A stretch of DNA of 42,660 nt. It comes from Nitrospirae bacterium CG02_land_8_20_14_3_00_41_53. GTDB lineage: Bacteria > Nitrospirota > Thermodesulfovibrionia > Thermodesulfovibrionales > SM23-35. The position numbers and the translations under genes were made by a program. Positions 1-42,660 of this stretch are shown here, one piece after another (the first letter of the stretch is position 1; each line of letters starts with the position of its first letter). The stretch is from assembly GCA_002780895.1 (NCBI GenBank), contig PEUB01000063.1, forward strand, positions 1 to 42,660, read 5' to 3'. A model generated the notes under the pieces. The model made no database searches, had not been told where the DNA came from, and worked only from the letters and a program-made list of their open reading frames with translations.

Positions 1-103
1 CTTTTGTTTGAACTTTTGTCTTTTCTTCCTCTTCACCAGCAAAGACTATCGAACAAATACTTAAGACAAAGACCATTAGAAACAGTTTTTGAATAATGCG
101 CAT
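1..103 (-). CDS. 5' end of an exported protein, likely TonB-dependent receptor (partial)
   Basis: Only the first 34 codons are in the window; the gene runs off the left edge. The ATG at 103-101 follows a strong Shine-Dalgarno (GGAGGAGG, 109-116). The product opens with two basic residues, a hydrophobic core (LFLMVFVLSICSIVFA) and an Ala-Gly cleavage-like site near residue 23, so it is a Sec signal peptide. A charged GEEEEK stretch follows. It is the last gene after tonB, exbB and exbD on the same strand, 145 nt downstream of exbD, which makes a TonB-dependent outer-membrane receptor or another exported partner of the system plausible. That identity rests on context only; no receptor domain is visible. 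Confidence 0.6.
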   Translation of the reverse strand, partial: MRIIQKLFLMVFVLSICSIVFAGEEEEKTKVQTK

Positions 104-247
104 TCAATCCTCCTCCTTTTTTTCCCACCCCCTTTCTGATAAAATGAAAAGGGGGATGACGTGTATTGAGCGTTACCCTCCGGGGCAGGGAATCCTCGCC
201 AAGGTCACCCCTGCCCTGATTATTTTTTAAAACTTCAGTCTTAAATC
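104..247 (-). promoter_or_regulatory. Structured leader between exbD and the exported-protein gene
   Basis: Two perfect 8-bp stems occupy this spacer: 183-190 with 209-216 (GGGCAGGG/CCCTGCCC, 18-nt loop) and 128-135 with 148-155 (CCCCCTTT/AAAGGGGG, 12-nt loop). The second ends about 12 nt before the Shine-Dalgarno of the next gene. It could be an attenuator, an mRNA processing site, a repeat pair, or a terminator read from the opposite strand (TTTTTT follows the first stem on the plus strand at 223-228). No known riboswitch consensus was recognised. Confidence 0.45.
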
Positions 248-643
248 TCAAATCTGATTTCTATCACCTCCCTTTTCGGTCTGGATTGCAACTTTCCTGA
301 ATCCGAGGTTATTGATGATATCGAGGACATCCACGAATACCTGAAGCCTGATGTCCCTGTCTGCACGGATAACCATAGGGGTTTCCCTGTCCAGCCGGAG
401 CGCTGTTTCTCTCAATTCATCAAGCGTCATCGGAGAGACATTGAAATAGACCGTTCCATCTTTATGTATGGATATGGTCTGGTTTTTCAGAATCTCCTTA
501 GATTTAGCAGATGCCTTCGGCAATGATACGTTAATCATTCCTGAAGCTATGAACGTCGACGTGGTAAGGACAATTGTGAGCAATACGAGCATCACATCAA
601 CAAGCGGGATAACATTTATATAGTTAAACTCTTTTTCTTCCAT
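248..643 (-). CDS. exbD: ExbD/TolR-family biopolymer transport protein
   Basis: Proton-channel partner of ExbB that couples the proton motive force to TonB in the inner membrane. The 131-residue product has the family layout: short cytosolic tail, one transmembrane helix (about residues 9-32) with the proton-relay Asp at D16 in VIPLVDVMLVLL, then a periplasmic domain. The start overlaps the 3' end of exbB by 20 nt, so translation is probably coupled. TolR is the main alternative, but the tonB gene two places upstream and the lack of tolA/tolB/pal favour a TonB system. Length is typical. Confidence 0.9.
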   Translation of the reverse strand: MEEKEFNYINVIPLVDVMLVLLTIVLTTSTFIASGMINVSLPKASAKSKEILKNQTISIHKDGTVYFNVSPMTLDELRETALRLDRETPMVIRADRDIRLQVFVDVLDIINNLGFRKVAIQTEKGGDRNQI

Positions 644-1058
644 TTACAGTCTCCCATTGTGCAACAAGCACTTTCACCTTCCGCAAAAGGAAGTTGTAAA
701 AAATAATAGAGGGGATAGCGACAACAAGTCCTATTGCAGTGGCCTTCAGTGCAAGGGCGAGGCCAGTCATTATTTTGCCCGTATCCATCATTCCTTCCCT
801 GCCCATTGTATAAAAGGTGAGCATGATGCCAAGCACAGTGCCGAGCAGGCCTATGTACGGTGCATTGCTTCCTATTGTTGCTATGATATGAAGTTTTTTT
901 GTCAGTTCTATTTCAAGGGATTTCTTGTCATCGAAGTCTCCCAGCCGGATCTTCTTATAAACGAGATGCCTTTCCACTGCAAGAGCAACCGCTATAATAC
1001 TCATACATATCAGTAACCCGATGATCCCATAATCAACTGCTGCATGAAGCCATTCCAT
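624..1058 (-). CDS. exbB: ExbB/TolQ/MotA-family proton channel protein
   Basis: Inner-membrane proton channel that energises TonB. At 144 residues it is the compact ExbB form. Three hydrophobic segments are visible: about 9-27, a Gly-rich segment about 63-86 (SNAPYIGLLGTVLGIML), and about 98-126 (GLALALKATAIGLVVAIPSI). The second and third carry the Thr/Ala-rich residues typical of the MotA/TolQ/ExbB channel. It lies 20 nt downstream of tonB and overlaps exbD by 20 nt, in the order tonB-exbB-exbD. TolQ is the alternative, made less likely by the adjacent tonB. Confidence 0.9.
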   Translation of the reverse strand: MEWLHAAVDYGIIGLLICMSIIAVALAVERHLVYKKIRLGDFDDKKSLEIELTKKLHIIATIGSNAPYIGLLGTVLGIMLTFYTMGREGMMDTGKIMTGLALALKATAIGLVVAIPSIIFYNFLLRKVKVLVAQWETVNGRKRV

Positions 1059-1078
1059 TCCTATTTCTCCTTTTTAAA

Positions 1079-1789
1079 TCAAATCCTTTTCAGAACAAAT
1101 CGTATTGACAGTAATGCCTTTGATGCAGTGCCAACACCATTTTCACGTGCAGGGGAGAAGGTTGACATCTTCACCGCCTCCACAGCGGATTCCGTAAAGC
1201 CGTAGCCTGCCGGTTCAACCACTTCAACATTCAAAAGTCTTCCTTTTTCGTTTATGAACAGCCTTAAAACAACCTTGCCCTGCTTACCAAGCTTTTTCGC
1301 CATCGTAGGATACGCAGGCATTTGCCTTTTCAAAAAAGCGGGAGCGCCGCTGGCGCCAAACTCCGTCTCGATAACAGAAGAGGTGCCGGAGGGTCCGGCA
1401 TATGATACATTGCTCACCGTGCCCTCACCACCTTGCTGGCGAGTTGCCTGAGGCTGAGGATCTGGTTCGGGAGCGCTTGCCACTTTGACCACATCAGGAC
1501 TTTCAATTGCATCGGTCCTGATTACCGCCTCATGTTCTTTTACGGGAGGTTCCTTTGTCACCGGTGTTTCTTCATTGATTTCTTTCCTCACTGGCTCAGT
1601 GACTTTGTGTTTCTTTATCTCCCTGAGAGCCGGAGGCGCCTGAACACTATGTTCCCCCATCTGGGTGAATTGAATATAAAACGTTTTGAGATCATCACTG
1701 CCTTTGTGAATAGTCAGCATCAGAAATATTACAATGATAATAGTGTGGATAGATATTGAGGTTATTATTCCGTAACTCTGTTCTTTCAT
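1079..1789 (-). CDS. tonB: TonB energy transducer
   Basis: Links the ExbB-ExbD motor to outer-membrane receptors. The 236-residue product has an N-terminal membrane anchor (about 8-26), a Pro/Glu/Lys-rich periplasmic spacer (about 50-115, with repeated EPV/EPPVKE segments), a Gly/Ser-rich stretch, and a C-terminal TonB domain from about residue 150 containing YPTMAKKLGKQGKVVLRLF and GYGFTESAVEAV. The start overlaps the end of the CooT-like gene by 4 nt, so this TonB is translationally coupled to a nickel-type accessory protein. That is unusual and points to a dedicated rather than housekeeping TonB. Confidence 0.9.
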   Translation of the reverse strand: MKEQSYGIITSISIHTIIIVIFLMLTIHKGSDDLKTFYIQFTQMGEHSVQAPPALREIKKHKVTEPVRKEINEETPVTKEPPVKEHEAVIRTDAIESPDVVKVASAPEPDPQPQATRQQGGEGTVSNVSYAGPSGTSSVIETEFGASGAPAFLKRQMPAYPTMAKKLGKQGKVVLRLFINEKGRLLNVEVVEPAGYGFTESAVEAVKMSTFSPARENGVGTASKALLSIRFVLKRI

Positions 1790-2016
1790 GGTTCCGATAC
1801 TTCCCGCCTTTTGTTCACCAGCATTTCCGACTTTATTCTCAGCACAATCCTGTGTTTTAGAAGGGATATCTCCTTTATCTCACCCTTAAAGACCTTCTCT
1901 TCACCCCAAAAGTTTTTTAAATAGATTTTCCCGCCCTCGGGTCTCAATATGTCCACCGCCTCAAGGTAGAGTATTTCATTACCATTGTCTTCAATATATG
2001 CATTAGACTCACACAT
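1786..2016 (-). CDS. CooT-like nickel-binding protein
   Basis: A 76-residue protein whose start is best placed at the ATG at 2016. This gives MCESNAYIEDNGNEILYLEA, matching the MC... start of CooT proteins, in which Cys2 of a small beta-barrel dimer binds Ni(II). An upstream in-frame GTG at 2037 would bury that Cys, so I rejected it. In Rhodospirillum rubrum, CooT serves Ni insertion into CO dehydrogenase; here it sits directly before tonB-exbB-exbD (4-nt overlap), so a role in nickel handling tied to TonB-dependent uptake is inferred. Family assignment is from the motif and size, without a search. Confidence 0.7.
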   Translation of the reverse strand: MCESNAYIEDNGNEILYLEAVDILRPEGGKIYLKNFWGEEKVFKGEIKEISLLKHRIVLRIKSEMLVNKRREVSEP

Positions 2017-2062
2017 CTGAATTAAACCCTGCACCACCTGTGACTACTATTGCTTTATTCAT
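2009..2062 (-). pseudogene. 17-codon remnant resembling an NAD-dependent epimerase N-terminus
   Basis: From an ATG at 2062 the frame reads MNKAIVVTGGAGFNSDV and stops at 2009. The string AIVVTGGAGF is the usual first beta strand and glycine loop of sugar-nucleotide epimerases/dehydratases. It ends where the CooT-like gene begins, overlapping it by 8 nt. Most simply it is a deletion fossil, which may now act as a short upstream ORF coupling translation into the CooT-like gene, whose own Shine-Dalgarno is weak. Coincidence cannot be excluded for so short a stretch. Confidence 0.4.
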
Positions 2063-2122
2063 GATGATAATACCAATGGCTCTGTGTATGATTTAGACTC
2101 ATATAACTTCTTTATGACACGA

Positions 2123-2323
2123 TTAACCAATTATCTTTATGGCTTCTTCAAAAAGCCTATTCAGTTTCTCAGTCTCATTTGAAAGCCTCCTTAGAATCTC
2201 GCATAATTCCCGATTACCAATGGGTGATGCCTTTTCTGCCCAATCTCTGTAAAGCTGAACATGCTCATTATTGTGCTCCATCCAGTGCCGAAGTAGCCTT
2301 TTTAGCTTTTCAAGTTCATCCAC
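2123..2323 (-). CDS. Small His-motif protein of a putative nickel operon
   Basis: A 66-residue, almost wholly helical, charged protein that I cannot assign to a named family. It starts with GTG at 2323 after a strong Shine-Dalgarno (AAAGGAGG, 6-nt spacing). Its notable feature is H13, H17 and H21 in RHWMEHNNEHVQ, which would lie on one face of a helix and could bind a metal ion. It is the first gene before the CooT-like/tonB/exbB/exbD set, after a promoter at 2413-2418 and a hairpin at 2347-2390. A metal-chaperone or sensor role is inferred from context and the His pattern only. Confidence 0.6.
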   Translation of the reverse strand: MDELEKLKRLLRHWMEHNNEHVQLYRDWAEKASPIGNRELCEILRRLSNETEKLNRLFEEAIKIIG

Positions 2324-2343
2324 CTTTTACCTCCTTTAAAAAC

Positions 2344-2390
2344 AAAAAAGCCATGAAATCCGCACCTTCTGGTGCAACCTTCATGGCTTT
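2344..2390 (-). terminator. Hairpin with U-tract: attenuator or lolD terminator
   Basis: An 11-bp perfect outer stem (2347-2357 with 2380-2390) encloses a 5-bp inner stem (2362-2366 with 2371-2375). On the minus strand it is followed by TTTTTTG and further T residues. It has the form of an intrinsic terminator and lies downstream of lolD. Because a TATAAT box lies between lolD and the hairpin, it could also be a transcription attenuator in the leader of the nickel-type operon. Confidence 0.7.
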
Positions 2391-2412
2391 AATTTCTTTA
2401 ACTCTAAATTTA

Positions 2413-2444
2413 ATTATAAGTTCTGAACTTCACGTTTAGAACTT
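2413..2444 (-). promoter_or_regulatory. Putative promoter and palindromic operator of the CooT/tonB operon
   Basis: A consensus -10 (TATAAT, 2413-2418 on the minus strand) has only a weak -35 (TTCTAA, 2436-2441), as expected of a regulated promoter. A perfect palindrome AAGTTC-T-GAACTT (2418-2430) abuts the -10, and a third GAACTT half-site lies at 2439-2444, 14 bp from the previous one. This does not match the NikR or Fur consensus that I know. Confidence 0.4.
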
Positions 2445-2459
2445 CTGATAAAATATATA

Positions 2460-3203
2460 TCAATGCCTCTTATTTGTCAAGGTCAAATTCCACTCAGCTA
2501 TCCTGCCATCCACCATTTTTAAAACCCTGTGGCAGCGTTTTGACAGGGATTCGTTATGTGTGACAATAACAAACGTGATTCCCTTCTCTTTATTAAGATT
2601 AATAAAGATATTAAAAAGTTCTTCACCTGTTGCTGCATCAAGGTTGCCTGTGGGTTCATCAGCAAGCACTATTTTTGGCTCGAGAATAAGTGCCCTTGCA
2701 ACTGCGACACGCTGCTGTTCTCCACCTGAGAGCTCTCCCGGCCTGTGTCTTTTTCTTTCGGATAATCCCATCTCTTCGAGAAGTCTTTCTGCCCTTTCTA
2801 CAATCTCTTTATAAGTTGACCTCTTGGAACCTTTCCCGAAAGCATTCGGGATTGAACTAATTTTAATTAGTCCCGGCATCATTACATTCTCAAATGCAGT
2901 AAATTCAGGAAGAAGGTGGTGGAACTGAAAGACAAAACCTATTGTTTTATTTCTGAATGAGGCGATAGAATTTCTATCGAGTGAGAATATATCCGTGTTG
3001 TTATAAAAGACATTACCGGAAGTTGGCTTGTCTATGGCTCCAATGATATGCAGCAGGGTACTTTTTCCTACCCCTGATGCACCGACTATCCCGACCATTT
3101 CCCCTTCCATAATTGAAAGGTTAATGCCCTTTAGTACCTGAAGCTCACCCGCCTCAGTGGTAAAGAACTTTTTCAGGTTCTCTGTTTTAATCAAATTTTT
3201 CAA
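2460..3203 (-). CDS. lolD: Lipoprotein-releasing system ATP-binding protein LolD
   Basis: ATPase of the LolCDE complex, which extracts outer-membrane lipoproteins from the inner membrane. Visible motifs: Walker A GASGVGKS (41-48), signature LSGGEQQ (158-164), Walker B VLADEPTGNLD (179-189) and the switch His in VIVTH. It lies 25 nt after lolC, in the run lysS-lolC-lolD. At 247 residues it is longer than usual because of an insertion of about 15-19 residues near positions 112-130, between NVMMP and the helix ERAERLL. That insertion is encoded by two palindromic DNA segments (see separate entry). Catalytic motifs are intact, so function is probably kept. Confidence 0.93.
   Translation of the reverse strand: MKNLIKTENLKKFFTTEAGELQVLKGINLSIMEGEMVGIVGASGVGKSTLLHIIGAIDKPTSGNVFYNNTDIFSLDRNSIASFRNKTIGFVFQFHHLLPEFTAFENVMMPGLIKISSIPNAFGKGSKRSTYKEIVERAERLLEEMGLSERKRHRPGELSGGEQQRVAVARALILEPKIVLADEPTGNLDAATGEELFNIFINLNKEKGITFVIVTHNESLSKRCHRVLKMVDGRIAEWNLTLTNKRH
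2834..2871. repeat. Two palindromes encoding an insertion within lolD
   Basis: A 7-bp-stem palindrome (2834-2840 with 2845-2851, core CCCGAA-AGCA-TTCGGG) and a second perfect one at 2856-2871 (ACTAATT-TT-AATTAGT) sit side by side. Both fall in the part of lolD coding for residues absent from typical LolD proteins. This looks like an in-frame insertion of a small mobile palindrome into a coding sequence. Confidence 0.6.
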
Positions 3204-3228
3204 CTAAAACCCCCTGCCATATACTCCC

Positions 3229-4458
3229 TCACTCATACCTTAACGGTTCTACAGGGTTGAGTTTTGCTGCCTGCCATGCAGGGTAAATAGTTGCAAGAAA
3301 ACTTATGATAATTGCAGACAAAGAGACAACCATGAAATCAAAACCCTTTGTCTTAACAGGCAGATGGCTCAAATAGTAAACATCAGCCGGAAGTTTAATA
3401 ATCTGATATGTATTTAAAACATAAGTTAACAGATATCCTCCAGCCACTCCTATGATTGTACCTAAAAGCCCGATGAATAAACCCTGCAGCATGAAGATGG
3501 TCATAATACCTTTATTCGTTGCCCCCATCGCCTTTAAAATAGCTATCTCCCTTTTCTTCTCTATCACATTCATAATCAGGGTGCTTACAATATTGAATGA
3601 TGCTACGAGGATTATGAGGATTAGTATTATAAACATAGCAAACTTTTCTAACTTCAGGGCTGAAAAGAGATTCCTGTTCATCTGCATCCAGTCCTTCACA
3701 TATAGAGGAAATCCTAATTTTTCCTGTAACCGCTCCCTGACAACAGGTGCCTTATATATATCACTAAGCCTGAGTTCGATGCCTGTTATATCTTCTTTCA
3801 TACCAAAGAATTCCTGAGCAGTCCCGATGTCTGTCAGAACAAGGTTTAGATCATATTCAAACATTCCGACCTCAAATATTGCTGCTACCCTGAACTTTTT
3901 GACTTTCGGAAGCATCCCGAGCGGGCCGATCTCTCCAACAGGGGATAAGACGTTGATTATATCTCCCTTAAACACACCCATGCTGCTTGCAAGCTCCTTC
4001 CCAAGTATAATGCCGGGGATTCCATCTTTTGGTGCAAGGTCTTCGAGATTGCCTTCCTTGATGTACTTTAAAATCTCTGTTGTCTTTATCTCCATTTCAG
4101 GTCTTATGCCCCTCAAAAATACCCCATGAGCCTTTTTACCGTATGATATCATCACCTGACCCATAACAAATGGTGCAGATGATATGACATCTTTCTCACC
4201 CTTTAATCTTTCAACCACATTCTTATATTTAGGTATTGTGCCTTTGTAATCAAGTATAACCACATGGGCATTTACTCCGAGTATCTTCTTCTGAAGGTCC
4301 TCATGGAATCCGCTCATCACAGACAGGACAACGAGGAGCGCCATTACGCCAACTGCAACACCCCCGATAGATATCAAGGTGTTGACCGAGATACCCCTAT
4401 GCTTTTTTTTGGTCTTAAGATATCTGAGGGCTATGAATACCTGATAGGGAAGGTTCAT
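3229..4458 (-). CDS. lolC: Lipoprotein-releasing ABC transporter permease LolC/LolE
   Basis: Membrane subunit of the lipoprotein-release transporter. The 409-residue product has the FtsX/MacB-type layout: N-terminal helix (about 22-48, NTLISIGGVAVGVMALLVVL) followed by the lipoprotein-release motif region MSGFHEDLQKKILG, a large periplasmic domain (about 50-265), then three C-terminal helices (about 275-300, 320-350, 375-400). Only one permease gene is present, so the complex may be a homodimer of a LolF-like subunit with LolD instead of a LolC/LolE heterodimer. The ATG shares one base with the lysS stop (TAATG), which indicates translational coupling. Confidence 0.92.
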   Translation of the reverse strand: MNLPYQVFIALRYLKTKKKHRGISVNTLISIGGVAVGVMALLVVLSVMSGFHEDLQKKILGVNAHVVILDYKGTIPKYKNVVERLKGEKDVISSAPFVMGQVMISYGKKAHGVFLRGIRPEMEIKTTEILKYIKEGNLEDLAPKDGIPGIILGKELASSMGVFKGDIINVLSPVGEIGPLGMLPKVKKFRVAAIFEVGMFEYDLNLVLTDIGTAQEFFGMKEDITGIELRLSDIYKAPVVRERLQEKLGFPLYVKDWMQMNRNLFSALKLEKFAMFIILILIILVASFNIVSTLIMNVIEKKREIAILKAMGATNKGIMTIFMLQGLFIGLLGTIIGVAGGYLLTYVLNTYQIIKLPADVYYLSHLPVKTKGFDFMVVSLSAIIISFLATIYPAWQAAKLNPVEPLRYE

Positions 4459-5939
4459 TACTGTTCCGGCTTCAATTGCGGGAATAAAATCACATCCCTG
4501 ATAGACTGCGAATTAGTCAGCAGCATTACAAGCCTGTCTATTCCGACGCCTTCCCCTGCTGCAGGAGGCATACCATATTCAAGAGCCCTGACAAAATCCT
4601 CATCCATCCAGTGTGCTTCCTCATCGCCCTGCGCCTTAGCCTCTACCTGTGTGAGTAACCTCTGTCTCTGCTCTATCGGGTCAATTAGTTCGGAAAACGC
4701 ATTAGCAATTTCCCTTGACGTAATGAATAATTCAAACCTCTCGGCAAGCGCAGGGTTGTCAGATTTTTTCTTAGCCAATGGCGAAAGCTCAACAGGGTGG
4801 TCAATTATAAATGTTGGCTGGATTAGTTCAGGCTCTACTCTTTCCTTAAATATCTCATCAAGGATTTTCCCGGAAGATGCACCCTCTTCAATTTCTATCT
4901 TATTTGCTTTTGCCCATGCCCTTGCCTTTTCGCTACCATTAAATATCTCTTGCGGCACCCCTTTCTGCATTAATGCCTCGAGCATTGATATCCTCGGCCA
5001 CGGAGGGGTCAGGTCTATGATTGTATCCCCGTATGGTATTTTTAACGTTCCGAGAGTCTTTTTTGAAACATGGGTAATTAATTCCTCAGTAAAAGACATG
5101 AGGAAGTGATAGTCTCTGTATGCGATATAGAATTCGAGCATTGAAAATTCCGGGTTGTGTTTTGTAGATATACCCTCATTCCTGAAATTCCTGTTCAGTT
5201 CATATACCCGCTCATAACCTCCGACAAGAAGTCTTTTTAAATAAAGCTCCGGAGCAATCCTGAGATATAAGTCTATACCAAGAGCGTTATGGTGTGTTTT
5301 AAATGGCCTTGCTGTTGCACCTCCAGGGATTGGGTGCATCATTGGTGTCTCAACCTCAATAAAACCCTTTGATTCAAGGAAGTCTCTAATTGCCTTTATG
5401 ATAATACTCTTTTTAACGAACGTCTGCCGCACTTCAGGGTTAACTATCAAATCCACATATCTCTGTCTGTATCTTGTTTCGATATCCTTTAAACCATGCC
5501 ACTTTTCAGGAAGAGACCTCAGGGACTTCGTCAGAAAAACAAGATCATTAACCTCAACAGTAAGTTCATCAGTTTTAGTCCTGAACAGTTTACCTTTTAA
5601 GCCGATTATATCTCCTATATCAAGTTTTTTAACAATAATCTGTTTTTCACCAAGCATATCTTTTTTAAAATAGACCTGTATCTTCCCTGTTGTATCCTGT
5701 ATATGAGCAAAAGCAGCCTTACCAAAGTCCCTCATAGAAATAATCCTGCCTGCAAGAGAACAGGAAACAGGATTGGCTTCAAGGGCTTCTTTTGCCACAG
5801 ATCCAAATTTATTAAGGAGTTCTGATGCATGGTCTTCTGCATAAAATGAGCTGCCGAATGGTTCAATACCTGACTGCCGTAATTCCGCAAGTTTTTTGAT
5901 TCTTTGCTCTATCAGTTCGTTGATTTCTTCCATTGCCAT
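4458..5939 (-). CDS. lysS: Lysyl-tRNA synthetase, class II
   Basis: Charges tRNA-Lys in the cytosol. Its 493 residues match the family. Order: N-terminal OB-fold anticodon-binding domain (about 55-165), then the class II core with motif 1 around HPIPGGATARPFKTHHNALG, motif 2 (RNFRNEGISTKHNPEFSMLE) and motif 3 (GEGVGIDRLVMLL) near the C-terminus. An alternative start is the Met two codons in. A strong sigma70-type promoter (TTGACT-18-TATAAT) lies just upstream, giving a leader of only about 15 nt without a clear Shine-Dalgarno. The gene leads directly into lolC through a 1-nt overlap. Confidence 0.96.
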   Translation of the reverse strand: MAMEEINELIEQRIKKLAELRQSGIEPFGSSFYAEDHASELLNKFGSVAKEALEANPVSCSLAGRIISMRDFGKAAFAHIQDTTGKIQVYFKKDMLGEKQIIVKKLDIGDIIGLKGKLFRTKTDELTVEVNDLVFLTKSLRSLPEKWHGLKDIETRYRQRYVDLIVNPEVRQTFVKKSIIIKAIRDFLESKGFIEVETPMMHPIPGGATARPFKTHHNALGIDLYLRIAPELYLKRLLVGGYERVYELNRNFRNEGISTKHNPEFSMLEFYIAYRDYHFLMSFTEELITHVSKKTLGTLKIPYGDTIIDLTPPWPRISMLEALMQKGVPQEIFNGSEKARAWAKANKIEIEEGASSGKILDEIFKERVEPELIQPTFIIDHPVELSPLAKKKSDNPALAERFELFITSREIANAFSELIDPIEQRQRLLTQVEAKAQGDEEAHWMDEDFVRALEYGMPPAAGEGVGIDRLVMLLTNSQSIRDVILFPQLKPEQ

Positions 5940-5960
5940 CCCATAATAAATAATCTAAGA

Positions 5961-5990
5961 ATTATAATGATTAATTTCTTGTTAAGTCAA
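5961..5990 (-). promoter_or_regulatory. sigma70-type promoter of lysS-lolC-lolD
   Basis: -35 TTGACT (5985-5990) and -10 TATAAT (5961-5966) on the minus strand with an 18-bp spacer. The predicted start point is about 15 nt before the lysS ATG at 5939. Confidence 0.75.
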
Positions 5991-6082
5991 TCAGACGCCC
6001 GCACAGTCACGGTCATAGAGAGTATATTTTTTGTTACTATATTTTTTAAAATATCCATATTAATTGAATCTAAAGGGAATTA

Positions 6083-7012
6083 TTGAAAAAGTTACAAGAC
6101 AAGTTTACACCATCTTATCTCCAACTTCCCCCAGGTGTATTGTCTGATAAGATCAGGAAGGCAGAAGATATTCTGAAAAAATGTACCTTATGTCCAAGGA
6201 AATGCGAGATTGACAGGACCTCTGAACAGAGGGGGTTTTGTAGAACTGGAGACAAACCATTTATATCCAGCTGGGGTCCTCATTTTGGTGAAGAAAGACC
6301 ACTTGTAGGAAAATTAGGCTCTGGCACCATCTTCTTTGGAAACTGTAACCTTGACTGTATATTCTGCCAGAATTATTCAATAAGCCATCTTGGAGAGGGT
6401 TCTGAGATATCCTTTGAAAAACTTGCAGATATTATGCTTTCGTTGCAGCATGAAGGGTGTCATAACATAAACCTTGTTACCCCAGCACATCAGACGCCGA
6501 TGATACTCAGGTCTCTCCGAATTGCTTCCGAGAAAGGACTTAACATCCCTATTGTCTATAACTGCGGCGGATATGAATCGCTTCAAACAATAAGGCTTCT
6601 GGATGGTATTGTTGATATTTACATGCCTGATTTTAAATACTCAGACCCTGATATGGCGTTAAGGTACTCAAATGCAGAAGATTATCCAGAGGCTGCAAAG
6701 GCAGCAATAAAAGAGATGCACAAACAGGTCGGAGACCTCTTAATAGATAATAGGGGAATTGCCATGAGAGGACTTCTTGTGAGGCATCTTGTATTGCCTG
6801 AAGGAATTGCAGGTACCGCAGGTGTTGTTAAATTCATTGCCGGGGAGGTTTCAAAAGATACATACATAAATATTATGGACCAGTATCATCCATGTTTTAA
6901 GGCATTTGATAACCCGCCTCTTGACAGAAGGATTACCGGGAGAGAATACAGTGAGGCAATAAGGATGGCCGTAGAATCCGGCCTAACGAGGATAGATGGA
7001 ATAACTGCTTAA
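6083..7012 (+). CDS. Radical SAM protein, PflX/PflA-like (COG1313 type)
   Basis: A 309-residue iron-sulfur protein of the pyruvate-formate-lyase-activase-like radical SAM group, whose substrate is not known. The CxxxCxxC cluster motif is C88, C92 and C95 in GNCNLDCIFCQN. A second Cys set, C34, C37, C41 and C53 (CTLCPRKC...FC), could hold an auxiliary cluster, as in COG1313 proteins. Translation starts at TTG (6083) after AAAGGGAA; no better ATG exists in frame. It is divergent from lysS, and its end overlaps the convergent phosphodiesterase by 4 nt. No glycyl-radical enzyme is nearby, so the name PflA should not be taken literally. Confidence 0.85.
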   Translation: MKKLQDKFTPSYLQLPPGVLSDKIRKAEDILKKCTLCPRKCEIDRTSEQRGFCRTGDKPFISSWGPHFGEERPLVGKLGSGTIFFGNCNLDCIFCQNYSISHLGEGSEISFEKLADIMLSLQHEGCHNINLVTPAHQTPMILRSLRIASEKGLNIPIVYNCGGYESLQTIRLLDGIVDIYMPDFKYSDPDMALRYSNAEDYPEAAKAAIKEMHKQVGDLLIDNRGIAMRGLLVRHLVLPEGIAGTAGVVKFIAGEVSKDTYINIMDQYHPCFKAFDNPPLDRRITGREYSEAIRMAVESGLTRIDGITA

Positions 7013-7488
7013 AGCTCGATAATCTCTGCTTCCATTTTATCTAAATCTGCCAGTGCAACAGTTGATTTCCCGTAAAGCCAGGTGCCAGCCTCACCTGGAT
7101 TAACAATCAGGGTGTTCTTAACCTTCCTTATATCAGGCTTATGAGTATGTCCGTAGATAACAAGGTCAAAGTGACCACTGTCAGCGAGTGCATCAACAAC
7201 ATGATGTTCATGCAACACGATGATTTTTTTATTGTTCAGCGAGAATATATACGGCTGGTTATGAATATTGCCCTCAGATCTCTCTAAAAGCAAAAGCTTG
7301 TCTCCATCATTATTGCCGAATATACCGACATATTTGCAGTTGAGTTTCTTAAATAGTTTTAATGTAAAAGGCGAAGTGTAATCCCCTGCATGAATTACAT
7401 ATTCTACTTTTTTGTTATTAAATAGTTCGATAGCTTTCCTTGTGGGAATCAAATTATCATGAGTATCAGCGATAATTCCAATAAGCAT
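7009..7488 (-). CDS. YfcE/MJ0936-family metallophosphodiesterase
   Basis: Small binuclear-metal phosphodiesterase (159 residues) of the calcineurin-like superfamily; the physiological substrate is unknown in this group. Metal-ligand motifs appear in order: IADTHDN (D8, H10), HAGD (about 33-36), GNND (about 58-61), LHEHH (about 92-96) and GHTHKPD (about 112-118), close to NPGE. An AGGAG Shine-Dalgarno precedes the ATG by 8 nt. It sits tail to tail with the radical SAM gene and downstream of marC, from which a G/C-rich palindrome separates it. Confidence 0.92.
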   Translation of the reverse strand: MLIGIIADTHDNLIPTRKAIELFNNKKVEYVIHAGDYTSPFTLKLFKKLNCKYVGIFGNNDGDKLLLLERSEGNIHNQPYIFSLNNKKIIVLHEHHVVDALADSGHFDLVIYGHTHKPDIRKVKNTLIVNPGEAGTWLYGKSTVALADLDKMEAEIIEL

Positions 7489-7511
7489 ACTGTATTCTCC
7501 TATTAACCCCC

Positions 7512-7551
7512 ACCCTTCCCTCCCCTTGACGGGGGAGGGTTAGGGAAGGGG
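7512..7551. repeat. G/C-rich palindromic dispersed repeat
   Basis: CCCTTCCCT (7513-7521) pairs with AGGGAAGGG (7542-7550), with CCCTCCCC/GGGGGAGGG as a competing inner pairing. It fills the space between marC and the phosphodiesterase gene. Similar elements lie near 15281, 29616 and 35697, so this is one of a dispersed family and may also act as a weak terminator. Confidence 0.6.
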
Positions 7552-7578
7552 TGATATCTTCAACTTATTTTTATAAGT

Positions 7579-8175
7579 TTAAATGTTTTGCTTAATAATA
7601 TTCTCGACCCCTATCCGTATCATCATTATTGCAATCGATGCAAGAAGAAGTGCCATAATCTTCGAAATTCCAATTATACCACCTCTACCAACGAAATTTA
7701 TAATCCGCTCGGCCTTAATCAACGAAATCCAGACGATGAATAGATTAATCATCAGTGAAATAATTGTAGGAATGATACCGTAATGATCTACAAGAACCAG
7801 GATGGTAGTAAGCACTGCAGGCCCTACAATTAAAGGCACTCCGATAGGCACCACGCCCATCTTACCGACAGGTTTTCGCCGTTCCTCACCACTCTTTACG
7901 AGGTCAAGAATTGCAAATACAAGGAGTACAAGTCCGCCAGCTATCTTAAAATCATCTGCAGTAATCCCCAATATTCTAAAAATTACTTCACCTAATGCTA
8001 TAAATAAAAGGCCTACAATCAAGGCCGTGAGTATTGACTCCCTGACTACTGCCCGTTTCTTTGCCCTTGATAACTCCTCAGTCATTGAGATAAAAATGGG
8101 AAGGAGCAGAAACACATCAATCGCAACAAAGAGTGGTATAAAAGTATTAGGTAGTATTTTTAGAATATTTTCCAT
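7579..8175 (-). CDS. MarC-family integral membrane protein
   Basis: A 198-residue protein with about six transmembrane helices (about 8-30, 42-66, 72-92, 105-127, 134-155, 170-192). The family hallmark region follows the first helix (FISMTEELSRAKKRA), and the segment KMGVVPIGVPLIVGPAVLTT is the usual conserved half-repeat. MarC proteins were once linked to antibiotic resistance, but their function is unsettled. No Shine-Dalgarno precedes the ATG; a 40-codon open frame ends 3 nt upstream, so translation may depend on coupling from the upstream PF04020 gene region. Confidence 0.88.
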   Translation of the reverse strand: MENILKILPNTFIPLFVAIDVFLLLPIFISMTEELSRAKKRAVVRESILTALIVGLLFIALGEVIFRILGITADDFKIAGGLVLLVFAILDLVKSGEERRKPVGKMGVVPIGVPLIVGPAVLTTILVLVDHYGIIPTIISLMINLFIVWISLIKAERIINFVGRGGIIGISKIMALLLASIAIMMIRIGVENIIKQNI

Positions 8176-8178
8176 TTA

Positions 8179-8301
8179 CTAAGCTATTTTAAGCTCTTTT
8201 TTGCCTTTCTCTTCATAAATTAAAACCTTCTTTAGAAACTTATCTTCTTTTATGTTTACGTAAAAAGTCAATGCCTTTTGGCAAAAGGAATCGCTTGATA
8301 T
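8179..8301 (-). pseudogene. 40-codon open frame in phase beyond the PF04020 gene stop
   Basis: After the TAG that ends the upstream gene (8302-8304), the same frame stays open for 40 codons to another TAG at 8179-8181. It encodes a basic, helical-looking tail (FCQKALTFYVNIKEDKF...KELKIA). It has no ATG; a TTG lies ten codons in. It could be the fossil of a third gene, a true small ORF, or a readthrough extension. Chance openness in AT-rich DNA is also possible. Confidence 0.3.
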
Positions 8302-8673
8302 CTATGATTTAATGTCCCTAAGCCCTGTAAGCCATGAAAGCAGCATGCTTACAATGCTTACAATTAAAGCTCCCCAGAATGCAGGCCAAAAACCATCAAT
8401 CTTTAAGCCAAGGTGTAAAGGCCCTGAGAGTCCTGCAGTTATTATCAACATCAGTGCATTGACAACAAGGGTAAAGATACCCAAAGTTAGCACGATTAAA
8501 GGGAAAGTGAAAATCATCATAATTGGCTTTAAGAGTGAATTCACGATTCCGAAAACCGCTCCTATAATAATCATCTTCCACCACTCACCTGTAAATGTTA
8601 TGCCATCTACAAGCTTTATAGCCGCTGCAATGGAGAGGGCATTTATCATCACTCTTAATATCAAATAAGCCAT
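8302..8673 (-). CDS. PF04020 (YvlD-like, 'phage holin 4_2') membrane protein
   Basis: A 123-residue protein made of four hydrophobic helices (about 3-24, 33-57, 61-84, 97-116), with the family's GAVFGIVNSLLKPIMMIFTF segment and a C-terminal FWGALIVSIVSMLLSWL. Despite the holin label, chromosomal members are ordinary membrane proteins of unknown function, related to Bacillus YvlD, which belongs to an envelope-stress operon. There is no phage context here. No Shine-Dalgarno is seen; a TAAAAT box lies 6 nt before the ATG (8680-8685), compatible with a leaderless transcript. Confidence 0.88.
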   Translation of the reverse strand: MAYLILRVMINALSIAAAIKLVDGITFTGEWWKMIIIGAVFGIVNSLLKPIMMIFTFPLIVLTLGIFTLVVNALMLIITAGLSGPLHLGLKIDGFWPAFWGALIVSIVSMLLSWLTGLRDIKS

Positions 8674-8944
8674 ATACTTATTTTATGATAACATGAAACT
8701 AAAAATGTTAACTTTTAACAGGCTGTTGGAAAACTCTCATTTCGTCACTCTGAATAGTGAACGTTCTTTAAGAAGACATTCTTTTTATATACAAGAAAGC
8801 TATTAGAATGCCTTTTAAAAAACAGAATTGATGATATAATTCAAGACCTCAATATAAGGCACTATTTCTGGTATAATAAGTGCCAGATATGAAAAGATAG
8901 TTTTAATATGAATCACTTTCAAAAAAATAAATGGAGAGGGAAAA
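8674..8944. other. Intergenic region with possible promoters only
   Basis: No convincing gene. It separates the divergent PF04020 and coiled-coil genes. Two TATAAT boxes on the plus strand (8835-8840 and 8872-8877) lack good -35 hexamers; either could drive the coiled-coil gene at 8945. A CATTTCGTCACTCTGAAT stretch near 8740 resembles half of the dispersed CATTCC-type inverted repeats. Confidence 0.35.
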
Positions 8945-9157
8945 TTGAAAGAAGAAATAATAATGGAAGAAAAAATTAAGCTCCTTGAGAGAGAACTTGT
9001 AACACTAACAGAAAAGCTTGAGGCTGTTAATGCTGCTCTTAAAGAAATTGGGGACTTAAAGCATGAGATTAAAGGACTGAAGCTGTTTCTTGGAAGGGCA
9101 TATCCGAACTTTAAAAACAAGTTTCCTGAGATAATGCAGAAAATTTTTAAAAAGTAG
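8945..9157 (+). CDS. Small coiled-coil protein of unknown function
   Basis: A 70-residue protein I do not recognise. Residues about 8-50 form an uninterrupted, heptad-like Leu/Ile-rich helix (KIKLLERELVTLTEKLEAVN), followed by a short basic, aromatic tail (GRAYPNFKNKFPEIMQKIFKK). The start is TTG at 8945, because GGAGAGGG lies 4-5 nt upstream; the ATG at 8963 is too far from it. Flanked by intergenic repeats and standing alone, it has no operon clue. It could be a small oligomeric scaffold. Confidence 0.6.
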   Translation: MKEEIIMEEKIKLLERELVTLTEKLEAVNAALKEIGDLKHEIKGLKLFLGRAYPNFKNKFPEIMQKIFKK

Positions 9158-9216
9158 TTAAAGGGTATTGCTTCCCCACTAAGTACTTCTAAAAAGAGAA
9201 AAGGTCTTTGTTCCCC

Positions 9217-9341
9217 ACTGTGTCACAATCCGAGAAATGCCTGTTTTGTCATTCTGAATTTATTTCAGAATCTCATAATTTCGACATGTTACAAACGACT
9301 GAGATCCTGAAACGAGTTCAGGATGACAATTGTGACACAGT
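9217..9341. repeat. MITE-like nested inverted repeat (125 bp)
   Basis: A perfect 13-bp terminal inverted repeat (9217-9229 ACTGTGTCACAAT with 9329-9341) encloses a second 29-bp imperfect one (9247-9275 with 9300-9328; TGTCATTCTGAAT.. type). No ORF is inside. It lies in the 274-nt spacer between the coiled-coil gene and rnc, where I see no gene. Confidence 0.7.
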
Positions 9342-9431
9342 CTGTTCGCAGGAATGACGACCATGTTGCATTACTAATAAACTCATTAGTATCTAAAAAA
9401 GAGCTTATCAAAATTGTAGGGACTCGTCAAA

Positions 9432-10136
9432 TTATGTTTTCTTACTACTGAGTTTCTTCATCGCCTCTTTAGCTGCGATTGTTTCTGCCTCTTTTTTACT
9501 TTTTCCATACCCTCTCCCAAACTTTTTTCCGGCAATATAGACTTCTATTATAAAAATCTTTTTATGTTCTTCACCCTCCTGCTTTATCATTTTATATTCA
9601 GGTATGGTACTGAAAAGTAGTTGAGTCTTTTCCTGTAGTTCTGTTTTAAAATCGTGGAATTCACCAGAACTCAGTATAGTATCTATTTTTTCTTTAAACA
9701 ATCCCAGTATAAGTTCCTTAGCTTTTTTATATCCACCATCAAGGTAAACTGCACCTAAAACAGCTTCCATCGCATCTTCCAACAAAGATCTTTTCGTTCT
9801 GCCTCCCGTAGCCTCCTCGCCTTTCCCGAGTCTGAGATATTTTCCAAGGGATATAGAACTTGCAATCTCAGAAAGTATAGATCCCTTAACGAGATAGGAT
9901 TTAGTCTTAGCCATGGCTGATTCCGTAAATTTGTTTTTGGATAAAAAGAGATGTTCAACTATTATAAAACCCAGTACAGAATCGCCGAGGAATTCAAGCC
10001 TTTCATTATGGACAGGCGACTTATCCGGGTTTTCATGATAGAAAGATCTGTGGGTCAGGGCCTCCATGAGAAGCTCTTTTTTCTTGAAGAGATAACCGAG
10101 TCGCTTTTCTAATTCAGTGATATCCTGCTCAGACAT
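9432..10136 (-). CDS. rnc: Ribonuclease III
   Basis: Double-stranded-RNA endonuclease for rRNA precursor and mRNA processing. About 234 residues: an endonuclease domain (about 5-155) with the signature NERLEFLGDSVL and the downstream catalytic region EDAMEAVLGAVYLDGG, then a dsRNA-binding domain (about 160-231, starting DFKTELQEKTQ). I chose the ATG at 10136; a TTG just before it is the alternative. The gene follows fabF by a few bases in the common fabG-acpP-fabF-rnc order. The intervening GGAGTT-T-AACTCC is a perfect palindrome spanning the Shine-Dalgarno and the fabF stop, and could limit rnc translation. Confidence 0.95.
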   Translation of the reverse strand: MSEQDITELEKRLGYLFKKKELLMEALTHRSFYHENPDKSPVHNERLEFLGDSVLGFIIVEHLFLSKNKFTESAMAKTKSYLVKGSILSEIASSISLGKYLRLGKGEEATGGRTKRSLLEDAMEAVLGAVYLDGGYKKAKELILGLFKEKIDTILSSGEFHDFKTELQEKTQLLFSTIPEYKMIKQEGEEHKKIFIIEVYIAGKKFGRGYGKSKKEAETIAAKEAMKKLSSKKT

Positions 10137-10144
10137 CAAAGGAG

Positions 10145-11389
10145 TTAAACTCCAAATTTTTTAAAAAGAAGACAGGCATTGGTTCCACCGAAGCCGAACG
10201 AATTTGATAAGGCATAATTAACTGTCATTCTTCTTGATTTATAAGGTACATAATCGAGGTCACATTTAGGGTCTGGTTTGTCCAGATTTATCGTTGGCGG
10301 AATAATATCATTGTAAATACTTAAAATAACTATAACTGCTTCAACACCCCCTGCTGCACCGAGCAAATGACCTATCATAGATTTTGTTGAACTGATTGCT
10401 ACCTTATAAGCATGCTCTCCAAAAACTGTTTTTATAGCATTGGTTTCGATCTCATCTCCATATTTTGTGGAGGTACCATGGGCATTTATGTAATCCACCT
10501 CTGAAGGATTAACGCTTCCATCCTTCAGGGTTATTTTCATACATCTTGCAGCACCCTCTCCACCAGGAGCAGGAGCAGTTATATGGTATGCATCAGCTGT
10601 CATACCATATCCGACTATCTCTGCATATATCTTTGCGCCTCTATCCATAGCGCTCTCGAGGCTCTCAAGTATTACGATGCCAGCACCCTCTCCCATCACA
10701 AAACCGTCTCTATCAATGTCAAATGGTCTACTTGCCTTTTCTGGTTCATCGTTTCTTGTTGACAATGTCTTCATCGCATTAAATCCGCCTATACCCAAAG
10801 GTGTTATTACTGCCTCTGTGCCCCCGGCAATCATGGCATCTGCATCGCCCCTTTGAATAATCTTATACGCATCTCCGATTGAATGACTTCCTGTAGCACA
10901 GGCCGTAGCCACTGCAGAGTTTGGCCCTTTAGCTCCAATTTTAATTGATATCTGTCCAGAAGCAAGATTTATTACCAGCATAGGAATAAAAAAAGGAGAA
11001 ATCCTCCTCGGCCCCTTCTCAAGAAAAACAGAATGGTAATGTTCGATTGCATGCAGCCCACCTATGCCGGATCCAACAACCACCCCCACCTTCTCTGCAT
11101 TGCTATCTGTTATCTTCAGCCCAGAATCATTTATCGCCATTTTTGCTGCAGCAATGGCAAAATGGATAAACCGGTCCATCTTCTTTATATCTTTTGGCTC
11201 GATGTAATCTTCAGGGTTAAAACCTTCTACTTCACCTGCTATCTGTGTTGGGAAGTTAGAAGAGTCAAAATGGGTGATCCTTCTTATACCTGGTCTGCCT
11301 GCGATAAGGCTGTTCCAGCTATCTTCAACACCAATACCAAGTGGTGTAATCATGCCCAACCCTGTCACTACAACTCTTTTTTTATCCAT
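10145..11389 (-). CDS. fabF: 3-oxoacyl-[ACP] synthase II (FabF)
   Basis: Condensing enzyme of type II fatty-acid elongation (malonyl-ACP plus acyl-ACP). 414 residues of thiolase fold starting [18 protein letters not shown]. Catalytic residues: Cys in [13 protein letters not shown] (about 165), His in [11 protein letters not shown] (about 305) and His in [13 protein letters not shown] (about 341). It lies 18 nt after acpP and just before rnc. A second, diverged FabF is encoded at 35726-36979; this copy is the housekeeping one because of its cluster. Confidence 0.96.
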
Positions 11390-11407
11390 CAGGCTTCTCT
11401 AAGACTC

Positions 11408-11641
11408 TTAGACTGATTTTTTCTTATTAATATATTCTATAGCATCTTTGACCTTTACAATCTTCTCCGCATCCTCGTCAGGTATCTCAATTCCAAACGC
11501 CTCTTCAAATGCCATAACGAGTTCAACTGTATCCAGTGAATCCGCGCCAAGGTCTTCAACAAAAGATGCCTCAGATATAACCTCGGAAGGATTCACCCCG
11601 AGTTGTTTCGATATAATCTCCTTCAGTTTTTCTTCTACCAT
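11408..11641 (-). CDS. acpP: Acyl carrier protein
   Basis: Carries the growing acyl chain on 4'-phosphopantetheine. A 77-residue acidic four-helix protein with the attachment serine in [16 protein letters not shown] (about S36). Typical length and spacing before fabF. A Shine-Dalgarno-like GGAGGTGAATTA precedes the ATG. An upstream open frame ends in a TAATG overlap with this start, pointing to a now truncated gene once coupled to acpP. Confidence 0.97.
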
Positions 11642-11739
11642 TAATTCACCTCCATTTTCAATTTTAAATTTTCTTCAATCTGAAAGCTTAAATCATCAAT
11701 CTTACTGAGAAGTTCATAATTAAGTCTATATTGAATGTC
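11641..11739 (-). pseudogene. 3' remnant of an unknown gene between fabG and acpP
   Basis: A 32-codon open frame without start codon encodes a charged helical end ([17 protein letters not shown]...MEVN). Its stop shares one base with the acpP ATG (TAATG), the same junction used elsewhere in this window for coupled genes. Its upstream edge coincides with the inverted repeat at 11737-11796. I read it as the tail of a gene cut off by that repeat; the family is unknown. Confidence 0.35.
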
Positions 11740-11796
11740 ATTCCAGCTTGTCTGGAATCTTTCTTAAAGAAGGATTGCGGACAAGCCGCAATGACA
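11737..11796. repeat. CATTCC-type dispersed inverted repeat
   Basis: Arms of about 24 nt (11737-11760 with 11773-11796, roughly 19 of 24 pairs) start TGTCATTCCAGC and end GCAATGACA, around a TTCTTAAAGAA centre. Related sequences occur at 9247-9328 and near 29557. No gene is seen in the rest of the fabG-acpP spacer except the remnant described separately. Confidence 0.65.
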
Positions 11797-11841
11797 GTAA
11801 GCGTTAAGAATGCAGTCCTATTAATGATCTCCTTAGTTAAA

Positions 11842-12582
11842 CTACATATACATACCGCCATTAACGTGTATTACTTGGCCGGTTATGTAGCCTGAATCGG
11901 GTAAAGCAAGAAAAATAACAGCATTTGCAACATCCTCTGCTGTGCCGAATCTTCCTAGCGGAATTATTTTCTTCATATCCTCCTTTACCCTGTCTGAAAG
12001 AACATCTGTCATTGCGGTCTGTATAAAGCCAGGTGCAACAGCATTCACAGTTATTCCCCTGACTGCATATTCTCTCGCTACTGTCTTTGTAAGTCCGACT
12101 ATCCCTGCCTTTGAAGCGCTGTAATTTGTCTGCCCGGGATTACCCATAAATGCAGCTACTGATGTAATATTTATTATCCTGCCATATCGCTGCCTCGACA
12201 TTACCTTTACGGCCTCCCTTGTACATAAAAAAACTCCCTTAAGGTTAGTATCTATCACTGAGTCCCAGTCTTCATCTCTCATTCTAATCAAAAGCCCATC
12301 TTTAGTTATGCCGGCATTGTTTATTAATATATCTATTCTGTTGAATTCTTTCTCTACGTCCTCGAATGCCTTTATAACATCTTCTGGTTTCGATACATCA
12401 AGTTTTATTCCAACAGCCTTAACACCAAATACTGTAAAAGCTGCTGCTACTTCTTTAGCAGCATCAATGTTTCTGCCTGCAATAGCCAGATTGACGCCGT
12501 TTTTAGCAAGTCCCTCAGCTATTGCTTTTCCTATCCCACGTGTCGCACCTGTAATTATTCCAACCTGGCCTCTAACATCCAT
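11842..12582 (-). CDS. fabG: 3-oxoacyl-[ACP] reductase (FabG)
   Basis: NADPH-dependent short-chain dehydrogenase that reduces 3-oxoacyl-ACP. 246 residues with the Rossmann glycine motif TGATRGIGKAIAEG (about 12-25), NNAG (about 88-91), catalytic Ser in INITSVAAF (about 140), YSASK (Tyr about 153, Lys about 157) and the C-terminal NGGMYM end. It is first in the minus-strand fab cluster. A strong GGAGG lies 7 nt before the ATG. Confidence 0.95.
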   Translation of the reverse strand: MDVRGQVGIITGATRGIGKAIAEGLAKNGVNLAIAGRNIDAAKEVAAAFTVFGVKAVGIKLDVSKPEDVIKAFEDVEKEFNRIDILINNAGITKDGLLIRMRDEDWDSVIDTNLKGVFLCTREAVKVMSRQRYGRIINITSVAAFMGNPGQTNYSASKAGIVGLTKTVAREYAVRGITVNAVAPGFIQTAMTDVLSDRVKEDMKKIIPLGRFGTAEDVANAVIFLALPDSGYITGQVIHVNGGMYM

Positions 12583-12936
12583 AATATGCCTCCAATAAAA
12601 ACTGGTTCTAATTTTAACAAAGAGTTCTTCTCTTTTCCAGTCTTTATTTATCCAGCACCTTGAGAATACCCCGCACTTCCTTAAATGCGAGGGTTAATAC
12701 CCTGTGGTCAAGGTGCTTGGATTTATTTCATGTTGTTGAACATTAGTTTAGAAGTTATTGTAATATTAATTATTTTGTGCTAATAATAATAAAGGTTTAG
12801 GCTAAGGTTAAGTCAAAGAAAATTCTTAACCTCACCCTTGATTTTAACCTGAATATGCTTATTTCTGCTAAAATCCATGTTCCTGAATGTGTATAAATCG
12901 GGGGTATAAATTTTATAAAAAAGAGAGCTAAAAAAA
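12583..12936. other. 354-nt intergenic region with a long imperfect hairpin
   Basis: Lies between the divergent fabG and citrate/homocitrate synthase genes; no gene seen. The main feature is a hairpin at 12652-12720: a 10-bp outer stem (12654-12663 with 12708-12717, AGCACCTTGA/TCAAGGTGCT) and an inner CCCGCA/TGCG-GGG stem. It has no U-tract on either side, so it is not a standard terminator. It could be a structured RNA or a repeat. No T-box consensus was found. Confidence 0.5.
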
Positions 12937-14172
12937 ATGAAAGGTAAAGTATATTTAATCGATGTGACAAACAGAGACGGTGTACAGACATCCAGGATAC
13001 TTCTCCCAAAATTATCTAAGACGATGTTAAACATCTATTCTGACGAAATGGGCATTTATCAGAGCGAAGTAGGTTTTCCAACACTTAAACACGAGGTCAA
13101 TTATATCAATGCAAACCTCGAACTTGTGAAACTCGGCGATATAAAAAGGATTCACCTCGAGGGCTGGTGCAGGGCAATACCTGAGGATGTAAGGCTTAGC
13201 TTTAAAAACTGTCCTGAACTCAAACATATAAATGTCTCCATCTCGACATCAGAGATAATGATAAAGGGCAAGTTTCAGGGGAAAAAAACCTTCAAGGACA
13301 TCCTTAAATCACTTGTTGATTCTGTTAAGACTGCAAGGGAGCTCGGCGCAGAAACCATCGGGGTAAATGCAGAAGATGCTTCAAGGACAGAGCTTGACCG
13401 GCTGATAGAATTCATCACTGCAGGCAAGGAAGCAGGAGCAGACCGCTTCAGATACTGCGACACGCTCGGTACAGATGATCCAATAACTATATATGAGAGG
13501 ACTAAGGCACTTGCCCTCGCAACAAAGTTTCCTTTAGAAATGCACTGCCACAATGACCTTGGAATGGCAGAGGCTGTTTCCATTGCCGGTGCACAGGGAG
13601 CGATAGAATGTGGTGTTGATTCATATATAAATACAACCGTTAACGGTTATGGAGAGCGTTGCGGCAATTGCGACCTTGTATCAACAATCTTAGCACTTAA
13701 ATTCTCACACGGGCTTAAGGATAAACTTCCTCTTGATGAGCATATAGACCTTAAGAAGGCATGGAAAATCGGGAGATATGCATCATACGCATTTAATATA
13801 CCAATACCGATAAACCAGCCAGGAGTAGGCTCAAACGCATTTGCTCATGAATCAGGAATACATGCAGACGGAGCCTTGAAAGACAGGCGCAACTATGAGC
13901 TTTATGACCCAGAGGATGTGGGGAGAGGTGAACCAGAACTCCTTGAAACTGGAAGGGTAATAACAACAGGAGAGTATGGGGGCATTAAAGGCTTCAGGCA
14001 TGTTTATGACAAACTCGGTATACATTTTCATGATGACAATGAGGCAAGAATGGTACTCGAACTCGCACAATATGCAAATCTGCACACCCAAAAACCGCTT
14101 ACAGATGATGAGTTGAGATTTATTGCAACTTATCCTGAAATTGTGCGAAAAATGCTCACAGTAAATCCATAA
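12937..14172 (+). CDS. Homocitrate synthase-family enzyme, candidate Re-citrate synthase
   Basis: A 411-residue DRE-TIM metallolyase that condenses acetyl-CoA with a 2-oxoacid. Features: N-terminal [11 protein letters not shown] (metal-binding RDG form), [11 protein letters not shown], the metal-binding [11 protein letters not shown] (about 203), [20 protein letters not shown] and the lid His in HESGIHADG. It lacks the C-terminal allosteric domain of LeuA/CimA. The stop overlaps the next ATG by one base (TAATG), and the next gene is isocitrate dehydrogenase with malate dehydrogenase nearby. Because Re-citrate synthase of Clostridium kluyveri and Desulfovibrio belongs to this family, citrate formation from oxaloacetate is a good inference. 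Homocitrate or citramalate synthase remain possible. Confidence 0.75.
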
Positions 14173-15248
14173 TGCATACAGTTACATTAATCCCAGGAGA
14201 TGGAATAGGCCCTGAAATCTCTGAGGCTACAAAACGGGTTATTGAAGCTACTGGTGTCGCTATTAAGTGGGATATCCAGGAAGCAGGGATAGATGTCTTT
14301 GAAAAAGAAGGAACCCCTCTACCTCAAAGAGTAATTGATTCTATAAAAAAGAACAAGGTAGCCTTGAAAGGACCTATTACCACTCCAGTAGGAACAGGCT
14401 TCAGGAGTGTTAATGTTAGACTCAGACAGGTTCTCGACCTTTATTGTTGTCTTAGGCCATGTAAAACCTTCAAAGGTACACGGACAAGATATGAAGATAT
14501 TGACCTTGTCATAATAAGAGAAAATACTGAAGATTTATATGCTGGCATTGAATTCAAAAAAGGCTCAGCAGATGCAAAAAAAATTATAGATTTAATTAAT
14601 GAATTGACCGGAAAAATTATCAGACCTGATTCAGGCATTAGTATAAAACCTATTTCTGTTTATGCTACTGAACGAATTGTAAGATTCGCATTCGAGTACT
14701 CAAGAAAAAATAAGAGAAAAAAAGTTACAGCGGTCCATAAAGCAAATATTATGAAATATTCCGATGGGCTTTTTCTTGAAACTGCAAGAAATGTTGCAAA
14801 GACTTATCCTGACATTGAATTTGAAGACAGGATAGTGGATAACATGTGTATGCAGCTTGTTCAGAAACCAGAGCTTTATGATGTAATAGTCCTTCCTAAT
14901 CTTTATGGTGATATTGTATCCGATTTGGCAGCAGGCATTATAGGAGGGCTCGGCCTTGCACCAGGCGCAAACCTCGGAGAAGAGTATGCCGTGTTCGAGC
15001 CTGTTCATGGCAGCGCCCCAAAATACAAAGGGTTGAACAAAGTTAACCCGCTTGCTATGATACTCTCAGGGGTTTTGATGCTCAAATATTTAGGGGAATT
15101 CAAGGCAGCTGAAAGATTAGAAACCGTTGTAGCATCCTTAATAGCAGAGGGAAAACATGTGACATACGATATGAAGCCAACGCCTGATGACCCAACAGCT
15201 GCAACAACATCAATAGTAGCTGATGCTATAATTGAAAAATTACGTTAA
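14172..15248 (+). CDS. icd: Isocitrate dehydrogenase (isocitrate/isopropylmalate dehydrogenase family)
   Basis: Oxidatively decarboxylates isocitrate to 2-oxoglutarate. 358 residues, starting at the ATG that overlaps the synthase stop. The isocitrate-type substrate motif [13 protein letters not shown] (Ser-x-Asn-x-x-Leu-Arg) separates it from isopropylmalate dehydrogenase. Also seen: the metal/substrate Lys-Asp region [13 protein letters not shown] and the cofactor loop [15 protein letters not shown]. The Lys-Tyr after HGSAP resembles NADP-type enzymes, while the later TYDMKP lacks the usual Arg, so cofactor choice is uncertain. Homoisocitrate dehydrogenase is an alternative if the upstream enzyme makes homocitrate. 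Confidence 0.85.
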
Positions 15249-15280
15249 TATTTACAATGGAAAGTGACAGTTCATCAAAC

Positions 15281-15325
15281 ACACCCCCACACCCCCCCTT
15301 AGCAAGGGGAGGCAAAGGTGGGTTA
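15281..15325. repeat. G/C-rich palindromic dispersed repeat
   Basis: Inner stem CCCCTT (15295-15300) with AAGGGG (15304-15309), outer CCCAC/GTGGG pairing. It lies between icd and the CorC gene in a 132-nt spacer that has no other feature. Same family as the elements near 7512, 29616 and 35697. Confidence 0.55.
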
Positions 15326-15380
15326 GTATCATTACCTTTAACATCAATCAGTAGTATTAATGTCTCAACACTAAAATACT

Positions 15381-16682
15381 ATGTGGTTTGATATCGTTCT
15401 TATCATCATCTTTATTTTCTTAAATGGTCTCTTTGCTGCAACTGAGATAGCCGTAGTTACACTAAGAAAGAGCCGAATAAAGCAGCTTTTAGAAGAAGGG
15501 AATAAGACTGCTGCGATATTGAATAAATTCAAAGAGGAACCTGACAGGTTTCTCGCCACCATTCAGATAGCCATTACCCTTGTTGGTACTCTTGCAGCAG
15601 CTATTGGCGGAGCAGCAGCAATAGAGATTATAAAACCTGCTATTGGAGAGATTCCATTTGAACCGATCGCCGCATCCAGCGAGGCCATTGCAATAGGCGC
15701 AGTAACAATTGTGATAACATACTTTTTGCTGGTCTTCGGTGAACTTATCCCAAAGTCAATAGCCCTGGCAAACCCTGAAGGGGTTGGACTCAAAACAGCA
15801 AAATTTGTTGAGGGATTTTCAAAGATAGCAACCATCTTTGTGAAGATGCTGACATTCAGCACGAATATGCTGCTCAAGCCATTCGGAAGAAAAACATTGA
15901 CAGAAATGGCCTATGTATCAGAAGAAGAGGTTAGGATGCTCATTAGGGAAGGTGGTGAACAAGGCGTATTTGAACCTACAGAGCAGGCCCTTATCCATAG
16001 TGTATTCGAATTCATTGATATGTCAGCTAAAGAAGTCATGGTACCTTCTACCCAGATGGTAAAAATAGGCCTGAGCATGTCTATAGAAGATATAAAATCC
16101 TTAATTACAGAAGAACAGTTTTCTCGTTACCCGGTTGTAGGTAAAGACCTAAATGATATTCGAGGAATTCTCTATGCAAAGGATTTCCTGAATGCACTAT
16201 CAAAAGGAGTGGTAGACATAAGAAAGCTTATTAAACCACCATTCTTCATCCCCGAGACAAAGAAGATAAGCAATCTTCTGAAAGAGATGCAGAAAAAAAG
16301 GATTCATATGGCTTTAGTTATAGATGAATATGGTGGGGTATCCGGTCTTGTGACCATGGAGGATCTTTTAGAGGAAATTGTAGGAGAAATAAGGGATGAA
16401 TATGACATCGAAAGTCCTGTTATTCAGCTCAGCGACGGAACACTACTCATAGACGCATCCATCAGCACAAGAGATCTGGGAGATGATTATAAAATAAAAA
16501 TCCCGGAATCTACAGAATATGAAACCATGAGTGGCTTTTTGTTAACCACCCTTCAAAAAATTCCAAAAGTCGGTGATGTAGTTGAAATTGAGGATAAAAA
16601 GATAACCATCTCAGAAATGGTGGGACAGAGGATCGCCAAGGTAAAACTCGAGAAGCTGCCTGAAGAACATATTGACGGCTGA
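15381..16682 (+). CDS. CNNM/CorC-family transporter (HlyC/CorC hemolysin-like)
   Basis: A 433-residue membrane protein linked to Mg2+/Co2+ transport. Order: DUF21/CNNM membrane domain (about 1-190, helices near 3-25, 60-85, 98-125 and 135-155, with the small-residue-rich LVGTLAAAIGGAAAIEI), a CBS pair (about 205-325, containing EVMVPSTQMV and GGVSGLVTMEDLLEEIVGE), then a CorC_HlyC domain (about 345-428, starting SDGTLLIDAS). Length and order are standard. The old name hemolysin is misleading. The start has no Shine-Dalgarno; TAAAAT lies 3 nt before the ATG. mdh follows 49 nt downstream under its own promoter. Confidence 0.92.
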   Translation: MWFDIVLIIIFIFLNGLFAATEIAVVTLRKSRIKQLLEEGNKTAAILNKFKEEPDRFLATIQIAITLVGTLAAAIGGAAAIEIIKPAIGEIPFEPIAASSEAIAIGAVTIVITYFLLVFGELIPKSIALANPEGVGLKTAKFVEGFSKIATIFVKMLTFSTNMLLKPFGRKTLTEMAYVSEEEVRMLIREGGEQGVFEPTEQALIHSVFEFIDMSAKEVMVPSTQMVKIGLSMSIEDIKSLITEEQFSRYPVVGKDLNDIRGILYAKDFLNALSKGVVDIRKLIKPPFFIPETKKISNLLKEMQKKRIHMALVIDEYGGVSGLVTMEDLLEEIVGEIRDEYDIESPVIQLSDGTLLIDASISTRDLGDDYKIKIPESTEYETMSGFLLTTLQKIPKVGDVVEIEDKKITISEMVGQRIAKVKLEKLPEEHIDG

Positions 16683-16689
16683 AATTCAT

Positions 16690-16720
16690 TTGACATTATC
16701 TTTTATTTTTCCTTTATAAT
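16690..16720 (+). promoter_or_regulatory. Consensus promoter of mdh, near-leaderless
   Basis: TTGACA (16690-16695) and TATAAT (16715-16720), both perfect hexamers, with a 19-bp spacer. The predicted start point near 16727 leaves about 5 nt before the ATG at 16732. No Shine-Dalgarno is present. Confidence 0.7.
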
Positions 16721-16731
16721 TTATGACCACA

Positions 16732-17659
16732 ATGAGGGAAAAGGTATCAATAATAGGGGCCGGAAATGTTGGTGCTACAACTGCACTTCTTGTTGTGCAA
16801 TCAGGCATTGCAGATGTCGTTCTTTTTTGATATAGTAGAAGGGATGCCCCAAGGAAAGGCACTCGACCTCGCAGAAGCATGCCCGCTGTGGAATTCATCG
16901 TCTACAATTAAAGGAACAAATAATTATTCTGATACTGTAGGTTCTGATATTGTCGTTATTACTGCTGGGTTTCCCAGAAAACCCGGGATGTCAAGGAATG
17001 ATCTTCTTCATGCTAATGCAAATGTAATCAAAGAAACATGCATTGAGGTTGCAAATGCCTCTCCAAATGCTATTATTATTGTTGTAACTAATCCGATAGA
17101 CGTTATGGCGCAGCTTGCATGGAAAACCACCGAATTCTCCTGCAAGCGAGTTATGGGTATGGGCGGTATACTTGATGCTTCGAGATTAACAGCATTTCTC
17201 TCATGGGAATTGAATGTGTCACCAGAAGATGTAGAAGCACTTGTGTTCGGAGGACACGGTGACGACATGGTACCACTTCCAAGATTTACAACTGTAAAAG
17301 GCATACCGGTTACAGAACTTCTGCCTAAAAAGAAAATTGAGCTATTAATAGAAAGGACAAGGAATGGCGGTGCAGAAATAGTCTCTTTACTTAAATCAGG
17401 AAGTGCGTATTATGCTCCCGCTGCTTCTACATTCCAGATGATCAAGGCAGTTCTTCTCGATGAAAAACGGATGCTTCCCTGTACGGCTTATCTCAACGGT
17501 GAGTATGGCGTAAAAGACCTTTACATGGGTGTGCCTGTCATCCTTGGGAAAGAAGGCGTTGAGAAGGTCACAGAGGTAAAACTCACTAAAGAAGAAAAGG
17601 CACAATTCAGAAAATCGTGTGCATCAGTTAAGAAATTAATAAAAAGACTATTAATATAG
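16732..17659 (+). pseudogene. mdh: Malate dehydrogenase, frame broken by +1 T
   Basis: NAD-dependent malate/oxaloacetate enzyme of the LDH-like MDH family. The N-terminus MREKVSIIGAGNVGATTALL carries the Rossmann GAGNVG motif, then the frame hits TGA at 16828-16830. Removing one T from the T6 run at 16823-16828 restores VVLFDIVEGMPQGKALDLAE, after which the rest is intact: ITAGFPRKPGMSR (substrate Arg), VTNPIDVMA and the catalytic His in FGGHGDDMVPL. All else looks functional, so a homopolymer sequencing error or a very recent mutation is likelier than old decay. It fits with the citrate synthase-icd pair upstream and ndk 11 nt downstream. Confidence 0.88.
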
Positions 17660-17670
17660 ATGGAGGGATT

Positions 17671-18084
17671 ATGGAAAGGACATTATCAATAGTTAAACCG
17701 GACGGCGTGGGAAAAAACCTGATCGGTAAAGTCATAAAAAGATTTGAAAAAAATGGGCTCAGGATTGCTGCCCTCAAGATGCTCAAGTTATCCAAAGATG
17801 ATGCAAAAGGATTTTATATTGTGCATAAAGAAAGACCTTTCTATGAAAGTCTTACCAGCTTTATGTCAGAGGGTCCGATTGTGGTAATGGTTGTTGAAGG
17901 AGAAAATGCAATTAATAAAGTCAGAGAGAGCATGGGGGCGACAAACCCAAAGGATGCTGCTCCAGGTACAATCAGGGCTGATTTTGCCTCAGATATCGAG
18001 CACAATATAGTCCATGGCTCGGATTCGAAAGAATCTGCTTCTTACGAGATCCCCTTCTTCTTTTCTTCTCTCGAGATTCAATGA
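17671..18084 (+). CDS. ndk: Nucleoside diphosphate kinase
   Basis: Transfers the gamma-phosphate between nucleoside di- and triphosphates through a phosphohistidine. 137 residues with the N-terminal [15 protein letters not shown], the nucleotide-binding [18 protein letters not shown] and the active-site His in NIVHGSDS (about 116). A GGAGGG Shine-Dalgarno precedes the ATG by 5 nt. It begins 11 nt after mdh and is probably transcribed with it. Confidence 0.96.
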
Positions 18085-18091
18085 CACATTA

Positions 18092-18121
18092 TTGACTTTC
18101 AGCATTTAAAAAAAGTATATT
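18092..18121 (+). promoter_or_regulatory. sigma70-type promoter of clpC
   Basis: TTGACT (18092-18097) and TATATT (18116-18121) with an 18-bp spacer. It lies in the 71-nt gap after ndk, about 35 nt before the clpC start. No CIRCE or CtsR-like operator was seen. Confidence 0.6.
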
Positions 18122-18155
18122 TAATCAATGGTATTAGAAGGTTTCAGGAGGTAGA

Positions 18156-20600
18156 ATGTTTGAGAAGTTTACAGAGCGTGGAAGAAAGGTAATTATATAT
18201 GCGAAGGAAGAAGCTGAAAAACGTCAAAACGACTACCTGGGAACAGAACATCTTTTGCTTGCTGTTTTAAAAGAAGAAGATGGCTTGCCTGTAGCAGTCT
18301 TAAAAAGGATGGGTATAACTCCAGAAGAAGTTAGACTAGGAATAGAAAGAAACCTGCCTCAGGGGACAAACCTTATGACCTTCGGTGATATACCTTTTAC
18401 GCCTCGGGCCAAAAAAGTCCTTGAACTTGCTGTTGAAGAAGCAAGGCTCCTTGGTCACAATTATATCGGGAGCGAACACATTCTCCTTGGTCTGATAAGG
18501 GAAGAGGAAGGCATAGGAGGCAAGATATTGCGAAACTTCGGTGTCAACCTCCTTGGAGCAAGACAGCTAACAATTAACTTCTCCATAAGAACACATACAT
18601 ATATAAGAGAGAAAAGGAGTACAACCCCTGCACTCGACGAGTTTGGGAGAGACCTGACCCTTCTGGCAAAGGAAGGAAAACTTGATCCCGTTATAAGCAG
18701 AGAAGATGAGATAGAACGTCTAATCCAGATACTGGGCAGAAGGATTAAAAACAACCCTGTAGTTATTGGTAAACCCGGCGTTGGAAAGACAGCAATAGTT
18801 GAAGGGTTTGCCCAAAAGATTGTTTCGGGTGACATCCCTGACAGCCTGTTAGGTAAACGCATCGTCTCCCTTGACCTCGGTGCATTAATTGCAGGGACTA
18901 AATACAGAGGCCAATTTGAAGAAAGGCTCAAGATTGTTATGAAGGAGATCATCCAATCAGACAATATTATCCTCTTTATTGATGAACTGCACACACTTAT
19001 AGGCGCTGGTGCCGCAGAGGGTTCTGTCGACGCATCGAGTATGCTTAAACCCGCCCTATCCCGGGGCGAAATACAGTGTATTGGAGCAACTACACCTGAT
19101 GCGTACAGAAAATACATAGAAAAAGACGGTGCCCTCGAACGCAGGTTCCAGCCAATTAATGTACAGCCCCCTAATATAGAAAACACAATAAATATCTTAA
19201 AGGGGCTGAAGCCCAGATACGAGTCTTATCACAAAGTCAAGATAAGCGATAACGCAATAGAAATTGCAGCAAGGTTATCTGATAGATACATTTCTGATAG
19301 ATATTTACCTGATAAGGCAATAGATGTTATAGATGAGACAGGGTCGAGGATCAAACTAAAGCGATATACCCCTCCTCAGGAATTGAAGGAACTCGAGACT
19401 GATATACAGAGGTTTTCAAGAGAGAAAAATCTGTATATAAAGCTCCACGACATTGGAAAAGCCTCATCTGTCCGGTTAGAGGAAGAACGACTAAAGCGGC
19501 TTCATGAACAGTTGCACAAACAATGGATAGATAATTTAAACAAGGAGATACCTTCTGTGATGGAGGAGGATGTTGAATATACGGTATCTAAAATGACAGG
19601 TATACCGCTCTCGAAACTCGAAGAAAAAGAATCCGAGAAACTCATAAAGATGGAGGAAAACCTTCATAAAAGGATAATAGGCCAGGAAGAAGCCATAAAG
19701 GCTGTCTCAAAAGCAATAAGAAGGTCAAGGGCAGGACTTAGGTCAAGTAAAAAACCAATAGGTTCGTTCTTTTTCCTTGGCCCTACAGGTGTTGGCAAGA
19801 CAGAACTTGCAAAGGCATTAGCATGGTTTATGTTTAACGACGAGACCTCCCTCGTAAAGATAGACATGTCAGAATATATGGAGAGGTTTAATGTCTCCAG
19901 ACTTACAGGAGCCCCGCCAGGCTATGTCGGTTATGAAGAGGGGGGGCAGTTAACGGAAAGGATAAGGAAGAGGCCGTATTCTGTGGTACTCTTTGATGAG
20001 ATAGAAAAGGCACATCCTGATGTATTCAATATACTCCTCCAGGTTCTTGACGAAGGAGTACTTACAGACAGTTTTGGAAGGAAAGTAGATTTCAGGAATA
20101 CCGTAATTATAATGACATCAAATCTCGGAGCAAGGATAATTGCAAATGCAACACCTCTTGGTTTTCGGCTGAATTCATCTGAGGTTGTGTATGAAAAGAT
20201 AAAGGAAAACGTACTGAATGAACTTAAGAAGACATTTAACCCCGAGTTTCTTAACCGTGTTGATGAAACAGTGGTATTCCACTTACTTGAAAAAGAGCAT
20301 CTGTTATCTATTATTGATTTACTTGTGGAAGAGACAAACATGATGCTGCTTGAACAGGAACTTGTAATCGAGGTATCTCCGGAAGTAAAGGAATGGATAA
20401 TAAAGCGCTACTATCAGCCCACATATGGTGCAAGGCCTATGAGGAGGGCTGTACAAAAGGTAATAGAGGATCCTCTTTCTGAAGAGATCCTTAAAGGAAG
20501 ATTTAGAGGCATACATAAAATAAATGTTATCCTTGAAGGCGACACGCCTATATTTATAGAGGCCGAGGAAGCCATCCCTATCCTATCTGGTGCTAACTAA
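18156..20600 (+). CDS. clpC: ClpC/ClpA-family AAA+ protease ATPase
   Basis: Hexameric unfoldase that feeds ClpP. 814 residues: Clp N-domain repeats (about 1-150, EHLLLAVLKEEDG and EHILLGLIREEEG), AAA1 with Walker A GKPGVGKT (about 207) and Walker B IILFIDELH, a short middle-domain segment (about 415-460), AAA2 with Walker A GPTGVGKT (about 544) and VVLFDEIEKAHPDV, and a ClpB-D2-like C-terminal domain. The domain order with a short middle domain favours ClpC over ClpB. A strong AGGAGG precedes the ATG. No adjacent clpS or mcsA/mcsB is present. Confidence 0.93.
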   Translation: MFEKFTERGRKVIIYAKEEAEKRQNDYLGTEHLLLAVLKEEDGLPVAVLKRMGITPEEVRLGIERNLPQGTNLMTFGDIPFTPRAKKVLELAVEEARLLGHNYIGSEHILLGLIREEEGIGGKILRNFGVNLLGARQLTINFSIRTHTYIREKRSTTPALDEFGRDLTLLAKEGKLDPVISREDEIERLIQILGRRIKNNPVVIGKPGVGKTAIVEGFAQKIVSGDIPDSLLGKRIVSLDLGALIAGTKYRGQFEERLKIVMKEIIQSDNIILFIDELHTLIGAGAAEGSVDASSMLKPALSRGEIQCIGATTPDAYRKYIEKDGALERRFQPINVQPPNIENTINILKGLKPRYESYHKVKISDNAIEIAARLSDRYISDRYLPDKAIDVIDETGSRIKLKRYTPPQELKELETDIQRFSREKNLYIKLHDIGKASSVRLEEERLKRLHEQLHKQWIDNLNKEIPSVMEEDVEYTVSKMTGIPLSKLEEKESEKLIKMEENLHKRIIGQEEAIKAVSKAIRRSRAGLRSSKKPIGSFFFLGPTGVGKTELAKALAWFMFNDETSLVKIDMSEYMERFNVSRLTGAPPGYVGYEEGGQLTERIRKRPYSVVLFDEIEKAHPDVFNILLQVLDEGVLTDSFGRKVDFRNTVIIMTSNLGARIIANATPLGFRLNSSEVVYEKIKENVLNELKKTFNPEFLNRVDETVVFHLLEKEHLLSIIDLLVEETNMMLLEQELVIEVSPEVKEWIIKRYYQPTYGARPMRRAVQKVIEDPLSEEILKGRFRGIHKINVILEGDTPIFIEAEEAIPILSGAN

Positions 20601-20623
20601 TTCCCTAAGAAAGAATTCATATC

Positions 20624-21139
20624 TTGAAAAATAAGGCTTTTATCCTTCTGATAATCTTGCTTTCCGGAATTACTATCGTTTTCTTTATTGTAAGGCATCA
20701 GTATAGCCCGAGAATAGACACAATCTGGGATATTGAACTTATTGATGTCAATAAAAACAAATTAAAACTTTCTGAACTGAAAGGCTCGGTTTTATTTATT
20801 AATTTCTGGGCTACATGGTGTGAGTCATGCGTAGAGGAATTGCCAGCTATTGAAGGGTTGTTTAGAAATCTGTCAGAACACCCTAAATTCAAATTAATAA
20901 CCATTCTCTATAAAGATAATCGAGACAGGGCTTTTAGCTATATGAATAAAAATGGTTATACTTTTCCTATATATCTCAATCCTGATGGTTCTGCTGCAAA
21001 AAAATTCGGGATTACAGGTGTGCCTGAGACTTTCATAATTGATAAGAAGGGGATACTGAGAAACAAGGTAATAGGTCCTGAAGAATGGGACTCTCCGGGT
21101 GTTATCGAAAAATTCCATAGCCTTATTGATGAACCATAA
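20624..21139 (+). CDS. TlpA-like membrane-anchored thioredoxin
   Basis: Periplasm-facing thiol-disulfide protein. 171 residues: a signal/anchor helix (about 5-23), then a TlpA/ResA thioredoxin fold with active site WCESC (C66 and C69) after LFINFWAT, the cis-Pro in TGVPETFIID and a central insert typical of TlpA. It starts with TTG at 20624; no ATG is better placed. It follows clpC by 23 nt. A role in cytochrome c maturation or cysteine reduction is possible, but no partner gene is next to it. Confidence 0.85.
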   Translation: MKNKAFILLIILLSGITIVFFIVRHQYSPRIDTIWDIELIDVNKNKLKLSELKGSVLFINFWATWCESCVEELPAIEGLFRNLSEHPKFKLITILYKDNRDRAFSYMNKNGYTFPIYLNPDGSAAKKFGITGVPETFIIDKKGILRNKVIGPEEWDSPGVIEKFHSLIDEP

Positions 21140-21166
21140 CTTTAATGCTATATACAATCAAATCGT

Positions 21167-21334
21167 TGACAGGGCAGATGTGTCGAAAAGACTTTACCAG
21201 CGATACCTTAAAGTATTGGCTAACCACATTTATAGCCAACTAAAAACTACACTTATTTTTCATTTAAAACATTCAAAGCCAATTTATAATAAATCATCGC
21301 TTTGTAAAGTCTTTGAGGCATGTCTGCCCTGTCA
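21167..21334. mobile_element. MITE-like element with 31-bp terminal inverted repeats
   Basis: Left arm 21167-21197 and right arm 21304-21334 are inverted copies matching at 25 of 31 positions (outer TGACAGGGCAGA, inner AAAGACTTTAC), and pairing continues inward through GCGAT. A further TTGGCT/AGCCAA stem (21215-21220, 21233-21238) sits inside. The 168-bp unit has no convincing ORF and lies between the thioredoxin and DUF4416 genes. No clear target duplication was seen. Confidence 0.65.
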
Positions 21335-21359
21335 TATGTACAACTTTTAATTAATAAAT

Positions 21360-21899
21360 ATGGGGAAAGTCAAGTATCCTGAACCATCGCTGCTCTTCAT
21401 AGGGTTACTCTATGCTGATCCAGGAATATTTAATCATTCAAAAGAAATACTCGAGAGAAACTTCGGGGATATTTTACTTGCAAGCCCTTCCATGACATGG
21501 AACTATTCTTCTTACTATAAGGATGAACTCGGCTGGCCCTTATTCAGACAGTTTATATTCTTTAAAAACTTAATTGACCCAGGAACCCTTGCAGATGTTA
21601 AGCTAAAGACAAATGAAATTGAAGATGTACTGTCTTCTAAGGGTAAAAGATATATTAATCTTGACCCTGGTTATCTTACACTCTCAAAGATAGTCCTTGC
21701 ATCCACAAAAAACTATGCACACCGGATATATTTAGGGAAAGGGATCTATGGAGAGGTAACGCTTATTTATAAGAACGGGACTTACAAACCACATCTCTTT
21801 ACTTATAAAGATTATCAGGATAAAACGTATATTGAAATATTTATGAATGCAAGGGAGATTTTGAAAAAAAGGGCACTGGATAGAGGAGTGTTTTTATGA
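21360..21899 (+). CDS. DUF4416 family protein
   Basis: A 179-residue cytosolic protein whose sequence pattern I recognise as DUF4416: MGKVKYPEPSLLFIGLLYAD at the start, then WNYSSYYKDELGWPLFRQFI, GKRYINLDPGYLTLSKIVLA, HRIYLGKGIYGEVTL and TYKDY. The function is unknown, but its conserved polar residues suggest an enzyme. The ATG has no Shine-Dalgarno, and the MITE-like element ends 25 nt upstream, so its promoter may lie at or in that element. The next gene starts 85 nt downstream. Confidence 0.88.
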   Translation: MGKVKYPEPSLLFIGLLYADPGIFNHSKEILERNFGDILLASPSMTWNYSSYYKDELGWPLFRQFIFFKNLIDPGTLADVKLKTNEIEDVLSSKGKRYINLDPGYLTLSKIVLASTKNYAHRIYLGKGIYGEVTLIYKNGTYKPHLFTYKDYQDKTYIEIFMNAREILKKRALDRGVFL

Positions 21900-21984
21900 G
21901 ATTAAGCCAGGTAAATTTAGATTTTGTTTTGAAATTGCTGAAAATTATAAAAAGTATTATTATACATAAGTAAGGAGATAAAAC

Positions 21985-24180
21985 ATGAGCAAAAAGGAAT
22001 TACTTATGTCTCCAGGCTATGAACTAAAAACTATAAATTATCTTCAGAAAGGCTCAAAGATAGTCTCCCGGCGGGTTAAAGAAGAAATCGAATTTGTTAG
22101 TAATTTAACCCGCATCATTCTTTCAAGTCCTGATATAGCCCGTATGTGTGAGAGATTTACAGATGAGATTAGAAAGACAATTCCTGTTGAGTGGGCAAGT
22201 ATTATAACAATCAAGGGAGAAAACCTTTATTTTCAGTCCCTGTCCTCAAGGATTAAATCAATATGGAAAACCGGTGATGTTGTCCCCCTGAAAGATACGG
22301 CTACAGAATATATAGCAACTACAAAGCAGATCCTCTCTGAACCAGACCTATCTAAAAATAGGAGATTCTGGACAGGAGAGTATCACTTAAAACATGGTAT
22401 AAGGTCAATCGTCTATATACCACTCTTGGCTGAAGACAGGGTCTTTGGGGCATTGGTCATTGCCAGCACAAGGCCAGATGCTTATGGTGAGAGGGAGTTA
22501 AAGCTACTTTATCATACAGCCGGCCAGATTGCTATGCCCATTAAGAATGCCATCCTCCTTGAAGAGATAAAGAAACGGCAGAGACTTCTGGAGGCCATTA
22601 ACAACCTGACAAGGACCATTTCATCATATCTTACCCTCGATAATGTATACGAAGTCTTTGCTATGGAATTGAAGAAACTGGTCCCATTTGACCGTCTATC
22701 CATCGCCTTGATAGAGAGGGATAAGATAAGATACCTTGCCGTCTCTGAGAAAATAAAGACAGAACGAAGGCCTGGCTCTACCTATCCATTGAAGGATACA
22801 AACACAGGCTGGGTAGCAAAACATAAAGAGACCCTGATAGAGCCTGACCTCACCCAGCACCGGGTATCTCCTTTAAGTAAGCTCAGGCTATCAGAGGGAA
22901 TAAGATCCACTATTCATGCCCCCTTATTTTATAAAGGAAGGGTTTTTGGTACCATCAATCTTTCAAGTCTTCACCCTGACAGCTATGGAGAAGGTGAAAG
23001 GGGGATATTAGAACATTTATGCGGGCAGTTATCTGGGGCTATTATGAATGCCCGCCTTTATAAACAGGCTAAAGAAGAATCCCGCCTGGATGCCCTGACC
23101 GGCCTGTTTAACAGACGCTACTTCAATGAGCGTCTGGAAGAAAAACTCAAGAAGCGGCTCAGATATGGGGGTGTGTTTTCCTTAATCCTCTGTGATCTGG
23201 ATTTCTTCAAGAGGTATAACGACAGGTATGGACACATTGCTGGTGATAAGCTTATTAGAAGGGCCGCAGGGATAATGAAAAAACAGATCAGGGAGGTTGA
23301 CCTGATCTTCCGATATGGTGGTGATGAGTTTGTCATTTTACTACCGGAGGCAGATTCTAAGAGTGCCCTTTCTATAGCTGAGCGAATGCGTGAAGGCCTT
23401 GAAAAAGAGATGAAAAAAAGGAAGGTCTTACTTACTGCAAGCCTTGGTATAGCCTCATGCCCAGTGGATGGGATAAGGGGTAGAGACCTTCTTGATGCTG
23501 CTGATAGTGCTGCATACGAGGCTAAGAATCTTGGCGGCAATCAATGTATACTGGCATCAGGAAAGCCACAAAGAGCAGATGAGGCTCAAATTAAAAGGCC
23601 CATTATAAATCTTATTGAAGGTATGGCTACTGCCTTAGAGGCAAGGGACATTTACACCTATTCCCATTCAAGGGATGTAAATAAGTATGCCCAGATGTTA
23701 GGTAAGGCTATTGGTCTATCAGAGGAAAAATTGGCCTATCTTAGCAGGGCTGCCCTGCTTCATGATATCGGTAAGATTGGAATCACCGATAGAATACTTT
23801 ATAAAAAACAGAGGTTAAGTAGTGAAGATTGGGAGGTAATAAAGAGGCATCCTTCAGTAGGTGCTGAAATAATCGGTGATATTCCAGAACTCTTACCAAC
23901 CAAGGCTGCTATACTTTACCATCATGAAAGGTGGGATGGTGGTGGATATCCTTCAGGTCTTAAGGGGGAGGGAATACCGCTTGAGGCTCGAATGCTGGCA
24001 ATTGCTGATGCCTTCTCAGCAATGATTTCAGCCCGGCCTTACCGTCCTGCAAGGTCTTATCAAGAGGCCCTATTAGAGCTAAAAAGGGAGGCAGGGAAAC
24101 AATTTGACCCTGAACTGGCAAATACCTTTACTGCTATAGTCAAAAAGTTGCTGGATAAGAAAACAGAGGTAACAACTTAA
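21985..24180 (+). CDS. GAF-GAF-GGDEF-HD-GYP cyclic-di-GMP signalling protein
   Basis: A 731-residue cytosolic protein able in principle both to make and to break cyclic-di-GMP. Two GAF domains (about 35-195 and 205-360) come first, related to each other (PLKDTATEYIA / PLKDTNTGWVA). The GGDEF domain (about 365-525) has the intact RYGGDEF active site and an upstream REVD product-inhibition site. The HD-GYP domain (about 540-715) has LLHDIGKIG, HHERWDGGGYPSG and IADAFSAM. All catalytic residues are present. The two GAF domains imply ligand-controlled switching. An AAGGAG precedes the ATG; the gene converges on proB with a 4-nt overlap. Confidence 0.95.
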   Translation: MSKKELLMSPGYELKTINYLQKGSKIVSRRVKEEIEFVSNLTRIILSSPDIARMCERFTDEIRKTIPVEWASIITIKGENLYFQSLSSRIKSIWKTGDVVPLKDTATEYIATTKQILSEPDLSKNRRFWTGEYHLKHGIRSIVYIPLLAEDRVFGALVIASTRPDAYGERELKLLYHTAGQIAMPIKNAILLEEIKKRQRLLEAINNLTRTISSYLTLDNVYEVFAMELKKLVPFDRLSIALIERDKIRYLAVSEKIKTERRPGSTYPLKDTNTGWVAKHKETLIEPDLTQHRVSPLSKLRLSEGIRSTIHAPLFYKGRVFGTINLSSLHPDSYGEGERGILEHLCGQLSGAIMNARLYKQAKEESRLDALTGLFNRRYFNERLEEKLKKRLRYGGVFSLILCDLDFFKRYNDRYGHIAGDKLIRRAAGIMKKQIREVDLIFRYGGDEFVILLPEADSKSALSIAERMREGLEKEMKKRKVLLTASLGIASCPVDGIRGRDLLDAADSAAYEAKNLGGNQCILASGKPQRADEAQIKRPIINLIEGMATALEARDIYTYSHSRDVNKYAQMLGKAIGLSEEKLAYLSRAALLHDIGKIGITDRILYKKQRLSSEDWEVIKRHPSVGAEIIGDIPELLPTKAAILYHHERWDGGGYPSGLKGEGIPLEARMLAIADAFSAMISARPYRPARSYQEALLELKREAGKQFDPELANTFTAIVKKLLDKKTEVTT

Positions 24181-25301
24181 ACCCGAATATTCCCTTTTCT
24201 ATCTTCCAGCAGCACCAGATTATCCCTGTGTATCGCCTCGTCAGAGTATTTATATCCAAGGGTCTTTTCAATCTCTGAAGTCTTTCTTCCCTTTATCTTC
24301 TCAATCTCGGGAGAGGAATAATTGGTTAGACCTTTAGCGATGCGGTTCCCTTTTGAATCAATGCAGTAGACTGCATCACCTGTTTCAAAATCACCTTCAA
24401 CAGAGATAATGCCCGAAGGAAGGAGACTCTTACCACCTTGTATCAAGGCATTTACCGCACCTTCATCCATAACAAGGTTCCCTTTTGAACGGCTGCCGTA
24501 TGCAATCCATCCTTTTCTTGAAGACAATTTTTCCTTTTTTGGATTAAACACAGTACCGCAGTGCTTACCTGCCATAAGAGATGTCAGGAGTCCATCTTTT
24601 TTCCCATTAATAATATGGACTGTAATGCCGTTGCTTACTGCCCTTTTTGCAGCAATGACCTTTGAATACATTCCACCTGTACCTATTGTGCTTCCTGCCC
24701 CGCCTGCCTTTAACTCAAGTTCAGGTGTTATTTCCTCAACGTATTCGATAATCTTTGCCTTTGCACTATGTCGCGGATCCTCGGTATAAAGCCCATCAAC
24801 ATCTGAAAGGACTATAAGCCTCTCAGCCTCTATAATACTTGCAACGAGAGATGCAAGATAATCATTGTCGCCAAATTTTATCTCATCAGTTGCAACGGTA
24901 TCATTCTCATTTATTATTGGAACAATCCTGTATGAAAGCAATGTAAGGAGTGTGTTTTTAGAGTTAATATATTTTTTTCTATCAGAAAAATCATCACGTG
25001 TAAGTAACACCTGTGCTACCTTTTTCCCATAATCTCCAAAACTTATTTCATAAGCCCACATTAGACTGCTCTGGCCGATTGCTGCTGCAGCCTGTTTGAG
25101 TTTTATATCTTTGGGTTTTCCCTTTAACCCGAGTTTTTTCATACCTGCAGCAATAGCACCTGATGAGACAATGACTATGTCATATCCTGTATTGTGCAGA
25201 TCAGCTATTTCGCGTGCTATAGATGAGATTCTTTTTGTATCAAGTCCTTCTTTTCCATGGGCAATTATATTACTGCCTATCTTTACGACAATCCTCTTCA
25301 T
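24177..25301 (-). CDS. proB: Glutamate 5-kinase
   Basis: First step of proline synthesis (glutamate to glutamyl-5-phosphate). 374 residues: an amino-acid kinase domain (about 1-255; KIGSNIIAHGKEG, VSSGAIAAGMKKLG, INENDTVATDEIKFGDNDYLA and GTGGMYSKVIAAKRA) and a C-terminal PUA domain (about 275-365). The complete two-domain form is standard for bacteria. proA is not adjacent on this side. The start follows AGAGGT by 8 nt. Confidence 0.96.
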   Translation of the reverse strand: MKRIVVKIGSNIIAHGKEGLDTKRISSIAREIADLHNTGYDIVIVSSGAIAAGMKKLGLKGKPKDIKLKQAAAAIGQSSLMWAYEISFGDYGKKVAQVLLTRDDFSDRKKYINSKNTLLTLLSYRIVPIINENDTVATDEIKFGDNDYLASLVASIIEAERLIVLSDVDGLYTEDPRHSAKAKIIEYVEEITPELELKAGGAGSTIGTGGMYSKVIAAKRAVSNGITVHIINGKKDGLLTSLMAGKHCGTVFNPKKEKLSSRKGWIAYGSRSKGNLVMDEGAVNALIQGGKSLLPSGIISVEGDFETGDAVYCIDSKGNRIAKGLTNYSSPEIEKIKGRKTSEIEKTLGYKYSDEAIHRDNLVLLEDRKGNIRV

Positions 25302-25407
25302 ATGAAAATACCTCTTTTACCTATCTCCCTTGCCTGCCTCTTAATATTATACAACTTTTCGAAATTTATCCTTTAATCTTAAGAATTTTTTAAGGTATAT
25401 TATCTCA

Positions 25408-25584
25408 GTGAAAAAACCCTCAAAAAAGAAAAAACCGAAACCTCGTCTTCCTATTGAGGCAGTGTTAAAACTCCGCAGCCATCCAGTTGCAGCGAGAAAG
25501 GGCAAGAAAGGATTCGATAGAAGGCGTATTAAAGAGCAAACAAACGAAATCATAAAAGAAGAAAAAACTGAAGAAAACATTTGA
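25408..25584 (+). CDS. Small highly basic protein (58 aa), unknown
   Basis: From GTG at 25408 a frame of 58 codons encodes a protein very rich in Lys and Arg. It begins KKPSKKKKPKPRLPIEAV, has a central RSHPVAARKGKKGFDRRR and an acidic end. A TAAGG lies 12 nt upstream. The bias and its tidy place between proB and scpB suggest a real gene, perhaps nucleic-acid binding. Its stop overlaps the -35 box of scpB. I recognise no family. Confidence 0.45.
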   Translation: MKKPSKKKKPKPRLPIEAVLKLRSHPVAARKGKKGFDRRRIKEQTNEIIKEEKTEENI

Positions 25585-25610
25585 AATTTTAAGCTGATTT
25601 CTGCTATATT
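25581..25610 (+). promoter_or_regulatory. Promoter of scpB with very short leader
   Basis: TTGAAA (25581-25586) and TATATT (25605-25610) with an 18-bp spacer. The predicted start point near 25617 leaves only about 8 nt before the scpB ATG at 25625, without a Shine-Dalgarno. Confidence 0.5.
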
Positions 25611-25624
25611 TGTACTGCTTTGCA

Positions 25625-26155
25625 ATGGAAGACAGGGAAAAGAAATCAGCGCTTGAGACATTTTTGTTTCTTTCAGGGGAACCGATAACGCTTTCCGCTA
25701 TAAAAGATATAATAGAACTTCCAGAGTCTGAGGTAAAAAGGCTTATGGAGAAATTGATGGCTGAATACAAAAATCGAAATGCGGGGTTGCTGATAGTTGA
25801 GATTGCAAATGGCTATCAGATGGTTACAAATCCTGAATATGCAGACTGGGTAAGGAAGTTCAGAAGCATACATATTTCAAGCAAACTGTCAGTACCTGCC
25901 CTCGAGACCTTAGCCATAATAGCATATAAACAACCTATAATCAGGGCTGAGATTGAACAACTTAGGGGTGTCAATTCTGACAGTGCTATCAAGACATTAC
26001 TCGAGAGAAGGCTTATAAAGATAATGGGGCGTAAAGAGGTACCTGGCAGGCCCTTTCTTTACGGAACAACAAGAGAATTCTTGCAGTATTTTGGGTTGAA
26101 AGACCTTACAGGGCTGCCGACTCTTAAAGACCTTGTACGGGGAGAGGCAGCTTAA
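25625..26155 (+). CDS. scpB: Segregation and condensation protein B
   Basis: Kleisin-interacting subunit of the Smc-ScpA-ScpB condensin. 176 residues from the ATG at 25625 (a TTG five codons earlier is less likely), with two winged-helix domains: ALETFLFLSGEPIT...LPESEVKRLMEKL and LETLAIIAYKQPIIRAEIEQLRG, the latter being the hallmark. Later KVPGRPF-like RKEVPGRPFLYGTTREFLQYFG and GLPTL are typical. scpA is not adjacent here. The hydrolase gene follows after about 15 nt. Confidence 0.94.
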   Translation: MEDREKKSALETFLFLSGEPITLSAIKDIIELPESEVKRLMEKLMAEYKNRNAGLLIVEIANGYQMVTNPEYADWVRKFRSIHISSKLSVPALETLAIIAYKQPIIRAEIEQLRGVNSDSAIKTLLERRLIKIMGRKEVPGRPFLYGTTREFLQYFGLKDLTGLPTLKDLVRGEAA

Positions 26156-26170
26156 TTCCGGGAGGTGGAT

Positions 26171-27136
26171 ATGAGAAGGCTTTATCTTTTTACTGCTATT
26201 TTTATACTCACAATCTTTATCTCAAATAATATTTACGCTAATACGACTTATACAATAAAAAAAGGCGACAACCCAGCCAAAATAGCCAGGAAATTTAAGG
26301 TCAGCACACAGGATATCATAAAAGTCAACAATCTAAGGCCAGATAATCTTAAACCAGGCACAAAGATAACTATTCCAGTAAGTAAAAAAGAAGCTCCTCA
26401 TAAAAATAAGCTTAAATCAACTAAACTTAAAGCCGGACACCAACTCGTTGTGAAAAAAATCGGGCCGAAGACTTATACGGTCAGAAAAGGCGATAACATC
26501 TATAAGATTGCAAAGAGGTTTGATATCGATATTGATGAACTTAAAGATATCAATGGTCTTGAAACAGACCTATTAAAACCAGGTCAGAAAATCCTTATAG
26601 AACCTGCAGTGCAACTGAACGATTTAAAAACTGACGAAACAAAAAACTACGAAGCAATAATCTCACAGGCTCGCATAGATGCAGATATAGAAAAAGTATT
26701 TGAATCTAAAGAACTCAGCGAAATAGGGCTGCAGGACAGACTCATCCTCTTCGCAAAAAAATTACTTGATATACCTTATAGATTCGGCGGAAGCAGCCTA
26801 CTCGGGATTGACTGTTCAGCATATGTTCAGAGGGTTTATGGTCTGATCGGGATAGGTCTTCCACGATCGGCAAGGGAGCAATTTTCTAAAGGAAATTCTG
26901 TTGATAAGGGAGATCTGTCTATCGGTGACCTCGTATTCTTCAGGACATACGCATCCTTCCCTTCACATGTAGGGATTTATCTCGGCAATGACCTTTTTAT
27001 ACACGCCTCATCAAGGAGCAAGAAGGTCACTATTGATAGTCTGGAAACTCCATTTTATCTCAAAAGATTCATAGGGGCAAAAAGACTTATTGAAGGAGAG
27101 GTTGGGAAAAAAGGAGAACCCCAGAAAGAAGGATAA
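26171..27136 (+). CDS. LysM-NlpC/P60 peptidoglycan hydrolase
   Basis: Exported cell-wall endopeptidase of 321 residues from ATG 26171 (GGGAGG lies 5 nt upstream; the in-frame GTG at 26165 overlaps that site). Order: signal peptide (about 1-24), LysM 1 (about 27-70), LysM 2 (about 102-145), a linker, and a C-terminal NlpC/P60 papain-like domain with Cys about 215 (GIDCSAYVQ), the His in FPSHVGIYLG and a polar third residue in FIHASS. Two LysM domains anchor it to murein. It lies directly after scpB and abuts the convergent moeA. Confidence 0.93.
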   Translation: MRRLYLFTAIFILTIFISNNIYANTTYTIKKGDNPAKIARKFKVSTQDIIKVNNLRPDNLKPGTKITIPVSKKEAPHKNKLKSTKLKAGHQLVVKKIGPKTYTVRKGDNIYKIAKRFDIDIDELKDINGLETDLLKPGQKILIEPAVQLNDLKTDETKNYEAIISQARIDADIEKVFESKELSEIGLQDRLILFAKKLLDIPYRFGGSSLLGIDCSAYVQRVYGLIGIGLPRSAREQFSKGNSVDKGDLSIGDLVFFRTYASFPSHVGIYLGNDLFIHASSRSKKVTIDSLETPFYLKRFIGAKRLIEGEVGKKGEPQKEG

Positions 27137-29092
27137 CTAACCTTCGTACATCACCTTTCCCATATCTGATATATCATATCCTCCAAGTCGTATTACCATA
27201 TCCCTGAACTCAGTATCTTCCCTTATTATCCTTACAAGACACCGGAGCATCTCTGCCTTAAAGAATTCTTGAGGGATTGCAAGGTCATATCTTTCTTTGG
27301 CAATAGGAATGAAATCGAGATTTAGTGCCCTCGCAGATGCAAGGATAGCAAGCCCTGTGTCTGCAACACCTGTAAGCACTGCAGATGCAACACCCATATG
27401 TGTGTATTCCTCCCTTTCATAACCTTTAACATCTTTGGGGGTTATACCAAGTTCTCTCAAACATTTATCTGTAAGAAGCCTTGTTCCTGCACCTGACTGT
27501 CTGTTAACAAATACAACATCACTTCTTATTAAATCTTCAAACCCCTTTATGTTTTTGGGATTGCCTTTTGGCACAAGAAGACCTTGCTCTCTATAGACAA
27601 GATTTATGAGCAGAATATTTTTATCAGGAAGAAGTCTTTTTATAAATGATACATTGTACTCCCCTGTCTCCTCATCGAGCAGGTGTGTTCCTGCCATATG
27701 TGCCTCGCCCTTTTTTAATGCCAGCAGGCCGCCCATTGAGCCTACATGGGCTGATGAGAGAGAAAACATCGGATACGTCTTCTTTAATATGTTCGCAAGC
27801 AGATCAAGGGCATTATCATGGCTTCCTATACAGACAATTGTATTTTCAATATCGCCTTTAGATCTCATTAGCTCCACATTTATCTCTGTTCCTGCACCAA
27901 TACCCTCAGACATGGCAGGTATTCGAACAAATCCATCAGCACGCACAAGAGACATAAGTACACCTGCTCCACGGCTAATAGGAGTTGCTATAAAATTATC
28001 CCCGACCTTTCCCACCTTCACCCTAAGGAATTCCTCCTGTCCAAGGGTCGATGCAGCCTGCCTTGAAATCTTTGCCCTCAGTATTTCAGGTTCTTCAATC
28101 TCAAGACCCTGCCATTTATAAATAATGGGCTTAGCAAATAGACTAAATGTTATATATGCAGATACTGGATATCCAGGGATGCCAAGGACAGGTTTGCCTC
28201 TTATCAATCCCATAAGAACAGGCTTACCCGGTTTTATACTTACCCCATGAAGTATCACTTCCCCGAGTTCGTTTATAGCATTTGCAGTAAAGTCCTCTGA
28301 ACCAGCAGATGCACCTGCATTAATAACAATCAAATCTCCCATGCCATGGGCATCGAGTATTGCCTTTTTCAGTTCTTCGATCCTGTCTGGTATAATCCTG
28401 AACCTGACAGGCCTGCCTCCCCATTCAGAGACAAGTCCACCGAGAACTCTTGAGTTGTATTCGATAATATCCCCCTTTTTTAATTCAGTGCCTGGTTCTA
28501 CAATCTCTGTACCTGTAGGGATAATAACTACTTTTGGTCTTTTCCTAACCACCACCTCTATATGCCCACCTGCAAGCATTGCACCTATGTCAACAGGCCT
28601 TATACTATGATTTTCAGGGAGTATTAATTCGGTTGCCACGATATCTTCACCAATAACCCTTACATGCTGCCAGGGTGTCGCAGGTGCAATAATTTCAATA
28701 AAGTCATTGCTCTGTGCTCTATGCTCTATGCTCTGTGCTTTAATTATATTCACATCCTCAATCATTATCACAGCATTAAACCCTTCAGGCATAGGATCGC
28801 CAGTATCAACATAAACTGCCTGATCTCCTATTTTCAGTCTCTTTGGAGTTCTCTCTGAAACACCAAAGGTATCTGCAAATCTTACAGCATAGCCGTCCAT
28901 TGCTGATGAGTGATAAAAGGGAGAAGAGATTTTTGCGATAACTGCCTCTGCAGTAACCCTTTCGAGAGAATCTATAACCTTGATTGTTTCACCTGAGAGG
29001 GGCCTGACAATCCCTTCAGAATCAAGCCTTTTAAGCCACTTTGTCAGTGCCTCATGTAAAGGTGTGCTTTCAAGATAAATATCCGGGGACAT
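27137..29092 (-). CDS. MoeA-type molybdopterin molybdenumtransferase fused to a PBP-like domain
   Basis: 651 residues in two parts. Residues about 5-410 are MoeA (SSPFYHSSAMDGYAVRFAD, VDTGDPMPEGFNAVIMIEDV, NSRVLGGLVSEWGG, VINAGASAGSEDF and GIPGYPVSAYI), which inserts molybdate into adenylylated molybdopterin. Residues about 420-645 form a periplasmic-binding-like/LysR-substrate-like domain (SHDNALDLLANIL, GSMGGLLALKKGEAHMAGTHL and VNRQSGAGTRLLTDK) likely to sense molybdate or tungstate. The fusion is known in archaea and anaerobes. It starts at a TAATG overlap with the response regulator. An odd KAQSIEHRAQS insert near residue 120 is coded by a heptanucleotide array. Confidence 0.9.
   Translation of the reverse strand: MSPDIYLESTPLHEALTKWLKRLDSEGIVRPLSGETIKVIDSLERVTAEAVIAKISSPFYHSSAMDGYAVRFADTFGVSERTPKRLKIGDQAVYVDTGDPMPEGFNAVIMIEDVNIIKAQSIEHRAQSNDFIEIIAPATPWQHVRVIGEDIVATELILPENHSIRPVDIGAMLAGGHIEVVVRKRPKVVIIPTGTEIVEPGTELKKGDIIEYNSRVLGGLVSEWGGRPVRFRIIPDRIEELKKAILDAHGMGDLIVINAGASAGSEDFTANAINELGEVILHGVSIKPGKPVLMGLIRGKPVLGIPGYPVSAYITFSLFAKPIIYKWQGLEIEEPEILRAKISRQAASTLGQEEFLRVKVGKVGDNFIATPISRGAGVLMSLVRADGFVRIPAMSEGIGAGTEINVELMRSKGDIENTIVCIGSHDNALDLLANILKKTYPMFSLSSAHVGSMGGLLALKKGEAHMAGTHLLDEETGEYNVSFIKRLLPDKNILLINLVYREQGLLVPKGNPKNIKGFEDLIRSDVVFVNRQSGAGTRLLTDKCLRELGITPKDVKGYEREEYTHMGVASAVLTGVADTGLAILASARALNLDFIPIAKERYDLAIPQEFFKAEMLRCLVRIIREDTEFRDMVIRLGGYDISDMGKVMYEG
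28709..28736. repeat. Heptanucleotide tandem array inside moeA
   Basis: Four contiguous 7-bp units GCTCTRT (28709-28715, 28716-28722, 28723-28729, 28730-28736), followed by a degenerate GCTTTA. They encode KAQSIEHRAQS-like residues not expected in MoeA. A change of one unit would shift the frame. Confidence 0.85.
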
Positions 29093-29442
29093 TATTGCCT
29101 GCCGAGCAGCTTTTTTATTGTGGACTTCAACTCATCAAGGTCTGATGACTTTACAATATATGCCTCTGAAGCCCATACAGCAAAATCATCCCTGTAATCA
29201 TAAGCCGTTGACATAATAATAGGCACCTTAGGTCTCTTTTCCTTCATCTGCCTAAGGAGACGGATACCGTCCACATCGGGTAAGAGTATGTCGAGCGTGA
29301 CAATGTCCGGGGCTTCACTGTCAAATAGCTCAATTGCATCTTTACCATTGGACGCTGTAACAACTTCATAGCCCTCCTCCTCAAACTCCTCTTTGTAAAG
29401 CCTTTGAATGTGCAGGTCATCATCTACCACAAGTATTTTCAT
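29092..29442 (-). CDS. Single-domain response regulator
   Basis: A CheY-like receiver of 116 residues without an output domain. Acidic pocket in VVDDD (D7-D9), phospho-acceptor Asp in DIVTLDILLPDVDG (about 51), Thr/Ser in PIIMSTAYD (about 79) and Lys in AYIVKSSDL (about 98). It ends in a TAATG overlap with moeA, so the two are co-translated. It lies downstream of the PAS/GAF histidine kinase on the same strand, separated by a MITE-like element, and is the likely partner of that kinase. Confidence 0.93.
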   Translation of the reverse strand: MKILVVDDDLHIQRLYKEEFEEEGYEVVTASNGKDAIELFDSEAPDIVTLDILLPDVDGIRLLRQMKEKRPKVPIIMSTAYDYRDDFAVWASEAYIVKSSDLDELKSTIKKLLGRQ

Positions 29443-29457
29443 ATCACTCCTCCCTCC

Positions 29458-29760
29458 CTTAATTTCCGTAATGTCAAAAGTTTCTTAGCAAAAATGCTTA
29501 AGCCCTTTTGTTTTCAATGTCTTATGTTAATCTTGTTTGCCTCTCCCCTTCTTTCCGTCATTCCGACTTGTTCGGCCTACGGCTCGTAGAGAATCGTTTC
29601 CCATTTGTTCTTTCACAACCCCCTTAATCCCCCTTTGCTAAGGGGGAATTATTGTAAACACCCTCTTTCTTTATTCCCCCTTAACAAAGGGGGGCAGGGG
29701 GTTGTTCTTTTCATATATTCACCCTCGGTTTTCATAAAACTTTTGACATTACCTTAATTT
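29458..29760. mobile_element. MITE-like element with 16-bp perfect terminal repeats
   Basis: GTAATGTCAAAAGTTT (29468-29483) and its exact inverse (29737-29752) bound about 285 bp. The octamer CTTAATTT flanks the unit on both sides (29458-29465 and 29753-29760), consistent with a target duplication, though two extra C lie between the left copy and the repeat. Inside are a CATTCC-type repeat (near 29557) and a long palindrome (29616-29648 with 29674-29704, CCCCCTTTGCTAAGGGGG type). No ORF. It fills the 317-nt gap between the kinase and the response regulator, and its right flank touches the kinase stop codon. Confidence 0.7.
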
Positions 29761-32201
29761 CATTTCTCATCCATTACATTATTCAACGGTATAAATACCT
29801 TGAATGTGCTTCCTGCACCAGGTTTGCTTTCTAACTCAATACTCCCTTTGTGCTCTTCTATAATCCCGTGTGTTATGGCAAGGCCGAGTCCAGTACCTCC
29901 CGTTTTCGTAGTAAAGAAAGGGTCAAATATAAACAGCAGGTCTTCCTCAGCTATACCCGTGCCTGTATCTTTTATCTCGAATACCGCAGCATTATCTTTA
30001 ACATATGTTTTTACAAATATTGTACCGTTGCTGCCCACAGCCTGAACCGCATTTTTCAGTATATTAAGCAGCGCCTCTTTAATCCGGTTAGGATCCATAT
30101 ACATCTCGGCAGGCTCACCAAATTCCCTGACAAGGACTATATTCCTCTCTTCAAGATCGGATTTTATCAGGGAGATAACCTCTTCTATAAGTCTATTAGG
30201 ATTGACTATTTCCTTTACAAACCTTGTTTCTTTAACAAAACTGAGAATCTCATTCAGTATGCCCTCAAGCCTTTCGACTTCCCTTGCAATTATATCCGCA
30301 TATTCCTTCAGATTTCCGTCTAACTTCTTTCCGAGCCTCCTCGCAAATCCACCAACAGAGACAAGGGGATTCCTTATCTCATGGGCTACCCTTGCTGCAA
30401 CCTCTCCGAGAGCAGCCATCCTTTCTGTCATTATAAGCCGCTCACGCAGGTTTTTCAGTTCTGTTATATCACTAACTACATTTACTGTACCTAAAAATTC
30501 TCCTGTTGTATCAAATATTGGAGAGCTTGAGGTAATAAATGTACCACCCAGATAATGGTCTTCAACCTCTTCCACAAATGCCTTCTTTGTCTCAACAGTT
30601 TTGTGGTGGGGGCATTCTGCCCACGGTTCGTTCATACCATGAAATACCTCATAGCACTTCTTCCCTATAATTTCCTCCAGAGGTTTACCCAATCTTTTAC
30701 TGACAGCCTTATTGATGCTCTTTAACACATAATCCTTGCTGGTAAAATAAACCATATCAGATATAGACTCAAATATATTCTCAAGTTCCTGCTCTGCAAG
30801 GGCAACCTGTTCAAAGAGCCTTGCGCTCTCAATAGCTGTTGCAACATGGTTCGAAAAAGCACTCAGAAACCTCATATCCTCATCGAGGATAGGCCTTTTA
30901 TTAAAGAGATTATCCGCCCAGATAACACCTATTACCTTATCCCTTGATATCAGAGGCGAAACAGCATAAGCCTGTGTACCCAACTGCTGTATCAGTACTA
31001 TATCTGAGAATGGTTCTTCTGCTACATTCTGGATATTAAAAGGCCTCTTCTCTCTAATGGTCTTTGTAAGGATTGTTTCCCCTGAAAGAGGTATCTCTAT
31101 ACCGAGGCTGAGTCTATCGAAAAAGGAATCCTTTTTCAACGGACTTACTTCTATCTCATGTATCATCTCAGACAGTGTCTTTTTTTCTAACCCCTCCCAT
31201 ATCTGTCCCGCCTCTGCTGGGCTTGCAGGCCCTACACCCATGACTCCTTTCAATACATTCTTTTTCTCATCAACAAGGAAAAGGATTGCCCGGTTAAAAC
31301 CAAGGCCGTCGCCCATAGTAACTGCTGTAAGAACCATTCTTAACAACCTGCCAAGTTCAAGGGTTTCCCTCATTGCCGAACTGATAAAGAAAAGTCGTGA
31401 AAGTTCCTGATTCCTCCTGACCAGCTCTTTCTCAACGCCTTTCTTCTCTGATATGTCCCTGGACATTCCACTGATTCCTATAATCTTCCCTGTCGCATCT
31501 CTAACCGGAGAGAGCGTAAGGCTGACTGTTATGATCGTGCCATCTTTTCTCTTCCTGAAGGTCTCGACATCCTTCAGCACCTCCCCATTCATTATTTTCT
31601 GGCTGTTTTCACGCTCAGGGTCAATAAGGAAATCAGGAACAAAAGGTAAAAATCTCCCTATAGCCTCTTCCTTTGTGAACCCGTATATCCTTTCTGCGCC
31701 CTTGTTCCAGGATTTAACAATACCGTTTATATCAGATGTAACTATCGCATCTGCTGAATCCTCTATAATGCCCTCAAGATACTCATTTCTCTGTGCTGCC
31801 TCGTTATAGAGGCCGAGGGTCTCTTCATGAGAAAGCATCCTCTCAGTTATATCCTGAATAAATACAACACATTCAATAACCTCCCCTGTCTCGTTCTTTA
31901 CAGGATAAACAGAAAGTTCAGCGTAATATGTAGTGTCTTTAAGATTACCTTTTTGCGTCGTAATATTGACTTCACCTGTTTCGAATGTCGTCTTGGCTGC
32001 ACAATGTGGACATATCCCTGTAATGTCATGAAATGCATCTATGCAGTTTTTATCTATGAGCTCAGAGACAGGCTTTTCTGCCCATTTCTCCACAGAGCTG
32101 TTAACAGCAATTATTCTGTAGTTTCTGTCAAGCATTATAATGCCGTCACGGATGTTTTCAAAAATTATTTCAGTGAGTTTTTGTTTATAAGCTATATCCA
32201 T
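29760..32201 (-). CDS. PAS/GAF sensor histidine kinase
   Basis: An 813-residue kinase without transmembrane segments, so a cytosolic sensor. Order: PAS 1 (about 8-125, with CPHC), PAS 2 (about 140-260), GAF (about 285-470), PAS 3 (about 475-590, with ECPHH), HisKA with H607 in VAHEIRNPLVSVGG, and HATPase with N box LLNILKNAVQAVG and GTGIAEEDLLFIFDPFF, TGLGLAI. Both terminal PAS domains hold a Cys-rich EC/ICPHC motif, which could bind a metal or heme. It is preceded by glgA (12-nt gap) and followed, past the repeat element, by the response regulator. It likely senses redox or a small ligand. Confidence 0.92.
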   Translation of the reverse strand: MDIAYKQKLTEIIFENIRDGIIMLDRNYRIIAVNSSVEKWAEKPVSELIDKNCIDAFHDITGICPHCAAKTTFETGEVNITTQKGNLKDTTYYAELSVYPVKNETGEVIECVVFIQDITERMLSHEETLGLYNEAAQRNEYLEGIIEDSADAIVTSDINGIVKSWNKGAERIYGFTKEEAIGRFLPFVPDFLIDPERENSQKIMNGEVLKDVETFRKRKDGTIITVSLTLSPVRDATGKIIGISGMSRDISEKKGVEKELVRRNQELSRLFFISSAMRETLELGRLLRMVLTAVTMGDGLGFNRAILFLVDEKKNVLKGVMGVGPASPAEAGQIWEGLEKKTLSEMIHEIEVSPLKKDSFFDRLSLGIEIPLSGETILTKTIREKRPFNIQNVAEEPFSDIVLIQQLGTQAYAVSPLISRDKVIGVIWADNLFNKRPILDEDMRFLSAFSNHVATAIESARLFEQVALAEQELENIFESISDMVYFTSKDYVLKSINKAVSKRLGKPLEEIIGKKCYEVFHGMNEPWAECPHHKTVETKKAFVEEVEDHYLGGTFITSSSPIFDTTGEFLGTVNVVSDITELKNLRERLIMTERMAALGEVAARVAHEIRNPLVSVGGFARRLGKKLDGNLKEYADIIAREVERLEGILNEILSFVKETRFVKEIVNPNRLIEEVISLIKSDLEERNIVLVREFGEPAEMYMDPNRIKEALLNILKNAVQAVGSNGTIFVKTYVKDNAAVFEIKDTGTGIAEEDLLFIFDPFFTTKTGGTGLGLAITHGIIEEHKGSIELESKPGAGSTFKVFIPLNNVMDEK

Positions 32202-32213
32202 TACAAATACCTT

Positions 32214-33668
32214 TTAAAGCCTTTTTTTTATAGCAGATCTATAAAGCTCAATATATCTTTCCGCTGATTTCTTCCATGAGAAATCCATCTTCATGCCATC
32301 TATTATCATCTTATGCCTTTTATCCCTATCTGTATAAACACAAAGGGCCCTCTTAACAGCATCCTGCATTGCAGAAGGAGTGTAATCAGAAAAAAGGAAA
32401 CCCGTGCCTTTTGAGGTCATAGGTTCATAATCCTGTATAGTATCAACTGGTCCGCCTGTCCTTCTTGCTATGGGAATACAACCATATCGGAGCGCTATAA
32501 GCTGGCCAAGCCCGCACGGCTCATATCTCGATGGCATAAGGAAAAAGTCTGAACCTGCGTAAATCCTGTGGGCCAGTGTCTCTTCAAATCCAATGGTAAC
32601 AGATACCATACCTTTATATTTTTTCGCTATCTCTGAGAAACTTCTCTGGAATAATTCGTCACCCTTACCCAGAATAACAAGCCTTACACCAAAAGACAAG
32701 AGTTCATCAATAGAGTTTAGAACAAGGTCTAACCCCTTCTGTGCAGAAAGTCTTCCAACCATACCTATAAGCGGAATACGTCCGATATTTAGAATGTCTG
32801 ATGGCCCGAATAAGAATTTCATAAGCTCCTTTTTACAGGAGACCTTCCCTGAAATGTCATCATGGCTATAATTGGCAGGTATAAACTCATCTCTTGATGG
32901 ATCCCACTCTTTATAATCTATGCCGTTTATAACACCGTAAAGGTCAGTCTCTCTTACCCGCAACACGCCGTCAAGACCAAAACCGAACTCTTTATTTAGA
33001 ATTTCCTTTGCATAAGTATTACTGACTGTGTTCAGGATATCTGCTGAGATAATACCTGCCTTAAGAAAATTTATCTTCCCGTAGAATTCCATGCCTTCCG
33101 GGTTGAAAAGCTTCCACCCAAGATTTGTGAGGGGCATTTCTGATGATGGGAAAAGACCCTGATATCCAAGGTTGTGTATTGTAAATAGAGTAGCTGTATT
33201 TTTGAAAAATTTATCGGCGCTATATATTGTCTTTAGATAAAGAGGTACAAGCCCTGTTTGCCAGTCGTTGCAGTGGATTACATCTGGTTTTAAGTTCAGC
33301 GCCTTACATGTCTCGAGTATCCCCCTCGAGAAAAATATAAATCTTGATGCATTATCAATATAATCTCCCTCCGGTGTACCATAAAGTTCCTGTCTGTCAA
33401 AAAATTCGTCACACCCTATGAAATAAGATGAGGATTGATTGCTGAATATCCTCCCCTCTATAACCCTGTCTCCCACGGGAACCCTTATCTTAACACCGGT
33501 ATCCCCTGGCGGTGATTGACCCTCTTTTATCTTTTTATAAAGAGGCAGGATAATATATGCCTCTTCCTTTATATCTTTGTATTCCTTCCATAAGGTGCCT
33601 GCAACATCTGCAAGGCCGCCAGTCTTCACATAAGGTACCGCCTCAGGAGTTGCAATCAGTATCTTCAT
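32214..33668 (-). CDS. glgA: Glycogen synthase (ADP-glucose)
   Basis: Extends glycogen chains from a nucleotide-glucose. 484 residues of GT-B fold (family GT5). N-terminal KTGGLADVAG (about 16-25) binds the sugar donor; the HNLGYQGLF and HCNDWQTGLVPLYL regions are typical; C-terminal SRYEPCGLGQLIALRYG holds the catalytic Glu. It overlaps galT by 4 nt (ATGA) and precedes the kinase gene, so galT-glgA forms a sugar-storage operon. The length is normal. Confidence 0.94.
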   Translation of the reverse strand: MKILIATPEAVPYVKTGGLADVAGTLWKEYKDIKEEAYIILPLYKKIKEGQSPPGDTGVKIRVPVGDRVIEGRIFSNQSSSYFIGCDEFFDRQELYGTPEGDYIDNASRFIFFSRGILETCKALNLKPDVIHCNDWQTGLVPLYLKTIYSADKFFKNTATLFTIHNLGYQGLFPSSEMPLTNLGWKLFNPEGMEFYGKINFLKAGIISADILNTVSNTYAKEILNKEFGFGLDGVLRVRETDLYGVINGIDYKEWDPSRDEFIPANYSHDDISGKVSCKKELMKFLFGPSDILNIGRIPLIGMVGRLSAQKGLDLVLNSIDELLSFGVRLVILGKGDELFQRSFSEIAKKYKGMVSVTIGFEETLAHRIYAGSDFFLMPSRYEPCGLGQLIALRYGCIPIARRTGGPVDTIQDYEPMTSKGTGFLFSDYTPSAMQDAVKRALCVYTDRDKRHKMIIDGMKMDFSWKKSAERYIELYRSAIKKRL

Positions 33669-34660
33669 ACCTTTGCCTCTCTCATAAACCTGGCTGATTC
33701 CTCAGGAGGTGTAGGATTAATATAAAAACCCGAGCCCCACTCAAAACCCGCAATCTTTGTCAGCTTAGGCACAAGCTCTATATGCCAGTGGTAGTAATCG
33801 TTTACCTCATCATAAAAAGGAGAAGTATGTATTACGAAATTATAAGGAGGCACATCGAGTATCTTGTCTATCTGTTTTAGTATTACCTGGAGTATTTCTG
33901 CAAGACCTGAAAAGTTCTTGTCCGGCGGGTAGAAACACGACTCATGCTTCTTAGGTAATATCCATGTCTCAAAGGGCGCCCTTGGTGCAAATGGTGCAAG
34001 TGCAACATATTTTGCGTTTTCGTATATTACCCTCTTTCTATCCTCTAATTCCTGATTAATAACATCACAGAAAATACACCTTTCCTTTAAATCATAATAA
34101 CGTCTTGACGCCTCGGTCTCTTCTTTTACCAGTTTAGGAATAATTGGCAGGGCGATTAACTGGGTATGGGAATGCTCAAGTGATGCACCCGCAGCCTCTC
34201 CTTCATTCTTGAATATCAGCGCATACTTAAAACGCCGATCCTTCCTCAGGTCAGAGAGCCTTAAATAGTACGCCCATAGTGCATCTTCAACCGCCTTTAA
34301 TGGCATCGTGGCAAGAGATTGTATGTGATCAGGGGTCTCTACAATCACCTCATGAGCACCTATCCCGTTCATCTTGTCGAAAATGCCCTCTCCTGTCCTG
34401 TTCAGGTCTCCATATATCTGGAGGGCAGGGAACTTATTAGACATGACCCTTAACGTCCACCCTGGCGAATTCGGCTTTGCACCGGAAGGTCTGAAGGCTA
34501 TTATCTCTGGTGGTGTAGTATACTCGTTACCCGGACAGAATGGGCAGAAACCACCCTTTTTTCTCTGTGAAGGAGAGACAAAATCAGTTGGTCTTTTACC
34601 TCTTTCCACAGAGATAATAACCCATCGGCCGGATATCGGATCCTTTCTAAGCTCAGACAT
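33665..34660 (-). CDS. galT: Galactose-1-phosphate uridylyltransferase-like protein
   Basis: Hexose-1-phosphate nucleotidyltransferase of the HIT superfamily. 331 residues from the ATG at 34660, chosen because GGGGAGGTAAT precedes it and MSELRKDPISGRWVII is the family start. Motifs: Zn Cys pairs FCPFCPGNE and CIFCDVI, the catalytic EHSHTQLIALP (His-x-His) and HWHIELVPK. Its partner glgA suggests it serves glucose-1-phosphate for glycogen; ADP-glucose phosphorylase activity is possible in this group. The true donor cannot be told from sequence. Confidence 0.88.
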   Translation of the reverse strand: MSELRKDPISGRWVIISVERGKRPTDFVSPSQRKKGGFCPFCPGNEYTTPPEIIAFRPSGAKPNSPGWTLRVMSNKFPALQIYGDLNRTGEGIFDKMNGIGAHEVIVETPDHIQSLATMPLKAVEDALWAYYLRLSDLRKDRRFKYALIFKNEGEAAGASLEHSHTQLIALPIIPKLVKEETEASRRYYDLKERCIFCDVINQELEDRKRVIYENAKYVALAPFAPRAPFETWILPKKHESCFYPPDKNFSGLAEILQVILKQIDKILDVPPYNFVIHTSPFYDEVNDYYHWHIELVPKLTKIAGFEWGSGFYINPTPPEESARFMREAKV

Positions 34661-34689
34661 ATTACCTCCCCTCTTTGCTCTGTGCTGAT

Positions 34690-34720
34690 TTGGTATTATT
34701 ATATCACAATAGGATATAAT
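34690..34720 (+). promoter_or_regulatory. Overlapping divergent promoters of the MBL-fold gene and galT
   Basis: Plus strand: TTGGTA (34690-34695), TATAAT (34715-34720), 19-bp spacer; the box ends 5 nt before the ATG at 34726, so the transcript would be leaderless. Minus strand: TATAAT at 34698-34703 serves galT, with a weak -35. The two promoters overlap, so their use may be mutually exclusive. Confidence 0.55.
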
Positions 34721-34725
34721 CACTC

Positions 34726-35715
34726 ATGAAACCTACATTCATTCACAGTCTTGTAAATAGCCCATTTGAAGACCCTTCTCTGTTTGTCAGGATAATGAGG
34801 GAAAAAAGGGCATTTTTATTCGATATAGGCAGTATTCACAGACTCATGCCCGGCGACCTTCAGAAGATAACAGATGTCTTTGTAACCCATACACATATAG
34901 ACCACTTCATAGGATTTGATACGCTTCTCAGGGCACTTTTAAGGAGGGAGATACCTTTGAGGGTGTATGGACCATCAAATATAACTGACTGTGTAGAAGG
35001 CAAGCTCAGAGGCTACACATGGAACCTTATAAAGGAATATCCGATGAAGATAGAGGTCCATTGCATAAATGGAGATAAGATAATTGTATCGAGCTTTCAT
35101 GCTGAAAACTGCTTTAAAAGGATAGACTATAAGATATCTGAATTCAGCGGTATTATCTTGAGAGAGCCTCTATTTACGATAAAGGCAATCCAGTTAGATC
35201 ATCAGGTACCATGCCTCGCCTTCTCACTCGAGGAAGAATTTCATATAAATATTAATAAAGCTTCCTTAAAAGAAATGGGGCTTTCTGTAGGGCCGTGGCT
35301 TTCAGAACTGAAAAAGGCTATCAGAGAGCATATATCAGGAGATACAGAGTTCTTGGTCTCTAACAGGAGATATAAGCTTGACGAGTTAAAGGATGTCGCA
35401 AATATAACAAAAGGTCAGAAGATATCTTATGTTACCGATGTATCAATAACCGACGAAAATATTAAAAAGATTATCGAATTCGTACATGACTCTGACACAC
35501 TCTATTGCGAGGCACATTTTATGGGAAAAGATAGGGATAGGGCATTAGAAAGGTTTCACCTTACAGCAAAGATTACCGGAAGAATTGCGAGGGAAGCAGA
35601 GGTTAAAAATCTTGCCGTTATGCATTTCTCACCTAAATATAGAAACGATACAGGAACACCAGAGGACGAGGCAATAAGAGAGTTTACAGGCCAACCCCAC
35701 CATTCCTCCCCTTAA
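34726..35715 (+). CDS. MBL-fold metal-dependent hydrolase, RNase Z-like
   Basis: A 329-residue metallo-beta-lactamase-fold protein. Metal ligands H55, H57, D59 and H60 appear in FVTHTHIDHF, with later His in LDHQVPCLAFS, SYVTDVS, CEAHF and MHFSPKY, the order seen in RNase Z/ElaC. It lacks the usual tRNA-binding exosite arm of RNase Z, so tRNA 3' processing is not certain. The ATG has no Shine-Dalgarno and sits 5 nt after a -10 box. The last residues QPHHSSP are coded by the G/C-rich palindrome at 35697-35735, so the C-terminus has been redefined by a repeat. Confidence 0.85.
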   Translation: MKPTFIHSLVNSPFEDPSLFVRIMREKRAFLFDIGSIHRLMPGDLQKITDVFVTHTHIDHFIGFDTLLRALLRREIPLRVYGPSNITDCVEGKLRGYTWNLIKEYPMKIEVHCINGDKIIVSSFHAENCFKRIDYKISEFSGIILREPLFTIKAIQLDHQVPCLAFSLEEEFHININKASLKEMGLSVGPWLSELKKAIREHISGDTEFLVSNRRYKLDELKDVANITKGQKISYVTDVSITDENIKKIIEFVHDSDTLYCEAHFMGKDRDRALERFHLTAKITGRIAREAEVKNLAVMHFSPKYRNDTGTPEDEAIREFTGQPHHSSP

Positions 35716-35735
35716 TAATGGGAGGTTAAGGAGGG
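35697..35735. repeat. G/C-rich palindrome at the convergence of two genes
   Basis: CCTCCC (35705-35710) with GGGAGG (35720-35725), and an overlapping CCTCCCCTTAA/TTAAGGAGG pairing. The stop codons of the MBL gene and of fabF2 both lie in it. It may act as a bidirectional terminator. Confidence 0.5.
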
Positions 35736-36979
35736 ATTCTAAAAACCAGTACAGCATTTACTCCGCCAAAACCGAATGAATTAGAAATAGCAAACTTAAT
35801 CTCAGCCCTCCTTGTCTCGGTCACATAATCAAGATCGCATTCAGGGTCTCTCTCTTTCAGGTTGATTGTCGGCGGGATAATTCCTTCGTTCATAGTCATC
35901 AGGGTAAAAGCTGTTTCAAGGGCTCCGGATGCAGCAAGCATATGGCCTGTCAAGGATTTAATAGAAGTTACAGGGATATGATAGGCTCTATTGCCAAATG
36001 ACATCTTTACTGCCACGGTCTCTGTTTTATCACCTAAGGGTGTTGATGTACCATGTGCATTGATAAAATCAATATCTTCAGGATTCAATCCTGCCTCATC
36101 TATTGCTGTCTTTATTGCCTTTGCCTCACCTTCCGGCGATGGTATTGTTTGATGAAATGCATCTGTTGTATTCCCATACCCTAAAATCTCCCCATATATC
36201 CTTGCACCTCTTTTTAATGCACTCTCGTAACCTTCCAAAACAAAGATACATGCACCTTCTGACAGGACAAATCCATCCCTTGTCCTGTCAAACGGCCTGC
36301 TCGCTGAGGAATCATTAACCTTAGATAAAACACCTGATGATCCATATCCTTCAATACATATCCTGCATACAGGAGCCTCGGCACCACCACATAACACAGG
36401 ACCCCGATAGCCTGACCTGATTAATCTATAAGCCTCCCCTACTGCATTTGTGCCTGACGCACATGCATTGGATATACCGAGACAGTAGCCTTTTATACTA
36501 AGTTTTTGAGCGACATAAGACGAGGCCATGCCGATCATTGTTGAGGGCATAAGATAGGCAGATGTTCTTGATGCGTGACGCGTAATGCTTGTTAAGTATT
36601 TCTTTTTCAATTCTTTTTCTATTGTGCTTATGCCACCGCGGCTTGAACCAATAATAACCCCGCCCATATCGAGTGACGAGTGACAAGTGACAAGTGACGA
36701 GTTAAAAGAAATCAATCCTGCATCTTCTGCTGCCATCATTGCTGCTGCAACAGCATAATGCACAAATGGGTCAAGACGGTTTATCTCTTTTAGAGAAAGA
36801 TATTTCCCTGCATAAAATCCTTTCAACTCTCCTGCGACCTTCCAACTTACATCAGAGACATCAAATTTTGTTATAGGACATATGCCTGACAGCCCTGCCT
36901 TTGTTGCTTCCCATGATTCATTAAATGAATTTCCAAGAGGACTAACAGCACCGATACCTGTCACAACAACCCGATTCAT
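35726..36979 (-). CDS. Second beta-ketoacyl-ACP synthase II (FabF-like)
   Basis: A 417-residue condensing enzyme with the full triad: Cys in ISNACASGTNAVGEA, His in [15 protein letters not shown] and His in KSLTGHMLAASGALE. It is a diverged paralogue of the fabF at 10145 and stands alone, so it may serve a special acyl product. Two stretches absent from typical FabF (SSLVTCHSSL near residue 100 and SITRHASRTS near 133) are encoded by 7-bp tandem repeats. There is no Shine-Dalgarno; TATTAT (36988-36993) lies 8 nt before the ATG, suggesting a near-leaderless mRNA. Confidence 0.93.
   Translation of the reverse strand: MNRVVVTGIGAVSPLGNSFNESWEATKAGLSGICPITKFDVSDVSWKVAGELKGFYAGKYLSLKEINRLDPFVHYAVAAAMMAAEDAGLISFNSSLVTCHSSLDMGGVIIGSSRGGISTIEKELKKKYLTSITRHASRTSAYLMPSTMIGMASSYVAQKLSIKGYCLGISNACASGTNAVGEAYRLIRSGYRGPVLCGGAEAPVCRICIEGYGSSGVLSKVNDSSASRPFDRTRDGFVLSEGACIFVLEGYESALKRGARIYGEILGYGNTTDAFHQTIPSPEGEAKAIKTAIDEAGLNPEDIDFINAHGTSTPLGDKTETVAVKMSFGNRAYHIPVTSIKSLTGHMLAASGALETAFTLMTMNEGIIPPTINLKERDPECDLDYVTETRRAEIKFAISNSFGFGGVNAVLVFRIPP
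36570..36698. repeat. Two heptanucleotide arrays inside fabF2
   Basis: Array 1: four units of RAGTGAC at 36671-36698, followed by a degenerate fifth unit. Array 2: three degenerate units of the GATGCGT type at 36570-36590. Both code for residues absent from typical FabF and keep the frame. Confidence 0.8.
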
Positions 36980-37010
36980 TGTTAGCTATAATAGCATAGT
37001 GTGTTTACAA

Positions 37011-37079
37011 TGCGCTCCTCAGATTTATTGGTTTAATATATGTTATTATTGTCAAAACACCTGTAAGTAAGGAGGCGCA
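37011..37079 (+). promoter_or_regulatory. Possible Shine-Dalgarno-sequestering pairing upstream of the RodZ-like gene
   Basis: TGCGCTCCT (37011-37019) is complementary to AGGAGGCGCA (37070-37079), a 9-bp pairing with one bulge that covers the Shine-Dalgarno. It would act only if the transcript starts upstream of 37011. Confidence 0.3.
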
Positions 37080-37820
37080 TTGGTAGGGGAACTCCTAAGG
37101 AAGAGGCGCGAAGAATCAGGTCAGGACCTCAGAGAAATATCCAAAACCCTTAGAATAAGATACGAATCACTCAAGGCGATCGAGGATGAAGAATTTGAAA
37201 AGCTTCCTGCAGGGGTTTATGTAAAAGGCTATATTCGCGAATATGCTGAACTACTGAATATTGACCCGGAGATTGTTATAAATGCTTATCTTAAAGAGGT
37301 ATCGCCACCAAAAGATGAAAAAAAAGAGATTCTTGAAAAAAAGATTGCGCATAAAAAAAAGCTGAAGATCAGGTACTTATTAATTCCATCTCTATTAGTA
37401 CTGTTAATAATAACTATCGCTTTTATTCTATTCCCATCCTCGCGGGAAAAACCCAGGATTACCCCATCCCCCGTCGAGACTAAAAAGGAGATATTGCCTC
37501 CGGCCACTGTTGAGACCAAAAAAGAGATACCTTTACCTTCTGTCGAGTCCAAAAAAGAAAGTATTTTAGAAGCTAAAAATCCCCCACACATTCTTGAGGT
37601 CTTTGCTACTGAAACCACATGGCTTTCCGTAAATATAGACAATACCGATGCAAAAGAGATGCTGCTGAAGCCAGGGGAGTCAGTGAAGTTGCAGGCAAAA
37701 AATGTTTTTTCATTAAAAATCGGTAATGCTGGAGGGCTAAAGTTAGTATTTGATGGAAAAGAAATCGGGGAAATTGGAGAAAAAAATCAGGTCATTAAAC
37801 TCACCCTGCCTTCTGACTGA
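37080..37820 (+). CDS. RodZ-like HTH-transmembrane protein
   Basis: A 246-residue bitopic membrane protein. An N-terminal HTH_25 domain (about 1-75: LLRKRREESGQDLREISKTL, GVYVKGYIREYAELL), a basic stretch, one transmembrane helix (about 100-122), a periplasmic linker with three VE(T/S)KKE repeats (about 135-160) and a C-terminal DUF4115 beta domain (about 165-246) match RodZ, the cytoskeletal cell-shape factor. It starts with TTG at 37080 after AAGGAGGCGCA. mreB is not in the window. The nuclease gene begins 8 nt after its stop. Confidence 0.88.
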   Translation: MVGELLRKRREESGQDLREISKTLRIRYESLKAIEDEEFEKLPAGVYVKGYIREYAELLNIDPEIVINAYLKEVSPPKDEKKEILEKKIAHKKKLKIRYLLIPSLLVLLIITIAFILFPSSREKPRITPSPVETKKEILPPATVETKKEIPLPSVESKKESILEAKNPPHILEVFATETTWLSVNIDNTDAKEMLLKPGESVKLQAKNVFSLKIGNAGGLKLVFDGKEIGEIGEKNQVIKLTLPSD

Positions 37821-37828
37821 TATAGAAT

Positions 37829-38596
37829 ATGATAAAAAACACATTTAGCATTTTAAACGGCATCGGCGAGAGGCTCGAAAAAAGACTCTGGAGGAATGGA
37901 ATATTAACATGGGATGATTTCATAAATGCCTCATATTTAAACTTCATAAGCCCTAATAAAAAAAGGCTCTTTGATGAGCATCTGTCTCTTGCTCTAAGAG
38001 AGTTAGATGATGGCAATGCTGCATATTTTACAGGTACGGTTAAGAGAAAAGAACATTGGAGGTTCTTCGATATCTTTAAAGGAGAGGCAGCCTGCTTAGA
38101 CATAGAGACAAACGGTCTTATGCCTGAAAGCGGAGGCTATACAACTATGGTCGGGATATACGACGGCTATGACTACAAATGTTTTTTAAGGGATATAAAC
38201 CTTACTCGTGATAATCTAAAAAGAGAACTTTCCAGATATAAATACCTTATAACATTTTATGGCTCTGCCTTCGACATCCCCTTTCTCAATAGGTCAATGC
38301 CTGATTTGAAGTTTGATGTACTTCATTTTGACATCTGCTTTGGTTCAAGGAGACTCGGATTTAAGAGTGGGCTTAAGAGACTTGAAACGGATCTCGGAAT
38401 CGAGAGGCACGAGGCTGTTAGGGGAATGAATGGCTATGACGCTGTAAAGCTCTGGGAGTATGCAAGGAGGGGAAGCAGCGAGGCACTGGATTTGCTAACA
38501 ATATACAACAAGGAAGACACAGTCAACCTCCTTAAGATAGCTGATATTATTTATCAGAGATTGAGGTCACAAACAGGCATTAAGGAGTATTTATAA
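37829..38596 (+). CDS. YprB-like DEDD ribonuclease H-fold nuclease
   Basis: A 255-residue protein of the RNase H-like PF13482 type. The first ~40 residues resemble a helix-hairpin-helix (ILNGIGERLEKRLWRNGI), followed by acidic motif 1 (CLDIETNGLMP), motif 2 (LITFYGSAFDIPFL) and motif 3 (YNKEDTVNLL), the DEDD exonuclease pattern. Substrate unknown; a DNA or RNA exonuclease role is expected from the family. No Shine-Dalgarno, but the ATG lies 8 nt after the RodZ-like stop, so translation is probably coupled. Confidence 0.85.
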   Translation: MIKNTFSILNGIGERLEKRLWRNGILTWDDFINASYLNFISPNKKRLFDEHLSLALRELDDGNAAYFTGTVKRKEHWRFFDIFKGEAACLDIETNGLMPESGGYTTMVGIYDGYDYKCFLRDINLTRDNLKRELSRYKYLITFYGSAFDIPFLNRSMPDLKFDVLHFDICFGSRRLGFKSGLKRLETDLGIERHEAVRGMNGYDAVKLWEYARRGSSEALDLLTIYNKEDTVNLLKIADIIYQRLRSQTGIKEYL

Positions 38597-38604
38597 AGCA
38601 ATTC

Positions 38605-38660
38605 TGGTGCGAGAGGGGGGACTTGAACCCCCACGGAGTTACCCACTGGATCCTAAGTCC
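38605..38660 (-). tRNA. Displaced 3' fragment of tRNA-Leu(UAG), attachment-site mark
   Basis: Reading the minus strand from 38660: the anticodon loop CTTAGGA (anticodon TAG, 38655-38653), stem strand TCCAG, variable arm, T arm GGGGG-TTCAAGT-CCCCC, acceptor strand CTCTCGC, discriminator A and CCA (ending at 38605). The 5' half is missing: upstream of GGA the sequence no longer pairs with the anticodon stem, and no D arm follows. This is the 3' part that remains when an integrative element inserts in the anticodon region of a tRNA gene. Confidence 0.85.
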
Positions 38661-38691
38661 TAAAATAGCATTTTGAGCTAACTTTTATAAG

Positions 38692-38740
38692 CCCTTGATT
38701 TTAAGGAATTATTCTTTATTATCAAGGGTTTTTCTTTTTT
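38692..38740 (+). terminator. Intrinsic terminator after the nuclease gene
   Basis: 8-bp stem CCCTTGAT (38692-38699) with ATCAAGGG (38721-38728), a 21-nt loop, then TTTTTCTTTTTT (38729-38740) on the plus strand. Confidence 0.65.
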
Positions 38741-38747
38741 CTCAATG

Positions 38748-38807
38748 TTGGCAGGGGTTGGGCAAGATTGGCAGGTTTTTAGAAGAAATGGTTACAAAAT
38801 GGTTACA
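38748..38807. repeat. Helically phased direct repeats near the attachment site
   Basis: Three TTGGCAGG-like units at about 10-bp spacing (38748, 38758 and 38768), then two perfect contiguous copies of the 11-mer AAATGGTTACA (38786-38796, 38797-38807). Repeats with a one-turn period beside a tRNA junction resemble integrase or excisionase arm sites. The rest of 38661-38971 holds no gene. Confidence 0.45.
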
Positions 38808-38903
38808 GTTTTTAAGTGAGACCTTTTGATTGGACTCTAAAATGTTAGCCGAATAATCCTATCATCCCCTGTCCTATGGTTATCCACAGGGCAAGGATTT
38901 TTA

Positions 38904-38933
38904 TTGACTCACTTTTTGTATTTCAATTATGCT
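38904..38933 (+). promoter_or_regulatory. Putative promoter of the toxin-antitoxin pair
   Basis: TTGACT (38904-38909) and TATGCT (38928-38933) with an 18-bp spacer; TACAAT at 38933-38938 is an alternative -10. The start codon is 39 nt downstream, after GGGAGG. Confidence 0.4.
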
Positions 38934-38971
38934 ACAATATAAGTAACAATTTAAGATGGGAGGTTATTTCT

Positions 38972-39232
38972 ATGGCAAAGACAGCAATGATAAGGGCAAG
39001 AACCGATGAGGATGTAAAAACCGATGCAGAGGATATTTTAAAGGGGTTAGGGCTAACAGTATCTGATGCTGTCAATCTATTTCTTAATCAGGTGAGGTTA
39101 CATAGAGGCTTACCTTTTGAGGTAAAGATACCAAACAAAACTACCCTGGAGACTTTTAAAAAGACCGATAAGGGCAAGGAGCTTGTTAAATGCAAGGATG
39201 CAGATGATATGTTCAAAAAGCTGGGGATTTAA
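38972..39232 (+). CDS. RelB/DinJ-family antitoxin
   Basis: Antitoxin of a type II system: the N-terminal part binds DNA as a ribbon-helix-helix, the C-terminal tail binds the toxin. I start at ATG 38972 (86 residues, MAKTAMIRARTDEDVKTDAE), preceded by GGGAGG at 8 nt; an upstream in-frame extension to 38876 lacks family similarity. The hallmark GLTVSDAVNLFLNQVRLHRGLPFEVKIP is present in segments. It shares one base with the toxin start (TAATG), typical of such pairs. Confidence 0.9.
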   Translation: MAKTAMIRARTDEDVKTDAEDILKGLGLTVSDAVNLFLNQVRLHRGLPFEVKIPNKTTLETFKKTDKGKELVKCKDADDMFKKLGI

Positions 39233-39510
39233 TGTTACAGCCTTTTTACACAAGGCAGTTTAAAAAAGACCTGAAAAAGATTGAGAAATCAGGCAGGCAT
39301 GACATTGAGAGGATAAAGACGGTAATTAGACTATTGATAGAAGAAAAGCCGTTGGGCAGAACTTACAGAGACCATACCTTAACCGGCGATTTCAAAGACC
39401 GCAGAGAATGCCATATAGAGCCTGACTGGTTACTTATCTATAAGATTAACAGAAAAGAGAGAATTATTATCTTTGAGAGAACTGGTAGCCATAGCGATAT
39501 TTTTGGATAA
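39232..39510 (+). CDS. YafQ-type RelE-superfamily toxin
   Basis: A 92-residue mRNA interferase of the YafQ branch, which cuts mRNA on the ribosome. It has FKKDLKKIEKSGRHD, the RDHTLTGDFKDRRECHIEPDW-type central segment (His about 47, the His-Ile-Glu-Pro-Asp-Trp motif about 60-65), and the C-terminal catalytic-type RTGSHSDIFG (His about 87). All are intact. Its start overlaps the antitoxin stop. It may stabilise the island. Confidence 0.92.
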   Translation: MLQPFYTRQFKKDLKKIEKSGRHDIERIKTVIRLLIEEKPLGRTYRDHTLTGDFKDRRECHIEPDWLLIYKINRKERIIIFERTGSHSDIFG

Positions 39511-39544
39511 ACCTAATGGAAAAGGCAAAGGGTAGGAAAATAAA

Positions 39545-40699
39545 ATGTTAAAAAATAGAACTGTCCAATTTCTATTTTCTAAATATCTTTTTATTTCCTT
39601 TCTCGTTACTACATTAATTATACCAGCTATTTCCCTTGCTGATGCTGACAGGATTTTTAAGGAAAACAGCAAGGCTGTAGTAGTTGTCATTGCTTACGAT
39701 AAGCAGGACAAGCCGATTAGTCAGGGAAGCGGGTTTATTGTGAGACCTGATGGGGCAATCGTGACGAATTATCATGTTATAAGCAATGCTGTAGATATAA
39801 AGGTAAAGGTAGGGGATAAGCTCTTAAAAGTTGAAGGACTGTTACATATAGACAAAGAAAACGATATTGTCATACTTAAAGCAAAAGGCAAAGACCTTTC
39901 AGTAATAAAGATTGGAGACATAGAGAAGGTAAGTGTTGGAGAGAAGGTTTATGTTATAAGCAGTCCTGAAGGGCTTGAGAATACAATATCTGATGGGGTA
40001 TTAAGCGGGATAAGAGAGCTTGACCCAAAGAGGAAAATCCTTCAGATAACAGCCCCTATATCAAAAGGTAGTAGCGGAGGACCTGTGTTTAACAAAAACG
40101 GTGAAGTTATAGGCATTGCAACATTCCTTATTGAAGAAGCCCAGAACCTCAACTTTGCAATACCCGTGAATCTTATAAAAGATAAGATTTCAGCCAGAAA
40201 GGTCGCTGCCTTAAAAGATGTAGATATTGAAGATTATAAAAAGATAGCAGCGTTTTGGTTAATGATTGGTCTTTCCTATGAGGCGGATAGTTTATTTAAA
40301 GAAGCAATAGAAGCCTATAAACAAGCCGTTAGGGTCAATCCTGATTTTACATACGCTCATGCATACGCTCATAATAGACTCGGTATAGCCTATTCCAAAT
40401 CAGGTATGTATAGAGAAGCAATGGAAGCTTTCAAGCAGGCAATAAGGATCGAGCCTGATTATGCAGAGGCTTACAATAATCTTGGTAAAACCTATGTCGA
40501 ATTAGGTATGTATAGAGAGGCTATTGAGGCATGTAAACAGGCAATAAGGATTAAACCTGGTTTTGCAATGGCTCATTATGGTCTTGGTCTTACCTATTTA
40601 CTCATTGACAACAGAGGACTTGCACTTGAGCAGTACAAGATTTTAAAAAGTCTTGACCCTAAACTGGCAGATCATTTGTTTAATTTTATTTATAAGTAA
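39545..40699 (+). CDS. Exported S1C serine protease with TPR repeats
   Basis: 384 residues: signal peptide (about 1-32, ending near SLADADR), a trypsin-like HtrA-type domain (about 35-215) and three or four TPR units (about 240-365). Catalytic triad His in VTNYHVIS (about 76), Asp in NDIVILKA (about 105) and Ser in SKGSSGGPVF (about 179). It lacks the PDZ domains of DegP, with TPRs in their place. A GlyGly-rich oxyanion motif is intact. A short YAHAYAH duplication lies before the first TPR. It lies 34 nt after the toxin gene. Role unknown; periplasmic quality control or defence are possible. Confidence 0.85.
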   Translation: MLKNRTVQFLFSKYLFISFLVTTLIIPAISLADADRIFKENSKAVVVVIAYDKQDKPISQGSGFIVRPDGAIVTNYHVISNAVDIKVKVGDKLLKVEGLLHIDKENDIVILKAKGKDLSVIKIGDIEKVSVGEKVYVISSPEGLENTISDGVLSGIRELDPKRKILQITAPISKGSSGGPVFNKNGEVIGIATFLIEEAQNLNFAIPVNLIKDKISARKVAALKDVDIEDYKKIAAFWLMIGLSYEADSLFKEAIEAYKQAVRVNPDFTYAHAYAHNRLGIAYSKSGMYREAMEAFKQAIRIEPDYAEAYNNLGKTYVELGMYREAIEACKQAIRIKPGFAMAHYGLGLTYLLIDNRGLALEQYKILKSLDPKLADHLFNFIYK

Positions 40700-40723
40700 T
40701 CTTACCCTCTTTAAGTTAGAAAG

Positions 40724-41251
40724 ATGGAAAAGATAAAAGTAGCCATAGATACCAATTGTATTATCGCTTTATTCAGGCCAAATGAAGACGTTCATAACCA
40801 AATGGTTCGTATTAAAGAAATACATCAGAAAGGTGAAATAGAATTTTATATTACTCTCAAAACAATGGATGAGATAGAGAAAGGAGTACCTATATATGGA
40901 AGTGGCCCACTGAATTACGCTAGGTCTTTGCCAGTTCTCCCAAATTGTCCTGTGGGCACTTGGAATGATCTGGTAGGGACGTGGAAGAGTTTGGATGGCA
41001 CGTGGGGAGAAGCGGCAAATAATGAAAAATTACAAGAGAGGATTCATCACTTAACCAAAAAGGGTGTAAAAATCCGTGATAGGCAGATTGTAATAGATAG
41101 TTATCTTGGTGGAATGCATGTTCTTCTAACTAATGACCAGGGTTTATGTGATGAAGGATCAGCAGGAAGATTACGAGAAGAATTGGGAATTCTTGTATTG
41201 TCGCCAGAAAAATTTATTTCCAAATTCCCTGAGATTATGTCGTATATATAG
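40724..41251 (+). CDS. PIN-like domain protein with tandem GTW heptapeptides
   Basis: A 175-residue protein with a PIN-type acidic pattern: D8 in VAIDTNCII, Glu in MDEIEKG, Asp in RDRQIVIDS and Asp in LLTNDQGL. PIN domains are mostly metal-dependent ribonucleases. Between the second and third acidic sites lie three tandem 7-residue units, VGTWNDL-VGTWKSL-DGTWGEA (residues about 77-97; 21-bp units at 40952-41014), not part of the fold. The next gene starts 12 nt downstream. It might be a toxin or a repair/defence nuclease; no antitoxin is evident upstream. Confidence 0.7.
   Translation: MEKIKVAIDTNCIIALFRPNEDVHNQMVRIKEIHQKGEIEFYITLKTMDEIEKGVPIYGSGPLNYARSLPVLPNCPVGTWNDLVGTWKSLDGTWGEAANNEKLQERIHHLTKKGVKIRDRQIVIDSYLGGMHVLLTNDQGLCDEGSAGRLREELGILVLSPEKFISKFPEIMSYI
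40952..41014. repeat. Three 21-bp tandem units in the PIN gene
   Basis: Units start at 40952, 40973 and 40994, each coding a GTW-containing heptapeptide; they are diverged copies rather than identical ones, so the expansion is not recent. Confidence 0.75.
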
Positions 41252-41263
41252 GAAAGTCTATAA

Positions 41264-41578
41264 ATGAATCAAATGTCATTAGAACAGCGATTCCATTTAG
41301 CAATGGTAGACATTTATAATCATGCAAGGTCAGAGTGTAATTACAACGCAACCTATTTTATACGCATGGTTAGTAATTATGGAGGAATTGATGCTGCTAA
41401 AAGACTACTTAGAAGTGGTGACCTTGTTCAGAGTGGGTTTATCGCTCTGTGGAAGCGTGGATGTTTATCACTCAGTATGGAAGCACTTGTCCTAAAACCA
41501 GAGTTTCGGCAACTTTTCACGAAAGAAGAGTTAATGATTGCAGAAAATAGGCTACGTGAGTATGGCTATGAGCCGTGA
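41264..41578 (+). CDS. Conserved small protein of unknown function
   Basis: A 104-residue helical protein whose pattern looks familiar from many accessory regions but to which I cannot put a name: YNATYFIRMVSNYGGIDAAK, LLRSGDLVQSGFIALWKRG, LSLSMEALVLKPEFRQLF and TKEELMIAENRLREYGY. It begins 12 nt after the PIN gene and is probably co-transcribed with it. It might be a partner of that protein; nothing further can be said. Confidence 0.75.
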   Translation: MNQMSLEQRFHLAMVDIYNHARSECNYNATYFIRMVSNYGGIDAAKRLLRSGDLVQSGFIALWKRGCLSLSMEALVLKPEFRQLFTKEELMIAENRLREYGYEP

Positions 41579-41644
41579 AATAATAGAAATCTTCAACAGT
41601 ATACAGTATAAAGCAGTAGCAATGGTTTTAAGAGGTAGATATAA

Positions 41645-42363
41645 ATGCCTAATTTAGATGATATCTCCTGGGCAGCAATAACATTTAAAAGGCAATTTTT
41701 AACTTACGACTTTGCTTATTTAGCTGTCTTGGGGAATAATGCCTTTTTGGAAAAGCTTAGATATCACCCTAAAGATTTAGATGTCAATGAAGTAAGGAGC
41801 CTTTTAGTATGGTTTCTCAATAAGTGGGGATGCAGGCTTCGCGATAATAATATTATAACTTCTAATTTAAAGAATTGTATCATAGTAAAGAATTGTATCA
41901 TAGAAATTTATCCTGAGCTTTCGGCCGTTCAGAAATATTCGATCTTTGATTTCAACTTTGAAGATGCTATTACCAAAGAAAAAATTGAAAATATTTTTAA
42001 GAAATTTTGGGATTATGGAAGCCAGATTACAAAAATTTTGAGCCTACTGCAACAAGCAAGACACTCCATATCATCAATCCTAATATTTTTATAATGTGGG
42101 ATGATGAGATAAAAGCACACTACGGCTTTTATATTGGTTCAGGGAGAGAGTATGTCCGATTTCTAATTGAGGTTAAAAGAATTGCTAAAGGGTTGGTTAA
42201 TGAATGCACGGAAAGGTTTGGTATTAATGACCATGCTTTATGGCTTTCTTAAAACTTAAATCTCAACCCTCCTTTTACTCTTGTTAAATTTATTGACGAG
42301 TTTAACTGGCTCGCTTACAAAAGAAACTTACTAAGACCTCCTGATTGGGTATACCCCTTTTAA
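41645..42363 (+). pseudogene. Decayed gene of unknown family (frameshift and nonsense codon)
   Basis: Three consecutive segments read as one protein of about 240 residues. Segment 1 (41645 to about 42020) ends EKIENIFKKFWDYG. A shift of one base then gives KPDYKNFEPTATSKTLHIIN and IMWDDEIKAHYGFY, up to an in-frame TAA at 42250-42252. The same frame continues past it (NLNLNPPFTLVKFIDEFNWL) to TAA at 42361. So one frameshift near 42018-42025 and one stop (GAA to TAA would fit) break it. An exact 18-bp tandem duplication lies at 41868-41903 (KNCIIV/KNCIIE). The family is unknown; AGAGGT precedes the ATG. Confidence 0.65.
41868..41903. repeat. 18-bp perfect tandem duplication
   Basis: TAAAGAATTGTATCATAG occurs at 41868-41885 and again at 41886-41903 without change, adding six residues in frame to the decayed gene. 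Being identical, it is recent. Confidence 0.9.
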
Positions 42364-42397
42364 GGCTCGAGAGAGTCCAACTTGAATTTTTACAACA

Positions 42398-42660
42398 TCA
42401 GATTTCAACCGAAGCAAGGAATTCTTCAGGAGTTAAAAGTGATTTCGTCATCAACATAGTCCTCCTTATTCCTTGTGATGAGGCAATCTGCCTCTACTTG
42501 AACAGCAGAGTAATACTGGACAGCATCTTCAAAATCCTTAAATCAGAAGTTAGTGACAGGTCTATTACTTTTTCATCAACGGAGGCATTGCAAAACAGAC
42601 TCCTAAGAAGGTTATCCAGATTCCCTATATTCCTAAACTCAAAGAAAACAATGTCAGGAC
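42398..42660 (-). pseudogene. PIN-domain toxin (PIN_3/VapC-like) remnant, two frameshifts, partial
   Basis: Runs off the right edge on the minus strand. Pieces in three frames join as DIVFFEFRNIGNL...VDEKVIDLSLTSD, FKDFEDAVQYYSAVQVEAD with CLITRNKEDYVDDEITF, and LTPEEFLASVEI, with stop at 42398. DFEDAVQYYSA and TRNKEDY are diagnostic of PIN toxins of the PIN_3 type. Breaks lie at 42540-42542 and 42435-42438, each explained by one missing T in a T run (minus strand). Its start and any antitoxin lie beyond the window. Confidence 0.65.

Follow-up and report, generated by a model that had tools for sequence, protein, structure and literature searches.

In cyanobacteria, the tRNA-Leu intron and the STRR heptanucleotide repeats consist of 7-bp arrays, some of which sit where a structured molecule has a permissive loop. 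Long bacterial simple sequence repeats with 7-nt units were described by Mrazek et al. (2007), and polymerase slippage has been proposed to generate them, with units of a multiple of three considered the likeliest inside coding regions, as summarized in PMC4679880. The same source describes the TAACTGA repeats of marine Beggiatoaceae as mostly intergenic, located just upstream of start codons, with those in open reading frames (ORFs) found mainly near protein ends. The GGGAATC and GGGGAYT repeats of Xanthomonas and Nostoc are characterized as G-rich and quadruplex forming (PMC4692102), and the Rickettsia palindromic elements are presented as sequences of about 150 bp that reside in frame in conserved genes, a position described as compatible with the function of the proteins (PMC10969869). 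Both the excess of heptanucleotide repeats in bacteria and its explanation by slippage are known already (PMC4679880, PMC4692102).

The window analyzed here, that is, the whole 42,660-bp stretch of contig PEUB01000063.1 from a Nitrospirae bacterium (hereafter, the host genome), encodes a paralogue of the condensing enzyme FabF that we denote FabF2 (Table 1). This protein contains the N- and C-terminal ketoacyl-synthase domains (PF00109 and PF02801, above the Pfam cut-off), its predicted structure has a mean pLDDT of 83.5 and a pTM of 0.89, and a Foldseek comparison of the model with solved FabF structures gives TM values of about 0.9 (between 0.86 and 0.90 for the first 50 matches when normalized by query length). 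The residues C173, H309, K341 and H346, which we take to be the Cys-His-His triad and the active-site lysine of FabF (KAS II), are invariant in 33 aligned sequences, and the enzyme presumably works despite the extra residues in its loops. Relative to the solved FabF 5sxo, there are 7 additional residues at the array of site 1 and 4 at site 2, and the original prediction of two short insertions in a condensing enzyme therefore holds. Site 1 is placed between the helix that ends in MAAEDAGL and the strand GVIIGSS, and site 2 comes after GGISTIEK; their positions in the FabF fold and their variability suggest that both are surface loops (residues 91-100 have a mean model confidence of 77, residues 131-140 one of 59).

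Table 1. Features of the window discussed in the text, with coordinates counted from its first base
Feature	Coordinates	Strand	Basis
Canonical FabF paralogue, internal control (1,221-bp match)	10145..11389	-	Sequence search
moeA with a fused periplasmic-binding-protein-like domain; the other gene that has a coding heptamer array	27137..29092	-	Domain search
AGAGCAY array, variable loop of the MoeA N-terminal region	28708..28739	-	Tandem Repeats Finder
FabF2, FabF-like beta-ketoacyl-ACP synthase, paralogue, 417 aa	35726..36979	-	Domains, solved-FabF alignment, Foldseek
Site 2 variable loop, residues 123-139, 17 aa	36563..36613	-	Orthologue alignment
Degenerate GATGCGT stretch (coding strand ACGCATC)	36570..36588	-	Codon register common to relatives' arrays; not significant alone
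11-bp near-duplication TTCTTTTTCAA at the edge of site 2	36600..36623	-	Tandem Repeats Finder
Site 1 variable loop, residues 90-106, 17 aa	36662..36712	-	Orthologue alignment
RAGTGAC heptanucleotide array (coding strand GTCACTY), 4.7 copies	36670..36702	-	Tandem Repeats Finder, shuffles

The RAGTGAC array of site 1, as originally predicted, is real: 24 of its 26 positions match at distance 7, compared to 20 of 26 in the best of 200 second-order Markov shuffles of the window and at most 18 of 26 for the other periods from 4 to 12 in the real window, and Tandem Repeats Finder reports a period of 7 with 92% matches. It is a heptanucleotide simple sequence repeat in the usual sense of a tandem 7-nt unit that extends beyond chance. 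The GATGCGT stretch of site 2 had been put forward as a degenerate three-copy array; taken alone, it is not significant, with 9 of 12 matches, a level that is reached by 97 stretches in the window and by a mean of 31 (8-52) in 20 shuffles, and it is absent from the Tandem Repeats Finder output for the window (score 30). Three relatives (L013, L118 and L122) carry crisp ACGCATC arrays at the codons of the host stretch and, because the codon register is the same, we read the host stretch as a decayed relative of those arrays, as the register suggests. The near-duplication TTCTTTTTCAA next to it encodes part of IEKELKKKY, the lysine-rich start of the site 2 loop. The further claim of three coding heptamer arrays in two genes is borne out for RAGTGAC in fabF2 and for AGAGCAY in moeA, and for the GATGCGT stretch only to the extent that its register is that of the arrays in the relatives. 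The moeA loop could be parsed in 27 of 30 loci, the host gene among them, and shows a period of 7 in 8 of the 27 and a period of 14 in 2; the moeA loop of L231 packs GTCAGAA, a palindrome, and GTCAGCA and GAACTCC arrays together.

For the two FabF2 loops, we compared 110 loci, namely the 30 matches with a locus from 61 searched genomes (29 relatives and the host gene) and the best 80 of 439 relatives, with titles mostly reading Nitrospirae, Nitrospirota or Thermodesulfovibrionales. A regular expression parsed 95 of these loci (15 were missed), 74 of them distinct; loop 1 was cut too long in L122, L130, L140, L148 and L151, which was corrected for the turnover count in most of these, L151 excepted. 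Among the 74 distinct orthologues, the shortest loop 1 has 4 residues and the longest more than 40, and loop 2 has 6 to 36. Loop DNA was scored for periods 4 to 15 and called periodic at a score of at least 11. At this threshold, 28 site 1 loops are periodic, with period 7 in 24, period 8 in 2 and period 14 in 2, and 17 site 2 loops are periodic, with period 7 in 14, period 9 in 2 and period 14 in 1; at a score of at least 9, period 7 accounts for 16 of the 21 periodic site 2 loops. Among 1,256 control windows from elsewhere in the FabF2 genes or their near flanks (60 bases each, the loops being of varying length), none showed period 7 and two were periodic, with periods 6 and 14, at a score of at least 11. 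The two loops are hot spots for period-7 arrays, and the repeats include TCACTCG, TCACTCA, GAGCAAY, GTCAGAA and ACGCATC as well as CAGCTAT, GTTCACG, CTATCGC, GAACTCC and CTGTCAA. The relatives are mostly Nitrospirota, with several named Thermodesulfovibrionales.

The canonical FabF paralogue served as an internal control: its match is exactly 1,221 bp long in 50 of 62 rows and 1,212-1,227 bp in the rest (these rows form the full-length band at about 42-49% identity, chosen by eye, and other paralogues were left out), compared to 1,158-1,299 bp for FabF2 (28 rows, exclusive of the 1,251-bp host gene and one partial match). Palindromes, several of them reading PPxPPxxKGGxxGG, are found in or beside heptamer arrays of the fabF2 and moeA loops (L231, L007, L175, L023, L033 and L129).

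The content of both loops turns over. On a quick tree of the 74 FabF2 proteins with the loops removed (of its 71 inner branches, 28 are open), the 25 array-bearing rows at site 1 contain 17 heptamers and imply at least 23 state changes, and the 15 array-bearing rows at site 2 contain 10 heptamers and imply at least 10 state changes. Three orthologues that are 87-89% identical outside the loop-bearing stretch hold three different site 1 contents, namely GAGCAAY (L016), CAGCTAT (L124) and GTCAGAA around a palindrome (L175), and two others that are 94.7% identical there have loops of 10 and 43 amino acids (L008 and L033). Other arrays seem to be old: the TCAC step of the host array occupies the same codons in 7 of 11 site 1 loops of 17 residues (L004-L006, L026, L141, L183 and L188) and extends to sequences that are only 54-55% identical to the host FabF2, with TCACTYG giving way to TCACTCA or TCACGCA as the unit. 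In the remaining four loops of this length (L025, L027, L031 and L145), no array reaches the threshold. Given the same-register array in 7 of these 11 loops, the possibility that the inserted residues are standard in FabF homologues and encoded by unrelated DNA was rejected. Units are 0.79 identical within an array (42 comparisons) and 0.70 identical between lineages for the corresponding unit (76 comparisons), a contrast that may be taken as a modest sign of concerted change.

Array-sharing relatives have loops of equal length, both at site 1 (L004-L006, L013/L118, L026/L141 and L183/L188) and at site 2 (L013/L118/L122, L023/L143 and L028/L148/L151), and no change in copy number between homologous arrays was detected in the compared loops of these relatives. 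At site 1, L148 and L151 differ, and L122 exceeds L013 by 7 residues that come from a separate 8-bp repeat. Because the array-sharing relatives have equal loop lengths, slippage inside genes was not directly observed.

Outside these genes, the genomes of the order make heptamers widely. The pattern (AGTNNNN)x5 is present in 90 of 176 genomes, with 14+9 = 23 matches in the host genome, compared to 39 of 176 genomes, and 0+2 = 2 host matches, for a period-8 version of the same AGT anchor. The latter was used in place of a reversed RAGTGAC pattern, which is no clean negative because it proved to be a heptamer family itself. In a 349-kb sample of the genome G032, we found 36 period-7 arrays, followed by periods 8 and 14 with 5 each, whereas the samples of the host (arbitrary contigs), G005, G014, G028 and G024 yielded 2, 2, 0, 1 and 0, respectively; thus, the load varies greatly between genomes. 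Considering that period 7 accounts for only 2 of the 19 arrays of periods 4-30 in the arbitrary host sample and for none in the G014 and G024 samples, it is not dominant everywhere. Arrays of 8-bp units (AGTGAGTT, AGTGTCAA and AGTGATGG) occur in genomes of the order (G026, G087, G089 and G090), and the favored repeat step may differ between lineages. Across 45 heptamers, a weak shared motif, TSANRRB, is apparent (information of 4.09 compared to 3.30-3.60 in 10 random sets).

The genome-wide load is linked to the loops. Across 30 genomes, the best loop score correlates with the load (Spearman coefficient of 0.72, p=7e-6, uncorrected for kinship and with the FabF2 array itself counted in the load where it fits the pattern), and there is no clear relation between the load and loop length (0.32, p=0.08). 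A loop array is present in 12 of the 16 genomes with a load of at least 20 and in none of the 14 below this value (a cut chosen post hoc, likewise uncorrected for kinship); the high-load genomes without a loop array are G013, G016, G029 and G051, of which G029 has the second highest load.

In the G032 sample, crude ORF calls cover 88% of the sequence, and 22 of the 39 AGT/ACT heptamer arrays fall outside them. The arrays are depleted in genes, and the open frames therefore look like the result of selection: in G032 at least, arrays are filtered out of genes and not aimed at them. In the host sample, which is small and comes from contigs partly picked for holding arrays, 4 of 6 AGT/ACT arrays are inside ORFs. 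The original prediction invoked an active process that spreads 7-bp repeats yet keeps frames open; its first half agrees with the excess of period-7 over period-8 matches across the order and with the dispersal of AGAGCAY in the host genome (see below), and its second half is not supported, given the distribution of the G032 arrays. Several of the G032 arrays outside ORFs are inverted pairs between co-directional genes, in which (AGTNNNN)n faces (ACTNNNN)n across about 6-12 bases (L264, 2557-2624; L266, 7670-7742; L268, 17253-17321); these are candidates for long imperfect hairpins with a 7-base rhythm.

The explanation that we favor, and regard as fairly likely, is that heptamer arrays arise genome-wide by slippage-type events and, within genes, last only in a free segment, on an open strand and with the frame kept. 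Arrays would probably be made across many of these genomes when replication slips, or switches templates, in steps of 7 bases, and a coding array would persist if the protein segment tolerates almost any sequence, if the coding strand is free of stop codons, and if the total length preserves the frame. A perfect 7-bp array cycles through the three frames and, therefore, when long enough, is open either in all frames of its strand or in none, so that its length must fit. The two FabF2 loops and the MoeA loop appear to combine all three properties. The site 1 array probably arose before at least two families of the order diverged, and homogenization from unit to unit would keep it periodic while the unit itself shifts; elsewhere, it was apparently lost or swapped for unrelated heptamers, and site 2 of the host genome would be the decayed equivalent. 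We propose no adaptive role for the loop residues.

Slippage does not explain well the reuse of the same units at many loci. Three copies of AGAGCAY, with at most one mismatch, are found at 12 sites of the host genome (21 matches; none for the reversed control), and three exact copies of RAGTGAC occur in 25 of the 176 genomes, with up to 19 matches in one. Among 77 arrays, there are 53 heptamer-sharing pairs, a number that is inflated by inherited arrays, compared to 3.7 expected and a maximum of 12 in 200 simulations. GTTCACG is present both in the moeA loop of G032 (L233) and elsewhere in the sample of the same genome (L259). These observations, along with the different arrays held by the close relatives L016, L124 and L175, point to an alternative under which units move between loci, through recombination, template switching or an unknown element, and the loops take ready-made arrays from a genomic pool. 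We consider this alternative possible but rather unlikely: equal sharing could result if slippage prefers certain sequences, or from inheritance, and L019 and L127, which have no site 1 array, contain a single GTCACTC where L013 has four, as would fit local expansion or contraction. Furthermore, no common flanks are evident by eye around the 12 host AGAGCAY sites; on the same grounds, a single dispersed element with conserved flanks was rejected.

At 7 of the 12 host AGAGCAY sites (the TGCTCTA-array loci L034, L037, L041, L042, L044, L046 and L053, on contigs C15, C55, C28 (three times), C44 and C131), the other strand encodes a hydrophobic (CSMLYAL)n segment near the start of an ORF. Downstream of these segments, Pfam matches include TolB_N, LptE, CXXCH cytochromes, NHL, DUF4382 and FG-GAP, with one of the 7 ORFs lacking a match, and 4 of 15 sites examined by eye in other genomes are similar, including homologues of the host LptE and TolB in G013. 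The segments are apparently putative signal-peptide cores of exported-type proteins. A perfect ATGCTCT array contains a start codon in each frame of its strand and a stop codon in none, and AGAGCAY arrays in the opposite orientation encode hydrophilic loops (AQSIEHR). It is tempting, if speculative, to view heptamer arrays as a supply, spread over the whole genome, from which new protein segments arise, hydrophilic loops and putative signal-peptide cores alike, with the units moved between loci by a copying step.

In other systems, phase variation is driven by heptanucleotide repeats (PMC8262952), but phase variation, or adaptive hypervariability, in which the number of units would switch or retune the enzyme appears very improbable here. 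An internal stop codon is present in none of the 30 FabF2 matches with a locus, on which count we rejected this explanation; the array-sharing pairs, with one genome per species, are equal in length, the correlation with the load points to a genome-wide mutational cause, and an enzyme of fatty-acid type seems an unlikely contingency gene. Selection on the peptide, in which a partner would be bound by the loop residues and the periodicity of the DNA would be a by-product, is similarly hard to credit: alike residues recur in the 17-residue site 1 loops (NSSLVTCHSSL, NSSLITHHFSL and DASRITHH), but this likeness goes with the common heptamer register, and in many lineages the corresponding position carries unrelated residues or a short loop.

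The two homologous FabF2 loops amount to a natural experiment in which arrays have been tried, lost and replaced across dozens of lineages while the active-site residues stayed conserved. They offer a way of measuring what repeat-generating mutation contributes to protein evolution, and may help show why seven is the favored step and whether repeats can build secretion signals. The same observations carry a warning: in these genomes, loops and N-terminal extensions that are specific to a lineage may be products of repeats and not adaptations.

The new aspect of these arrays is the repeated refilling of homologous enzyme loops with unrelated heptamers, for which we found no earlier report in the open-licence literature. 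The 7-nt repeats of the Mrazek type, as summarized in the source cited above, are similar in having heptanucleotide units that spread genome-wide in some lineages; the difference is that, here, many units repeatedly occupy homologous loops of conserved enzymes. The TAACTGA repeats, in the description cited, also are 7-bp direct repeats at many sites that are open on one strand, with a minority in ORFs; they represent, however, one mostly intergenic heptamer, whereas the internal FabF2 loops hold many, 17 and 10 at the two coding sites. With the repeats of Xanthomonas and Nostoc, the arrays share dispersal and differences in length and sequence between close relatives, although those repeats, as portrayed in PMC4692102, are G-rich, quadruplex forming and studied mainly between genes. 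The Rickettsia palindromic elements resemble the arrays in placing repeated DNA in frame inside conserved genes but, according to PMC10969869, belong to sequence families of about 150 bp; the host array consists of 7-bp units only, without a conserved palindromic body, and some relatives have palindromes beside their arrays. The permissive-loop setting itself recalls that of cyanobacteria. The tRNA-Leu intron and STRR repeats are found in RNA loops and intergenic DNA, whereas the arrays described here occupy the loops of enzymes.
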